This document shows, one piece after another, positions 1 through 64,000 of a DNA stretch of 64,000 nucleotides; within the stretch, counting starts at the first letter, position 1, and each line of letters begins with the position of its first letter. The stretch comes from Acidimicrobiales bacterium (GTDB lineage Bacteria > Actinomycetota > Acidimicrobiia > Acidimicrobiales > SKKL01): the NCBI GenBank assembly GCA_034521975.1, contig JAXHLR010000005.1:434001-498000 (forward strand), given 5' to 3'. The position numbers were made by a program, and so were the translations under genes. The notes under the pieces were generated by a model. That model worked only from the letters and a program-made list of their open reading frames with translations, was not told the origin of the DNA and made no database searches.

Positions 1-8
1 CCCGGCGG

Positions 9-1244
9 TCACCGGTCGGACCCACCGGCTCGGCGGGCGACGATCGCGTAGTCGAGTGGACCGAACAACGCCCAGTTGAGGTGACCGAGCGACTCGTCGA
101 CCTCCCCGGCTTCGGCGTCGTCGGACGAAGCCCCGTCGGGCCAGTGGGGGAGCGGCCGGTGCTCGGACGGATGCACGTAGCGGACCTCGACCTCGGAGAA
201 CCCCCGGTTGGCCACGAGGAACTCCAGGAACTGGGGGTGCAACGGCTTCAGGTGGGTGGGATCGAGGTAGAACGACGCGGCGCCGACCGACACGTTGGTG
301 GGGTTCGGGGTCTCGAGCAGCAGCACCCCACCCGGTCGCAGGACCCGCAGCGCGGCGTCGATGAGGTCGATCAGGGTGTCGAGATCGAGGTGCTCGGCCA
401 CGTGGAAGGCGGTGACCGCCCCGAGCGATGCATCGGGCAGGTCGTGGAGGTGGGCCAGCGCGTCGCCCCGGCGGACGTCGAGACCCCGGGCGCTGCAGTC
501 GGCCACGAACGCCTCGTTGATCTCGATGCCGTAGGCCTCGATCCCGCGTGAGGCCAGCACGTCGAGCCACTCGCCCCGGCCGCTGCCGATGTCGAGCAGC
601 GGGGCCGACTCACAGGCGGTCGCCACATCGTCCAGGTAGGCCGACACCAGGTCGCGGATCTGCTCCGCCGAGCCACGAAAGGTGGCTTCGAGGTCGCGGT
701 ACAGCCGGTCGTGGCTGGCGTCGAGCTCGCGGCTGAGTTGGTTGCCGCGGGCTCCTCCACCCCCGCCACCGTCGTCGTCGGAGCCGGCGTCGCGGGCGAT
801 CCTGGCCAGGCGGTCGATCTGGCCGCGCAGCACCGCGACCTCTTCGCGCAGCTCGTCGATCGCGGCCGCCTGTTCGGAGATGGTCACATCGGAGGTGGCG
901 AGGGCCGCCTGGAGCCGGGCGGCGGATCGCTCGCGTTCCAGCAGCAGCTCTTCGACGGCCTGGAACATGCCCAGGTTGAACTGCACCTGGTGGCTGCTCA
1001 CCGGCCGGCTCACCGCCAGCAGCAACCGCTTCAGCGACCGCAACCGGGCCTCGGGAGGAAGCTGGGTGCCCATCATCAGGAACGGGCGGGCGGCGTCGAG
1101 GCCCTGCTGGGCCACCCCGAGCGACCCCATCGGGGGGTGGGCGGCCGCCGAGCCGACCTCGGCGCCCGATCGGCGCGCGACCTCGTCGATCAGTTCGATG
1201 TCGTTGCGGAGGTCGGGGTCCTCGGCCGAGCTCATGGGCGCCAT
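9..1244 (-). CDS. SAM-dependent methyltransferase with N-terminal coiled coil
   Basis: A 411-residue protein. The C-terminal half is a class I SAM-dependent methyltransferase: motif I LLDIGSGRGEW at about residues 216-226, an acidic residue ending strand 2 (AYGIEIN), and a post-motif region LRPGGVLLLETPNP. The N-terminal part has a long charged helix (about 92-150, probable coiled coil) and a glycine/aspartate linker (155-166). This architecture is common in methyltransferases of surface-polysaccharide clusters, where the coiled coil positions the enzyme with glycosyltransferases. The substrate cannot be read from sequence. A second ATG lies three codons in (1235). A TAGTCT hexamer on the minus strand (1276-1271) would give a leader of 20-30 bases. 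Confidence 0.8.
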   Translation of the reverse strand: MAPMSSAEDPDLRNDIELIDEVARRSGAEVGSAAAHPPMGSLGVAQQGLDAARPFLMMGTQLPPEARLRSLKRLLLAVSRPVSSHQVQFNLGMFQAVEELLLERERSAARLQAALATSDVTISEQAAAIDELREEVAVLRGQIDRLARIARDAGSDDDGGGGGGARGNQLSRELDASHDRLYRDLEATFRGSAEQIRDLVSAYLDDVATACESAPLLDIGSGRGEWLDVLASRGIEAYGIEINEAFVADCSARGLDVRRGDALAHLHDLPDASLGAVTAFHVAEHLDLDTLIDLIDAALRVLRPGGVLLLETPNPTNVSVGAASFYLDPTHLKPLHPQFLEFLVANRGFSEVEVRYVHPSEHRPLPHWPDGASSDDAEAGEVDESLGHLNWALFGPLDYAIVARRAGGSDR

Positions 1245-1283
1245 CTCGTCGGTGGGTCGGGCAGCGTCACAGACTACTGCCGG

Positions 1284-2261
1284 TCAGATGCCGGCTTGAC
1301 CGAGGATCTGGCGGGCACCGGCGGCCGGGGTGAGCTCGCCCCGCGACACCGCCGCCTCGGCGGCCTCGACGGCCGCGGCCACCCGGGGGTCACCCAGCAG
1401 CCGGTCGTGCAGCTCCTGGCGGACCTCGTCCCACATCCACGCGGTCGCCTGCCGGGCACGACGCCGGGTGCGTTCGCTCGCGGCCTCGGCCTCGCCGGCC
1501 AGCGCCACGATGGCATCCCACACCTCGGCGATCCCGTGGTTGGCCAGAGCCGACGCGGTGAGCACCGCGGGCGCCTCGCCGTCCCATCGGGGGCGCATGA
1601 GCCCGAGGGCGTTGCGGTAGTCGGCGGCGGTGCGGTTGGCGGCGTCGGCGAGCTCGCCGTCGGCCTTGTTGACCACCACCAGGTCGGCCAGCTCCATGAT
1701 CCCCCGCTTGATGCCCTGCAGGTCGTCGCCGCCTCCGGGGGCCACCAGCAGGAGGAACTCATCGACCAGGTCGGACACCGCGGTCTCGGACTGGCCGACC
1801 CCCACCGTCTCGACGAAGACCACCCCGAAGCCGGCGGCCTCGCACAGCAGCATCGCCTCGCGGGTGCGGCGAGCCACCCCGCCGAGGGTGGCTCCGGCGG
1901 GGGAGGGGCGGATGAACGCGGCATCGTGGCGAACCAGGTCGACCATGCGGGTCTTGTCGCCCAGGATCGACCCGCCCGAACGGCGGCTCGACGGGTCGAC
2001 GGCCAGCACCGCCAGCCGGTGATCGAGGCCGACCACGTGCAGCCCCAACACCTCGATGAAGGTCGACTTGCCCACCCCGGGGCTGCCGCTGATGCCCACG
2101 CGTGTGGCGTCGCCCGTGTGGGGGAGCAGCGCGTCGAGCAGGGCGATGGCCCGGTCGCGGTGGTCGGGGCGGGTGGATTCGACCAGCGTGATGGCCCGCG
2201 CCAGGGCCCGCCGGTCGCCCGCCACGATCTCCCCGGCCAGGTGGTCGACGGTCTCGCCCAC
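1284..2261 (-). CDS. meaB: MeaB, methylmalonyl-CoA mutase-associated GTPase
   Basis: A 325-residue G3E-family P-loop GTPase that gates cobalamin loading and protects methylmalonyl-CoA mutase. Visible motifs are Walker A GSPGVGKST (59-67), the switch sequence ETVGVGQSE (151-159) and the guanine-specificity motif NKAD (198-201). Length matches the ArgK/MeaB family. The GTG start immediately follows the TGA stop of the mutase gene (stop 2264-2262, start 2261-2259), so the two are almost certainly co-transcribed and translationally coupled. Confidence 0.95.
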   Translation of the reverse strand: MGETVDHLAGEIVAGDRRALARAITLVESTRPDHRDRAIALLDALLPHTGDATRVGISGSPGVGKSTFIEVLGLHVVGLDHRLAVLAVDPSSRRSGGSILGDKTRMVDLVRHDAAFIRPSPAGATLGGVARRTREAMLLCEAAGFGVVFVETVGVGQSETAVSDLVDEFLLLVAPGGGDDLQGIKRGIMELADLVVVNKADGELADAANRTAADYRNALGLMRPRWDGEAPAVLTASALANHGIAEVWDAIVALAGEAEAASERTRRRARQATAWMWDEVRQELHDRLLGDPRVAAAVEAAEAAVSRGELTPAAGARQILGQAGI

Positions 2262-4406
<2,145 letters not shown>

Positions 4407-4418
4407 GGCTCGATGCTA
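4407..4418 (-). promoter_or_regulatory. Leaderless promoter -10 of mutB
   Basis: On the minus strand TAGCAT (4418-4413) is followed by six bases and then the mutB ATG. This spacing places the transcription start at or next to the start codon; there is no Shine-Dalgarno sequence. Confidence 0.6.
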
Positions 4419-4444
4419 CGTCCGGTCGGCGGCCGGCTCGAATC

Positions 4445-5131
4445 TCAGCCGACGCGGTCCATCCAGGCTGTTCCACCCTCGACCTGGATGCTCATCCGGT
4501 CACCCTCGCACTCGAAGGTGCCGGCGCCGCCCATCAGGTCGGTCTGCATGCCCTCGACCGGTGGCATGGTCATGGTCTGGCCGCCCACCGTGGCCGTGGC
4601 CTCGACCGTGGAGTTCGATTCGACCTCGGTCATGGAGAAGCTGCCGTCGTCGCCGGCGGTGTAGGTGCCGTGATCGACGCCGTCGCGGACGATCGTGGCC
4701 TCGCCCGATGGGTTCGTCATCACGGCGTTGATCGTCCACTGGTCGTAGGTGGTGGTGACGCTTCCATCGGCACGGAGCTCGATGGTGACGGGGCCGGTCA
4801 CGCTCTCGACGGTCATCTGGCCCTCGGCCATCGACTCCATGGTCTCGGCGAAGGCATCGTTGTCGCTCACCCAGGTGCCGATCACGCACTCGGCGCCGCT
4901 GGCCACCTCGGGTTCGGTGGTGGTCGTCGTCGGCTCGGCCGTGGTGGTGGTCGTGTCGTCGGTGTCCTCGTCGTCGTCGGTGTCGGGGGCGTCGTCAGTG
5001 TCGGCCTCGCTGGTGCCGTCGTCGCCGGCACCCACCGCTGCGGGATCGTCGTCGTTGCCGCACGCGGCGAGGAGCATCATCAGGGCCGCGAGCACGGCGA
5101 TGAACCAACGATGTCGGGGGGTGTTGCTCAT
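4445..5131 (-). CDS. Secreted lipoprotein of unknown function
   Basis: A 228-residue predicted lipoprotein. It has a basic N-terminus, a hydrophobic segment (about 10-21) and lipobox LLAAC with lipidated Cys24. A low-complexity linker rich in Asp, Thr and Glu (about 25-75) follows, as is typical of actinobacterial surface lipoproteins. The folded part (about 78-228) has two cysteines that could form a disulfide and alternating strands suggesting a beta-sandwich or barrel. I do not recognise the family. It is a separate unit 38 bases upstream of mutB on the same strand. Confidence 0.75.
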   Translation of the reverse strand: MSNTPRHRWFIAVLAALMMLLAACGNDDDPAAVGAGDDGTSEADTDDAPDTDDDEDTDDTTTTTAEPTTTTTEPEVASGAECVIGTWVSDNDAFAETMESMAEGQMTVESVTGPVTIELRADGSVTTTYDQWTINAVMTNPSGEATIVRDGVDHGTYTAGDDGSFSMTEVESNSTVEATATVGGQTMTMPPVEGMQTDLMGGAGTFECEGDRMSIQVEGGTAWMDRVG

Positions 5132-5244
5132 GGGGTGGATGCCTCTGTCGGGTCGTGGGTGTGTGGTTCTTCGATCATCTTGTCGGTTGGGGCGGCCTTC
5201 GGTTACATCGTCTCGTGGTTGGACGTCGTGACCCGCACGCCCGG

Positions 5245-5259
5245 TAGCCTCGGGCGGAC
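5245..5259 (+). promoter_or_regulatory. -10 element upstream of the RDD gene
   Basis: TAGCCT (5245-5250) lies nine bases before the ATG at 5260, with no Shine-Dalgarno sequence between, consistent with leaderless or near-leaderless transcription. Confidence 0.45.
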
Positions 5260-5814
5260 ATGGCCACCGACGATCACCCCGATGTTCCCGAACCCGACGA
5301 CACCTGGTCCGACGACCCGCCCGCCGACGACGCCGAGTGGGAGATCGACGAGCTCCCCGAGTCGGGGCCCGGATCTCTCGCCCCCATCTGGGCCCGCGGC
5401 CTCGCCCGAGTCATCGACCTCTTCATCGTCGGCCTCGCCGGGTCGCTGGTCGCCCAGGTCTCGGGCCTCATCGAGGTGGTCGACGACGAGGTGGTCTCCC
5501 AGAACCCCACGCTGGCCATCCTGATCCTGCTGGTGGTGTGGGCCCTCTACGAGGTCACCGGCACCGCCAGCGGGGGTCGCACCGTCGGCAAGCTCATGCT
5601 CGGGTTGCGCATCCGCAGCACAGAGGTCGACCAGGCGCCGCCACCGAGCAAATCGCTGGTCCGCTGGCTCCTCCCCGCCATCGCGCTGCTGCTGCCCATC
5701 GCCGGACTGCAGCTCGCGGTCCTGTTGATCGTGTACTTCTCCGCGGTCACCAACCCGAGGTACCAGGGCTTCCACGACCGCTTCGCGAACACCCTCGTCG
5801 TCCGCAACCGCTGA
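5260..5814 (+). CDS. RDD family membrane protein
   Basis: A 184-residue protein with a strongly acidic cytoplasmic N-terminal tail (about 1-42), then an RDD domain. The Arg-Asp signature is in GLARVIDLFIVG, there are three hydrophobic segments (about 52-70, 85-100, 130-152), and the conserved GGRTVGKLMLGLRI loop lies between them. The C-terminus FHDRFANTLVV is typical of RDD proteins, which are generally of unknown or transport-related function. An SDR gene follows after 17 bases. Confidence 0.85.
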   Translation: MATDDHPDVPEPDDTWSDDPPADDAEWEIDELPESGPGSLAPIWARGLARVIDLFIVGLAGSLVAQVSGLIEVVDDEVVSQNPTLAILILLVVWALYEVTGTASGGRTVGKLMLGLRIRSTEVDQAPPPSKSLVRWLLPAIALLLPIAGLQLAVLLIVYFSAVTNPRYQGFHDRFANTLVVRNR

Positions 5815-5831
5815 CCCTCGTTCGCCACACG

Positions 5832-6482
5832 ATGGACGTCGTCATCGCCGGTGGGCACGGACAGATCGCCAGACTCCTCACCCGTCGCCTCGCGGGCGAC
5901 GGCCACCGCGTCCGTGGCCTCATCCGCAACCCCGGTCACACGCCCGACCTCGAGGCCGACGGTGCCGAGCCGGTGGAGTGCGACCTCGAGACAGCGGGCG
6001 ACGACGAGCTCGACTCCGCGGTGGCCGGAGCCGACGCCCTCGTGTTCGCCGCCGGGGCGGGACCGGGGTCGGGAGCCGAGCGCAAGGAGACCGTCGACCT
6101 CGGTGGTGCGGTGCGCACCATCGAGGCGTGTCGCCGCAACGGTGTCGCCCGCTACGTCATGGTCAGCGCCATGGGCACCGACGAGCCACCACAGGACGAT
6201 GCCGTCTTCAGCGTCTACCTGCGGGCCAAGGCCCACGCCGACGAGGCCCTGCGCGGGTCGGGCCTCGACCACACGATCGTGCGGCCGGGACGGCTGACCG
6301 ACGATCCGCCCACCGGCCGGGTGCAACTCGCCCGCCACGTGGAGCGGGCCGAGATCAGCCGAGCCGACGTGGCCCACGTGCTGGCTGCCGTGCTCGACGA
6401 GCCGGCCACCATCGGCCACACCTTCGAGGTGGTCGGCGGCGACACCCCGATCGACGAGGCGTTGCAGGGCCTGGTGGGCTGA
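5832..6482 (+). CDS. NAD(P)-binding SDR-type (atypical, YwnB-like) protein
   Basis: A 216-residue single-domain Rossmann protein. The glycine-rich motif AGGHGQIA sits at residues 6-13, and the strand and helix pattern matches atypical short-chain dehydrogenases (NAD(P)H-binding, SDR_a5 type), which usually lack the YxxxK catalytic pair. YVMVSAMG occupies the usual active-site strand and RPGRLTDDP the following loop. Probable role: NADPH-dependent reductase or redox-sensing protein; substrate unknown. The ATG at 5832 is 17 bases after the RDD stop codon, so the two genes probably share a transcript. Confidence 0.8.
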   Translation: MDVVIAGGHGQIARLLTRRLAGDGHRVRGLIRNPGHTPDLEADGAEPVECDLETAGDDELDSAVAGADALVFAAGAGPGSGAERKETVDLGGAVRTIEACRRNGVARYVMVSAMGTDEPPQDDAVFSVYLRAKAHADEALRGSGLDHTIVRPGRLTDDPPTGRVQLARHVERAEISRADVAHVLAAVLDEPATIGHTFEVVGGDTPIDEALQGLVG

Positions 6483-6495
6483 CCCGGTGGCGGGG

Positions 6496-8284
<1,789 letters not shown>

Positions 8285-8285
<1 letters not shown>

Positions 8286-8297
8286 ATGGTTACAGCT
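8285..8297 (+). promoter_or_regulatory. -10 element of birA, overlapping the accA start
   Basis: TATGGT (8285-8290) is seven bases before the preferred birA ATG (8298). The hexamer overlaps the start codon of the divergent carboxylase gene: the palindrome CATATG at 8283-8288 holds an ATG on each strand. Confidence 0.45.
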
Positions 8298-9098
8298 ATG
8301 CCGGGGGATCACGCCAAAAGAGCGCTCGAAAGTTCTCGGTTCGCCGATCTGCGGTGGGTCGGATCCACCGGCTCGACCAACGCCGACCTGCTGGCGCTGG
8401 CGGCCGAGGGTGCCGCCGACGGGGTGGTGCTGGTGGCCGATCATCAGACGGCGGGCCGTGGCCGGATGGGACGCAGCTGGGAGGCGCCGCCGGGTTCGTC
8501 GCTGCTGTGCTCGATCCTGCTGCGTCCCGACATCCCCGTGGCGATGCTGCAGCTGATCTCGCTGGCCACCGCAATGGCCGCGTCCGACGCTTGCGACACC
8601 GTTGCCGGTGTGCGGCCCCGCCTCAAGTGGCCCAACGACCTCATGGTCGAGGGATCCGACGGCGAGGAGCGCAAGGTGGCCGGCATCCTCGCCGAGTCGA
8701 GCCTCAAGGCCGACGGGGTCGCGGCGGTGGTCGTCGGCATGGGGCTCAACGTCAACTGGCCCGACGCGCTGCCCGACGAGCTGGCCTCCATCGCCACCTC
8801 GCTCAACCACCACGCGGGTCGCGAGATCGATCGGGAGGAGTTGTTGGTCGCCCACCTGCGCGGCCTCGAGACCATGCTCTCCCAGCTCGGCACCGCCGAG
8901 GGGAGCGAGGCGCTGCTGCTCCGCTACCGCCACCTGTCGTGCACCCTCGGCCGGATGGTCCGGGTCGAGCTCTCGTCGGGGGCGCTCACCGGTCAGGCGA
9001 GCGACCTCACCCCCGACGGACATCTGCTGGTCGAGCTTGCCGGCGAGCTGGTCCCGGTCGCCGCGGGCGACGTCGTTCACCTTCGCCCCGCCACCTGA
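8298..9098 (+). CDS. birA: Biotin--[carboxylase] ligase, single-domain BirA
   Basis: A 266-residue enzyme that attaches biotin to the BCCP lysine. It has the adenylation glycine motif GRGRMGRSW (53-61), the biotin/ATP-site motif KWPNDLMV, and a C-terminal SH3-like domain. There is no N-terminal DNA-binding helix-turn-helix, so it is a class I ligase without repressor function. I prefer the ATG at 8298 over the one at 8286 because TATGGT sits seven bases upstream. It is divergent from its substrate gene with essentially no intergenic space. Confidence 0.92.
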   Translation: MPGDHAKRALESSRFADLRWVGSTGSTNADLLALAAEGAADGVVLVADHQTAGRGRMGRSWEAPPGSSLLCSILLRPDIPVAMLQLISLATAMAASDACDTVAGVRPRLKWPNDLMVEGSDGEERKVAGILAESSLKADGVAAVVVGMGLNVNWPDALPDELASIATSLNHHAGREIDREELLVAHLRGLETMLSQLGTAEGSEALLLRYRHLSCTLGRMVRVELSSGALTGQASDLTPDGHLLVELAGELVPVAAGDVVHLRPAT

Positions 9099-9109
9099 AC
9101 CGCCCCGGA

Positions 9110-9946
9110 TCAGGGGTCGAGGTCGCTGCGCATCAGCTCGGACAGCGCCGCGGCGGCGGCCTCGGTGAGCGGCCCGGGGCACTCGCGCAGCCCGATGCCG
9201 TCGACCGAGGCGATGGCCTGCACGTCGCGGGTCGACGAGGTGAGGAACGCCTCGTCGGCGTCGAAGAGCACATCGAGGGGCAGGTCCTCCTCGACGGCGT
9301 CGGTGACCTCGAGGACGAGGTCGCGGGTGATGCCGGCCAGGGGACCGGCCGACAGCGGTGGGGTGACGAGCCGCCCTTCGATCCCGACGAAGATGTTGGT
9401 CCCGGTGCCCTCGCAGAGGTTGCCGGCGGTGTTGGCGAAGATGGCCTCGCTGGCATCCGCCGCGGCGGCACGGGCCAGGGCCATCACGTTCTCGGCATAG
9501 GACGTGGTCTTCAACCCGGTGAGGGCTCCGCGCTCGTTGCGGGTCCACTCGACGGTCATGACGTCGGTGCCCTGCTCGCTGTGAGCCAGCTCGCTCACGG
9601 CCAGCAGCAGGGTGGTGCCCTCGTCGCCCCGGTTCGAACCCATCGGCCCGGGTCCGCCCGTGAGGGTGATGCGAAGGCGTCCGCCGTCGACGCCGTTGGC
9701 CTCGATCACCTCGGCGGCAGCGGCGCGCACCAGATCGGCGTCGGGGACCTCGAGCCCGAGCGCGGTGGCCGAGCGCTCGAGACGGCGCAGGTGGCGGCTC
9801 ATCGCGAACGGCACGGTCCCGACGATCTTGAGCGTCTCGAACACGCCGTCGCCCACGGTCATCCCGTGGTCGAACGGTGAGATCCTGGCCTCGTCGGTGG
9901 GGAGCACCTGCCCGTTGATCCACACCTTGTCGGTCGAGTTGGTCAT
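9110..9946 (-). CDS. Class IV aminotransferase (PabC/IlvE fold)
   Basis: A 278-residue PLP enzyme of fold type IV. Lys146 in LTGLKTTSYAEN is the expected Schiff-base lysine. The N-terminal motif FDHGMTVGDGVFETLK and the phosphate-binding EGTGTNIF loop are clear. The size and GDGVFET motif fit aminodeoxychorismate lyase (PabC) or a D-/branched-chain aminotransferase; sequence alone does not separate them, and no folate or branched-chain gene is adjacent. Convergent with birA, with 11 bases between the stops. Confidence 0.85.
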   Translation of the reverse strand: MTNSTDKVWINGQVLPTDEARISPFDHGMTVGDGVFETLKIVGTVPFAMSRHLRRLERSATALGLEVPDADLVRAAAAEVIEANGVDGGRLRITLTGGPGPMGSNRGDEGTTLLLAVSELAHSEQGTDVMTVEWTRNERGALTGLKTTSYAENVMALARAAAADASEAIFANTAGNLCEGTGTNIFVGIEGRLVTPPLSAGPLAGITRDLVLEVTDAVEEDLPLDVLFDADEAFLTSSTRDVQAIASVDGIGLRECPGPLTEAAAAALSELMRSDLDP

Positions 9947-9958
9947 GGCCCGATCCTA
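9947..9958 (-). promoter_or_regulatory. Leaderless promoter -10 of the aminotransferase
   Basis: On the minus strand TAGGAT (9958-9953) is followed by six bases and the ATG at 9946. No ribosome-binding site is present. Confidence 0.6.
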
Positions 9959-9994
9959 GGAGCCGCCGCGGTGAGCGGCCGCGGGTCTCGTTGG

Positions 9995-10006
9995 TACGCT
10001 GGACCG
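9995..10006 (+). promoter_or_regulatory. Leaderless promoter -10 of the LCP gene
   Basis: TACGCT (9995-10000) lies exactly six bases before GTG 10007. This decides the start of the LCP gene against an in-frame GTG at 9971. Confidence 0.55.
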
Positions 10007-11479
10007 GTGCGGTCAAGCCCATCACGGGTGCGCGGGCGACGAACATGGCCCCAACGCCTGCTCCTCGCCGTCAACGTGGCCCTGGTGCTCGTCGCCCTCG
10101 GGGCGGCAGCGCTGCTGGGCTACGGCTACGAGAAGGCCGGCAGGTTCCCGCGGATGGCGCTGTCGGGGGTGCTGGCCGAGGTCGAGGCCTCCTCGGGCGA
10201 GGGCGCCATGAACGTGCTGTTGGTCGGGACCGACACCGCCGAAGGGCTCGACCCGGATGATCCGGTGCTCGAGGGCCGGCCGGAGTCCAATGACCTGACC
10301 GACAGCATCATGATCCTGCGGATCGACCCTGCCGCCAACGACGCCGCGCTGCTGTCGATCCCCCGCGACCTGTGGGTGCCGATCGCGGGAACCGACCAGT
10401 CCAACAAGATCAACACCGCCTACTCGGTCGGTGGAGCGAGCGCGCTGATCGAGACGATCGACGACTACCTCGGCATCCCTGTGAACCACTTCGTGGCCGT
10501 CGACTTCGCCGGGTTCCAGCAGGTGGTCTCGGCCATCGGCGGGGTGGAGGTGTACTTCCCGCACCCCGCCCGCGACCAGGGCAGTGGCCTGTTCGTGCCC
10601 GAAGCCGGATGCCAGCTGCTCGACCCGGCCCAGGCGCTGGCGTACTCCCGTGCCCGCCACTACGAGAACCGGATCGACGGCCGCTGGGTCCCGGACCGCC
10701 AGGCCGATTTCGGGCGAATGCAGCGCCAGCAGGAGTTCATGCGCCGAGCGCTCAGCCGGGCGATCGACCGCGGCGCCCGCAACCCCGTCACCCTCAACGC
10801 CCTGCTGAACGCGGTCGACGGCGCCCTCGTCCTCGACGATCAGCTCACCACCGGCCAGATCGTCGACATCGCATCCGCCTTCCGCCTGTTCAACCCCGAG
10901 GAACTCAACAGCTACAGCCTCCAGGGGTACGTGTCGGACCAGATGATCCGGGGACAGTCGGCACTGGTGTTGCACGAAGCCGAAGCCGACCCCGTCCTCG
11001 ACCTGTTCCGCGGCGAGCAGGGGCTGGACCCGACACCCGAGACGGTGCGGCTCCGGGTCCTCAACGGCAGCGGCGCCCCCGACCAGGCGTGGGACGTGGC
11101 CGAGTCGTTGCGGGCCGCAGGCTTCGGGGTCCCGATGACCGACAACCTCAGAGGCGACACCATCTCGCGGACCGAGATCCGCCATCACCCCGGGCAGCGT
11201 GCCTCGGCCGAGCTCCTCGCCCGGTACCTGGTCACCTCACCACGACTGGTGGAAGACCGCTCGCTGTCGTTCGTCCCCATCGAGCTGGTCACCGGCACCG
11301 ACTTCCGTGGCGTCATCGAGCCCGACGATCAGAGCGATTCAGAGGGGTCGTCCGGGAGCGGCGGCACCGCTTCGACGAGCACGTCGTCGAGCAGTTCCAC
11401 CACGACACCGTCGACCGCTCCTCCCAGCACCGATGATGAGGCTCCGGCCGACGAGTCCTCTCCGCCTCCCCGGTGCTGA
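10007..11479 (+). CDS. LytR-CpsA-Psr (LCP) family wall-polymer ligase with LytR_C domain
   Basis: A 490-residue membrane-anchored protein: short cytoplasmic tail, transmembrane helix (about 17-40), then an extracytoplasmic LCP domain. LCP hallmarks are VLLVGTDT, the DSIMILRIDP strand, the SIPRDLWV arginine/aspartate motif, and the late ALAYSRARH motif. A LytR_C domain (around VRLRVLNGSG) and a Ser/Thr-rich tail follow. LCP enzymes transfer lipid-linked glycopolymers to peptidoglycan, which fits its place at the head of a sugar-nucleotide and glycosyltransferase cluster. The C-terminal tail lies across the membrane in the wall. Confidence 0.92.
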   Translation: MRSSPSRVRGRRTWPQRLLLAVNVALVLVALGAAALLGYGYEKAGRFPRMALSGVLAEVEASSGEGAMNVLLVGTDTAEGLDPDDPVLEGRPESNDLTDSIMILRIDPAANDAALLSIPRDLWVPIAGTDQSNKINTAYSVGGASALIETIDDYLGIPVNHFVAVDFAGFQQVVSAIGGVEVYFPHPARDQGSGLFVPEAGCQLLDPAQALAYSRARHYENRIDGRWVPDRQADFGRMQRQQEFMRRALSRAIDRGARNPVTLNALLNAVDGALVLDDQLTTGQIVDIASAFRLFNPEELNSYSLQGYVSDQMIRGQSALVLHEAEADPVLDLFRGEQGLDPTPETVRLRVLNGSGAPDQAWDVAESLRAAGFGVPMTDNLRGDTISRTEIRHHPGQRASAELLARYLVTSPRLVEDRSLSFVPIELVTGTDFRGVIEPDDQSDSEGSSGSGGTASTSTSSSSSTTTPSTAPPSTDDEAPADESSPPPRC

Positions 11480-11487
11480 TGCGGCAC

Positions 11488-11501
11488 TAACCTTGGCGCC
11501 C
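11488..11501 (+). promoter_or_regulatory. -10 element upstream of ugd
   Basis: TAACCT (11488-11493) lies eight bases before the ugd ATG, in the 22-base gap after the LCP gene. Confidence 0.4.
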
Positions 11502-12776
11502 ATGTCGGCAACCATCGCAGTCATCGGAACGGGCTATGTGGGCCTCACCACGGGAGCCGCGTTCGCCGCTCTGGGGCACACGGTGGTGTGCGCCGACATC
11601 GACGAGGACAAGATCCGCCGCCTCAACGACGGCGAGATCCCGATCGTCGAGGACGGCCTCGAGCGCCTGGTCCACGAGAACGTCAAGGCGGGCCGGCTCT
11701 CGTTCGTCGTCGGGGCCGCCAAGGCAGCAGCCGAGTGCGAGTTCTCCTACCTCTGCGTGCCGACACCCCAGGGGCTCGACGGGTCGGCCGACCTGTCGTT
11801 CATCGAGGCGGCAGCGGCCGAGATCGGTCCCGTGCTGCAACCCGAGTCGATCGTGGTCAACAAGTCGACGGTGCCGGTCGGATCGACGCGGGTCGTCGAA
11901 CGGGCGCTGGGCCGCAGCGACGTGTTCGTGGTGTCCAATCCCGAGTTCCTCCGCGAAGGGTCGGCGGTCAACGACTTCATGAAGCCCGACCGGGTCGTGA
12001 TCGGCAGCGACCACCAGGCGGCGGCCATCCGTGTGGCGTCGCTCTACATGGGCATCCCGGCACCGATCATGGTCACCGACCCCGCCTCGGCCGAGACGAT
12101 CAAGTACGCCGCCAACGCCTTCCTGGCCACCAAGCTCTCGTTCGTGAACGCCGTGGCCGCGATCTGCGAGGCCGTGGGCGCCGATGTCGCCGACGTGATG
12201 TTGGGCATCGGCTACGACAAGCGCATCGGCCAGGACTTCCTCCAGCCCGGCCCCGGTTGGGGCGGAAGCTGTTTCCCCAAGGACACGCGGGCATTGGCCC
12301 ACATCGCCGACGAGGCGGGGTACGACTTCCACCTGCTCAAGGGCGTGCTGGCGGTCAACGACGAGCAGTTCGAGCGCGTGGTCGACAAGATCGAGCGCCT
12401 GGTCGGCGGGAGCCTCGACGACACGACGGTGGCGGTGTGGGGGCTCACGTTCAAGGCCCGCACCGACGATCTGCGCGAGTCCCCGTCGCTCGAGATCATC
12501 GGCCGGCTGCGGGACCGTGGCGCCACCATCGTGGGCTACGACCCCGCGGTGCACCGCCAGCTCGACGGCATCACCGTGGTCGACGACCCGTACGCCGCGT
12601 GCGACGGAGCAGACGTGCTGGCGGTGCTGACCGAGTGGGACGAGTTCCGCTGGCTCGACTTCGACAAGGTGGCCGACCTGTTGACCGCACCCCGGGTCGT
12701 CGACGGGCGCAACCTGCTCGACTCGGCTGCGCTGAAGCGACGGGGCTTCACCTACGACGGCATCGGCCGCAGCTGA
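11502..12776 (+). CDS. ugd: UDP-glucose 6-dehydrogenase
   Basis: A 424-residue NAD-dependent enzyme oxidising UDP-glucose to UDP-glucuronate. The N-terminal Rossmann motif is GTGYVGL, the catalytic cysteine is Cys257 in [11 protein letters not shown], and the C-terminal domain has the [15 protein letters not shown] motif. The next gene is a UDP-glucuronate decarboxylase-like SDR whose ATG shares one base with this stop codon (TGATG), so the two steps are coupled. Confidence 0.96.
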
Positions 12777-13717
12777 TGGCCAGGGTGGTCGTCACCGGCG
12801 GGGCCGGTCTGCTCGGCTCCACCCTCATGCGCCGCCTGCTCGACCGGGGCGACGAGGTGGTGTGTGTCGACAACCTCATCACCGGATCCCACGACAACGT
12901 CGCCGCACTGGGGGGCCGGGGAGGGCTCGAGTTCGTGCGCCACGACGTATCGAGGCACTTCGAGATCGACGGTCCGGTCGACATGGTGATGCACCTGGCC
13001 AGCCCGGCGTCGCCCAAGGACTTCGGTGAGCTGCCCATCCAGATCATGAAGGTCGGTGGTCTCGGCACCCACAACACGTTGGGACTGGCGAGGGCGAAGG
13101 GAGCCCGCTACTTCCTGGCCTCCACCAGCGAGGTCTACGGCGATCCCCTGGTCCATCCCCAGCCCGAGACCTACTGGGGCAACGTCAACCCGGTCGGCCC
13201 ACGTGGGGTGTACGACGAGGCCAAGCGCTTCGCCGAGGCCATGACCATGGCCTACCACCGCCACCACGACATCGACGTGCGCATCGCCCGCATCTTCAAC
13301 ACCTACGGCCCGGCCATGCGACTCGAGGACGGTCGCGTGGTGTCGAACTTCCTCGTCCAGGCGTTGCAGGGCCGGCCGCTCACCATCTACGGCGAGGGCA
13401 CCCAGACCCGCAGCTTCTGCTACGTGGACGACGAGGTCGAGGGCCTCATCCGACTGGCCGACTCCGACCACGTCGGCCCCATGAACATCGGCAATCCCGA
13501 CGAGTTCACCGTCCTCGAGCTGGCCGAGCTGGTTCGAGAGGTCGTCAACAGCGACAGCGAGATCGTCTTCGAGTCGCTGCCGGTCGACGACCCGGTCCAG
13601 CGCCGGCCCGACATCACCCTTGCCCGTGACGTGCTGGGGTGGGAGCCCAAGACCGCCCTGCGCGACGGGCTCGCTCGCACCGCCGAGGGGTTCGCCCGCC
13701 GGTTGGGCCAGGCCTGA
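12776..13717 (+). CDS. UDP-glucuronate decarboxylase-like SDR (UDP-xylose synthase)
   Basis: A 313-residue extended SDR. NAD-binding motif TGGAGLLGS starts at residue 7, the active-site pair is Y146/K150 in [13 protein letters not shown], and [11 protein letters not shown] and [12 protein letters not shown] are characteristic of the UXS group. Expected reaction: UDP-glucuronate to UDP-xylose plus CO2. The direct coupling to ugd supports this over a dTDP-glucose dehydratase or epimerase. Convergent with a GT4 gene, with four bases between the stops. Confidence 0.85.
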
Positions 13718-13721
13718 TCGT

Positions 13722-14945
13722 TCAGGAGCGGTCGATCAGCCCGTCGAACCGGGGGAGGGCCACGGTGTCGGAGTGGGCCTCGTCGAAGGCGCGCCGGGCG
13801 TTGGCCGAGAGACGGGCGTGCAGCGAGTCGTCGTCCCGGAGGCGACGCACCGCGTCGACCAGCCCGTCGACGTCGCCGTGGCGGAGCGAGAACCCGCAGT
13901 CGAAGCGCTCGATGGCGGCGTCGACGTTGGAGCGCGGCGGACCCACGTAGATCACGGGCCGTCCCATGCCGAGGCTGGCGTGGAGCTTCGAGGGGCTCAT
14001 GACACCGAGGGCGTCGTCGTCGAGGGTGATGAGCGTGGCGCGTGCACCGGCCAGCACACCGGGTATCTCGGACTTGTCGAGGTAGCCGTGCAGCACCAGT
14101 GGCGCCCCGTGACCGGTCGACAAGGGAATGGCCGCGGCCTCCAGCTCGGCCCACCTCACCCCGCCGCCGACGAAGAGGAACGCATCACGCTCGGCATCGA
14201 GGTGGGCTGCCGCCGCGACCACCGTGTCGAACCGGTGCCCGGTGCCGGTGTTGCCGATGTAGGCCACGACCGAGCGTCCGGCCAGGTCGGCCTCGCGATA
14301 GCCCGCCCACGGCTCGACGGTGGCGTCGGCCGGGAACATCGACGACGGCTCCCAGTTGGGGATCACCGACGTGAGCGGTTTGCCCCTGCTGCCGTACTGG
14401 TCGACGAGGAGCTCGGCCATCGGTTCGTCGAGGGCGACCAGGTGGTCGAGACGCGGGTAGATCCACCGGTTGACACGCCGCAGCAGGTGGGAGACGGCGC
14501 CGGCAGGGTCGACCTGGTCGAAGCGCTCGGCTGCGTCGGGATACACATCCATGCTCCAGAGGATCACCCGGGTGCGCCGGCTGAACACCCGGGCCAGCAT
14601 CGGTCCGGCCACGATGTAGGGCGGGGTGGTGAGCGAGACGATGACGTCCTGGCGGGGGAGCCCGATCAGCCGAACCAGCGCCCCCACGTGGAAGCCCAGG
14701 TAGCCGGCGAGGCGGGTGACCACGCTCGACTTGCCGCCGCCGGGTGTCGCCACCCTGATGACCCGGACCGGGTGGTCGGCATCGGTGCCGTTGGCGGTGC
14801 CACCCGAGGTGACATAGCTCGATCGCCCGGTGATGACGGTGACCTCGTCGCCCAGCTCGGCCCGGTGGTGGGCGAGCGACGCGGCGAGGTGAGCGGTGGG
14901 TGCCAGGTCGGGAGGGAAGAACTGGTTGATGATCGTGAGGCGCAT
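13722..14945 (-). CDS. GT4-type glycosyltransferase (WcaI/Fuc4NAc-transferase-like)
   Basis: A 407-residue GT-B glycosyltransferase. The N-terminal domain begins INQFFPPDLAPTAHLAASLA, a pattern common in colanic-acid-type GT4 enzymes. The C-terminal domain contains YIGNTGTGH and the donor-site segment VMSPSKLHASLGMGRPVIYVG. Cytoplasmic, acting on a lipid-linked acceptor; donor and acceptor unknown. It follows the CDP-paratose-epimerase-like gene after 16 bases on the same strand. Confidence 0.85.
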   Translation of the reverse strand: MRLTIINQFFPPDLAPTAHLAASLAHHRAELGDEVTVITGRSSYVTSGGTANGTDADHPVRVIRVATPGGGKSSVVTRLAGYLGFHVGALVRLIGLPRQDVIVSLTTPPYIVAGPMLARVFSRRTRVILWSMDVYPDAAERFDQVDPAGAVSHLLRRVNRWIYPRLDHLVALDEPMAELLVDQYGSRGKPLTSVIPNWEPSSMFPADATVEPWAGYREADLAGRSVVAYIGNTGTGHRFDTVVAAAAHLDAERDAFLFVGGGVRWAELEAAAIPLSTGHGAPLVLHGYLDKSEIPGVLAGARATLITLDDDALGVMSPSKLHASLGMGRPVIYVGPPRSNVDAAIERFDCGFSLRHGDVDGLVDAVRRLRDDDSLHARLSANARRAFDEAHSDTVALPRFDGLIDRS

Positions 14946-14961
14946 GAGCGGCTGGGCGCGA

Positions 14962-16029
14962 TCAGGCCCGGCGGACCGCGTGGACCATCTGGTCGATGAT
15001 CGCGTCGAGCGAATAATCCTGGGTCCAGTCGGGGTAGTGCGATCGGAACTTCGCCTGGTCGGTGTAGTAGACGATGTGGTCGCCGATGCGCGCCTCGTCC
15101 CGGAACGAGAGCTTGGGTCGTTTGCCTCCGCTGGCCTGGGCGATCAGCTCGACGCACTCGAGGTTGCTGGCCGCGTTGTGGCGCCCGCCGCCCAGGTTGT
15201 AGGCCTCGCCCTGCCGGGGTTGCTGGGCGAAGGCCCAGAAGGCGCTGACCACGTCGTGGGAGTGAAGCTGGTCGCGGACCTGCTTCCCCTTGTGGCCGAT
15301 CATGGTGTAGTCGCCCTCGGCGAGGGCCTGGGTGACCAGGTAGCTGAGGAAGCCGTGCAGCTCGACCCCCGAGTGGTGGGGTCCGGTGAGACAGCCGCCC
15401 CGGAACGCGGCGGTGTTCATCCCGAAGTAGCGGCCGTACTCCTGGACCATGAGGTCCGAGGACACCTTGGACACGCCGAACAGCGAGTGGGTGGTGTGGT
15501 CGAGCGAGAGCTCCTCGGTGATCCCCTCGCCGGTGAGGCCGACCACCCGGGCATCGGGATCGTAGTCGAACCGGGTGTCGAGCTCGACGAGGGGGATGCG
15601 GTTGGGGTTGTCGCCGTAGACCTTGTTGGTGCTCATGTGGATGAACACGGCGTCGGGCGCGTGCAGGCGGGTGGCCTCGAGCAGGGCCAGGGTGCCACCC
15701 GCGTTCACGTCGAAGTCGTCGAAGGGTCGTGACGCGGCGAGATCGTGGCTGGGCTGGGCGGCGGTGTGGATGATCACCTCGGGCGCGAGCCGGGCGATCA
15801 GCGAGTCGACCTCGGAGCGGTCGCGAATGTCGAGGGTGTGGTGGGTGTAGTTGGTGCAGGTGGCCTCGAGGCGCTGCCGGTTCCAGGTGACGTCACCCTG
15901 CGGCCCGAAGAAGTCGGCCCGCATGTTGTTGTCGACCCCGTCGACCTTCGCGCCCATCCGATCGAAGAACGTGACCGCTTCGGAACCGATGAGACCGGCG
16001 CTGCCGGTGACGAGGACCTTGAGGGACAT
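14962..16029 (-). CDS. NAD-dependent epimerase, CDP-paratose 2-epimerase-like
   Basis: A 355-residue extended SDR. Motifs are GSAGLIGS (9-16), STNKVYGD (133-140), a C-G pair in FRGGCLTGP, and GKQVRDQLHS, together the fingerprint of the RfbE-like (CDP-tyvelose/paratose epimerase) subgroup. The position of the SDR catalytic tyrosine is phenylalanine (F184 in HSLFGVSK, with K188 kept). No CDP-glucose pathway genes (ddhA/ddhB) are in the window, so the true substrate may be another nucleotide sugar. It heads a two-gene unit with the GT4 gene downstream. Confidence 0.85.
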   Translation of the reverse strand: MSLKVLVTGSAGLIGSEAVTFFDRMGAKVDGVDNNMRADFFGPQGDVTWNRQRLEATCTNYTHHTLDIRDRSEVDSLIARLAPEVIIHTAAQPSHDLAASRPFDDFDVNAGGTLALLEATRLHAPDAVFIHMSTNKVYGDNPNRIPLVELDTRFDYDPDARVVGLTGEGITEELSLDHTTHSLFGVSKVSSDLMVQEYGRYFGMNTAAFRGGCLTGPHHSGVELHGFLSYLVTQALAEGDYTMIGHKGKQVRDQLHSHDVVSAFWAFAQQPRQGEAYNLGGGRHNAASNLECVELIAQASGGKRPKLSFRDEARIGDHIVYYTDQAKFRSHYPDWTQDYSLDAIIDQMVHAVRRA

Positions 16030-16064
16030 GGGGCCAGAGTGTAGGACCGTGCCAGACTCGGGCC
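16030..16064. promoter_or_regulatory. 35-base divergent promoter region
   Basis: The gap between two divergent genes holds a -10-like element for each. TACACT on the minus strand (16043-16038) is eight bases from the ATG at 16029. CAGACT on the plus strand (16053-16058) is six bases from the ATG at 16065. Any -35 contacts must lie inside the opposite gene. Confidence 0.45.
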
Positions 16065-17156
16065 ATGCGAGTGGCGGTCACCCTCGAGCAGTGCTGGCAC
16101 CGCGTGCCCGGAGGCACGGCGCGCGCCGCCATCGAGTCGGTGCGCGCCGTCGACGCCTCCGGTGAGGTGGATCTGATCGGGGTGTCAGCCCGCCACCGCG
16201 CGCCACCGCCCGAGCCGTGGGTCCCACCGATCCCCGTCGAGCAGCTGCGCATCCCCCGCTTGTTGATGTACGAGGGCTGGCACCACCTGGGGTGGCCCCA
16301 CGTCGAGGAGGCGACCGGCCCGGTGGACCTGATCCACGCCACCGGAGTCGCTGTGCCGCCGCGCACCGTGCCGCTCGTGGTCACCGTGCACGACCTGGCC
16401 GTGCTCCACGACCGGTCGCACTTCACCCGCCGCGGTGTGAGCTTCATGCGCGCCGCCATCGAACACACCCGCGAGCGCGCCGACCTGGTCCTGTGCTCGA
16501 GCCGGGCGACCCTCGACGACTGTGTCACCAACGGCTTCGACCCCGAGCGCCTCCGCCTCGTTCCGTTGGGGGTGGACGCGCCGCCGGTCGACGACGGCGC
16601 CGTGGCACGAGTCCGGGCCGAGTACCGGCTGCCGGACCGGTTCGTGCTCTTCGTCGGCACGATGGAGCCGCGCAAGAATCTGGTCACCCTGCTCGATGCC
16701 GTCGCCAGGATGGCCGACGACGGCCCGCCCCTGGTGCTCGTCGGACCGACCGGGTGGGGAGACGATCTCGGCAGCCGGATCGAGGCGCTGGGCGACCGGG
16801 TGCAGCCCCTCGGGTTCGTGCCGGCCGACGACCTTCCCGCGATCTACGCCGCGGCCGAGGTGTTCGCCTATCCGAGCCTGCTCGAAGGGTTCGGGCTCCC
16901 GGTGCTCGAGGCCATGGCCCAGGGCACGCCCGTGGTGACCTCGGCCGGAACCGCCACCGAGGAGCTGCTCGTCGACGGCGGGGGAGTGGCGATCGAGCCT
17001 CGCGACCCCGATGCCATCGCCGCCGCCATCGGTTCCGTCCTGGACGATCCGACGGCGGCCACGGCGTTGGGTGAGCAGGGACGGGCTGTCGCCTCGGCCT
17101 ACACGTGGGCACGCACCGCCGGGCTCACCCTCGATGCCTATCGGGAGCTGGTGTGA
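16065..17156 (+). CDS. GT4 family glycosyltransferase (mannosyltransferase-like)
   Basis: A 363-residue GT-B enzyme. The C-terminal domain shows FVGTMEPRKNL and the GT4 donor motif YPSLLEGFGLPVLEAMAQGTPVV (E-x7-E). The N-terminal domain has VVTVHDLAVLHDRSHF, seen in mannosyl- and rhamnosyltransferases of surface-polysaccharide clusters. It is the first gene of a four-gene overlapping operon (GT4, GT4, nucleotidyltransferase, SDR). Confidence 0.88.
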   Translation: MRVAVTLEQCWHRVPGGTARAAIESVRAVDASGEVDLIGVSARHRAPPPEPWVPPIPVEQLRIPRLLMYEGWHHLGWPHVEEATGPVDLIHATGVAVPPRTVPLVVTVHDLAVLHDRSHFTRRGVSFMRAAIEHTRERADLVLCSSRATLDDCVTNGFDPERLRLVPLGVDAPPVDDGAVARVRAEYRLPDRFVLFVGTMEPRKNLVTLLDAVARMADDGPPLVLVGPTGWGDDLGSRIEALGDRVQPLGFVPADDLPAIYAAAEVFAYPSLLEGFGLPVLEAMAQGTPVVTSAGTATEELLVDGGGVAIEPRDPDAIAAAIGSVLDDPTAATALGEQGRAVASAYTWARTAGLTLDAYRELV

Positions 17157-18307
17157 CCACCACCGTGGGCATCAACCTGCTGTGGCTCGTCCCCGGCGTG
17201 GTCGGAGGCTCGGAGACCTCCACGACCACCACCCTGCACGCCATCGCCGACGATCCGCCCGACGACCTGCACCACGTGCTGTTCGCCCTCGCCCCCTTCG
17301 TCGAGGCCCATCCCGAGCTGGCCGGGTCCTACGAGATCGAGACGCTCCCGCTGTCGGGCCGCCTCAAGGGAATGCGGGTGGGGGCCGAACAGACCTGGCT
17401 CGCCGAGCGTGTCCGCCGGCGCGGGGTCGACGCCATGCACCACATGGGCGGCACCATGCCCCTGGTCCCGGGACCCGCGTCGGTGCTGTCGATCCACGAT
17501 CTGCAGCCCTTCGACCACCCCGAGAACTTCCACCCCCTCAAGCGGGCGTGGCTGGCCTGGGCCGTGCCTCGGTCGGTGGCCAGGGCAGGGCTCGTACTCA
17601 CCCCCAGCGACTGGGTGCGGCGGACGGTGCTCGACCGCTTCGAGGTCGATCCGGCGTTGGTCCAGACCGTGCATCACGGGGTGCCCCCGCTGCCGCCGCC
17701 GGCGCCGGCATCTGAGGTGCGAGCACGACACGGGATCGACGGCCCATTCATCTTCTACGCCGCCATCACCTATCCGCACAAGGATCACCGCACCCTCGTG
17801 CGGGCCATGTCCCGGCTGGCGGCAGACCATCCGGACGTGTCGCTCGTGCTCAGCGGTGGTGTCGGTCCAGCCGAGCAGCAGGTGATGACCGAGATCGCGG
17901 CGCTCGGGCTGTCCCACCGGGTGAAGCGCCTCGGCCGGGTGACCTTCCCCGAGGTGGTCACCCTGCTCGAGGAGGCCACGGTGGTGGCGTTCCCCTCCCG
18001 CTACGAGGGGTTCGGGGTGCCGCTGGTCGAGGCGATGAGCCTCGGTCGGCCCCTGGTCGCGGCCGACGCGACCGCCATCCCCGAGGTCGTCGCCGATGGT
18101 GGCCTGCTCGTCCCACCGGCCGCGGTCGATGCGTGGGCCGACGCGCTCGACCGTCTCCTCGGCGACGAGGCGCTGCGGGTCGAGTTGGGGGAGCGGGGAC
18201 GGCGGCGGGCCGACGCCTTCAGCCCCGAGCGCAACGCCCGGGCGACCGTCGCCGCCCACCGCCGGGTGGCCGGTCGAGGTGGGGCTACCGTGGCGGGTCA
18301 TGACTGA
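17153..18307 (+). CDS. GT4 family glycosyltransferase
   Basis: A 384-residue GT-B glycosyltransferase. The GTG start overlaps the preceding TGA (GTGA). Motifs include NLLWLVPGVVGGSETSTTT at the acceptor loop, SIHDLQPFDHPENF, and the donor-binding EGFGVPLVEAMSLGRPLVA. Probably adds a second sugar to the same glycan as its neighbour. Its end overlaps the start of the nucleotidyltransferase by eight bases. Confidence 0.88.
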   Translation: MTTTVGINLLWLVPGVVGGSETSTTTTLHAIADDPPDDLHHVLFALAPFVEAHPELAGSYEIETLPLSGRLKGMRVGAEQTWLAERVRRRGVDAMHHMGGTMPLVPGPASVLSIHDLQPFDHPENFHPLKRAWLAWAVPRSVARAGLVLTPSDWVRRTVLDRFEVDPALVQTVHHGVPPLPPPAPASEVRARHGIDGPFIFYAAITYPHKDHRTLVRAMSRLAADHPDVSLVLSGGVGPAEQQVMTEIAALGLSHRVKRLGRVTFPEVVTLLEEATVVAFPSRYEGFGVPLVEAMSLGRPLVAADATAIPEVVADGGLLVPPAAVDAWADALDRLLGDEALRVELGERGRRRADAFSPERNARATVAAHRRVAGRGGATVAGHD

Positions 18308-19322
18308 TCGCCCCGTCACGACCGCGGTGCTGCTCGTCGGCGGCTTCGGCACCCGGTTGCGCCCGCTCACCCTCCACACGCCCAAGCAGATGCTTCCGGT
18401 GGCGGGGCCCACCATGCTGGAACGGGTCCTCACCCACCTGTCGTCACACGGGATCAGCCGGGCGGTGCTCGCCCTCGGCTACAAGGCCGACGGGTTCACC
18501 GAGGCCTACCCCGACGGCACCTGCGCCGGGGTCGAGCTGGTCTATGCCGTCGAGCCGGAACCGCTCGACACCGCGGGCGCCATCGGGTTCGCCGCCGCCC
18601 AGGCCGGCATCGACGAGACCTTCCTGGCCTGCAACGCCGACGTGCTCAACGACCTCGACATCACCGAGCTGATCGCCTTCCACCACTCCCGCGGGGCCGA
18701 GGGCACCATCCACCTCACCCCCGTCGACGACCCGTCCCGCTACGGCGTCGTCCCCATCGACGCCGAGGGTCGAGTCCAGGCCTTCATCGAGAAGCCGCCC
18801 CGTGGCGAGGCCCCGACCAACTGGATCAACGGGGGCACCTACGTGCTCGAGCCCTCGGTCCTGGCCCGCATCGAGCCCGGGCGCAAGGTCTCGATCGAGC
18901 GCGAGGTCTTCCCCGCCATGGTGGCCGACGGCACCCTCTACGCGCTCGAGCGCGCTGGTCGCTGGGTCGACGCGGGAACGCCCGACACCTACCTCCAGAT
19001 CAGCCTCGCCTACCTCGACGGAACCGCCGGCGCCGATCCCGCCATCTCGCCGAGCGCACGGGTCGACCCGGCGGCGACGGTCACCAGTTCGTGGGTGGGC
19101 GACGGCGCGGTCGTTCGATCGGGGGTCACCCTCGATCGGTCCCTGGTCCTGCCGGGGGCCCGGGTCGAGGAAGGGGCCCAGGTGCGCGAGTCGATCATCG
19201 GACCCGGCTCGGTGGTCGGTGCCGGCGCCACGATCAACGGCCTGTCGGTCATCGGCAGCGATGTCGAGGTCGACCCCGGAGCCGTCCTGCACGAGGCGCG
19301 GGTGCCCGCCGCGACGTCGTGA
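18300..19322 (+). CDS. Mannose-1-phosphate guanylyltransferase-like nucleotidyltransferase
   Basis: A 340-residue protein. The N-terminal nucleotidyltransferase domain has the signature GGFGTRLRPLTLHTPKQMLP near the start. The C-terminal part is a left-handed beta-helix (repeats such as VVRSGVTLDRSLVLPGARVEEGA). This architecture is that of GDP-mannose (or glucose-1-phosphate) pyrophosphorylases of the ManC/GlmU-like family. Context favours GDP-mannose, because gmd, a reductase, phosphomannomutase and a phosphomannose isomerase lie in the window. A TACCGT hexamer (18286-18291) eight bases before the ATG could be an internal promoter. Confidence 0.87.
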   Translation: MTDRPVTTAVLLVGGFGTRLRPLTLHTPKQMLPVAGPTMLERVLTHLSSHGISRAVLALGYKADGFTEAYPDGTCAGVELVYAVEPEPLDTAGAIGFAAAQAGIDETFLACNADVLNDLDITELIAFHHSRGAEGTIHLTPVDDPSRYGVVPIDAEGRVQAFIEKPPRGEAPTNWINGGTYVLEPSVLARIEPGRKVSIEREVFPAMVADGTLYALERAGRWVDAGTPDTYLQISLAYLDGTAGADPAISPSARVDPAATVTSSWVGDGAVVRSGVTLDRSLVLPGARVEEGAQVRESIIGPGSVVGAGATINGLSVIGSDVEVDPGAVLHEARVPAATS

Positions 19323-20240
19323 GGCTGCTCGTCACCGGCGGCGCGGGCTTCATCGGATCGCACCTGGTCGAACGCCTCGTCGACGGGGGACACCACGTCG
19401 ACGTCATCGACGACCTGTCCTCGGGCTCGCTCGGCAACCTCGCCGATGCCCGGGCATCGCGCACCGGCCGACTCACGATCCACCAGGTCGACGTCCGCGA
19501 TCCGGGCGTGTCCGACCTGATGGTGCGGCGCGAGCCGGAGGTGGTCTTCCACCTGGCTGCCCGTGCCGACACCGGATCGTTCGACCAGGCGGTCGCGGAT
19601 GCCGAGATCAACGTCGGCGGTTCGGTCAACGTGTTGGAGGGTGCCCGCCGGGCCGGCACCCGCAAGGTGGTGTTCGCCTCGAGTGGGTCCGGCATCTATG
19701 CCCCTGCCACCGGCGCCCAGCTCCCGCTCCGCGAGAAGCACCCTCAGCAACCGCTGACTCCCCACGGCGTGGCCAAGAAGGCGGTGGTCGACTACCTGGT
19801 CGCCTACCGCGAGCGTCACGACCTCGAGTTCACGACCCTGGTGCTGGCCGAGGTGTACGGGCCGCGCCAGCGTCACGGCCTGGTCGCTGAGGTGCTCGCC
19901 GGCGGTCGCCGCCGCCGAGCCGGTCGAGGTCGCCGTCGACGGCACCCGGACCTGCGACCTCGTCTACGTCGACGACGTGGTCGACGCCTTCATCCGGGCC
20001 GCCGACAAGGGAAGCGGGCTGGTGGCCAACATCGGGACCGGTGTCGAGACCTCGATCGAGGCGCTGGTGGAGGCGGTGGGCGAGGCGCTGGGGCAGGCAC
20101 CGGTGCCGGTCGTTCCGACGGGCGGGCCCGATGGGCCCCTGAGGTTCGCCCTCGATCCCGGACGGGCCCGCATCCACCTGGGGTGGTCGTCCTGGACCCC
20201 CTTGTCCGACGGCCTGGCCGAGATGGTCGACCGAGGCTGA
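19319..20240 (+). pseudogene. GalE-like NAD-dependent epimerase, frameshifted and with an altered active site
   Basis: Extended SDR beginning with GTG (GTGA overlap) and TGGAGFIGSHLVERLV. The first frame is homologous through LAEVYGPRQRHGLVAEVLAG and then becomes Arg-rich. The continuation (EPVEVAVDGTRTCDLVYVDDVVDAF..., ending at 20240) is in the next frame. One extra base around 19890-19905 explains this, and removing it gives 306 residues. The catalytic Tyr of YxxxK is His149 (codon 19763-19765, TPHGVAKK) with K153 kept. The two lesions together suggest a decaying gene, though the frameshift could also be a sequencing error. Confidence 0.75.
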
Positions 20241-20275
20241 TACCTCTCCGGCCGGCGCTCGCTCCGGCGGTTCGC

Positions 20276-21013
20276 TCACCCCCACAGTCCGAGCAGCTTG
20301 GTGGCCGATGCCACCACGGCGATCACCATGATGGGCCGCACGAGGACCTCGCCGCGGTGGATGGTGAGGTGCGCGCCGAGGGTGCCGCCAGCGGCGAACC
20401 CGGCGGCGAGGACGAGGCCGGGGGCCCATGCCACGTCGCCGGAGATGATGAACACCGGCAGGACCATCGCGGTAGCCGCCAGGATGACGATGACCTTGAT
20501 CGCGTTGGCTCGCACCACGTCGAACCCGCTGGCCAGCAGCGCCGCGGTGAGCAGGAGCCCGACGCCCGCCTGGAACGCCCCTGCGTAGACGCCGATGCCG
20601 AAGAACACCGCGACGGTGACCGGCGGGGACCACGGTTCGCGTGCCCGCCCGACCTTCGGTCGGTACAACGACAACAGGAGCAGCGGCAGCATCAAGAACC
20701 CGAAGATCTGCTCGAAGCTCGAGTCGTCGAGCTGGCTGACCAGGGCCGCACCGATGAGCGAGCCGGCCAGTGAGGCGGTCAGGATCGGCACCAGGTTCGG
20801 CAGTGACCGGATCCCCTGGCGGCGGAACTCCAAGGTTGCGGCGATGTTCGAGGTGAGCACGCCGATGCGGTTCGACCCGTTGGCCATCGTGCCCGGCGTG
20901 CCGGTGAAGACCAGGAGGGGGACGGTGAGCAGCGAGCCGCCGCCCGCCAGCGAGTTGACCGCGCCCGCGACGAGACCACCGCCGATGAGCAAGAGCGCGT
21001 CGAGCCAGCCCAC
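20276..21013 (-). CDS. TauE/SafE family sulfite exporter-like permease
   Basis: A 245-residue polytopic membrane protein with about seven to eight hydrophobic helices and the family pattern GLVAGAVNSLAGGGSLLTVPLLVF at the N-terminus, repeated more weakly in the second half (GVYAGAFQAGVGLLLTAALL). The family moves small anions such as sulfite or sulfoacetate across the membrane; the substrate here is unknown. It is the last gene of the gmd-cofD-cofE run, three bases after cofE. Confidence 0.88.
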   Translation of the reverse strand: MGWLDALLLIGGGLVAGAVNSLAGGGSLLTVPLLVFTGTPGTMANGSNRIGVLTSNIAATLEFRRQGIRSLPNLVPILTASLAGSLIGAALVSQLDDSSFEQIFGFLMLPLLLLSLYRPKVGRAREPWSPPVTVAVFFGIGVYAGAFQAGVGLLLTAALLASGFDVVRANAIKVIVILAATAMVLPVFIISGDVAWAPGLVLAAGFAAGGTLGAHLTIHRGEVLVRPIMVIAVVASATKLLGLWG

Positions 21014-21016
21014 GGC

Positions 21017-21733
21017 CTACCGGAAGAGGTCCTCACTGGGGTGGCGCAAGACCTGTCGCCCCACGTGCCCGTCGCCGAACCACGCGGGGTCGACGCCGCG
21101 GACCACCGCCGCGGCGATGTCCGAGGCCTTGCCCATCACCATGTCGGCGGCGCCGGCGATCTCGTCGGCGACGCACACCTCGGTGACCGCCAGCTCGCGT
21201 CCTCGGGTGTCCTCGGTGCCGCGCAGATCGACCACGGCGTGGATGCCCGACACGCCGATCGCCACATCGGTCAGCCCCCGTCGCCACGGCCGACCGAAGG
21301 TGTCGGACACGATCACCGCCACCTCGACGCCCGCCCTGGCCCGCAGACCGTCGCGGATGCGCCGGGCCGACCAGTCGGAGTCCCTGGGCAACAGGGCGGC
21401 AAAGCCCCGATCGACGTTGGACAGGTCGATCCCCGCGTTGGCGCAGATGAACCCGTGTGCCGTCTCGCTGATGACGAGGTCGCCGCGACGCCGCAGCACC
21501 CGGACCGATTCGCGCTCGACCAGCGGCTTGTGCGACAGCGGGTCGTCGGGGTCGACCTCGACGAGCATCCCCTCGGCCTTGGAGACCACCTTCTGGGTCA
21601 CGACCACCACGTCGCCGTCGGCGAGCTCGGTGCCCGCGCCGCCGCTCGCCGCCGCGGCGATCATCCCCGCCAGGTCGTCGCCCGGGCGCACCTCGGGCAC
21701 GCCGTCGATGCCGAAGACCTCGAGCCCGGTCAT
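21017..21733 (-). CDS. cofE: Coenzyme F420-0:L-glutamate ligase
   Basis: A 238-residue CofE/FbiB N-terminal-type enzyme that adds gamma-linked glutamates to F420-0. Visible family features are a start TGLEVFGIDGVPEVRPGDDL, VVVTQKVVSKAEG, and the metal/nucleotide-site region VSDTFGRPWRRGLTDVAIG. It lacks the C-terminal nitroreductase-like domain of mycobacterial FbiB. The ATG at 21733 overlaps the natural TGA of cofD (ATGA). As read, the cofD frame runs into cofE without a stop because of an upstream one-base insertion. Confidence 0.9.
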   Translation of the reverse strand: MTGLEVFGIDGVPEVRPGDDLAGMIAAAASGGAGTELADGDVVVVTQKVVSKAEGMLVEVDPDDPLSHKPLVERESVRVLRRRGDLVISETAHGFICANAGIDLSNVDRGFAALLPRDSDWSARRIRDGLRARAGVEVAVIVSDTFGRPWRRGLTDVAIGVSGIHAVVDLRGTEDTRGRELAVTEVCVADEIAGAADMVMGKASDIAAAVVRGVDPAWFGDGHVGRQVLRHPSEDLFR

Positions 21734-22663
21734 CGATCCTCCAACCCCAGCACGGTGCGCGCCAGGTCCGGATGCGACCCCCGGCCGGCTCATGATCGTG
21801 GGACGGGTCACGCAGCGCACGCCCTCGGCCTCGACGAGGGGAGCGGCGTCGGCGTCGGCCTCGTCGACCACGAGGGTGGCGGCCAGGTCGCGGTAGAGCC
21901 GGGCGACCCCGGCGACCGAGGCGTCGTGTCCCAGCTCGGTCATCATCCGGTCGGCGGGGCCCTTCAGCGCCGCACCGGCGACGATGGGCGACACCGCCAC
22001 CACGTCGTCGCGCCGGGCGGCCAGCGCCTCACGAAGCCCCGCCACCGCCAGCAGCGGCCCGATCGAGACGATGGGATTGGATGGCGCGATCACGATCACA
22101 TCGGCGTTCGCCAGTGCCTCGAGCACCCCGGGCGACGGTGCACACGACTCGGCCCCGTCGAAGCGGACACCGGTGACCGCCACGTCGTGGCGGCGGCGCA
22201 CGAAGTACTCCTGGAAGCCGATCTCGCCCTCGTCGACCACCGTGACCATCGTGCGCAGCGGTCCCTCGGTGACCGGTAGCACCCGGAACCCCAGACCCCA
22301 CGCCGCCGCGATCTCGGAGGTGACCTCCGACAGCGAGGCACCCTCGCTCAGCCGCTGGGTCCGGAACAGGTGGGTGCCGAGATCGCGATCGCCCAGGTTG
22401 AACCAGTCGATGCCGTCATAGCGCCGGAGGCCATCCATCGCCTGCCAGGTCTCGCCGGCCAGCCCCCACCCGCGCTCGGGATCGATGGCGCCGGCGACGG
22501 TGTAGATGACCGTGTCGATGTCGGGGCTCACGTGCAGCCCGTGGATCACCAGATCGTCGCCAACGTTGGCGATGACGGCCACCTCGCCCGGGTCGACGAC
22601 CTGGACGATGCCGGCGAGCAGGCGCGCCGCGCCCACCCCACCGGCCAGCACCGCGATCTGCAT
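21730..22663 (-). CDS. cofD: 2-phospho-L-lactate (phosphoenolpyruvate) transferase CofD/FbiA, frameshifted near the end
   Basis: Makes F420-0 (or its dehydro form) from activated lactyl/enolpyruvyl-phosphate and Fo. Motifs are VLAGGVGAARLLAG at the N-terminus, NVGDDLVIHGLHVSPDIDT, and the substrate-site SNPIVSIGPLLAV. Near the C-terminus a run of five G (plus-strand C run at 21778-21782) appears to carry one extra base. Removing it lets the frame finish as PDLARTVLGLEDR followed by TGA, overlapping the cofE ATG. The length of 934 bases is one more than a multiple of three. It begins 14 bases after gmd. Confidence 0.88.
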
Positions 22664-22677
22664 CGGTCCGGCTCCGG

Positions 22678-23667
<990 letters not shown>

Positions 23668-23737
23668 CTAGCACCGACGATCCGGGGCCGAGGCGAACCG
23701 TCTGCCGCTGGTGGCGGGGCGGTCGCCGCGTGACCGT

Positions 23738-24646
23738 TCAGCGCGCGGGCGATACGCGTTCGCGCGCCTCGGCGAGCAGGTCGGCCAGGGTCCCGTCCAG
23801 CTCGAAGCGTGGTTCCCAACCGGTGGCGGCGGACAGCTTCGAGGCGTCGCCCCGCAGCACCGGTAGGTCGACCGGACGCTGCAGATCGGGGTCGGACACC
23901 AGGGTCATGGGACGTTGGGCCAGCGCGATGAGACGTTCGGCCAACTCGCCGATCGACACGTCGCGGCCCGAGCACACGTGGTACACCTCGCCGGGCGTCC
24001 CCCCGAGGGCCAGCATGCGGTATGCCCTCACCACGTCGCGCACGTCGGTGAAGTCGCGGCGAGGTGTGAGATTGCCGACCTCGAGCTCGTCGAGCTGCTC
24101 GCGCTCGTTGCGGACCACCCGGTCGGCCAGCCCCGGTGCGACGAACTGCGGGCTCTGGCGCGGGCCGAGGTGGTTGAACGCCCGGACGATGATGGTCTCG
24201 AGCCCGTACCCCAGCCAGGCCTGCTGGGCCAGGGCTTCGGCGGCGAGCTTGCTGGCCGCGTAGGGACTGGTGGGTCGGACCGGTTGGTCTTCGGTGAGTG
24301 GCAGCTCGTCCTCGGTGACGGTGCCGTACACGTCGGCCGATCCGACGACGATGACCCGGCGGGTGCCCGCCGCTCGCGCTGCGTCGAGCAGGTGGAGGGT
24401 CCCGACGGCGTTGGCCTCGAAGGTGGCGCGTGGGTTCTTCCACGACGCGCCGACGTCGGCCCAGCCCGCCAGGTGGTACACGATCTCGGGACGCACCGCC
24501 TCGAGGGCGGTCGCCACCGCGCCGGGGTCGAGGATGTCGACCCCGTCGCTGCGGTCGAGGCCGCTGACCGCGTCGCCGGCAGCTTCGCAGTGCTCGACGA
24601 GGTGGCGGCCGGCGAACCCGGAGGAGCCGGTGACCAGCGCCCTCAT
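23738..24646 (-). CDS. GDP-6-deoxy-4-keto-mannose reductase-like SDR (Rmd)
   Basis: A 302-residue extended SDR. It has the TGSSGFAGRHLVEH nucleotide motif, the active-site SPYAASK with intact Tyr and Lys, RAFNHLGPRQSP, and RRDFTDVRDVVRAY. This profile fits GDP-4-keto-6-deoxy-D-mannose reductases producing GDP-D-rhamnose, and the next gene is gmd. GDP-fucose synthase is less likely because its typical motifs are absent. Sits 67 bases after a GT4 gene on the same strand. Confidence 0.85.
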   Translation of the reverse strand: MRALVTGSSGFAGRHLVEHCEAAGDAVSGLDRSDGVDILDPGAVATALEAVRPEIVYHLAGWADVGASWKNPRATFEANAVGTLHLLDAARAAGTRRVIVVGSADVYGTVTEDELPLTEDQPVRPTSPYAASKLAAEALAQQAWLGYGLETIIVRAFNHLGPRQSPQFVAPGLADRVVRNEREQLDELEVGNLTPRRDFTDVRDVVRAYRMLALGGTPGEVYHVCSGRDVSIGELAERLIALAQRPMTLVSDPDLQRPVDLPVLRGDASKLSAATGWEPRFELDGTLADLLAEARERVSPAR

Positions 24647-24713
24647 CGAGGGTCGATGGCAGATGGACGGGATGTCGTGGCGTGTGCAGGCACGGAGCCG
24701 AGTGTAGGCAGGG

Positions 24714-25835
24714 TCATCGGTCCGCTTCGGCGAGGTGGCGGTACAGGTTCGCCATGCCCTCGGCGCACGCCTGCCACGAGTAGCGCGCCGCACGCCGTCG
24801 CCCGCGTCCGACGAGCCCGTCGCGGGTGGGGCCGTGGTCGACCAGTTCGGAGATGGCACCGGCGAGCGCAGCGGCGTCGCCGGTGTCGACGAGTCGTGCC
24901 GCGTCGCCGAGCACCTCGGGCAGCGCACCCACCCCGGTGGCCACCACCGGCGTCCCCACCGACATGGCCTCCAGCGGCGGCAAGCCGAAGCCCTCGTAGC
25001 GCGACGGGTAGGCCAGCACCCGTGCACCCCGAAGCAGCGCCGAGCGGTCGGAGTCGCTGACCCACCCGAGGCGCACGACCCGGTCGCGGTGAGGTGATCG
25101 TTCGATCCGATCGGTGAGCTCGTCGGCACCCCATCCGTGGGGACCGGCGACGACCAGCCTGATCTCGGGATCTTCGGCGGCGATGAGGTCGAAGGCATCG
25201 ACGAGCAGCGGCAGGTCCTTGCGGGGCTCGACGGTGCCCAGGGCCAGCACGTAGCGCTCACCTCCGGCGAGGTCGCGTCCCCGTGCGGGATCGGCCTCGG
25301 CCAGTGCGCTCACCCCCAGCGGGATCACCACCACCCGCTCGGAGTCGACCCGGTACCGGTCGCGGATCTCGCCGGCCACGAACTCGGACTCGGTGTGCAC
25401 CCACGCACCGCGACCCAGCGCCCGGGCGATGAGTCCCGGGTACTGGAGGGTGTCGGGCGTGGACATCTCGGGGTGGTGGTGGAAGGTGAGATCGTGGATG
25501 GTGACCAAACTCGGGGCGTGGCGCGTCGGAGGGACCACGTAGTTGGGGCCGTGCACGAGGTCGATCTCGCCGGTCCACCACTCGATCGGCGGCCGGTCGA
25601 ACCGGCGCCACAGCTCGCGCAACGGTCGCGCGGCCTGGGGGCGGCTGCTCACCTGCACCCCTGGGGGTACGACCTCGCCCAGCCGGCCCCGACCCCGCCA
25701 CGAGGTGGCGTAGGCGAGCGCGTCCACCCCGCATCCGGGGAGGTGGGACAGCAGCTCGAAGGTGAACACCCCGACCCCGGTGCGGGGACCGAGCAGTGCG
25801 GTGGCATCGATTGCCACCCGTGGGCGTGCGATCAC
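24714..25835 (-). CDS. GT4 family glycosyltransferase
   Basis: A 373-residue GT-B enzyme. N-terminal IDATALLGPRTGVGVFTFELL, mid-region VTIHDLTFHHHPEMSTP, and donor motif ALGTVEPRKDL plus YPSRYEGFGLPPLEAMSVGTPVVA identify a GT4 mannosyl/rhamnosyltransferase-type protein. GTG start at 25835 overlapping the stop of the preceding 66-codon gene (GTGA). Its place upstream of rmd/gmd suggests it could use the GDP-deoxyhexose they make; this is inference. Confidence 0.88.
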   Translation of the reverse strand: MIARPRVAIDATALLGPRTGVGVFTFELLSHLPGCGVDALAYATSWRGRGRLGEVVPPGVQVSSRPQAARPLRELWRRFDRPPIEWWTGEIDLVHGPNYVVPPTRHAPSLVTIHDLTFHHHPEMSTPDTLQYPGLIARALGRGAWVHTESEFVAGEIRDRYRVDSERVVVIPLGVSALAEADPARGRDLAGGERYVLALGTVEPRKDLPLLVDAFDLIAAEDPEIRLVVAGPHGWGADELTDRIERSPHRDRVVRLGWVSDSDRSALLRGARVLAYPSRYEGFGLPPLEAMSVGTPVVATGVGALPEVLGDAARLVDTGDAAALAGAISELVDHGPTRDGLVGRGRRRAARYSWQACAEGMANLYRHLAEADR

Positions 25836-26032
25836 TCCTCGGACGAGTCGGTGTCGGCGGCGGGCGGCCTGACCACCTCGTCGAGCTTGGCCGTGAGGTC
25901 GCGGCGCAGCGCCTGCAGGCGATTGAGACCGAGGATCCCCAAGCCGACGCCGACCGCAGCCGCGTCGCGGGCGGTGGCGGCGACCTGCTCGGCGATCTGG
26001 TCCCAGCTCGCGGGGGGTTCGGGGGATCCCAT
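25832..26032 (-). CDS. Small hypothetical protein, 66 residues
   Basis: Short protein with an acidic C-terminus (TDSSEE) and a central hydrophobic, alanine/glycine-rich helix (VGVGLGILGLNRLQ) followed by a basic amphipathic stretch (ALRRDLTAKLDEV). Perhaps a membrane-associated accessory. Support for coding: a leaderless -10 element upstream, GTGA coupling to the GT4 gene, and an in-frame ATG at 26032. No family recognised. Confidence 0.6.
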   Translation of the reverse strand: MGSPEPPASWDQIAEQVAATARDAAAVGVGLGILGLNRLQALRRDLTAKLDEVVRPPAADTDSSEE

Positions 26033-26045
26033 CGCCCTCACGGTA
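26033..26045 (-). promoter_or_regulatory. Leaderless promoter -10 of the glycan/F420 operon
   Basis: TACCGT on the minus strand (26045-26040) is seven bases before ATG 26032. It is the only clear promoter ahead of the run from 26032 down to the TauE permease at 20276. Confidence 0.5.
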
Positions 26046-26114
26046 TCGCTCGGGCGTCCCACCGGGGAGCCGCATGTTACGGATGGATGACGAAGTGAGG
26101 GGACCAGCGCGCGG

Positions 26115-26129
26115 TAGTCTCCCGCGATC
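26115..26129 (+). promoter_or_regulatory. -10 element of the GT2/membrane gene
   Basis: TAGTCT (26115-26120) is nine bases before GTG 26130, with no Shine-Dalgarno sequence. Confidence 0.45.
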
Positions 26130-29100
26130 GTGAGCGCTCCGGAGCAATCCCAGGAACCTGCCCTCGGCGCGCCCCCTGAGCCGGTCGCCGCACCGTTGGT
26201 GACCCTCGTGATGGTCGCCCACCAACCAGGACCCTGGTTCGAGGAGGCGCTCACTGCGGTGGGTGCTCAGGACTACCCCTCGCTCGAGGTCGTGGTGGTC
26301 GACGCGGCAAGCCTGGTTCCGGTGGCCGACCGCGTCGCCGAGGTCCTTCCCGATGCCCGGACCATCCGCCTCGAGGCCAATCGCGGCTTCGGGCGGGCCG
26401 TCAACGCCGTCCTTCCCCGCCTCGGCGATCCGGCCTTCCTGGTGCTCGCCCACGACGACGTCGCCCCCGCGCCCGGCGCCGTGCGCTCGATGGTCGAGGA
26501 AGCCTTCCGATCCAACGCCGCCATCGTGGGGCCCAAAGTGGTCCGCTGGGACGACGACCGGCGCATGCTGTCGGCGGGGGAGGGGTCCGACAAGTTCGGC
26601 TTCCCCGTCCCCCTCGTCGAGCGCAACGAGCTCGACCAGGAACAGCACGACGCCGTGCGCGACGTGTTCACCGTTCCCGACGCGTTCACTCTGGTGCGCG
26701 CCGATCTGCTGCGGGCGCTCGACGGCTTCGACCCCGACACCAGCTTCTTCGGCGACGACCTCGACCTGTGCTGGCGCGCCCACACCGCCGGGGCCCGGGT
26801 CATGGTCGCCCCCAACGCCCGGGTGCGGCACCTCGAGGCGCTCGGCGAGCGGCGCGTCGTCGACGACCGTCGCCGGCTGCAGTTCCGCCACCGTATGCGG
26901 GCCATGCTCTCGTCGTACCGGCTCCTGAGCTTGGCGGTGGTGCTTCCCCAGCTGCTGGTGGTCCACGCCGTCGAAGCGGTCTTCGCGCTGGTCACCGGGC
27001 GCCCCGGCCAGGCGCGCGACGTCATCACCGCGTGGACCTGGAACCTCCGCCGCCTCGGCTCGCTGCGTCACCGGCGCCGGTCGATCGCCGCGACCCGGCT
27101 CGTCCCCGACGGCGAGGTCCGGTCGTTGCAGGTGCGCGGCAGTGCCCGGGTGGCCGCGTTCCTGCGGGGCCAGCTCGCTACCGATCAGGACACCTTCGGA
27201 TCGGCCGCCACCCTCGGCAAGCGCCTCATCGAGGGCGTCACCGGCCCCGGCCGCCGAGACGCCGCGCTCGCCTGGCTGCTGGTGGCGGTCATCCTCCTCA
27301 TCGGCTCCCGTCACCTGTTGACCAGGCCCATCCCCGCGATCGGCGAGTTCGTGCCACTTCCCGAACAGCTCGGCCCGCTGTGGTCCGAGTGGTTCTCGAG
27401 CTGGCGACGAGGCGGCATCGGCTACGAGGGGTTCGCCCCCGCTGCCAGCCTGGTGGTCACCGTCGCCGGCGGCGTGTTCCTCGGCGCCACGGGTCTGTTG
27501 CGCACGGTGCTCATCCTCGGCATGTATCCCCTCGCGCTCGTCGGTGTCTGGCGCCTGGTCGCTCCCCTCGCCTCCCATCGCGCCAGTGCCGGTGCCCTCG
27601 TCGCCTACGCGGCGGTGCCGCTGGGATACGACGCGCTCGCCACCGGGTCCTGGCGGGGGTTGGTCGCCTACGCGGTCGCGCCCTGGGTGCTGGCGCGGCT
27701 CCTGCGGTCCTCGGGTGCGGCGCCGTTCGGCGCCGCCGATGACGACCCCGGCCGCCGGGTCGGACCCCGCCACGACGTGCCCCCCTTGTGGCGCCAGGCG
27801 GTGGCGTTGGGTCTGGTGGTGGCGCTCGCCGCCCTGCTCGATCCGCTCTTTCTGCTGATGCCGCTCGCCGTGGTGGTGGGCATGGTGCCCGGGTCGTTGC
27901 TGATCGGCACCGTGCGCGGGCTGGGCCGCATGGTGGTGGTGGGCGTCGGTGCCGCGGTCGTGGGTGGGGTCTTGCACGTCCCCTGGCTGTTCGACCTGCT
28001 CAGCCCCGACCCATCGTGGAGCACCCTGACCGCCAGCCGGTCGGCCGAGGTGGCCACCGCGCTGCCGCTCACCCACATCCTGCGCTTCGACACCGGGCCC
28101 ATCGGCTCGTCGCTGCTCAACGCCGCGGTGCTGGTCGCGGCCGCGTTCGCCCTGCTGGTCGGGCGGCGGTGGCGGCTGGTCTGGGCGGCCCGGGCGTGGT
28201 CGCTGGCGCTGTCGTGCTGGGCGCTGGTCTGGGTCGCCTCCATGGGATGGGTACCGGGCCCTCTGCCTCCCGTCGATGCCATCCTCGCTCCCGCCGCCGC
28301 GGCAATGGCTCTTTCGGCTGGGCTGGGAGTGTCCGCGTTCGGGTTCGATGTCCGGAGCAGCGTGTTCGGGTGGCGCCAGCTGGCCGGTGTGGTCGCGGTG
28401 GGCGCGCTCGTCCTGGCCCTGCTCCCGGTGGTGGCGGCGTCGGTGGGAGGCCGCTGGATGGTGCCCCGCGGATCGCACCACGAGGCGCTGGCCTTCCTCG
28501 ACGACGAGGTCGAGCAGGATCCGTTCCGCGTCGTGTGGTTCGGTGCCCCCGAGGTGCTGCCCCTCGGGTCCTGGCCCATCGACGGCTTGACCTCCTACGC
28601 CACCACGATCTCGGGCACGCCCACCCTGGCCGATCTGTGGCCCGGTCCGCCCGAACCCGCCACCTCACCGTTGCGTGGCTCGCTCGACTTCGTGCTCACC
28701 CAGCGGACCGACCGCCTGGGACGGCTCCTCGCGCCGATGGGCGTGCGCTACCTCGTCCTGGTCGACCAGGGCGCGCCGGTGCCCTTCGGTGGGGTGTCAC
28801 ACCCCAACCCCCAACTGCTCCACGACGTGCTCGCCGAGCAGCTCGACCTCGTCGAGATCGACGTCAACCCCGCACTCACCGTGTACCGAAACGCAGCCTG
28901 GGCGCCGACGGTCTCCGCGCTGGAGGCCGAGACCATCGCCGTCTCCGACGTTCCGGCGATCCCCGACGGCGCTCGCGAGGCCGCGACCCTCGAGCTCGGT
29001 GGCCTCTCCCGGCCCTTCGATCAACTCGGGCGCACCTCCTTCTCCGATCGGGTCACAGGACCGGCACAGGTGCTGGTCGGCTCCACCCCGCGATCGGGCT

Positions 29101-29357
29101 GGCGCGCCGATCTCGACGGCACCACGCTCGGGTCCCAGCCCGGGCTCGGGTGGGCGACGACGTTCCCGGTCGAGGACTCGGGCACCGTGTCGGTGACCTG
29201 GACGACACCAGTCGGCCACCGCCTCGTACTGCTCGCTCAGCTGGCGGTGCTCGCCCTGATCACGCTGGTCATGTACCGGACCCGTGCCGAGCGCAGGATC
29301 GCCCGCCGCCACCGGCGCGCCATCTCCTCGCCGATCGATGAGGCGGCGAGCCGATGA
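26130..29357 (+). CDS. Giant glycosyltransferase family 2 / polytopic membrane protein
   Basis: A 1075-residue protein. The N-terminal GT2 (GT-A) domain (about 22-245) has VTLVMVAHQPGPWFEEAL, the nucleotide-site VVVVDAAS, and a late GDDLDLCWRAHTAG motif. Then come multiple membrane helices (from about 270 and throughout 385-800) and an extracytoplasmic C-terminal region ending with one more helix and a basic tail. It resembles the GT2 proteins that sit beside DUF5719 genes in actinobacteria; their sugar specificity is not established to my knowledge. It is translationally coupled to the DUF5719 gene (ATGA). Confidence 0.85.
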   Translation: MSAPEQSQEPALGAPPEPVAAPLVTLVMVAHQPGPWFEEALTAVGAQDYPSLEVVVVDAASLVPVADRVAEVLPDARTIRLEANRGFGRAVNAVLPRLGDPAFLVLAHDDVAPAPGAVRSMVEEAFRSNAAIVGPKVVRWDDDRRMLSAGEGSDKFGFPVPLVERNELDQEQHDAVRDVFTVPDAFTLVRADLLRALDGFDPDTSFFGDDLDLCWRAHTAGARVMVAPNARVRHLEALGERRVVDDRRRLQFRHRMRAMLSSYRLLSLAVVLPQLLVVHAVEAVFALVTGRPGQARDVITAWTWNLRRLGSLRHRRRSIAATRLVPDGEVRSLQVRGSARVAAFLRGQLATDQDTFGSAATLGKRLIEGVTGPGRRDAALAWLLVAVILLIGSRHLLTRPIPAIGEFVPLPEQLGPLWSEWFSSWRRGGIGYEGFAPAASLVVTVAGGVFLGATGLLRTVLILGMYPLALVGVWRLVAPLASHRASAGALVAYAAVPLGYDALATGSWRGLVAYAVAPWVLARLLRSSGAAPFGAADDDPGRRVGPRHDVPPLWRQAVALGLVVALAALLDPLFLLMPLAVVVGMVPGSLLIGTVRGLGRMVVVGVGAAVVGGVLHVPWLFDLLSPDPSWSTLTASRSAEVATALPLTHILRFDTGPIGSSLLNAAVLVAAAFALLVGRRWRLVWAARAWSLALSCWALVWVASMGWVPGPLPPVDAILAPAAAAMALSAGLGVSAFGFDVRSSVFGWRQLAGVVAVGALVLALLPVVAASVGGRWMVPRGSHHEALAFLDDEVEQDPFRVVWFGAPEVLPLGSWPIDGLTSYATTISGTPTLADLWPGPPEPATSPLRGSLDFVLTQRTDRLGRLLAPMGVRYLVLVDQGAPVPFGGVSHPNPQLLHDVLAEQLDLVEIDVNPALTVYRNAAWAPTVSALEAETIAVSDVPAIPDGAREAATLELGGLSRPFDQLGRTSFSDRVTGPAQVLVGSTPRSGWRADLDGTTLGSQPGLGWATTFPVEDSGTVSVTWTTPVGHRLVLLAQLAVLALITLVMYRTRAERRIARRHRRAISSPIDEAASR

Positions 29358-30874
29358 CCCGCGCCCGTGTCCCGTTCATCGTGGTGGTGGTCGGACTCCT
29401 GGCCGCGGCCCTCGTGGCCGAGCGCGACCGCGACCCCACGTCGTCCGCGCCGGACGACCTCGGTGTGTCCCGGGTCGAGCCGATGGTCGCGTCGGCCGAC
29501 GTGTTGGGGTCGACCTGGTACTGCCCGGCGGGTTCGGCCGGCGAGGAGGGACCGGCCGATCACACCGTCATCATCGCCAATCCCACCGATCGAGACCGTC
29601 GTGCCCGTCTCACCGCCTTCCCGGGCCAGGCCGATCCCGTCGACGCCGAGGTCGAGGTCGAGGCGAACAGCCTCGAGCGGGTGCAGGTCGCCGAACTGGC
29701 GACGGGGCCCGCGGTGGCGGTCATGGTCGAGCTCGACGGCGGTGAGCTGGCGGTCTCCCATGAGCTGGTCGGACCGACCGGAGCCGACAGCGGGCCGTGC
29801 GCGTCCACCTCGTCGGACACCTGGCACTTCGCGTGGGGCGACACCTCCGCCGACGCTCGTTCGCTGTTCGCGCTCTTCAACCCCTATCCCGGCGACGCCG
29901 TGGTCGACTTCCGCTTCCTCACCGTCGACGGGCCGAGGGAGCCCCAGGCGCTCACCGGAGTGGTGGTGCCCGGACGTAGCGTCGTCGTGGTCGACGCCGG
30001 AGCCGAGGTCGCACGTCGCGACCAGGTGTCGGCCACCGCCACCGCCCGTTCCGGTCGGGTGATCATCGAACGTCTCCAGACCTTCGACGACACCGAGGAG
30101 AGGCTCGAAGGCGCCGACCCCCGGAGGGCGGTCACCACCGATCTCGGCGTACCCGAATTGATGCCGCTCTGGGTGTACCCGTCGGTTCGACTCGTCGAGG
30201 GCCTGAACGAGCGGGTGGTGGTGTACAACCCCGGTCCCGCCACGGCCGAGGTCGATGTCGAGGTGCTTCTCAGCGACCGTGAGCTGGGTGGTGTGGAGCC
30301 GTTCGAGCTGACGGTGGCCCCCAACCGCTACGAGGTGGTCGACCTCACCGAACAGCCCCGACTGGTCGACCGGTTCGTCGATGGCGCGATCACCGCGACG
30401 GTGGTCGTCCGCTCGCTCAACGACGTCGCGGTGGTGGCCGAGCGGGTCACCACCGTCGCCAGCTCGGCGGAAGGCCCCGGGATCACCGCCTCGTCCGGCT
30501 CCGCGCTCGTCGGTCGCCGGTTGCTGCTCATCGACCCGCGGACCCGAGGGACCGACGCGGCGGCGCTCACCTTGATCAACCTCGACCCGGACCGTCTCGT
30601 CTCCGGGTCCATCTCGATCCGTTCCCGCGGCACCCAGCGTCCCCTCGAGGGGTTCGAGGAGTTCGAGATCGGGCCCTCGGGTCGCATGACCATCGACGAT
30701 CTGGTCGATCGGGTCAGCGGGGCCGGCACCTCCATGCTGGTGATCGAGTCGAGCCACCCCCTCGCCGCCGGGATCGCGTCCCGTGTACACGATCCGTTGG
30801 ACCGGTTGGCGCAGGTGGCCATCCCCTCCGCCGGCGACGCCGAGCTCCCGCCGGGGATGGACTTCGGGGGCTGA
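29354..30874 (+). CDS. DUF5719 family secreted protein
   Basis: A 506-residue protein with an N-terminal signal-anchor (about 6-22) and a long extracytoplasmic part made of repeated beta-rich segments (for example HTVIIANPTDRDRRARL, SLFALFNPYPGDAVVDF, ERVVVYNPGPATAEVDV, AALTLINLDPDRLVSGS). This repeat of 'N-P-[T/Y/G]' beta modules is typical of DUF5719. Its start codon overlaps the GT2 stop, so it is probably a partner of that membrane transferase. Function unknown. Confidence 0.82.
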   Translation: MTRARVPFIVVVVGLLAAALVAERDRDPTSSAPDDLGVSRVEPMVASADVLGSTWYCPAGSAGEEGPADHTVIIANPTDRDRRARLTAFPGQADPVDAEVEVEANSLERVQVAELATGPAVAVMVELDGGELAVSHELVGPTGADSGPCASTSSDTWHFAWGDTSADARSLFALFNPYPGDAVVDFRFLTVDGPREPQALTGVVVPGRSVVVVDAGAEVARRDQVSATATARSGRVIIERLQTFDDTEERLEGADPRRAVTTDLGVPELMPLWVYPSVRLVEGLNERVVVYNPGPATAEVDVEVLLSDRELGGVEPFELTVAPNRYEVVDLTEQPRLVDRFVDGAITATVVVRSLNDVAVVAERVTTVASSAEGPGITASSGSALVGRRLLLIDPRTRGTDAAALTLINLDPDRLVSGSISIRSRGTQRPLEGFEEFEIGPSGRMTIDDLVDRVSGAGTSMLVIESSHPLAAGIASRVHDPLDRLAQVAIPSAGDAELPPGMDFGG

Positions 30875-30924
30875 GGCCGGGCTCCGGTCTGACTCCTGGA
30901 CGCGGTTCGGGCACACTCGATGCC

Positions 30925-31431
30925 ATGGAGCAGTTCTTCATCGCCGCGGTGTTGATCGCGGTCGCCGGGGGTATCGCCTACGCCGTCCAGCGGCGCCAGC
31001 CCGATGCCCCGACCCAACCGCGCACCTACCGGGTGCCCAGCCAGCTCGACCGTGACGACTTCGACCGGCCCGACACGCCGTGGTTGGTCGCGGTCTTCAC
31101 CTCGGCGACGTGCGCGTCGTGCGCGGGCACCTGGCAGAAGGTGCAGGTGCTGGCGAGCGACGAGGTGGTCGTGCAGGAGGTCGAGGTCAGTGCCGACCGT
31201 GAGCTGCACCAGCGCTACCGCATCGACGGGGTGCCGCTCGTGGTGATCGCCGACGCCGGCGGTGTGGTCCGGGCGTCGTTCGTCGGCCCGGCCACCGCCA
31301 CCGACCTGTGGGCCACCGTCGCCGAGCTGCGCGAGCCCGGTTCGGTGCCGGGCGGCTGCGACCACGGTCAGACGCCGCAGGACCCTGGCGGCGCCCAGCC
31401 GACTCCCGATCAGGGACGGGACTCGGCCTGA
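30925..31431 (+). CDS. Membrane-anchored thioredoxin-like protein
   Basis: A 168-residue protein with an N-terminal transmembrane helix (about 4-20) and a thioredoxin fold. The redox motif is CASC in FTSATCASCAG, followed by VQEVEVSADRELHQRYRIDGVPLVVIAD with the expected cis-proline after GV. A disordered Gln/Pro/Gly tail ends the protein. Probably a thiol-disulfide exchange protein at the outer face of the membrane. A CACACT element lies seven bases before the ATG. Its 3' end overlaps the convergent ftsH 3' end by 22 bases. Confidence 0.82.
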   Translation: MEQFFIAAVLIAVAGGIAYAVQRRQPDAPTQPRTYRVPSQLDRDDFDRPDTPWLVAVFTSATCASCAGTWQKVQVLASDEVVVQEVEVSADRELHQRYRIDGVPLVVIADAGGVVRASFVGPATATDLWATVAELREPGSVPGGCDHGQTPQDPGGAQPTPDQGRDSA

Positions 31432-33521
31432 GCGACCTCGTCGGCCACGTCGGTGTCGTCGCCGGCGTCGTCGTCTGCGATGGCGTCCGGGGTGTCGTCG
31501 TCACCGCCACCGTTGGCGCGACTGCGCTCCACCACGTCGCGTGCCTCGGCCGAGCGGCTGGTGCCGTCGTCGGCGATCTCGCCGCGACCGACCTTGATGA
31601 GCCGGATGACCTCGTCGCCGTCGATGGTCTCGTGCTCGATCAACGCCTTGGCCACCAGGTCGAGCCCTGCCCGGTTCTCGCGCAGGATCTCGCGGCACCG
31701 GTTCTCCTGCTCGCGCAGGATGCGTTCGACCTCTTCGTCGATCACCCGGGCGGTGTCGTCGGAGTAGTCGCGGGTGTGCATGAGGTCCTCGCCGAGGAAG
31801 ACCTCGCCCTGTGAGCCCCACGCCATGGGGCCGACCCGTTCGCTCATGCCCCATTCGCGCACCATCTTGCGGGCCAGCTCGGTGGAGCCGACCAGATCGT
31901 TGTTGGCGCCGGTGGAGGCGATGCCGTAGACGAGCTCCTCGGCGACCCGGCCACCCATCCGCACCACCAACGACTCCTCGATGTAGTCCTGACGGTAGAG
32001 GTGACGCTCGGCCTCGGGAAGCTGCTGGGTGACCCCCAGCGCCGCCCCGGTGGGGATGATCGACACCTTGTGGACCGGATCGGCGTGGGGAAGCACCGCG
32101 GCGCAGACGGCGTGACCGCCCTCGTGGTAGGAGATCGCCTCCTTCTCCTGGTCGGACAGCGCGAGGGTGTCGCGCTTCTGGCCCATCAGGATGCGGTCGC
32201 GGGCGGCGTCGAAGTGGTCCTTGTGGATGGCGTCCTCGCCGGAGCGCACGGCGAACAACGCCGCCTCGTTGACCAGGTTGGCGAGGTCGGCGCCGCTCAT
32301 GCCCGGCGTGCCTCGGGCGATGACCTCGAGGTCGACGTCGGGGCCCATCCGCTTGTGTCGGACGTGGACCCCGAGGATGGCGATGCGGTCCTCGAGGCTC
32401 GGCAGCGGAACGACCACCTGCCGGTCGAACCGGCCGGGGCGCAGCAAGGCGGGGTCGAGGATGTCGGGCCGGTTCGTGGCGGCCATCATGACGATGCCCT
32501 CGGAGGGCTCGAAGCCGTCCATCTCGGCCAGCATCTGGTTGAGCGTCTGCTCCCGCTCGTCGTGGCCACCGCCGAGGCCGGCGCCGCGCTTGCGTCCGAT
32601 GGAGTCGAGCTCGTCGATGAAGATGATCGCCCGCCCCATCTTGCGTGCCGAGTCGAACAGGTCGCGCACCCGGCTGGCGCCGACACCGACGAACATCTCC
32701 ATGAAGTCCGAACCGGTGACCGACAGGAACGGAACCCCGGCCTCGCCGGCGACGGCCCGGGCGATGAGGGTCTTGCCGGTTCCGGGGGGACCGACGAGGA
32801 GGATGCCCTTGGGGATGCGGGCGCCGATCTCGCCGAACTTCTGGGGGGTCTTCAAGAAGTCGATGACCTCGGTGACCTCCTGCTTGACGCCCTCGTAGCC
32901 GGCGACGTCGGCGAACTTGGTGCCCGGCCGCTCGGTGTCGTAGGTCTTGGCCTTCGAACGGCCGACCGACATCACCCCACCCATTTGGCCCTGGGCCCGG
33001 CGCAGCATCCAGACCCAGAACAACACGATGAGCCCGAAGAAGAACACATAGGGCAGGAACTGCCACAGCGGGTTCGGTTCGGGGGTGTCGAAGTTGAGCT
33101 CGGTGTTGGCCTGGATGAGCTCGCGGTCCTCGTCCGACAGCGGCATGGGGCCGGTGCTGCGGAACTCGCCGCGCTCCTCGTCCACGTATTCGCCGGTGAT
33201 GTCGCCGTTGTTGTTGTTGTACTCGACGGTGGCGATCTCGCCGTCTTCGACCTGCTCACGGAACTCGTGGAACTCGATGTGCTCGGAGTCGTCGCTGGGA
33301 GCGAGCATCGGGAAGACCAGCACCGCCACCAGCGCGCCGATGAGGACCCAGATGGTCCAGCGCGGCATGCGGCTCTGACTCTTTCCCTGGCTGTCGGAGG
33401 ACTGGTTGCTGTTCGACCAGCGGCCCCATCCCCCCTTGCCTCCCTGGCGCCCGCCGGGGGTCGGGCGGCGCGGTGGTGGAGGTGGCGGCGGTGGCGGCGG
33501 CGCCTGGGGGCTCGGGCTCAT
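31410..33521 (-). CDS. ftsH: ATP-dependent zinc metalloprotease FtsH
   Basis: A 703-residue membrane AAA+ protease. Order: unusual Pro-rich cytoplasmic N-terminal tail (ten consecutive prolines near residues 8-17), transmembrane helix (about 56-74), extracytoplasmic region, second helix (about 152-170), AAA domain with Walker A GPPGTGKT (244-251) and the pore/SRH region, then M41 peptidase with zinc motif HEGGH (H466, E467, H470). The C-terminus is long and acidic. It degrades misassembled membrane and short-lived cytosolic proteins. Monocistronic, with a leaderless promoter. Confidence 0.96.
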
Positions 33522-33533
33522 GCACTCATGTTA
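33522..33533 (-). promoter_or_regulatory. Leaderless promoter -10 of ftsH
   Basis: On the minus strand TAACAT (33533-33528) is followed by six bases and the ATG at 33521. Confidence 0.55.
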
Positions 33534-33609
33534 GGAGGTCAATCCGTCGATCCGGGGTCCGCGACTGGAACGGTGTCGTGACATCCCACCCCGACCGTGC
33601 CGGTCGGGC

Positions 33610-33622
33610 TAGGTTCCGCACC
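33610..33622 (+). promoter_or_regulatory. Leaderless promoter -10 of the DUF3499 gene
   Basis: TAGGTT (33610-33615) is seven bases before ATG 33623; no Shine-Dalgarno sequence. Confidence 0.55.
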
Positions 33623-33856
33623 ATGTTTCGCTCGTGTGCCCGACCCACGTGCGCCGCGCCCGCTGCGGCAACCCTCGCCTACGACTACACCGGACAAGCC
33701 GTGTGGGTCGATCCGCTGGCCCCCGAGCCGCACCCGATGACCCACGACCTCTGTGGCCGTCACGCCGATGCGCTGTCGGTGCCGCGGGGCTGGATGCTCC
33801 ACGATCGGCGCGCCGACGCGATCGTGGTGCGGGTGCCGGTGGCCAGGGCGAGCTGA
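33623..33856 (+). CDS. DUF3499 family small protein
   Basis: A 77-residue protein with four conserved-looking metal-ligand candidates: C5 and C10 in RSCARPTC, then CGRH in HDLCGRHADAL. It has the strand AATLAYDYTGQAVWVDPL typical of the actinobacterial DUF3499 family. Such proteins sit near phosphomannomutase and AhcY in many actinobacteria, which fits here. Function unknown; possibly a small zinc-binding regulator. Confidence 0.82.
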   Translation: MFRSCARPTCAAPAAATLAYDYTGQAVWVDPLAPEPHPMTHDLCGRHADALSVPRGWMLHDRRADAIVVRVPVARAS

Positions 33857-33885
33857 CCGCGCGCTCGATTCGCCGCAGCGGCGCC

Positions 33886-33897
33886 TAGCCTGGCCCA
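33886..33897 (+). promoter_or_regulatory. Leaderless promoter -10 of the CPBP gene
   Basis: TAGCCT (33886-33891) lies exactly six bases before GTG 33898, which supports that start and the unusual proline-rich N-terminus that follows. Confidence 0.6.
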
Positions 33898-34794
33898 GTG
33901 GGCCAGCACCCTCCACCTCCGCCACCTCCGCCGCCACCACCTCCACCGTCGCGGTCGTCGTCGCCGCCACCACCGTCGCCCGACCAGTTGCCGCCGCCTC
34001 CGGCGGGGGATCAGCACCGTCCGCCGCCCGATGGCTCGTCGACCCGTGGCTGGTTCGCCCCGCTGGGCCACGACCGCCACGAACTGGTGACCCGCCCGGT
34101 CCGGTGGGGGATCGGCGATGCCCTGCTGGGGCTCCTGATCGCCCAGATCGCCACCATCGCCGGCGGGGCCGTTGTGCTCATCTCCCTCGGCTACGTCCGC
34201 GACGGCGAGCTCCAGCTCGACGAGGTCTCGCTCGGGTTGCTCACCGTGCTGCAGGCGTTCCTCTGGCTGGGATATGGCGGCTGGACGCTGCTGGTCTCGA
34301 GGACCAAGGGCAACGGCGTCGTCGCCGACTACGGGTGGAGGTTCCGGCTCCCCGACCTCTACCAGGGCCTGCTCGTGGGTGTCGGCACCCAACTCCTCGC
34401 GGTGCCGGCCATCTACTTGTTCCTCTTCCTCTTCATCGGCGAGCAGGACGTCTCCGAAGCGGCCAGGGGACTGACCGACATGGCGACCTCACCGCTCGAT
34501 GTCGTGCTCCTCGTGCTGATCGTCGCGGTGGGCGCCCCGGTCGTCGAAGAGCTGTTCTTCCGTGGGCTGCTGCTGCGCAGCGTCCAGCGACGGTTCGGCG
34601 ACTGGCCGGCGCTCATCGTCTCCACCGTGGTGTTCGCCGGGGTGCACTTCCAGCTCCTGCAGTTCCCGGCCCTGGCCATGTTCGGGCTGCTCGCCGGATG
34701 GCTCACGCTGCGGTCAGGCCGGCTCGGCCCGGCGATCTGGGCGCATGTGGGGTTCAACGCCACCACCGTCGCGATCCTGCTGATCACGTCCTGA
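33898..34794 (+). CDS. CPBP family intramembrane metalloprotease with polyproline N-terminus
   Basis: A 298-residue protein. The first 45 residues are Pro/Ser-rich, with thirteen consecutive prolines after MGQH. Then come six to eight membrane helices carrying the CPBP/Abi motifs: VEELFFRGLLLR (E217-E218), a FAGVHF histidine motif, and a late HVGFNATT motif. CPBP proteins are glutamic-type intramembrane endopeptidases related to Rce1. Substrate unknown. The polyproline run would make translation dependent on EF-P. Confidence 0.88.
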   Translation: MGQHPPPPPPPPPPPPPSRSSSPPPPSPDQLPPPPAGDQHRPPPDGSSTRGWFAPLGHDRHELVTRPVRWGIGDALLGLLIAQIATIAGGAVVLISLGYVRDGELQLDEVSLGLLTVLQAFLWLGYGGWTLLVSRTKGNGVVADYGWRFRLPDLYQGLLVGVGTQLLAVPAIYLFLFLFIGEQDVSEAARGLTDMATSPLDVVLLVLIVAVGAPVVEELFFRGLLLRSVQRRFGDWPALIVSTVVFAGVHFQLLQFPALAMFGLLAGWLTLRSGRLGPAIWAHVGFNATTVAILLITS

Positions 34795-34891
34795 ACGCCA
34801 TAGGCTGCAGGGAGCACGCGAAGCGCGGCTTCGGGTGCGAGCGTCGTCGCTCGGGCGAGCGCGACGGGGCGATGCGATGGAGGAGACCAAC

Positions 34892-35092
34892 ATGTCCACC
34901 CGCTGTGCCCGTTGCGGCGGGCCGATCATCGAGATCGACCTGTCCAGCGACGGCACCGACCTCACGATGCGCTCCTGCTCGACCTGCGACACCCGCGAGT
35001 GGGCCAACGACGGTGAACCCGTGGCCCTCGACGAGGCCCTGGGCGAGCTGTCCGCGACCAGCGCCGAACGCCGTCATCGCCGTTCGCGCTGA
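34892..35092 (+). CDS. Small zinc-ribbon-like protein
   Basis: A 66-residue protein with two CxxC knuckles (CARC near residue 5 and CSTC near 30) that would bind one zinc. A Glu/Ala-rich stretch and a basic C-terminus (RRHRRSR) follow. The ATG at 34892 is chosen because GGAGGAG (34879-34885) lies six bases upstream, one of the few strong Shine-Dalgarno sequences in the window. Function unknown; possibly nucleic-acid binding. Confidence 0.75.
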   Translation: MSTRCARCGGPIIEIDLSSDGTDLTMRSCSTCDTREWANDGEPVALDEALGELSATSAERRHRRSR

Positions 35093-35148
35093 CCGGCCGC
35101 GAGCACCGACTCCCGCCCGGTGGTTCCAGGTGCCACGATGTGCGGCGC

Positions 35149-37644
35149 ATGTCGTCGCCCCCTGCTGAGCGCCACGAACCGTCATCCGAGGCCGACGGGC
35201 CGCCTTCCGAGGCGGCCGACGACGCGCGTCCCGGCGCGGCAGCCGCGCTGAACCGTCGGGTCGACCGGCTGGTCGAGCGCCTGGGCCAGGTCCAGGTGAG
35301 CACCTGGGTCACGTGGTTGATCGTGGGCGGATCGGTCGTCTTCACCATCCTGCAGCTCCAACCCCGGCTGATCGTCGCCGACACCACACCGGCGGGTGGC
35401 GACATGGGCGCGCACGTGTGGGCTCCGGCGTACCTGCGGGACCACCTGTTGCCCGACCTGCGCCTCACCGGCTGGTCGCCCGACTGGTACGCGGGACTGC
35501 CGGTGCTGCAGTTCTACATGGTGCCACCGATGCTGGCCATCGTCGCGCTCGACGTCGTCCTGCCCTACGGGGTCGCGTTCAAGCTGGTGGCGGTCTCGGG
35601 TGTGGTCACCCTGCCGGTCGCGGTGTGGCTCTTCGGGCGCCTCGCCGGTCTCGCCCACCCGGCACCCGCCCTCCTCGCCGTCGGTTCGGTGGGCTTCCTG
35701 TTCGACCGCACCTACAGCATCCTCGGCGGCAACATCCCGTCGACCCTGGCCGGCGAGTTCGCGTTCTCCATCAGCCTCACCCTGGCCGTGGTCTACCTGG
35801 CGCTGGTCGCCAACGGCCTGCAGACCGGGCGCTACCGGGCACTGGCGGCGGTCGTGATCGCCTTCGTCGCGCTCACCCACGTGATACCGCTGTTCTTCGC
35901 CATCGTCGGCACCTTCGTGCTGCTCGCCCTGTATCCCTCCAAGCCCGGACTCGGGTGGATCGCGACGAGCGCCCCGGTGGGCGCGCTGTTGGCCATGTGG
36001 TGGCTGCTGCCGTTCTGGGGGCAGCGCAGGTTCATGAACGACATGGGGTGGGAGAAGAAGTTTCCGCCGACCGATGCGGGGGTGATGGAGGAGATCGGGT
36101 TCTGGCTGACCCGCGTGTTCCCCCAGGAGGCCAGATGGGTGGCCTATGTCGCCATCATCGGGGTGGTCGCCGCGCTCGTCCGGCGCTCGGCGCCGGCCAT
36201 GTTCCTCATCGCCATGGCGCTGATCGGCAGCGTCGGCTTCGTCGTCGCTCCCCAAGGTCGGCTCTGGAACGAGCGCCTCCTGCCGTTCGTGCACCTGTGC
36301 ACCTATCTGCTGGCTGCGTTCGGCGCCGCCGAGCTGGTGCGGTGGGTGGCCGAGTCCACCCGGAACGAGCTGCGCGCCTGGGTGTCGGCCGGGGGAGCCG
36401 TGCTGGCGGCCGCGGTCGGCATCGCCATGGTCGCCTTCCCCCTGCACGCGCTGCCCTTCGGCCAGGAGCGCGACGGCATCTACCGGTGGCCGGTCCCGCC
36501 CGTGGTCGGCACCGCCTGGCCCTTCGCGTTCGAGACCACCGACAGCAGCTACATCCCCAGCTGGGCGCGGTGGAACTTCAGGGGCTACGAGCGCAAGGAC
36601 GCGTGGCCCGAGTACCGGGACATGGTGCTCACCATGGCCAACATCGGCGAACGCCGCGGCTGTGGTCGCGCCCTGTGGGAGTACAACCGCAGCGAGCTCG
36701 ACCGCTACGGCACGCCCATGGCACCCATGCTGTTGCCGATGTGGACCGACGGGTGCATCGCCTCGATGGAGGGCCTCTACTTCGAGTCGTCGATGACCAC
36801 GCCCTATCACTTCCTCGCCCAGTCGTCGCTGTCCGAATCGCCCTCGCGCGCCCAACGCGGTATGCCCTATCGCGACTTCGACATCGAGCTCGGTGCCCAG
36901 CAGCTCCAGCTCATGGGCGTCCGCTACTACATGGCGCTGTCCGATCTCGCCACCAACGCCGCCCAGGGGCACCCCGATCTCACCGAGATCGCCCGCAGCG
37001 GCCCGTGGGTGGTCTTCGAGGTCGACGGGGCCCCGCTGGTCGAGCCGCTCGAGCACGAGCCGGTCGTGCTCGACGACGTGGGCGACGCCGGCCACGAGTG
37101 GCTGCCACCCACCGCCGACTGGTTCCAGACCCCCAGCCGGTGGGAGGTGCTGTTGGCGTCGGACGGGCCCGAGAGCTGGCAGCGCAGTGACACCCCCGAC
37201 CAGGCAGTCCGTCGTCCGCTGCCCGCGGTCGACGTCAGCGAGATCGAGTCGGGCGACGACTGGGTGCGCTTCGAGGTGTCCGAACCCGGCACGCCGGTGC
37301 TGGTCAAGGTGTCGTACTTCCCCAACTGGCGGGCCACCGGTGCCGAGGGCCCATGGCGGGTCAGCCCCAACCTCATGGTGGTGATCCCCACCGACACCAC
37401 CGTCGAGTTGAACTACGGGCGCAGCATGGTCGAGATCGCCGGGTGGGGTCTCACCGGAGTCGGGATCGTGCTCGTTGTGCTGCTCGCCCGCGCCGCGCCG
37501 CTGACCATGCCAATCTGGACCCGTGAGGAGCCAGAACGTGATGAGGACCAGGACGAGGGCGAGGAAGAAGGCGAGGACGAGGAAGAAGGCGAGGACGAGG
37601 ACGGGTCCGAATCACTGGTCGATCCGGTGAGTCCACGAGCGTGA
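35149..37644 (+). CDS. PTPS-related large polytopic membrane protein (GT-C-like)
   Basis: An 831-residue protein with about ten or more membrane helices. The early extracytoplasmic loop carries the family pattern GGDMGAHVWAP...LRDHLLPDLRLTGWSPDWYAGLPVLQFY, typical of '6-pyruvoyl-tetrahydropterin synthase-related' membrane proteins, which resemble GT-C transferases. A large extracytoplasmic beta-rich domain and a final helix precede an extremely acidic cytoplasmic tail (about 790-820) encoded partly by an 18-base tandem repeat. GTGA-coupled to a polyprenol-phosphate sugar synthase-like GT2, which suggests it uses a lipid-phosphate sugar donor. An upstream GTG (35140) is possible. Confidence 0.83.
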   Translation: MSSPPAERHEPSSEADGPPSEAADDARPGAAAALNRRVDRLVERLGQVQVSTWVTWLIVGGSVVFTILQLQPRLIVADTTPAGGDMGAHVWAPAYLRDHLLPDLRLTGWSPDWYAGLPVLQFYMVPPMLAIVALDVVLPYGVAFKLVAVSGVVTLPVAVWLFGRLAGLAHPAPALLAVGSVGFLFDRTYSILGGNIPSTLAGEFAFSISLTLAVVYLALVANGLQTGRYRALAAVVIAFVALTHVIPLFFAIVGTFVLLALYPSKPGLGWIATSAPVGALLAMWWLLPFWGQRRFMNDMGWEKKFPPTDAGVMEEIGFWLTRVFPQEARWVAYVAIIGVVAALVRRSAPAMFLIAMALIGSVGFVVAPQGRLWNERLLPFVHLCTYLLAAFGAAELVRWVAESTRNELRAWVSAGGAVLAAAVGIAMVAFPLHALPFGQERDGIYRWPVPPVVGTAWPFAFETTDSSYIPSWARWNFRGYERKDAWPEYRDMVLTMANIGERRGCGRALWEYNRSELDRYGTPMAPMLLPMWTDGCIASMEGLYFESSMTTPYHFLAQSSLSESPSRAQRGMPYRDFDIELGAQQLQLMGVRYYMALSDLATNAAQGHPDLTEIARSGPWVVFEVDGAPLVEPLEHEPVVLDDVGDAGHEWLPPTADWFQTPSRWEVLLASDGPESWQRSDTPDQAVRRPLPAVDVSEIESGDDWVRFEVSEPGTPVLVKVSYFPNWRATGAEGPWRVSPNLMVVIPTDTTVELNYGRSMVEIAGWGLTGVGIVLVVLLARAAPLTMPIWTREEPERDEDQDEGEEEGEDEEEGEDEDGSESLVDPVSPRA
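37561..37596 (+). repeat. 18-base perfect tandem duplication
   Basis: The unit gaggaagaaggcgaggac is present twice in a row (37561-37578 and 37579-37596), encoding EEEGED twice in the acidic tail of the membrane protein. Confidence 0.9.
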
Positions 37645-38462
37645 ACCGGCGATCACGACCCTGCTCGCGCGGGGTGCCGAGCCGCCGACCGCCACCGGCG
37701 GGCGACATCCGACTCAGCGTCGTCGTGCCCGCCTACGACGAGGGCGATGTGATCGCGGTGACCGTGACCGAGATCCTGGCGGTGCTCGGAGACCTCGATG
37801 GCGGCATGGAGCTGGTGGTCGTCGACGACGGGTCGACCGACCGCACCGGCGCTGCCGCCGCCGAGGCGGGCGCCCACCAGGTGATCACCCTCGATCACAA
37901 CTCGGGCAAGGGGGCTGCGGTCCGCGCCGGTGCACTGGCGGCCAAGGGGCGCACCGTGGTGTTCACCGATGCCGACCTCGCGTACGCGCCCGATCAGGTC
38001 CTGCCGTTGCTCGCCGAGGTCGAGGCGGGATGGGACATGGTCGTCGGCAGCCGCCACATCCCCGGATCCACCGCCGAGGTTCCGGCCTCCTGGCTGCGGC
38101 GCGTCGGCGGTCGGGCCATCAACCTGTTGGTCCGCCTCGTCCTCGCCGGCGATCACGCCGACACCCAGTGCGGCCTCAAGGCCTTCCGCCGCGACGTCGC
38201 CGCCTTGTTGTTCGGCGACGCACGCGTCGACGGGTTCGCCTTCGACGTCGAGCTCTTCGCCCTGGCCGAGCGTCACCGCTTGTCGCTGCTCGAATCTCCG
38301 GTGCGGGTCGTGAACTCGACGGGATCGAGCGTGCGGCTCACCCGCGACACCGCGGTGCTGGTGCTCGACCTGTTGCGGATCTCGTGGAGGCTGCGCCGCG
38401 GTGGGTACTCCGAGTTCGACCCCGCCGCCCTGCCCGCCGGGGTGGTCCCCGACGACACCTAG
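37641..38462 (+). CDS. GT2 polyprenol-phosphate mannose/glucose synthase-like
   Basis: A 273-residue GT-A enzyme. VVVPAYDEGDVI, VVVDDGSTDRT and TDADLAYAPDQV (metal-binding aspartates), then CGLKAFRRD, match the DPM1/Ppm1 group that transfers mannose from GDP-mannose (or glucose from UDP-glucose) to polyprenyl phosphate. The GTG start overlaps the TGA of the membrane protein gene. It is followed by phosphomannomutase, supporting mannose as the sugar. No membrane segment is evident, so it is peripheral at the inner leaflet. Confidence 0.88.
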   Translation: MNRRSRPCSRGVPSRRPPPAGDIRLSVVVPAYDEGDVIAVTVTEILAVLGDLDGGMELVVVDDGSTDRTGAAAAEAGAHQVITLDHNSGKGAAVRAGALAAKGRTVVFTDADLAYAPDQVLPLLAEVEAGWDMVVGSRHIPGSTAEVPASWLRRVGGRAINLLVRLVLAGDHADTQCGLKAFRRDVAALLFGDARVDGFAFDVELFALAERHRLSLLESPVRVVNSTGSSVRLTRDTAVLVLDLLRISWRLRRGGYSEFDPAALPAGVVPDDT

Positions 38463-38466
38463 CGCT

Positions 38467-38478
38467 TAGGTTTGGCCC
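38467..38478 (+). promoter_or_regulatory. Leaderless promoter -10 of manB
   Basis: TAGGTT (38467-38472) lies six bases before ATG 38479, starting four bases after the previous stop codon. Confidence 0.6.
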
Positions 38479-39846
38479 ATGGCGTCCCCCCAGCAGTCCG
38501 TGCTCGACCAGATCGTCAAGGCCTACGACATCCGGGGCGTCTACCCCGACCAGCTCGACGCCGACATCGCTCATCGGATCGGCACGGCCTTCGCCCGCTT
38601 CGTCGCCGACGGACCGACGCCGCGCGACCGGGTGCTGGTCGCCCGCGACATGCGGCCGTCGGGACCGGAGCTGGTGGCCGCCTTCTCCGAGGGCGTGCTC
38701 GAGCAGGGACTCGACGTGGTCGACATCGGCCTGGCGTCGACCGACATGATCTACTTCGCGGCCGGGTCGCTCGATGCACCCGGCGCGGTGTTCACCGCGT
38801 CGCACAACCCGGCCCGCTACAACGGCATCAAGCTGTGCCTCGCCGGAGCGGCGCCGGTCGGCCAGGAGTCGGGACTGGCCGACATCAAGGCCACCGCCGC
38901 CGACCCGCCCCCGCCGGCCGCCACGCATGGCACCCGTACCGAGCTGGACCTCATGGCCGAGTTCGTCGCCCACGCCCACTCCTTCATCGACACCGCGGCG
39001 CTGCAGCCGTTGAAGGTGGTGGCCGACACCGCCAACGGCATGGGGGGACTGGTCGTGCCCGAGGTGTTCGCCGGATTGCCGATCGACCTCGAGGTCATGT
39101 ATCCCGAGCTCGACGGCACGTTCCCCAACCACCCCGCCGACCCGATCCAGATCGAGAACCTGGCCGACCTGCGGGCCCGCGTCCTCGAGGTGGGGGCCGA
39201 CGTCGGTCTCGCCTTCGATGGCGACGCCGACCGGGTGTTCCTCGTCGACGAGCGGGGGGAGCCGGTCTCGGGCTCGCTCACGACCGCCCTGATCTCGATC
39301 GGAGTGCTCGAGAAGTACCCCGGCTCGAAGATCATCCACAACCTGATCTGCTCGAAGGCGGTGCCCGAGGTGGTGCGCGAGCACGGTGGCGAACCGGTGC
39401 GGTCCCGGGTCGGGCACTCGTTCATCAAGTCCCTCATGGCCGAGACCGGCGCCGCCTTCGGCGGAGAGCACTCGGCGCACTACTACTTTCGCGACAACTG
39501 GCGGGCCGACTCGGGGCTCATCGCCAGCCTGGTCGTGCTCGAGCAGCTCGGTCAGGCCGGCACCACCCTCTCGGAGCTGCTCGCTCCGCTCGACCGCTAC
39601 GCCGCGTCGGGCGAGATCAACACCGAGGTCGACGACCCCCACGCCGTCATCGAGCAGGTGGCCGCCGCCTACACCGATCATCCCCAGGACCGCCTCGACG
39701 GGCTCACCGTCGACCTGGGCGACTGGTGGTTCAACCTCCGGCCCTCCAACACCGAACCGCTGCTGCGCCTCAACCTCGAAGCAGCCACACGTGCCGAGTG
39801 CGACACTCATGTGGCCGAGGTCCGCTCACTGCTCACCGCCTCCTAG
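38479..39846 (+). CDS. manB: Phosphomannomutase/phosphoglucomutase
   Basis: A 455-residue alpha-D-phosphohexomutase. The phosphoserine is Ser108 in TASHNP, the metal loop is DGDADR, the sugar-binding loop is GEHSAHYYF, and the phosphate-binding loop is RPSNTEP. It interconverts mannose-6-phosphate and mannose-1-phosphate for GDP-mannose synthesis. It heads a unit with the Trm112-like and PGI/PMI genes. The same trio precedes ahcY in other actinobacteria, as I recall. Confidence 0.95.
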   Translation: MASPQQSVLDQIVKAYDIRGVYPDQLDADIAHRIGTAFARFVADGPTPRDRVLVARDMRPSGPELVAAFSEGVLEQGLDVVDIGLASTDMIYFAAGSLDAPGAVFTASHNPARYNGIKLCLAGAAPVGQESGLADIKATAADPPPPAATHGTRTELDLMAEFVAHAHSFIDTAALQPLKVVADTANGMGGLVVPEVFAGLPIDLEVMYPELDGTFPNHPADPIQIENLADLRARVLEVGADVGLAFDGDADRVFLVDERGEPVSGSLTTALISIGVLEKYPGSKIIHNLICSKAVPEVVREHGGEPVRSRVGHSFIKSLMAETGAAFGGEHSAHYYFRDNWRADSGLIASLVVLEQLGQAGTTLSELLAPLDRYAASGEINTEVDDPHAVIEQVAAAYTDHPQDRLDGLTVDLGDWWFNLRPSNTEPLLRLNLEAATRAECDTHVAEVRSLLTAS

Positions 39847-39865
39847 CACCGCGAAAGGTCAACCC

Positions 39866-40117
39866 ATGGCGCTCGACCCCAAGCTGCTCGAGATCCTCGC
39901 CTGCCCAGAGGACAAGGGCCCACTGCTCTACTTCGCCGACGAGGACGCCCTCTACAACCCTCGTCTGCGTCGGCGCTACGCCATCCGCGACGACATCCCG
40001 ATCATGCTGGTCGACGAGGCCGAGGGGGTCGACGACGCCGAGCACGACCGACTGGTGGCCAAGGCGGAGTCCGATGGCATCGCCCCCACCTTCGAGCCGG
40101 CCGGCTCCGACGGGTGA
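39866..40117 (+). CDS. Trm112-like family protein
   Basis: An 83-residue protein beginning LDPKLLEILACPEDKGPLLYF and containing IRDDIPIMLVDEA, the pattern of Trm112/YcaR-type proteins, which can act as zinc-binding partners of methyltransferases. Only one of the usual zinc cysteines is present (ACPED; the second CxxC half is replaced), as in many actinobacterial copies. GAAAGG (39853-39858) lies seven bases before the ATG. It sits between manB and the isomerase. Confidence 0.83.
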   Translation: MALDPKLLEILACPEDKGPLLYFADEDALYNPRLRRRYAIRDDIPIMLVDEAEGVDDAEHDRLVAKAESDGIAPTFEPAGSDG

Positions 40118-40124
40118 GGCGGCC

Positions 40125-41156
40125 ATGACCATCGACGCACCGGACTCGACGGGGCTGCGCGACGCCCTGCTGGGCCGTCCCGAACGCATCGCGCGCATGC
40201 TCGACACCGCCGGGCCCGTCGACGGGCTGCCGCGTCACGAGCAGGTGTCCAACGTCGTGGTGATCGGCATGGGCGAGGCTGCGCTGGCCGGCGACCTGCT
40301 CGAGGCGGTGGCCGGCCCGTTCATGGCGGTGCCGCTGGTCGTGCACCGCGGCTACGAGCTGCCGTCGTTCGTCGCCCCCGACAGCCTGGTCATCGCCATG
40401 TCGGTGTCGGGCGCCACCGACGAGACGGTGGAGGCCACCGAGGCGGCCTATGAGACCGGCGCATCGCTCGTGTCGGTCACCAGGTCCGACGGCTATCTCG
40501 CCGAGCTCACCAGCGCCTGGCAGACCCCGGTGATCGAGTTGCCCGACGACGTCGGACCTCGGCTCGAGTTCGTCCCGCTGGCCGTCGCCGGGCTCATCGC
40601 CCTCGAACAGGTGGGCTTCTTCCCCGGTGGCCGCGAATGGCTCGACCGGGCCGTCGCCCAACTCGCCCGGCGGCGCGACCAGCTCGTGTCGGTCGACGAT
40701 GTGGCCGCACGGGTGGCCCGCACCATCGACCGCACCCTGCCGGTCGTCTACGGCGCCGGACCCATCGGGCGGGTGGCCGCGATGCGCTGGAAGCAGCAGT
40801 TCAACCTCACCGCCAAGGTGGCGGCGTTCGCCAACTTCGTGCCCGAGCTGTGCCACAACGAGGTCGCCGGATGGGGCCAGCACGGCGACCTGACCCGCCA
40901 GGTCTTCACCCAGCTCGACCTGCGTCACGACCACGAGCACCCCAACGACACCGAGCGCCTCGATCGGGTCGACGACCTCATGCTCGAGGTCGTGGCCGAC
41001 CAGGTCAGGGTCGAGGCCGAGGGCGACGGGGCGCTGGCCCAGCTCCTCGACCTGGTGCTCATCGGCGACCTGGCCGCGGTCGAGATCGCGCGGCGAGAAG
41101 GGATCGACCCCGGTCCGGCCCCCGCGGTCGAAGCGGTTCGGATCACCGCAGGGTAG
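40125..41156 (+). CDS. Bifunctional phosphoglucose/phosphomannose isomerase-type SIS protein
   Basis: A 343-residue protein with two SIS sugar-isomerase folds. The phosphate-binding SVSGATDETVEAT and the later FNLTAKVAAFANFVPELCHNEVAGW (with the catalytic Glu/His region) match the archaeal and actinobacterial PGI/PMI family. Expected role: fructose-6-phosphate to mannose-6-phosphate (and glucose-6-phosphate). The usual SxSGxT start is SVSGAT, intact. It begins seven bases after the Trm112-like gene and completes the supply route to manB. Confidence 0.88.
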   Translation: MTIDAPDSTGLRDALLGRPERIARMLDTAGPVDGLPRHEQVSNVVVIGMGEAALAGDLLEAVAGPFMAVPLVVHRGYELPSFVAPDSLVIAMSVSGATDETVEATEAAYETGASLVSVTRSDGYLAELTSAWQTPVIELPDDVGPRLEFVPLAVAGLIALEQVGFFPGGREWLDRAVAQLARRRDQLVSVDDVAARVARTIDRTLPVVYGAGPIGRVAAMRWKQQFNLTAKVAAFANFVPELCHNEVAGWGQHGDLTRQVFTQLDLRHDHEHPNDTERLDRVDDLMLEVVADQVRVEAEGDGALAQLLDLVLIGDLAAVEIARREGIDPGPAPAVEAVRITAG

Positions 41157-41157
41157 C

Positions 41158-41163
41158 TACACT
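41158..41163 (+). promoter_or_regulatory. -10 element upstream of ahcY
   Basis: TACACT is placed to start transcription near 41170, which gives an unusually long leader for this window. No clear -35 is visible. Confidence 0.45.
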
Positions 41164-41288
41164 GTCGGCTGGCCTTCCGGGGCTGGGCTGTGCAGAGTGG
41201 GTCAGTGGGCCCCAGCCTGGCCCGGAACGTGCTGTTCGCCGCGCTTGTCGCGCGGTCCCCCGACCCCGTCCAACGGAGCCCACCACAC
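41164..41288 (+). promoter_or_regulatory. Structured ahcY leader, candidate riboswitch
   Basis: The leader of about 120 bases can form stem P1 (41175-41181 TTCCGGG with 41221-41227 CCCGGAA) enclosing P2 (41182-41187 GCTGGG with 41211-41216 CCCAGC). An independent hairpin (41239-41244 CCGCGC with 41250-41255 GCGCGG) lies before a weak GGAG (41275-41278). A second GGCTGG copy (41167-41172) could pair with the same CCAGCC, giving a mutually exclusive fold. Sensing of S-adenosylhomocysteine or SAM is plausible from the gene downstream, but I could not match the SAH riboswitch consensus. Confidence 0.4.
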
Positions 41289-42758
<1,470 letters not shown>

Positions 42759-42796
42759 ATCGAATCCGGTATCGGGCGAAGGAGGACCGCGGTTCA

Positions 42797-42812
42797 CGCG
42801 CCCACGGGCGCG
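42797..42812 (+). terminator. Hairpin downstream of ahcY
   Basis: Perfect inverted repeat CGCGCCC (42797-42803) and GGGCGCG (42806-42812), 38 bases after the ahcY stop. No U-tract follows, so intrinsic termination is uncertain. A second small hairpin (CTGCT/AGCAG, 42817-42833) follows. Confidence 0.4.
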
Positions 42813-42886
42813 CCAACTGCTGTCGCGAAGCAGATCGGGCGAGGGCGGCCAGCTCTCGTCTCGGTCGCGACCGAAGAGGGGGACAT

Positions 42887-43747
42887 GTGCACGAGCTCGA
42901 TGGCAAGGTGGCGGTCATCACCGGCGCGGCGAGCGGCATCGGCGCGGCCATGGCCCGGCGCTTCGCGACCGACGGGATGGGGCTCGTCCTCGCCGATGTC
43001 GAAGAGCCGGTGCTCGACGAGCTGGTCGACGAGCTCGTCACCGGCGGTGCCGAGGCGATCGGTGTCCCGACCGACGTGTCCGACGCGGGCCAGATGGACC
43101 GTCTCGGCGCCGCTGCCTTCGACCGGTTCGGGCAGGTCAACGTGGTGTGCAACAACGCCGGGGTCAGCGGTTCGTCGGCCCCGGTGCACGAACTGCGGAC
43201 CGCGGACTGGGAGTGGGTGCTCGGCGTCAACCTGATGGGTGTCGTCCACGGGCACCGGGTGTTCCAATCCCATCTGATGAGCCACGGCGACGGCCACATC
43301 GTCAACACCGCGTCGGTCGCCGGTCTGACCGCCTTCTCGGGCATGGCGCCGTACCACGCCTCCAAGCACGCGGTCCTGGCCCTGTCGGAGGTCGTGCACT
43401 CCGAGCTCGCGGCCGCGGGGTCCCCAGTGGGCATCACCGCGCTGTGCCCGGGCTGGGTGAGCACCCGCATCGCCGAGTCCGACCGGAACCGGCCCGAGCA
43501 GGTGCCCGAGCCGCTCATCGGCGAGCCCGAGGAGCAGGAGCAGATCCGGGCGCTCATCCGCGACTTCATGGCCGGTCACCAGCCGCCGGACGAGGTGGCC
43601 GCCCTGGTCGTGGACGCCATCCGCGAGCGGCGCTTCTACCTCTTCACCGCCAGCGACTGGAGCGAGCGCATCGCCGAGCGCCACGCCGACATCGTCGCCG
43701 CCCGCAACCCCAGACCCAAGGGCTCCATGGCCGAGGAGACCACCTGA
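42887..43747 (+). CDS. Classical short-chain dehydrogenase/reductase
   Basis: A 286-residue classical SDR. The cofactor motif is TGAASGIGAA, followed by CNNAGVSG, catalytic Ser in NTASVAG and YHASK (Tyr/Lys intact), then PGWVSTRI. The acidic residue after strand 2 (LADVEE) predicts NAD(H) preference. The GTG at 42887 overlaps an out-of-frame ATG at 42885. The start rests on a purine-rich AGAGGGGG upstream and on the conserved N-terminus beginning immediately. Substrate unknown. Confidence 0.88.
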   Translation: MHELDGKVAVITGAASGIGAAMARRFATDGMGLVLADVEEPVLDELVDELVTGGAEAIGVPTDVSDAGQMDRLGAAAFDRFGQVNVVCNNAGVSGSSAPVHELRTADWEWVLGVNLMGVVHGHRVFQSHLMSHGDGHIVNTASVAGLTAFSGMAPYHASKHAVLALSEVVHSELAAAGSPVGITALCPGWVSTRIAESDRNRPEQVPEPLIGEPEEQEQIRALIRDFMAGHQPPDEVAALVVDAIRERRFYLFTASDWSERIAERHADIVAARNPRPKGSMAEETT

Positions 43748-43752
43748 TCCGA

Positions 43753-44160
43753 CTACCGGCCCTCGACCAGATGGTACGCCACGCCGAGCCGGTCGTAGGT
43801 GCGCGTCGCGCGCCGATCGCGTGTCAACAGCAGCTCACCGTGCTCTGCCGCAGTGAGGCCGACCAGGGCGTCATAGACCGCCCCTCCCTCGAGTCCCGCT
43901 CCCGCGACCAACGAGAGGAGATTCCGCTGCAGTGTGGCGGGTGCGGTCAGCAGTGCGTCGTCGGTCCACCGATTGAGGAGCCGGTCGGCAGTCGTGGAGT
44001 CGACCCGGTGCGGCGCGGGGAGTCTCGTCATGACCGAGTACGACTCGACGATCACGTGGGTGGGCAAGCGGGCGTCGACCGTTGCCTCGCGGCAGGCGTC
44101 GTGGTGCTCGTGCCAGGTCAGGAGGGCAGGAACGCAGACGCTGGTGTCGAGCGCGGTCAC
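43753..44160 (-). CDS. vapC: VapC family PIN-domain ribonuclease toxin
   Basis: A 135-residue PIN domain. N-terminal TALDTSVCVPAL supplies the first acidic residue, IVESYSVMTRLP the conserved Glu, and YDALVGLTAAEHGELLLTRDRRA the later Asp pair. The GTG start overlaps the stop of the antitoxin gene (GTGA at 44160-44157), the usual antitoxin-first VapBC arrangement. Predicted to cleave RNA (often tRNA or rRNA) when freed from VapB. Confidence 0.88.
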   Translation of the reverse strand: MTALDTSVCVPALLTWHEHHDACREATVDARLPTHVIVESYSVMTRLPAPHRVDSTTADRLLNRWTDDALLTAPATLQRNLLSLVAGAGLEGGAVYDALVGLTAAEHGELLLTRDRRATRTYDRLGVAYHLVEGR

Positions 44161-44402
44161 CGGCGGGTGCGGTCGAGGGCGGAGAACAGCTCGTCGTCGG
44201 TGAGCGGCGGCAGCGAGTCGATCGGGGTCGCGACCAGGCCTTCCGCGGTCTCGGTCAGCTCGACCGACGCAGGGGCGGCGACGATCTCGATGACCCCATC
44301 GCGCTCGACGATGTCGACCTCGCCTCCGGCGAGCAGGCGAAGTCGTTCGCGGATGGCCTTGGGCACGACGATCCGCCCGGCGCGATCGATGGTTGTTCGC
44401 AT
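44157..44402 (-). CDS. vapB: VapB family (SpoVT/AbrB-fold) antitoxin
   Basis: An 81-residue protein whose N-terminal half is an AbrB/SpoVT swapped-hairpin DNA-binding domain (TTIDRAGRIVVPKAIRERLRL). The C-terminal half is an acidic toxin-binding tail (DELFSALDRTRR at the end). The ATG at 44402 is preferred over an upstream in-frame ATG because the domain starts right after it and TAGAAT sits seven bases upstream. It likely represses its own promoter together with VapC. Confidence 0.87.
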   Translation of the reverse strand: MRTTIDRAGRIVVPKAIRERLRLLAGGEVDIVERDGVIEIVAAPASVELTETAEGLVATPIDSLPPLTDDELFSALDRTRR

Positions 44403-44415
44403 GGCACCGATTCTA
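44403..44415 (-). promoter_or_regulatory. Leaderless promoter -10 of vapBC
   Basis: TAGAAT on the minus strand (44415-44410) is seven bases before ATG 44402. Flanking AT-rich sequence contrasts with the GC-rich surroundings. Confidence 0.55.
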
Positions 44416-44499
44416 CCATCATTCATGCCAGGACTTCGGACCTGGTCGATGTTCGCGACGTCCTGCACCCCCGGGCCAGGATGTACCTGGCCGCTGACC

Positions 44500-45120
44500 T
44501 CAGAGTCGTGGCGTCCAGCGTCCGAGGAAGAACTGGACGTTGGGACCCACCGTCAGCGCGAACAGCAGCGTGCCGAGTCCCACGGTGCCGCCGAGCACCA
44601 AGCCGGTGGTCAGTGCACCCAGCTCGATCAGGGTCCGCACCCGACGCACCGAGGGACCACGCCGGGCGATGCCGGTCATCAGCCCGTCGCGGGGCCCGGG
44701 GCCGAGGCCGGCTCCGATGTAGAGGCCAGATCCGGGGCCGAACAGCAGTGCCCCGATCGTGACGAACACCAGCCGCTGCCACAGCAGTGAGGGCTCGGGC
44801 AGCCACCACAGGGTGATGTTGACCGTCGTGCCGATGAGCACCGCGTTGGCGATGGTGCCGATGCCCGGTCGTTCCCGCAGCGGGATCCAGATCAGCAGCA
44901 GCGAGCATCCGACGAGGATGACCACGGTGCCGATGGGGATCCCGCTGCGTTCGCTGATGCCCTGGTGCAACACGTCCCAGGGACTGAGCCCCAGGTCGGC
45001 GTTGATCATCAGCGCCAAGCCGAACCCGCACAGCACCAAGCCGAGGAACAGGCGGGGCAGACGCAGCGCCAGCTCGCGCCGAGGAACGATGAAGCTGGTG
45101 GTGACGGGGACGTGGACCAC
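44500..45120 (-). CDS. YczE/YyaS/YitT-type membrane protein
   Basis: A 206-residue membrane protein with about five hydrophobic helices. Family features are GLALMINADLGLSPWDVLHQGIS after the first helix and LYIGAGLGPGPRDGLMTGIARR in the middle, as in YczE-like integral membrane proteins. The transport or regulatory role of the family is not settled. The GTG start at 45120 is supported by a leaderless -10 element. Confidence 0.83.
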   Translation of the reverse strand: MVHVPVTTSFIVPRRELALRLPRLFLGLVLCGFGLALMINADLGLSPWDVLHQGISERSGIPIGTVVILVGCSLLLIWIPLRERPGIGTIANAVLIGTTVNITLWWLPEPSLLWQRLVFVTIGALLFGPGSGLYIGAGLGPGPRDGLMTGIARRGPSVRRVRTLIELGALTTGLVLGGTVGLGTLLFALTVGPNVQFFLGRWTPRL

Positions 45121-45132
45121 CGGGGCAGGCTA
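45121..45132 (-). promoter_or_regulatory. Leaderless promoter -10 of the YczE-type gene
   Basis: TAGCCT on the minus strand (45132-45127) is followed by six bases and GTG 45120. Confidence 0.6.
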
Positions 45133-45190
45133 GCGACGGCGTGCCGGCGGGCTCGCTCGAGTTGTCACAGGTCACAGGGAGGATGGGGTC

Positions 45191-45817
45191 GTGCTGACCA
45201 CCACCCGCTGCCCCATCTGCCGCCGGTCCGGCGGTGCCCCCTGCCTCGAGTGCGTCGAACTGTTCGCACCCCTCGGCCGCCTCCTCCCGCCGCCGGGGCT
45301 CGACGCACTCCATGCCGCGGTGTCCTATGAGGACGCGGCCCGGCCCCTCATCACCAGCCTCAAGTACCGCGACCAGCGGGCAGCCACGAGCTGGCTCGCC
45401 GACGCCATGGTCGCGGTGCTGCCGGGAAGCGCCAGGCCCGAGGTGGTCACCTGGGCACCGACGACCGCCGCCCGGCGGCGCGCCCGCGGGTTCGACCAGG
45501 CCGAACTGCTGGCCAGGGCGGTGGCCCGCCGGTTGCGGGTCCCGGCACGGCGCCTGTTGCGCCGCCAGGCGGGGTCGTCCCAGACAGGCCGGTCGGCCTC
45601 GGCCCGGCACCGAGACGTCGCGGCCTTCGTCGGGGTGCGCCGCCACCCCGGCAACGTGGTGGTCCTGGTCGACGATGTGGTCACCACCGGCGCCACCCTC
45701 TCTGCCGCGGCGACCCCGCTGCGTCGGGCCGGCGCCGCTCGCGTGATCGGGCTCGTTGCCGCGGCCACCCCGGCCCCTGGCTCCACAGCCGGTAGCGTGC
45801 GAAGCGATGACCGATGA
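45191..45817 (+). CDS. comF: ComF family phosphoribosyltransferase-like protein
   Basis: A 208-residue protein. The N-terminal zinc-knuckle-like cysteines (CPICRRSG, CLEC) are followed by SLKYRDQRAATSWLADAM. The PRPP-binding loop is VVVLVDDVVTTGATLSAA, and RRRARGFDQAELLARAVA is characteristic of ComF. The family is linked to DNA uptake in competent bacteria, but in actinobacteria its role is unclear. GTG start after AGGGAGGA. It precedes the response regulator, whose start lies inside its 3' end. Confidence 0.9.
   Translation: MLTTTRCPICRRSGGAPCLECVELFAPLGRLLPPPGLDALHAAVSYEDAARPLITSLKYRDQRAATSWLADAMVAVLPGSARPEVVTWAPTTAARRRARGFDQAELLARAVARRLRVPARRLLRRQAGSSQTGRSASARHRDVAAFVGVRRHPGNVVVLVDDVVTTGATLSAAATPLRRAGAARVIGLVAAATPAPGSTAGSVRSDDR
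45793..45806 (+). promoter_or_regulatory. -10 element of the response-regulator gene
   Basis: TAGCGT (45793-45798), inside the 3' end of comF, lies eight bases before ATG 45807. Confidence 0.4.
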
Positions 45818-46478
45818 CGCCACGCTTCGGGTCCTGGTGTGCGACGACCACCCCCTGTTCCGTCGAGCAGTGGTCACCGCGCTCGAAGACTCGGGCATGC
45901 AGGTCGTGGCCGAGGCCACCACCGGAGCCGAGGCGGTCGAGCGTGCCGTCGATCATGCGCCCGACGTCACGCTCATGGACCTGCGCATGCCCGGAGGCAC
46001 CGGGATCGAGGCCACCGAGCGCATCCGTCGCGCCCGGCCGTGGTCGCGGGTGCTGGTGTTGACGGTCAGCGACGATCTCGACGAGCTGTTGGCGGCCATC
46101 CGGGCAGGAGCGGTCGGCCATCTCCGCAAGGAGGAGTCGATGGGGGTCCTTCCCGACGCGGTCCGGTCGGTCCACATGGGCGGTGTCGTGCTCGGGCCGG
46201 CGCTGGCGCGAGCTGTCCGCCTCGAGCTCGATCGCATTCGCCGCTCGCAGCGCGACGCCCCGCCCGATCCCGACGACGCAGGTGCGTGGGCGCCGTCCGA
46301 TCGTCAGCGCGAGCTGCTCGACCGGCTGGCCGAGGGCGCTGACATTCCCGCGGCCGCGACAGCCCTTGGCGTCGACGCGTCCATGGCCCGCACCGAGCTG
46401 AGGGCAGCGCTCGAGGGCCTGCACCGACGTGCCAGGAGCGATGCCGGCGCCGACGAGGACACCGGAGACGCGGGCTGA
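45807..46478 (+). CDS. Orphan response regulator with degenerate NarL/LuxR-type output domain
   Basis: A 223-residue protein. The receiver domain (about 7-125) has the acidic pair in VLVCDDHPLF, the phosphoacceptor Asp in VTLMDLRMPG, Thr in VLTVSDD, and the conserved Lys in HLRKEES. The C-terminal region (about 160-215) looks like a LuxR/NarL helix-turn-helix (APSDRQRELLDRLAEGADIPAAATALGVDASMARTEL) but lacks the usual signature residues. No histidine kinase is adjacent. The gene overlaps comF by 11 bases and ends 39 bases before secA, a position often held by hpf in other actinobacteria. Confidence 0.82.
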   Translation: MTDDATLRVLVCDDHPLFRRAVVTALEDSGMQVVAEATTGAEAVERAVDHAPDVTLMDLRMPGGTGIEATERIRRARPWSRVLVLTVSDDLDELLAAIRAGAVGHLRKEESMGVLPDAVRSVHMGGVVLGPALARAVRLELDRIRRSQRDAPPDPDDAGAWAPSDRQRELLDRLAEGADIPAAATALGVDASMARTELRAALEGLHRRARSDAGADEDTGDAG

Positions 46479-46501
46479 ACGCCACCGCAAGGGCGCATCG
46501 G

Positions 46502-46517
46502 TAGACTCGGAGACCTC
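46502..46517 (+). promoter_or_regulatory. -10 element of secA
   Basis: TAGACT (46502-46507) ends ten bases before ATG 46518; a short GGAG lies within the gap. Leader length would be zero to a few bases. Confidence 0.4.
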
Positions 46518-49211
<2,694 letters not shown>

Positions 49212-49214
49212 ACG

Positions 49215-50327
49215 GTGCGTGACCTGACCGACGAGCTCGTGGTCCTCCGCCGCCGTCTCGACGAGGCCGAGGGGTACCTCAAGGTGCCCGAGCTGCGGGC
49301 CCGCCAGCCCCAGCTCGAGACCGAGGCCTCGCGCCCCGATCTCTGGGACGATCCCGACAAGGCACGACAGGTCACCACCGAGCTCACCGCCGTCAACGAC
49401 GACCTGGGCCTGGTCGACTCGCTCCTCGAGGCGATCGAAGAGGTCGAGACCCTCTACGAGATGGCTCGCGAGGAGGGTGACGACAGCCTCGAGCCCGAGA
49501 TCGACGACGCACTGGGCGCACTCGGGGTCCGCTTCGACGCGCTCGAGCTGCGCTCGCTCTTCTCGGGCGAGCACGACGAGCGGGATGCGGTCTGTGAGAT
49601 CCACTCCGGTGCCGGCGGCACCGACTCCCAGGACTGGGCCAACATGATGCTGCGCATGTACATCCGCTGGGCCGAGCGCCGAGGCTTCGACGTCGAGCTC
49701 GACGAGGTGCAGGCGGGTCAGGAGGCGGGCATCACCGTGGCAACCTTCATCGTCAAAGGTCGCTACGCCTACGGTCTGTTGCAGGCCGAACGGGGCGTCC
49801 ACCGTCTGGTGCGGATCTCACCGTTCGACTCCAACGCCCGGCGCCACACCGCATTCGCGTCGTTCTCGGTGGTTCCCTTCATCGAGATGGGCGAGGTCGA
49901 GATCGACATCGACGACAAGGACCTGCGCATCGACACCTTCCGGTCCTCGGGTGCCGGCGGCCAGCACGTGAACGTCACCGATTCGGCGGTGCGGATCACC
50001 CACCTCCCCACCGGCATCGTCACCTCGTGCCAGAACGAGCGGAGCCAGCGCCAGAACAAGGACCGGGCGATGCAGATCCTGGTCGCCAAGCTGGCCGATC
50101 GCGAGCGCGAGCAGCGCGAGGCCGAGCTGGCAGCGATCGCGGGGGAGCAGCACGAGGTGGGCTGGGGGAGCCAGATTCGCTCATATGTGCTGCACCCCTA
50201 CCAGATGGTGAAAGACCTGCGCACCGACCACGAGGTCGGTAACGTCGACGGCGTGCTCGACGGCGACCTCGACGGGTTCATGGAGTCCTACCTGCGGTGG
50301 CGGCGCGCCGCAGCGAACACCGAGTGA
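49215..50327 (+). CDS. prfB: Peptide chain release factor 2
   Basis: A 370-residue class I release factor. The stop-codon recognition motif is SPF (202-204, in RISPFDSNARRH), specific for UGA/UAA. The peptidyl-hydrolysis motif is GGQ (248-250) in GAGGQHVNVTD. The GTG at 49215 is three bases after secA. The reading frame is continuous from the N-terminus, so the autoregulatory in-frame UGA and +1 frameshift known from enterobacterial prfB are absent. Confidence 0.96.
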   Translation: MRDLTDELVVLRRRLDEAEGYLKVPELRARQPQLETEASRPDLWDDPDKARQVTTELTAVNDDLGLVDSLLEAIEEVETLYEMAREEGDDSLEPEIDDALGALGVRFDALELRSLFSGEHDERDAVCEIHSGAGGTDSQDWANMMLRMYIRWAERRGFDVELDEVQAGQEAGITVATFIVKGRYAYGLLQAERGVHRLVRISPFDSNARRHTAFASFSVVPFIEMGEVEIDIDDKDLRIDTFRSSGAGGQHVNVTDSAVRITHLPTGIVTSCQNERSQRQNKDRAMQILVAKLADREREQREAELAAIAGEQHEVGWGSQIRSYVLHPYQMVKDLRTDHEVGNVDGVLDGDLDGFMESYLRWRRAAANTE

Positions 50328-51478
50328 TCACCGGCCGCTGTCGCTCGCCCGCCCTCGTGGTGGGCGTGATGGCAGCGGTGCTCGCGGCGTGCTCGGCCGC
50401 CGAGGCCGACCGGGCTGCCGGCCCCCAGCTGGCCGGACACCAGCGATCGGTCGCGATCAGCGCGGCGACCTCCACCCCGGCCAAGGCGCTGGTCAGGCTC
50501 GACCCGTCGCAACGGACCCGACGGATGAGCGTGGTCGTCGGGGGCGACCTCCTGATCCACGAATCGGTGTGGGAGTCGGCCCGCAGCTATGCCGACGACG
50601 ACGGGTTCGACTTCGGTCCGATGTTCGAGCCGGTGGCCGATGTCATCGGTGGTGCCGACCTGGGGATCTGCCATCTGGAGGTTCCTCTGTCGGCCGACAA
50701 CACCGGGCTGGCGAGCTACCCCCGGTTCAACGCGCCACACCAACTGGCCGACGCCATCGCCGCCGCGGGGTTCGACGGCTGCTCCTTCGCCTCCAACCAC
50801 ACCCTCGACCAGGGCGTCGACGGCATCGACGCCACGCTCGACCACCTCGACCGGGTGGGTGTCGGTCATGCCGGGGCTGCCCGTACTGCCGAGGAGGCAG
50901 CCACGATCCGCACCTATGAGGTTCGAGGTCACCGCATCGCCCACCTCTCCTACACCTACGGCTTCAACGGGTTGCGGCGCCCGGCAGGCGAGGAGTGGCG
51001 GGCCAACCTCATCGACCCGGCGCGCATCGGCGAGGCCGCGGCTCGCGCCCGCGCCGAGGGCGCCGACCTGGTGTTGGTCAGCCTGCACTGGGGTGCCGAG
51101 TACGTGCATGCGCCCAACCAGTACCAGCGCGACGTGGCGGCCGCGGTGGCCGGTACCGGCGATGTCGATCTCATCATCGGACACCACGCGCACGTCATCC
51201 AGCCGGTCGAGGTGGTCGATGGCACCTGGGTGGCCTACGGGGTCGGGAACCTGTTGTCGAACATGGGCCAACCTGCCCGCCGCGACGGGGTGCTGGTCGA
51301 GGTGGCCTTCGAGGCCGGCCCGCAGGAACCGTTCGAGGTGGTCGAGGTCGGGTTCCTGCCCACCCAGGTGGAGATTCCCGGCCACCGGATCGTGCCCGCT
51401 CCTCCCGATTCGTGGGAGCGCACGGCCTCGCGCCTCCAGCGTGAGGGAGCGCCGATGGCCGTTGTGCACCGCGACTGA
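50324..51478 (+). CDS. CapA-family (PGA_cap) metallophosphatase-like lipoprotein
   Basis: A 384-residue protein. The GTG at 50324 overlaps the prfB TGA (GTGA) and gives a signal peptide ending in the lipobox VLAAC. The rest is a CapA/PgsA-type calcineurin-like fold: VVVGGDLLIHESVW near the N-terminus, CHLEVPLS, FASNHTLDQG, VSLHWGAEY, IIGHHAHVIQPVE. These supply the Asp, Asn and His metal ligands. CapA homologues take part in poly-gamma-glutamate capsule or other envelope functions. No capB/capC genes are nearby, so the function may differ. Confidence 0.88.
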   Translation: MITGRCRSPALVVGVMAAVLAACSAAEADRAAGPQLAGHQRSVAISAATSTPAKALVRLDPSQRTRRMSVVVGGDLLIHESVWESARSYADDDGFDFGPMFEPVADVIGGADLGICHLEVPLSADNTGLASYPRFNAPHQLADAIAAAGFDGCSFASNHTLDQGVDGIDATLDHLDRVGVGHAGAARTAEEAATIRTYEVRGHRIAHLSYTYGFNGLRRPAGEEWRANLIDPARIGEAAARARAEGADLVLVSLHWGAEYVHAPNQYQRDVAAAVAGTGDVDLIIGHHAHVIQPVEVVDGTWVAYGVGNLLSNMGQPARRDGVLVEVAFEAGPQEPFEVVEVGFLPTQVEIPGHRIVPAPPDSWERTASRLQREGAPMAVVHRD

Positions 51479-51510
51479 CGGGATGACACAGTGAGGGGTC
51501 CGCGCTGCGG

Positions 51511-51527
51511 TAACGTGATCGTAACAT
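51511..51527 (+). promoter_or_regulatory. Candidate promoter region of ftsEX
   Basis: Two TAnnnT hexamers, TAACGT (51511-51516) and TAACAT (51522-51527), precede ftsE in the gap after the CapA gene. A GGGAG about nine bases before GTG 51562 could serve as the ribosome-binding site, so this transcript would have a leader. Confidence 0.35.
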
Positions 51528-51561
51528 CGTCGAGCCCCGACCCGCCGGGAGATCTGCCCCT

Positions 51562-52239
51562 GTGATCAAGCTGGAGAACGTCACCAAGTCCTACGGTGAC
51601 GACGTGGTCGCGCTGCGCAGTGCCAGCGTCGACATCCAAAAGGGTGAGTTCGTGTTCTTGGTGGGAGCCTCCGGTTCGGGCAAGTCCACCTTCATCCGCC
51701 TGCTCAACCGCGAGGAGACCCCCGAAGAGGGCGAGATCTACGTCGCGGGCAAGGACATCGGACAGCTGTCGTCGTGGAAGATCCCGTACCTGCGTCGCAA
51801 CATCGGCTGCGTCTTCCAGGACTTCAAGCTGCTCATGACCAAGAACGTCGGCGAGAACGTCGCCTTCGCCCTCGAGGTCATCGGCCAGCCCAAGCACGTC
51901 ATCAAGACCCAGGTGCCCGCCATCCTCGAGCTGGTGGGCCTCGAGGGCAAGGCCCACCGCTATCCCCACGAGCTCTCCGGTGGGGAGCAGCAGCGGGTGT
52001 CGGTGGCCCGGGCCTTCGTCAACCGCCCGCTCATCCTGTTGGCCGACGAGCCCACCGGAAACCTCGACCCCACCACTTCGGTGGGCATCATGCGACTGCT
52101 GGACCGCATCAACCGCACCGGCACCACGGTGGTCATGGCCACCCACGACCGCGGCATCGTCGACACCATGCGTCGCCGGGTCATCGAGCTCGAACACGGC
52201 AGCATCGTCCGCGACCAGTCGCGCGGCGTCTACGACTAG
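51562..52239 (+). CDS. ftsE: Cell-division ABC transporter ATPase FtsE
   Basis: A 225-residue ABC ATPase: Walker [10 protein letters not shown] (35-43), Q-loop FQDFKLL, signature LSGGEQQR, Walker [12 protein letters not shown], and switch ATHD. It pairs with FtsX to couple ATP hydrolysis in the cytoplasm to peptidoglycan hydrolases outside the membrane during division. GTG start. ftsX follows after seven bases. Confidence 0.96.
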
Positions 52240-52246
52240 GAACAAC

Positions 52247-53140
52247 GTGGCCAAGGTCGACTACATCGCCCGCGAGACCGGGCACAACCTCCTCCGCAAC
52301 ATCAGCCTCACGCTGGCATCGATGGTCACCGTCGCGGTGTCGCTGTCGCTGGTCGGTTCGGCGCTGTTGCTCCGCCAGGGGGTGCAGAACGCCACCGCCC
52401 GGTGGGAGGGCGGCATCGAGTTCATCGTCTTCATCAACCCCGAGGCCGAACCGGTCCAGGAGCAGGCGGTCCGTGAGGCGCTCGAATCGAGCCCCGCCGT
52501 CGACGAGTGGCACTACGTCACCAAGGACGAAGCCTACGAGGAGTTCGTCGAGCTGTTCAGGAACACCCCCGAGATGATCGACGCGGTGTCGCCGGAGATC
52601 CTGCCGCCGTCGTTCCGGGTGGTGCCCGACAACCCCGACGCCGATGCCATCCGCGCCCTCGGTCAGCAGTTCGAGAACCGGCCTGGTGTGTATCGCGTGG
52701 TGTTCGCCTTCGAGGCGGTGCAGACCCTCCAGCAGCTGTCGCGGCTGATGTCGTTCGCCATCCTCATCGTGGCCGCGGTGCTGCTCTTCGCCGCCGGGCT
52801 GCTCATCCTCAACACCATCCGCATGGCCATGTTCGCCCGACGTCGCGAGATCGAGGTCATGAAGCTGGTGGGCGCCACGAACTGGTTCATCCGCATCCCG
52901 TTCATGCTCGAGGGCCTCATACAGGGAGTGGTGGGCGCGTCGATCGCCGTGGGGTCGGTCGTGGTGCTCAACAACTTCTTCGAGAGCTGGCTGCAGAACA
53001 CCGAGAGCTTCCAGGTCCTGCAGGGGTTCGTCGTCAGCACCAGCGAGCTGGTCGGCACCAGCGTGTTCATCTTCGTGGTGGGCATGCTCGTCGGTGCCAT
53101 CGGCTCTGGCATCGCGGTGAGTCGCTTCCTCGACGTCTGA
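52247..53140 (+). CDS. ftsX: Cell-division permease-like protein FtsX
   Basis: A 297-residue membrane protein with the FtsX layout: N-terminal cytoplasmic stretch (DYIARETGHNLLRN), helix 1 (about 23-45), a large extracytoplasmic loop (about 47-165), and three C-terminal helices. ARRREIEVMKLVGATNWFIRIPFMLEG is the cytoplasmic coupling segment that contacts FtsE. GTG at 52247 with AGGAA just upstream. Confidence 0.95.
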   Translation: MAKVDYIARETGHNLLRNISLTLASMVTVAVSLSLVGSALLLRQGVQNATARWEGGIEFIVFINPEAEPVQEQAVREALESSPAVDEWHYVTKDEAYEEFVELFRNTPEMIDAVSPEILPPSFRVVPDNPDADAIRALGQQFENRPGVYRVVFAFEAVQTLQQLSRLMSFAILIVAAVLLFAAGLLILNTIRMAMFARRREIEVMKLVGATNWFIRIPFMLEGLIQGVVGASIAVGSVVVLNNFFESWLQNTESFQVLQGFVVSTSELVGTSVFIFVVGMLVGAIGSGIAVSRFLDV

Positions 53141-53183
53141 TCTCCCGACAGGCAGCGGCTCCGGGCACAGGAGGGGAGCGACC

Positions 53184-54059
53184 ATGGAGTACCAGCAGAT
53201 CGCCTACGACGTCGAGGACCGGGTGGCAACGGTCATCCTCGACCGGCCCGACCGGCTCAATGCCTTCACCGGCCGGATGGTGCACGAGCTGCTCGACGTG
53301 TTCGACCGCATCGATGCCGACGACGATGTGCGGGCGGTGATCGTGACCGGGCGGGGCAGGGGGTTCTGCGCGGGCGCCGACCTCGGGGCCGGCGGCGACA
53401 CCTTCGACGCCGACGCTCGGCGCCCGAGTGGTGCCGAGGCGGACGAGCCGATGGTCACCGAGCGCGACGGTGGCGGTCGCGTGGCTCTGCGGATCTACGA
53501 CAGCCCCAAGCCGGTGATCGCCGCGGTCAACGGCCCGGCGGTGGGGGTCGGCGTCACCATGACGCTGCCGATGGACATCCGGCTGGCGGCCGACAGCGCC
53601 CGCTTCGGGTTCGTGTTCGCCCGGAGGGGTGTCGTCATGGAGGCGTGCTCGAGCTGGTTCCTGCCTCGACTGGTCGGCATGGGCCAGGCGTCGGAGTGGG
53701 TGCACACCGGGCGGGTGTTCGATGCCGACGAGGCGCGGCGCGGTGGGTTGGTGAACCAGATCCATCCCGAGGAAGAGCTGCTGGGCGCAGCCCGAGACCT
53801 CGCCGTCGAGATCGCCACCGAGACGTCGGCGGCATCGGTCGCGCTCAACCGCCAGATGATGTGGAGGATGCTGGGTGCCGACCATCCCATGGAGGCCCAC
53901 AAGATCGACTCGCGGGCCATGCAACGCATGGGTGCCTCTCCCGATGCCCGTGAGGGTGTCGAGTCGTTTCTGGAGAAGCGCCCGCCCCGGTTCACGATGT
54001 CGGCCGCCACCGACCTGCCCGACCTCTACCCCTGGTGGGACGAGCGACCCTTCGAGTGA
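53184..54059 (+). CDS. Enoyl-CoA hydratase/isomerase family protein
   Basis: A 291-residue crotonase-fold protein. Oxyanion-hole segments are FCAGADLGAGG and the NGPAVGVGVTMTLPMDIRLAA helix, and ARRGVVMEACSSWFLPRLVG carries the usual catalytic-glutamate region. The catalytic Glu at the first position (A-E-G-E in classic hydratases) is not obvious, so it may be an isomerase- or hydrolase-type member. Strong Shine-Dalgarno AGGAGGGG precedes the ATG. Convergent with a thioredoxin-like gene. Confidence 0.87.
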   Translation: MEYQQIAYDVEDRVATVILDRPDRLNAFTGRMVHELLDVFDRIDADDDVRAVIVTGRGRGFCAGADLGAGGDTFDADARRPSGAEADEPMVTERDGGGRVALRIYDSPKPVIAAVNGPAVGVGVTMTLPMDIRLAADSARFGFVFARRGVVMEACSSWFLPRLVGMGQASEWVHTGRVFDADEARRGGLVNQIHPEEELLGAARDLAVEIATETSAASVALNRQMMWRMLGADHPMEAHKIDSRAMQRMGASPDAREGVESFLEKRPPRFTMSAATDLPDLYPWWDERPFE

Positions 54060-54063
54060 TGCG

Positions 54064-54630
54064 CTAGGTCGGTTCGTTGCCGGGCTTCCACTTGATGGAG
54101 CAGCCCATCGACGGTGCCTGGTCGACCGGCACCGGCTCACCGGCGATGACCGCCTTGACCGCGGCGTCGAGGTCGGCGCCGGTCACCGCCACGTCCGATC
54201 CGGGGCGGCTCTCGTCCATCTGGCCCCGGTAGACCAGGCGCAGGTCGCGGTCGAACAGGAAGAAGTCGGGGGTGCACGCGGCCCGATAGTCCTTGGCGAC
54301 CTGCTGGGTCTCGTCGACCAGATAGGGGAAGTCCCAGCCCCAGCCCCTGGCGGCCGCGGCCATCATCTCCGGGGCGTCGTCGGGGTAGGCCTCGGGATCG
54401 TTGCTGTTGATGCCGACCACACCGATGCCCCGGCTCATCCATCGCTGGGTGAGCAGTCCGAGCTCGCGCCCGACGTGCTTCACATACGGGCAGTGGTTGC
54501 ACACGAAGGCGACCAGCAGGCCGTGTTCACCGGCGGCGTCGTCGCGGGTGACCCGGTTGTCGTCGGGGTCGGCCAGGTCGAAGTCGGGGGCGACGGTTCC
54601 GAGATCGAGCATGTGCGAGGTGGCAGCCAT
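54064..54630 (-). CDS. Thioredoxin-like (AhpC/TSA-type) protein
   Basis: A 188-residue peroxiredoxin/TlpA-like fold. LGTVAPDFDLADPDDNRV at the start, then the redox motif CNHC in VAFVCNHCPYVKHV, GINSNDPEAYPDDAPEMM and CTPDFFLFDRDLRLVYRG. The NHCPYVKH pattern marks a widespread group of cytosolic thioredoxin-family proteins of unknown partner. GGAGGA lies about seven bases before the ATG and overlaps the stop of the upstream SDR gene, so the two form an operon. Confidence 0.88.
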   Translation of the reverse strand: MAATSHMLDLGTVAPDFDLADPDDNRVTRDDAAGEHGLLVAFVCNHCPYVKHVGRELGLLTQRWMSRGIGVVGINSNDPEAYPDDAPEMMAAAARGWGWDFPYLVDETQQVAKDYRAACTPDFFLFDRDLRLVYRGQMDESRPGSDVAVTGADLDAAVKAVIAGEPVPVDQAPSMGCSIKWKPGNEPT

Positions 54631-54642
54631 GGGTGATTCCTC

Positions 54643-55623
54643 CTACGGGGTCGGGTCGTCGATGCCGGCCAGGTGGATGAGGCGATCCCACAGTTGGTCG
54701 CGGTGGGCGTCGCCGCTGCGGGTCCACGGCACCTTGTGGGTGGGTCGGGGCTTGCGATCCATCCAGAACCGGCCGCTGTCGAGCTGGTCGGTCGGTGTCG
54801 CCGCCAGCCACACCACGGTGTCGGCACCTTGGTCGGGTGACCGCAACAGCGGCGCGGTGAGCTGATGAAAGCGCGGGAGCGAACGTTCGACACCGGGCGT
54901 GTCGGCCCAGCCGGGGTGCATGGCGTGGGCGGTGATGCCCAGCGGAGCCAGCCGCGTCGCCCACTCCTCGGTCATCAGGACCTGGGCGCGCTTGGCCCGG
55001 GCGTAGGCGGTGCTGCCGCGGTAGTCGTGCTCGCTCTGGAGGTCGTCGATGACGAGCGGCTGGGTGTAGAGGCCCCCAGAGGCGACGGTGATGATGCGCC
55101 CCGCGGCCGCGGCGAGCTGGGGCAACAGCAAGCCGGTGATGAGAAACGGTGCGACGACGTGGACCTGCAGGGTGAGCTCGATGCCGTCGACGGTGACCGT
55201 CCGGTCCTCGGCGAGGAGCCCGGCGTTGTGGACCAGGACGTCGATCGAGTCGACGCTGGCCGACAGCTCGCTGGCCCAGTCCCGCACCGTCGACAGATCG
55301 GCGAGGTCGGCGAGCAGGAAGCTGACATCGTCGTTGCCCGAGGCATCGCCGATCTCCTCCACCGCTGCCTGGCCCTTGGCCTCGTCGCGAACCAGCAACC
55401 AGACCGAGGCGCCGAGTGACGCGAGCCGGGTGGCGGCGGCCTTTCCGAGTCCGGACGATCCACCGGTGACCACGGCGGTCTGTCCCGACATCGAGGGCAG
55501 CTCGGCGGCCCAGACCGTCGACTCTCCCGACCATTCGTCGAGGTAGCGGCGGGTGGCGATGCCGACCCGGGAGAAGCCCAGGACCACGGTCGTGTCGAGG
55601 GCGCTGTCGACGAGATCGGCCAC
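54643..55623 (-). CDS. Short-chain dehydrogenase/reductase (retinol dehydrogenase-like)
   Basis: A 326-residue SDR with an N-terminal extension of about 45 residues before the TGGSSGLGKAAATRLA cofactor motif. Further motifs are LVHNAGLL, the catalytic Ser in ITVASGGLYTQ, and YARAKRAQ (Tyr/Lys intact), then HPGWADTPGV. The profile is that of the oxidoreductases annotated as protochlorophyllide or retinol dehydrogenase-like. Start uncertain: GTG at 55623 or 55641. Divergent from the galK remnant, 46 bases away. Confidence 0.84.
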   Translation of the reverse strand: MADLVDSALDTTVVLGFSRVGIATRRYLDEWSGESTVWAAELPSMSGQTAVVTGGSSGLGKAAATRLASLGASVWLLVRDEAKGQAAVEEIGDASGNDDVSFLLADLADLSTVRDWASELSASVDSIDVLVHNAGLLAEDRTVTVDGIELTLQVHVVAPFLITGLLLPQLAAAAGRIITVASGGLYTQPLVIDDLQSEHDYRGSTAYARAKRAQVLMTEEWATRLAPLGITAHAMHPGWADTPGVERSLPRFHQLTAPLLRSPDQGADTVVWLAATPTDQLDSGRFWMDRKPRPTHKVPWTRSGDAHRDQLWDRLIHLAGIDDPTP

Positions 55624-55669
55624 ATGACGGTCGGTTCCCACCTGATCAGGATGCCGCGAGAATGGCCGG

Positions 55670-56170
55670 ATGCACCTGACCGCGCACGCTCCCGGCCGGG
55701 TGAACCTCATCGGCGACCACACCGACCACACCGGGGGTCTGGTCCTGCCGATGGCCATCGACCTGGGGGTGACCGTCCAGGGCCGCCCTGGGGGCGACCG
55801 GGTCGAGCTGGTCAGCGACCTCGACCCGGCACCCGCGGTGGTTCCAGCCCGTTGAGGTGCCTGCCGGGGCCGAGGTGGTGGTCGTGCACTCGGGCGAGCA
55901 GCGCGCCTTGTCCGACTCCGACTATGGGCAGGTACGGGATCGGTGCGTGTCGGGGGAGGCCGTCGCTTCCGCCCACGTCTCATCGGAGAACCGCCGGGTC
56001 CGGGACGCCGCGACGGCATTGGAGGGCTCTGACCCGGCGAGGGTGGCTGTGTGGTGGCGCTGTGCGAGCCGGGTGCGGTCGGCGAGGTGATCGCCGATCC
56101 CGATGGTGGCGCATGGTCGCGGATCTGGCGGGTCGCGCCGTCGGCCGGGGCGTGGCTCAGGACCGGGTGA
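55670..56170 (+). pseudogene. galK: Galactokinase remnant with internal deletions
   Basis: Three blocks of a galactokinase survive. (1) 55670-55855: an intact N-terminus with the galactose motif PGRVNLIGDHTDHTGGLVLP. (2) From about 55850 in another frame: VPAGAEVVVVHSGEQRALSDSDY, then after a second deletion ENRRVRDAATAL. (3) From about 56042, back in the first frame: GGCVVALCEPGAVGEVI to a stop at 56168-56170, which is the end of motif 3. The ATP-binding motif 2 (GLSSSAS) and about 220 of 380 residues are gone. A decayed gene, not a functional kinase. Its end overlaps the DUF2505 gene. Confidence 0.88.
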
Positions 56171-56648
56171 GCCAGCCGTCGAGCAGCGCGGCCTCGGCGT
56201 CGATCCGGGCTGCGATGGCGGGCACCAACGCCCGTTCGGCCTTGCCGCCCAGGAGCGGTACGCGGACCTTCAGTTCCCCCCGGATGCTGCGTTCGCTTCC
56301 CCCGTCGGTGGCGGTGAGGGCGATGTCGGCCCAGCACGAGATGAGCGACGCGTGGTGGTCGGGTTCGATGGTGAGCTGTCCTGTCACTTCCGAGGCGTCG
56401 ATGCGGTAGGTCTGCACCCAGCTCGGATGCTTCGACCCCAGGACCTGCGCGGCGATGGGATCGAGCGAGCCGTCGTAGGTGAGGCGGGTGGACAACCAGC
56501 TGCTCGTGCTGTCATGGCCGGCTTCGACCACCTCCGCCGCTCCGACGTCGAGGATCTTCACCAACTCGGGAACGAACGTGGGATCGACCATCGCGGCTGC
56601 CACGCGGTCGGGGGCCGTTGCGAACCGGTGCCGGGTGGCGAGCTCCAT
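56157..56648 (-). CDS. DUF2505 family protein (START/SRPBCC-like)
   Basis: A 163-residue protein starting MELATRHRFATAPDRVAAAMVDPTFVPE, which is how SRPBCC-fold proteins begin. It continues with alternating strands (TSSWLSTRLTYDGSL, SEVTGQLTIEPDHHASL, IRGELKVRVPLLGGKAERAL) and a long C-terminal helix, matching the actinobacterial DUF2505 family. Ligand unknown. Its 3' end overlaps the galK remnant by 14 bases. Confidence 0.83.
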   Translation of the reverse strand: MELATRHRFATAPDRVAAAMVDPTFVPELVKILDVGAAEVVEAGHDSTSSWLSTRLTYDGSLDPIAAQVLGSKHPSWVQTYRIDASEVTGQLTIEPDHHASLISCWADIALTATDGGSERSIRGELKVRVPLLGGKAERALVPAIAARIDAEAALLDGWLTRS

Positions 56649-56700
56649 CGGGCGAGTCTCCCACGGCGCATCGGTCCTTGATCGCGAACCCGGCGGCCAA

Positions 56701-56752
56701 TAGCGTTTGGCGACCCGTTCGCTGGACGATGCCAGACCCCCACTGCAAGGAG
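56701..56752 (+). promoter_or_regulatory. Promoter and ribosome-binding site of the small lipoprotein
   Basis: TAGCGT (56701-56706) is a likely -10 and AAGGAG (56747-56752) a ribosome-binding site seven bases before the ATG at 56760. This gene therefore has a conventional leader of about 45 bases. Confidence 0.45.
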
Positions 56753-56759
56753 CTCCCCC

Positions 56760-57128
56760 ATGCGCCGAGTCCGTACCCGAATCACGGCCGTCATCTCGAT
56801 CCCCGTCCTGGCACTTGGACTCATCGCCTGCGGAGACGATGGGGGTGGTGGCGGCGCGGAAGCCGAAGCGAAGAGTGAGCTGAGCGACCTGTTCCTGGGC
56901 GAGGGCGAGATGGAGGCCTTGGGCATGGACCGCGAAGCCGCCGACTGCATGGCCGAGGCCGTCGTCGACGCTGTCGGTGCCGAAACCGTGCTTGCCGCAT
57001 CCGAGGAGGGCGACGGCGACCTCGAGTCCATCGATGATCCCGAGCTCGAACAGGAACTGGGCCTCGCGGTCACCGAAGCCATGTTCGACTGCCTCGACCT
57101 CGACATGGAAGAGCCTCCCGAGGAGTAG
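56760..57128 (+). CDS. Small acidic lipoprotein
   Basis: A 122-residue protein: basic start, hydrophobic stretch, lipobox LIAC with Cys at about position 24, a glycine-rich spacer (GDDGGGGGAE), and a very acidic C-terminal helical domain with two cysteines (DCMAEAVV and DCLDLD). The spacing of the two cysteine-bearing helices resembles small DUF4333-like or helix-hairpin lipoproteins, but I cannot assign a family. A strong hairpin follows. Confidence 0.72.
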   Translation: MRRVRTRITAVISIPVLALGLIACGDDGGGGGAEAEAKSELSDLFLGEGEMEALGMDREAADCMAEAVVDAVGAETVLAASEEGDGDLESIDDPELEQELGLAVTEAMFDCLDLDMEEPPEE

Positions 57129-57149
57129 CGCTCCCCTCGATCTCCACCG

Positions 57150-57177
57150 ACCGGCCGGCCCTGTGGGGCCGGCCGGT
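57150..57177 (+). terminator. Strong terminator-like hairpin
   Basis: Perfect 12-pair stem: A57150 plus CCGGCCGGCCC (57151-57161), loop TGTG (57162-57165), GGGCCGGCCGG (57166-57176) plus T57177. It starts 21 bases after the lipoprotein stop. No U-tract follows. Confidence 0.65.
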
Positions 57178-57300
57178 GCGCGTGCAGGCCTCGGAACCAC
57201 CGAACCCTCATGGTTTCCTCATGACTCTGGGCCTGCTTCGGGAGACGGTGTCGGGAGGCCGGTGAAGGAGCCGGTCGTGACGAACCCTTGGAGGAGCCCC

Positions 57301-58083
57301 ATGACCACCAACCAGGACCTGCTCGTCGACGCGGAAGAGCTGCGTACCGCGGTGCGCAGCAAGTACAGCGACGTCGCCACCAACCCCGATGCCGAGTTCC
57401 ACTTCCAGACCGGTCGACCCCTGGCCGAACGGCTCGGCTACCCGTCCGACATCCTGGCGGCGTTGCCCGACGAGACGATCGCCAGCTTCGCCGGGGTCGA
57501 CAACCCCTTCGCCGCCGGACCCATCCCAGAAGGCTCCCGAGTGGCAGATCTGGGATCAGGCGGCGGGTTCGACTGCCTGGTCGCCAGCCGGATCGTTGGT
57601 CCGGAGGGCCGAGTCGTCGGCGTGGACATGACCCCCGAGATGCTGGAGCGGGCCACCCGCATGGCCGGGCTGGTCGATGCCACCAACGTCGAGTACCGCG
57701 AGGGGATCCTCGAGGACGTTCCCATCGACGCCGGGTGGGCCGATGTGGTGATCAGCAACGGGGTCATCAACCTCGTGGCCGACAAGGCGGTGGTGTTCGC
57801 CGAGGCAGCCAGGATCCTTCGCCCCGGCGGCTGCCTGCAGTTCGCCGACATCGCCGTCGGCGCCGAGGTGCCCGATGCCGCCCGGTGCGACATCGACCTC
57901 TGGACCGACTGCATCGCGGGCGCGCTCTCGGTCGACGATTGGTGCGATCTGATCACCGCGGCGGGCTTCAGCGACGTGGCGGTCGGAATGCCGACCGACA
58001 CCTTCGGCGGCACCAACGGCGAGGATCGCGCCCGTCAGTTCCAGGTCAACGCTCACACCTTCCGGGCCCGCAAGCCAGCCTGA
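57301..58083 (+). CDS. ArsM-like methyltransferase
   Basis: A 260-residue class I SAM methyltransferase: AVRSKYSDVATNPDAEFHFQTGRPLAERLGY, motif I VADLGSGGGFDCLVA, GRVVGVDMTPEMLERA, then IVISNGVINL-like and DCIAGALSVDDWCDLI. The order and cysteines (in GFDCL and DCIAG) resemble arsenite methyltransferases, but no ars genes are nearby and the first ArsM cysteine is not seen, so arsenite may not be the substrate. GGAGGAG (57290-57296) precedes the ATG by four bases. Its 3' end overlaps the next gene by 31 bases. Confidence 0.82.
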   Translation: MTTNQDLLVDAEELRTAVRSKYSDVATNPDAEFHFQTGRPLAERLGYPSDILAALPDETIASFAGVDNPFAAGPIPEGSRVADLGSGGGFDCLVASRIVGPEGRVVGVDMTPEMLERATRMAGLVDATNVEYREGILEDVPIDAGWADVVISNGVINLVADKAVVFAEAARILRPGGCLQFADIAVGAEVPDAARCDIDLWTDCIAGALSVDDWCDLITAAGFSDVAVGMPTDTFGGTNGEDRARQFQVNAHTFRARKPA

Positions 58084-60620
58084 GCAGGCGGGGTTTCCGC
58101 CACGCCGTCACCGGCGTCCTCCGAGCCGTCACCCTCTGAGCCATCGTCGGCGACGAGGTGGCGGCGGAGGCCGTCGATGGCCACCCCGGCCGCCTGGGTG
58201 GGGTTCCAGGCCGCTCCCTGATCGCTGAGCTGCTCGTAGCGGCGTTGTCCGATCCGCTGAACGAGCTCGTCTTCGAGCTGGGTGCGGATGAGTTCGGAGA
58301 TTCCGGTGCGGTAGCCGGTGGCGCGCCGTGATCCCAACAGCCGGCTGGCGGTGTCGGTGTCGCCGTGGTCGGCGAGCAGACGTGCCGCCATCATCGTGTC
58401 GGCGGAGATCAACATCCACATGCCCCGCTCCCGGTACCGCTCGAGGGTCCGGCACAACGTCCGGGCAGCTTTCTCCCGAGGTTGGCCGGGCAGGGTGATC
58501 TGGGTCAGTGTGCTGGCCGCGGCCCCGAGCAGGAGGCGATAGTCGTGGCGCAGCGAGGCGATCACCACCGCCTCGAGCAGCTCACTTGCCCGCTGTGGAT
58601 CGGCGGCACAGAGCTGGAGCCCGGCGAAGAGGCAGTCGAACACGCCGAGGACGCCGTGCTGGGCTCGGTCGGGTCGAACGTCGGTGGTCTCGAGCACGGG
58701 TTCCTGGCGAACCGCGGCGGCGATGGCGACGAAGCCGTCGGCGAACCCCCGCTCCATCCCGATCTCGCCGCGGCTGAGATCGGCAAGGCGTCCGGCGTCG
58801 GCGACGACGCGGTCGAGGTGTCCCTGGTAGTAGTCGCACCACATGGTGGCCAGCACGGTGGCGTGGGACTCGTGCGCGTCCCGGGCCATCTCGGCGAGCT
58901 GCCGCGCCCGGTCCCACTCGCCCCTGTGGGCCAGCATCCGTGCCCACACCGCGAGGGCGTCGGCGGCCAGTCCGTCGGTGGGTCGGTCGCCCAGGTCGGC
59001 CTGGTCGCACCATCTGAGGAGCTCGAAGAGCTGGAACAGCTCGGCGTAGTCGCCGATGGCGGCGACGATGCGCCGGATCGATGTCGTGTCGCCGTCCTCG
59101 TGGGCATAGCCGACCGCCGCCCGAAGGTTGGGCCACGCCGCGTGGGAGGACCGCAGCGCCTCGTCGATGGCCGGGGTCTGGAAGGCGGCGTCGAGGCGCT
59201 CGGTGAGCACGGCGAAGTGAACCACGTGGCGGTGCTTGGATCCGACCGGGTCGGCCAGCTGGGCCGCGGCGAACTCGCGGATCGAGTCCAGAAGATGGAA
59301 TCGCGTGCGGGCGTCGCTCCCGGTCGTCGCGACCACCAGCGAGTTGCTGAGCAGGCGCTCCATCGACTCGATCACATCGAAGGGGTCGGCCCCCGGAAGC
59401 GCCACCGCGGCGACGTCGTCGAGCGAGAAGGTCCCGACGAAGACGCTCAGCTGGGCGAGCAGCTCCCGGTCGTGGTCGTCGAGCGCGTCCCACGACCAGG
59501 CGATGGTGCGGTGGAGCGAGGCGTGCCGGGCGGCATCGGCATCGTCGAGGTTCCCGGTGTCGTCGGGCCCGGTGGTTCGCAGCAGGCGGAAGCGGTCGTC
59601 GAGCAGCCGGAGCATCTCGTCCGGCGACAGGAGGCGTGTCCGGGCCGCCGCCAGCTCGATCGCCAGCGGGATGCCGTCGAGGCGATCGACGAGCTCGTCG
59701 AGGGCAGGGTCGTCGGCAGGGAGGTCCATTCCGGCATCGGCCGCCCTGGCCCGGAAGCACGCCGCGGCATCGCGGTGGGAGAGCGGTTCGAGGACCAGCA
59801 GCGACTCGCCGGGGACCTCGAGGGGTCGGCGGCTCGTCGCCACCACCCGCACGCCGGGGCAGCGATGGATCAGCTCGGTGGCGAAGCGGGCCGCTTCCTC
59901 GACGACATGCTCGCAGCAGTCGAGCACGAGCAGCGCCTCTCGGTCGCCGAGGATGCGCATGATCGACTCTGCCGGCTCGGCATCGCCCTGCTGGCCCTCG
60001 CCCAGGGCGCCCAGCACCACGTTGGCCAGTGCATGAGGCGTTCGCGTGGCGCCGAGCGCGCAGAGGTGGTGGTCGGTGATCCCCAGCGCCGACGGCGCGA
60101 CGTCGAGGAGGAGGGTCGCCAGCGAGGTCTTGCCGACTCCGCCGGTGCCGGTGATCGTCACCAAGCGGTGGTTCGTGATCCGATCGACGAGCCGAGTGAG
60201 GTCGCCCTCCCGGCCGAACAGGGACGTCCCGCTCGCCCCGTTCCAGAGTGGGGCGGCCGGCGACCAGGAGGTTCGGGACGGGGTCGACCCCGTCGGTTCC
60301 GCGTCCGGGTCCTCGACGGTGACCTCGGCGGCGAACCGGTAGCCCACCCGGTGCGCCGTTCGGATGAACCGCTGGGCCTCGCCGTCGTCGCCGACCACCC
60401 GCCGGCACTGCTTGATCTGGGTGGTGAGCGCCGACGCGGTGACGAAGCGGTCTCCCCACACGGTGTCGAGCAGCTCCTCCTTGGGGACGACGCGGTGGCG
60501 CTGCTCGATCAGGTGGGTCAGGACCGCGAACGCCTGGGGCTCCATGTCGACGGGGTGGCCGTCGTCGAGGAGCTCGACGGTGTCGGTGTCGATCGTGAAG
60601 CGGCCGAAGTGGTAGCGCAT
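58053..60620 (-). CDS. Large transcriptional regulator: winged helix + NB-ARC-like ATPase + helical repeats
   Basis: An 855-residue protein. The N-terminal OmpR/PhoB-type winged helix (about 1-100: LTTQIKQCRRVVGDDGE, FIRTAHRVGYRF) is followed by a STAND/NB-ARC-like ATPase with Walker A GTGGVGKTS (158-166), Walker B LLVLDCCEH and VVATSRRPL, and GIPLAIELAAAR. The C-terminal half is TPR-like helices. This is the predicted-ATPase/trans_reg_C group (COG3903-like, related to AfsR) but without a BTAD domain. Probably a signal-gated activator; target unknown. Convergent with the ArsM-like gene. Confidence 0.87.
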   Translation of the reverse strand: MRYHFGRFTIDTDTVELLDDGHPVDMEPQAFAVLTHLIEQRHRVVPKEELLDTVWGDRFVTASALTTQIKQCRRVVGDDGEAQRFIRTAHRVGYRFAAEVTVEDPDAEPTGSTPSRTSWSPAAPLWNGASGTSLFGREGDLTRLVDRITNHRLVTITGTGGVGKTSLATLLLDVAPSALGITDHHLCALGATRTPHALANVVLGALGEGQQGDAEPAESIMRILGDREALLVLDCCEHVVEEAARFATELIHRCPGVRVVATSRRPLEVPGESLLVLEPLSHRDAAACFRARAADAGMDLPADDPALDELVDRLDGIPLAIELAAARTRLLSPDEMLRLLDDRFRLLRTTGPDDTGNLDDADAARHASLHRTIAWSWDALDDHDRELLAQLSVFVGTFSLDDVAAVALPGADPFDVIESMERLLSNSLVVATTGSDARTRFHLLDSIREFAAAQLADPVGSKHRHVVHFAVLTERLDAAFQTPAIDEALRSSHAAWPNLRAAVGYAHEDGDTTSIRRIVAAIGDYAELFQLFELLRWCDQADLGDRPTDGLAADALAVWARMLAHRGEWDRARQLAEMARDAHESHATVLATMWCDYYQGHLDRVVADAGRLADLSRGEIGMERGFADGFVAIAAAVRQEPVLETTDVRPDRAQHGVLGVFDCLFAGLQLCAADPQRASELLEAVVIASLRHDYRLLLGAAASTLTQITLPGQPREKAARTLCRTLERYRERGMWMLISADTMMAARLLADHGDTDTASRLLGSRRATGYRTGISELIRTQLEDELVQRIGQRRYEQLSDQGAAWNPTQAAGVAIDGLRRHLVADDGSEGDGSEDAGDGVAETPPAQAGLRARKV

Positions 60621-60703
60621 GGCGGCCCGGTCGTCGGGGTCTGGGTCACTTCCGAGTGTACGAGGCGGTGGTCTCCGGGGCCGGGGAACGCAACGTGAGC
60701 GGC

Positions 60704-60738
60704 TTGCACCCCTGGCGTTGGTCGACAAGTGTGATCCC
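60704..60738 (+). promoter_or_regulatory. Promoter of the fused acyl-CoA dehydrogenase gene
   Basis: TTGCAC (60704-60709), a 17-base spacer, AAGTGT (60727-60732), then six bases to ATG 60739. This is one of the few sites with both a -35-like and a -10-like element, and it again gives a leaderless start. Confidence 0.45.
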
Positions 60739-62892
60739 ATGTCGATCGCCATCACCGATGACCACCGCGCTCTGGCCGATACCGCGTCGGACCTGCTGAT
60801 CCGCTACGGCGCCCGCAAGGCCGCTCGCGACCTGCTCGAATCCGACCAGGAGCCGTTGCCCAAGCTCTGGACCGAGATCACCAACGTGGGTTGGCTCGGC
60901 CTGCACCTTCCCGAGGAGCATGGGGGCTCCGGCTATGGCATGGAGGAGCTGGTCGTTGTCGTCGAGGAGCTCGGCAGGGCCGTTGCTCCCGGCCCGTTCG
61001 TGCCCACCGTCATCGCCAGCGCGGTCATCGACGCCGTCGCCGACGACGTCACCAGGTCCCAGCTGGTGCCCGGGCTCGCCGACGGCTCGCTGACCGGTGC
61101 GGTCGCCCTCGGAGGCGCGGTCACCGTCGCCGACGGCAAGGCCTCGGGTGAGGTCAGCGCCGTGCTCGGCGGCGGTCTGGCCAAGGTCCTGCTCGTGCCC
61201 GCGGGCGACGACGTCGCCATCGTCGAGGTGGGCGACGGGGTCACCGTCGACAACGCCCCCAACCTCGATCCCACCCGGCGTTCGGCCCGGATCACCCTCG
61301 ACGGTGTTGCTGCCACCGTGCTCCCCGGCGCCAGGCAGGTGCTGGTCGATCTCGCTCGGCTCGTCCTCTCGGCCGAGGCGGTCGGTGTGGCACGCGAGTG
61401 CACCGACCTGGCCGCGGCCTATGCCAAGGAACGCCACCAGTTCGGTCGCCCGATCGCCATGTTCCAGGGGGTCAAGCACCACTGCGCCAACATGGCCGTG
61501 GCCACCGAGCTGGCCACCAGCGCCGTGTGGGACGCCGCCAGGGCTGCGAGCACCGGTGGCGACCAGCTGTCGTACGCCGCGGCGACCGCCGCATCACTCG
61601 CCGGCCCCGCCGCCGACCTGTGCGCGAACCTCAACACCCAGATCCACGGTGGCATCGCCATCACCTTCGAGCACGACGCCCACCTCTACATGCGTCGCGC
61701 CACCACGCTCCTGGCGCTCCTCGACCACAAGGCAGCCGCGGTCGACCTGGCCGACCTGACCCGCTCCGACGTCGTCCGAGCCAAGACGGTCGAGCTTCCA
61801 CCCGAGGCCGAGGCGATCCGTGACGAGGTGCGCACCTTCGCCGACAGCATCAAGGGTCTCTCCGCCGAGGAACAGAGGGCCAAGCTGGTCGAGACCGGCT
61901 ATGCCCAGCCTCACTGGCCCGAACCATGGGGCCGCAACGCCGGGGCCGTCGAGCAGCTCGTGATCGAGCAGGAGTTCGCCGAGGCCGGAATCCAGCGCCC
62001 CCAGTACGGGATCACGGGCTGGGTCATCCTCACCCTGATCCAGTACGCGACCGAGGACCAGGTGGCGCGCTGGGTGAAGCCTGCCCTGGACCAGGAAGTG
62101 ATCTGGTGCCAGCTCTTCAGCGAGCCCGATGCCGGATCGGACGCCGCCGGCGTGAAGACGAAGGCGACGCGGGTCGACGGCGGTTGGCTGGTGAACGGCC
62201 AGAAGGTGTGGACCAGCGGCGCCCACGAGGCCGCCTACGGGTTCGCCACCGTGCGCACCAACCCCGATGTCGCCAAGCACGACGGCATCACGATCATGGT
62301 GATCGACATGCACGCCGAGGGCGTCGAGGTCCGACCCATCAAGATGCCGACCGGGAACTCGTCGTTCAACGAGGTCTTCTTCAGCGACGTGTTCGTGGCC
62401 GACGACGACGTGGTCGGACCGGTCGACGGCGGGTGGACGGTCGCCCGGGCCACCCTCGGCAACGAGAGCGTCAGCATCGGCGGCGGCCAGGGCGGCATGG
62501 CGCTACCCGCGGCGACGCTGGTGAGCCAGCTCGACGCGAACCCCGGCCGGCTCTTCGGTGGCCCCGCTCGCATCGGTCGCTACGCCGCCCAGCAGCAGGC
62601 CATGGGCTTGCTCAACCTCCGCAGTGCCAACCGTGCGGTCGCCGGCGCCGAGCCCGGACCCGAAGGCGCCATCACCAAGCTGGTGCTGTCCGAGCTCGGG
62701 CACGAGGCGGTCGCCATCCAGGTCGAGCTGCTCGGTCCCGAGGCTGTCTTTGTCGACGGTGCGGGTGCGATCGCCGGGAACATGGTGCTCATGCACCGGG
62801 GTATGTCGATCGCCGGGGGCACCTCGGAGATCAAGCGCAACCAGATCGGCGAGCGGATCCTCGGCCTGCCCCGGGACCCGTTGCTCAAGTAG
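60739..62892 (+). CDS. Tandem-fused acyl-CoA dehydrogenase (FadE34-like)
   Basis: A 717-residue protein made of two acyl-CoA dehydrogenase units. The first (about 1-340) has LPEEHGGSGYGMEEL and ERHQFGRPIAMFQGVKH, but the segment that should hold the FAD-binding FSEPxAGSD motif is replaced, so it looks degenerate. The second (about 350-717) is canonical: CQLFSEPDAGSDAAG, VWTSGAH and a C-terminal GTSEIKRNQIGERILGLPRD. This fused layout and length match the steroid side-chain enzyme FadE34/ChsE3 of mycobacteria. It oxidises an acyl-CoA to the enoyl-CoA; substrate here unknown. Confidence 0.9.
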   Translation: MSIAITDDHRALADTASDLLIRYGARKAARDLLESDQEPLPKLWTEITNVGWLGLHLPEEHGGSGYGMEELVVVVEELGRAVAPGPFVPTVIASAVIDAVADDVTRSQLVPGLADGSLTGAVALGGAVTVADGKASGEVSAVLGGGLAKVLLVPAGDDVAIVEVGDGVTVDNAPNLDPTRRSARITLDGVAATVLPGARQVLVDLARLVLSAEAVGVARECTDLAAAYAKERHQFGRPIAMFQGVKHHCANMAVATELATSAVWDAARAASTGGDQLSYAAATAASLAGPAADLCANLNTQIHGGIAITFEHDAHLYMRRATTLLALLDHKAAAVDLADLTRSDVVRAKTVELPPEAEAIRDEVRTFADSIKGLSAEEQRAKLVETGYAQPHWPEPWGRNAGAVEQLVIEQEFAEAGIQRPQYGITGWVILTLIQYATEDQVARWVKPALDQEVIWCQLFSEPDAGSDAAGVKTKATRVDGGWLVNGQKVWTSGAHEAAYGFATVRTNPDVAKHDGITIMVIDMHAEGVEVRPIKMPTGNSSFNEVFFSDVFVADDDVVGPVDGGWTVARATLGNESVSIGGGQGGMALPAATLVSQLDANPGRLFGGPARIGRYAAQQQAMGLLNLRSANRAVAGAEPGPEGAITKLVLSELGHEAVAIQVELLGPEAVFVDGAGAIAGNMVLMHRGMSIAGGTSEIKRNQIGERILGLPRDPLLK

Positions 62893-62907
62893 CGGCGGCG
62901 GCCGTGA

Positions 62908-64000
62908 TCACCACAGCGTGCGGCCGATGATCTCCTTCATGATCTCGGTGGTGCCGCCGTAGATCCTGGTGACCCGGGCGTCGGTGTAGGCCCGGGCGAT
63001 GGGGTACTCGGTCATGTAGCCGTATCCGCCGTGCAGTTGGACGCCGAGGTCGACGGCCTTGCCCTGCAGCTCGGTGCACCACCACTTGGCCATGGCCGCG
63101 TCCTCGGCGGTGAGGTCGCCGGTGTCGAGCGCTTCCACACAGCGGTCGATGAACGCTTGGCCGATCTCGACCTCGGTGGCCAGGGTCGCGAGCGCGAACC
63201 GGGTGTTCTGGAACGACGAGATGGGTTGGCCGAACGCCTCGCGCTCGCCGCAGTAGGCCACCGTCCAGTCGAGCGCGGCCCGTGCCGCCGCCACCCCGGC
63301 CGCCGCGATCGAGAGCCGTTCCTGGGCCAGGTTGGTCATCAGCAGGGCGAACCCCTGCCCCTCCTCGCCCAGCCGGTTGGCGACCGGCACCGCAACGTCG
63401 GTGAAGCTCAGCTCGGCCGTGTCCTGGGAGTGCAGCCCGATCTTGTCCAGGTTGCGTCCCCGGTCGAAGCCCTCCATGCCCCGCTCGATCACCAGCAGCG
63501 ACAGGCCCCGGTGGCGTTCGGCGGGATCGGTCTTGACCGCGGTGATGACCAGGTCGGCGTTGATGCCGTTGGTGATGAAGGTCTTCGAGCCGTTCACCAC
63601 GTAGTGGTCGCCATCACGGGCAGCGGTGGTGCGCATCGACGCCAGGTCCGATCCGATACCGGGCTCGGTCATGGCGACGGCGGTGATCAGCTCGCCCGAG
63701 CAGATCCCCGGCACCCAGCGGGCCTGCTGCGCGTCGTCGGCCAGGTCACGGAAGTAGGGGATGCAGATGTCGTTGTGGAGGGTGAGACCCAGACCCGCGC
63801 CGCCCAGGCCCGCCCGCTGCACCTCCTCGCCGAGCACCAGGTTGAACCGGAAGTCGCGGGTGCCGCCACCTCCGAGCTCGGCCGGGAGGTCGATGCCGAG
63901 GAACCCGGCAGCTCCCGCGGCCTCGAACAGGCGGCGGTCGACGATCCCCTCGGACTCCCACCGGTGCAGGTGGGGGATCGCCTCGCGCTCGAGGAACGAC
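62908..64000 (-). CDS. Acyl-CoA dehydrogenase, 5' end beyond the window
   Basis: The coding frame is open to the right edge, so the start lies outside; about 363 residues are visible. FAD-dependent acyl-CoA dehydrogenase: LPAELGGGG, VAMTEPGIGSDLASM, FITNGINADLVI, EREAFGQPISSFQNTRF, HGGYGYMTEYPIARAY and the C-terminal YGGTTEIMKEIIGRTLW. It needs roughly 20 more residues to reach the normal 380. It converges on the fused dehydrogenase, with 15 bases between the stops. Confidence 0.92.
   Translation of the reverse strand, partial: SFLEREAIPHLHRWESEGIVDRRLFEAAGAAGFLGIDLPAELGGGGTRDFRFNLVLGEEVQRAGLGGAGLGLTLHNDICIPYFRDLADDAQQARWVPGICSGELITAVAMTEPGIGSDLASMRTTAARDGDHYVVNGSKTFITNGINADLVITAVKTDPAERHRGLSLLVIERGMEGFDRGRNLDKIGLHSQDTAELSFTDVAVPVANRLGEEGQGFALLMTNLAQERLSIAAAGVAAARAALDWTVAYCGEREAFGQPISSFQNTRFALATLATEVEIGQAFIDRCVEALDTGDLTAEDAAMAKWWCTELQGKAVDLGVQLHGGYGYMTEYPIARAYTDARVTRIYGGTTEIMKEIIGRTLW

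Follow-up and report, generated by a model that had tools for sequence, protein, structure and literature searches.

The ahcY locus in the window

The window, the whole stretch of 64,000 nucleotides that was analysed, comes from a genome of 3.3 Mb and carries ahcY, the gene for S-adenosyl-L-homocysteine (SAH) hydrolase. Judging from the sequence, a leader of about 120 nt runs from a -10-like hexamer to the ahcY ATG at 41289. A relative of the same genus (G001) shows 83% identity over the query. The features of the locus are as follows, with the evidence in parentheses.

41158-41163, + strand: -10-like promoter hexamer TACACT (sequence; -10 boxes of homologues)
41175-41181, + strand: P0 5' strand TTCCGGG, a lineage-specific outer stem (pairs with 41221-41227)
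41185-41190, + strand: P1 5' strand GGGCTG (model match; covariation)
41191-41198, + strand: 5' bulge TGCAGAGT with conserved GA at 41195-41196 (conservation in homologues)
41199-41203, + strand: P2 5' strand GGGTC (covarying pairs)
41204-41207, + strand: AGTG tetraloop of the [A/U]GNN type (G at loop position 2 in 143/143 copies, in a parse that awarded a small bonus for that G)
41208-41212, + strand: P2 3' strand GGCCC (covariation)
41213-41218, + strand: P1 3' strand CAGCCT (covariation)
41221-41227, + strand: P0 3' strand CCCGGAA (pairs with the P0 5' strand)
41238-41256, + strand: GC-rich linker hairpin (folding; not generally conserved)
41262-41266, + strand: GACCC, predicted as a possible partner of the P2 5' strand in the ligand-free state (minimum free energy (MFE) fold)
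41275-41278, + strand: Shine-Dalgarno (SD) sequence GGAG (overlaps AGCCC 41277-41281)
41289-42758, + strand: ahcY, S-adenosyl-L-homocysteine hydrolase (TIGR00936, 642.8 bits against a cut-off of 497.6; PF05221)

Raw folding energy was uninformative for this leader. Its MFE of -54.9 is what its composition would lead one to expect (z +0.31, with 118 of 200 shuffles folding equally well), so that comparison with relatives was needed to decide the matter. The neighbourhood also codes for a VapBC-like pair at 43753-44468, where a PIN-domain-like ORF (43753-44160, - strand) overlaps an AbrB-like ORF (44157-44468, - strand); by eye, from the translations, the two resemble a VapBC toxin-antitoxin.

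Structure of the conserved motif

A sequence-only reading of this DNA had pointed to a structured ahcY leader of about 120 bases. Comparison bears this out, since the leader contains a conserved, covarying motif that recurs in relatives, and the compact motif is common to the ahcY upstream regions of other Acidimicrobiales families. Two covariance models, R1 (alignment A1, 17 hand-trimmed copies) and R2 (built from 92 copies), match the window at 41182-41221. The conserved element is about 34-40 nt long (41185-41218 in the window) and comprises stem P1 (GGGCUG/CAGCCU), a one-sided bulge of 8 nt with GA, and hairpin P2 (GGGUC-AGUG-GGCCC).

The consensus is GGGCUG-bulge-GGGUC-AGNN-GACCC-CAGCCC, in which two stems are stacked: P1 of 5-6 bp (GGGCUG/CAGCCC) and P2 of 5 bp, the second pair of which is often mismatched. 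A scored parse of the stems was used for 143 copies. The bulge varies from 5 to 17 nt among copies, with G at position 5 in 112/143 and A at position 6 in 100/143, and the tetraloop is mostly [A/U]GNN. Across its forms the element measures about 34-46 nt, and no pseudoknot was detected in it by eye. The long form has two NGNN-capped hairpins on one stem; the window represents the short-bulge form with P0 added. In the window the scored parse and the covariance model pick different GGCTG copies, and the model's pick agrees with the relatives.

Several pairings that the sequence-only reading had singled out are present in the DNA but differ from the conserved fold. GGCTGG is indeed complementary to CCAGCC, but the conserved inner stem uses another register, GGGCTG (41185-41190) with CAGCCT (41213-41218). 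The outer stem of seven pairs (P0, TTCCGGG/CCCGGAA) was seen in family f1 alone, in the window and the two relatives nearest to it; it is kept with changes in L003 and L004 and is absent from other families. GGGTC (41199-41203) pairs with GACCC (41262-41266) in the predicted MFE fold, whereas the conserved fold pairs it with GGCCC (41208-41212). The hairpin proposed before the ribosome-binding site exists at 41238-41256 but is not generally conserved.

In the metH-linked copies (L125, L144, L188, L200, L204, L358 and L360-L362) the closing C-G of P2 is replaced by G-C, G-U or a G.G mismatch, and these copies constitute a possible subtype.

Covariation of the stems

Copies of the motif from relatives show strong covariation of the stems. 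In alignment A2, 94.5% of cells were paired and 78 double-change cells were found, against 12.8 +/- 9.6 in shuffles; the signal collapsed in a slid-partner control. Counting on the AhcY protein tree (134 genomes) gave 27 compensatory double changes. Pair P2.4 changed 14 times on this tree, always to another pair, nine times on both sides and never with a break. In a divergent copy (L299) P1 reads GGGCAC/GUGCCC, which indicates that pairs apparently invariant elsewhere also covary. In long bulges (12-17 nt), positions 2-3 pair with positions 8-9 around the second NGNN loop in 25 of 27 cases (0/2000 shuffles), the pair forms being CC/GG, AC/GU and GC/GC. Comparison of sequences thus establishes a conserved, covarying RNA fold, its position and the set of genes that it precedes.

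Distribution and gene context

A total of 102 out of 298 genomes of the order contained matches to R1 (E<=0.1), and in the annotated set 85 matches lay directly before ahcY on the same strand. Against 396 genomes of the phylum, R1 matched members of the order only, plus one weak match without ahcY. Searching 397 genomes of the order with R2 gave 159 genomes with matches (E<=0.3); the annotated loci comprised 137 ahcY, five metH, one add (adenosine deaminase) and 23 in other contexts, the last being mostly weak matches. The 137 ahcY-linked loci belong to about 134 Acidimicrobiales genomes and have the motif directly upstream of the gene. Further searches added four metH and four add copies. In total, nine genomes have the motif before metH, all of them in family f53, and five before add, four of these in family f132, which belongs to a different order of the same class and in which the add copy is the only motif copy found. 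Gene functions were confirmed by the curated models TIGR00936, TIGR02082 and TIGR01430. Among the genes found, no motif copy preceded the SAM synthetase gene (metK). Model matches away from ahcY with E above about 0.005, most of which lay inside genes or in GC-rich DNA of low complexity, were regarded as chance except where metH or add followed.

A search for the exact consensus pattern in 84,980 species genomes, using no gene information, matched 75 contigs: ahcY is immediately downstream in 72, two contigs end before the gene and one is an unrelated Caldilineaceae contig. The motif together with ahcY also occurs on public MAG contigs (L210, L234, L250, L267, L254) whose titles, 'Bifidobacterium breve' and 'Acidobacteria bacterium', appear wrong.

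Analysis of the order revealed an AhcY match in 184 of 198 genomes. A strong motif copy was found in 56 of about 148 genomes with a close AhcY orthologue, and a search of 69 leaders lacking one revealed about 11-13 divergent copies at the expected place. In genomes with only a distant AhcY match, no strong motif copy was found before ahcY. Such a distant AhcY alone (E ~1e-70, about 48% identity where listed) is present in a sizeable minority of the sampled order genomes (e.g. G010-G013, G017 and G023).

Position of the motif in the transcript

A TANNNT hexamer whose 3' end lies 3-16 nt before P1 was found in 117 of 142 homologues, against about 2.7 expected. The mRNA is thus predicted to start at or just before P1, and the motif should form its extreme 5' end, the promoter being predicted from sequence. 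In the window the gap between TACACT and P1 is larger because of the extra stem P0. The reading frame from motif to start codon is random (49/49/45 across 143 leaders), and 78 of the 143 contain an in-frame stop between the two. This random, often closed frame argues against a general translation start at the GTG at 41190, which the sequence-only reading had considered. The motif is non-coding, and a Shine-Dalgarno sequence is present in nearly all motif leaders.

Comparison with known systems

No family in Rfam 15, including RF01727, RF01724 and the other SAM classes, matched the element; weak matches (Pseudomon-groES and others) fell far below their own gathering scores. Consistent with the sequence-only reading, in which the known SAH riboswitch consensus could not be fitted, RF01057 gave no match in 40900-41500 (E<=10), none in 16 homologous loci (E<=2) and none over its cut-off in 118 order genomes. 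A single sub-threshold RF01057 match (L209, genome G112) is flanked by none of the three genes ahcY, metH and add.

The motif resembles the SAH riboswitch RF01057 in its place before ahcY and sometimes metH, in the response to SAH that would be expected, and in the one or two operons regulated per genome (PMC4239095). It differs in that the conserved GAGGAGCGCUGC core of RF01057 is absent, no pseudoknot was detected by eye, the host group is Acidimicrobiia and not Proteobacteria, and adenosine deaminase is an added target. The SAM/SAH riboswitch RF01727 is likewise of very small size and restricted to a single order (PMC2864571), but it forms an H-type pseudoknot (PMC7367207), does not match here and precedes metK in Rhodobacterales (PMC2864571), whereas the motif was without metK among the genes found. 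SAM-Chlorobi RF01724 is also an orphan motif, found in one lineage ahead of operons with ahcY (and metK) (PMC2864571), but it is a separate family with no match here. Preliminary in-line probing of SAM-Chlorobi RNAs gave no sign of binding to SAM or SAH (PMC2864571), a precedent which means that linkage to ahcY alone does not establish binding. The SahR and McbR repressors follow the same regulatory logic for SAM-cycle genes (PMC4239095); they are proteins acting on DNA palindromes, whereas the motif is an RNA element whose stems covary and whose half-sites are variably spaced.

The literature searched, the coverage of which is incomplete and not proof of absence, contains no description of the motif. 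In that literature and in Rfam, a single riboswitch class selective for SAH and a single class of mixed SAM/SAH specificity were found, neither of them in Acidimicrobiia. The motif is filed here as a new candidate riboswitch class, separate from the known SAH class.

Possible expression platform

No intrinsic terminator was found in the 143 motif leaders. Leaders were folded in ON and OFF states with soft constraints, using composition- and length-matched swaps as control. With the motif off, pairing between the SD region and the motif strands was 0.293 in native leaders versus 0.208 in matched swaps (p=7.7e-4). Competition with the motif was likewise stronger for native linkers than for matched swaps (p=1.5e-4); the ON-OFF difference in SD accessibility against matched swaps was not significant (p=0.14). 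In the window leader, folding predicts that the SD is unpaired at 0.22 with the motif off and 0.55 with it on, because the P1 5' strand can pair with AGCCC (41277-41281), which overlaps the SD.

Overall, the folding computations suggest alternative pairing with the SD region. The pairing of GGGTC with GACCC at 41262-41266 may be part of the OFF state, at best as an alternative state. A GGAG[CT]C form of the SD, similar to the P1 3' or P2 5' strand, is present in 30/100 motif leaders against 0/21 ahcY leaders lacking the motif (p=0.0018), a post hoc pattern uncorrected for kinship. The leader data fit a translational ON switch, without proving one.

A (T)CG[AG]CGCGCC box is enriched between the motif and the Shine-Dalgarno sequence, with CGNCGCGC in 29/151 against 5.8 in shuffles. 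The box is common to ahcY, metH and add leaders (e.g. L354-L357, L125, L034 and the window at 41236-41244).

Proposed function and alternative explanations

AhcY splits SAH into adenosine and homocysteine, MetH consumes homocysteine and adenosine deaminase consumes adenosine. The gene set ahcY, metH and add fits removal of SAH, which would be the simplest signal common to the three. SAM looks less likely than SAH as ligand because no motif copy was seen before the SAM synthetase gene. Known SAH regulons, those of SahR and of the SAH riboswitch, include ahcY and metH (PMC4239095).

The sequence-only reading had suggested a possible new SAH- or SAM-responsive element, and the covariation, the gene set ahcY/metH/add and the lack of an Rfam match lend support to this suggestion. 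Properties expected of a riboswitch were found: a covarying RNA structure, a location in the 5' UTR on the same strand as the gene, and association with several non-homologous genes of one pathway. The element is probably the aptamer of a new candidate riboswitch class in Acidimicrobiia that senses SAH and raises translation; we infer both the ligand and the ON direction. When SAH accumulates, P1 and P2 would be stabilised; without SAH, the strands of both stems would base-pair instead with the linker and the region of the Shine-Dalgarno sequence. Binding of SAH would free the ribosome-binding site and raise AhcY, and in some genomes it would raise MetH (homocysteine removal) or adenosine deaminase (adenosine removal). 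A size of about 34-46 nt with no pseudoknot detected by eye is small for such an aptamer and counts against this reading.

The fuller claim, for and against which the case is evenly balanced, is that the motif is a second natural SAH-selective aptamer class, unrelated in structure to the known class and one of the smallest RNAs that bind metabolites, serving as an ON switch for SAH hydrolase, methionine synthase and adenosine deaminase across Acidimicrobiia. If true, this would be a further instance of RNA aptamers converging on one ligand, here by a structurally independent route to SAH sensing. The tiny size of the motif would be attractive for structural work and for SAH biosensors in methyltransferase assays, and it would provide a first regulatory RNA handle on control of the SAM cycle in Acidimicrobiia, a little studied group.

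The strongest alternative, though an unlikely one, is that the same RNA is a riboswitch for adenosine or another SAM-cycle metabolite (homocysteine, MTA or SAM). Adenosine is a product of AhcY, and the motif precedes adenosine deaminase in five genomes, being the sole copy found in family f132; the metH copies in nine genomes are hard to explain by adenosine, the lack of a metK copy among the genes found speaks against SAM, and ahcY is by far the main target.

Less probable again is recognition of the RNA hairpin by a protein, which could be an RNA-binding regulator or AhcY. Protein sites are another typical setting for small stem-bulge-hairpin elements whose loop G is conserved, and the architecture of the motif, in which no pseudoknot was detected by eye, would suit a protein as well. 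Its occurrence before three non-homologous, metabolite-linked genes in two orders is against this, and autoregulation by AhcY would not predict the add copies in f132. A constitutive 5' stem-loop that senses nothing and serves to stabilise the mRNA or to fix its start site would agree with the location at the predicted mRNA 5' end; it is improbable, as the conservation of loop and bulge sequence and the restriction to SAH-pathway genes exceed the needs of a simple hairpin. Very improbable is a DNA operator, the inverted repeat being the palindromic site of an SAH-responsive repressor like SahR or McbR. Elsewhere, ahcY and metH are under the control of such repressors (PMC4239095), but the half-site spacing varies with the 5-17 nt bulge, which speaks against a dimer that binds DNA; the pattern is also asymmetric and its orientation fixed, and the G-U pairs and compensatory changes fit RNA.
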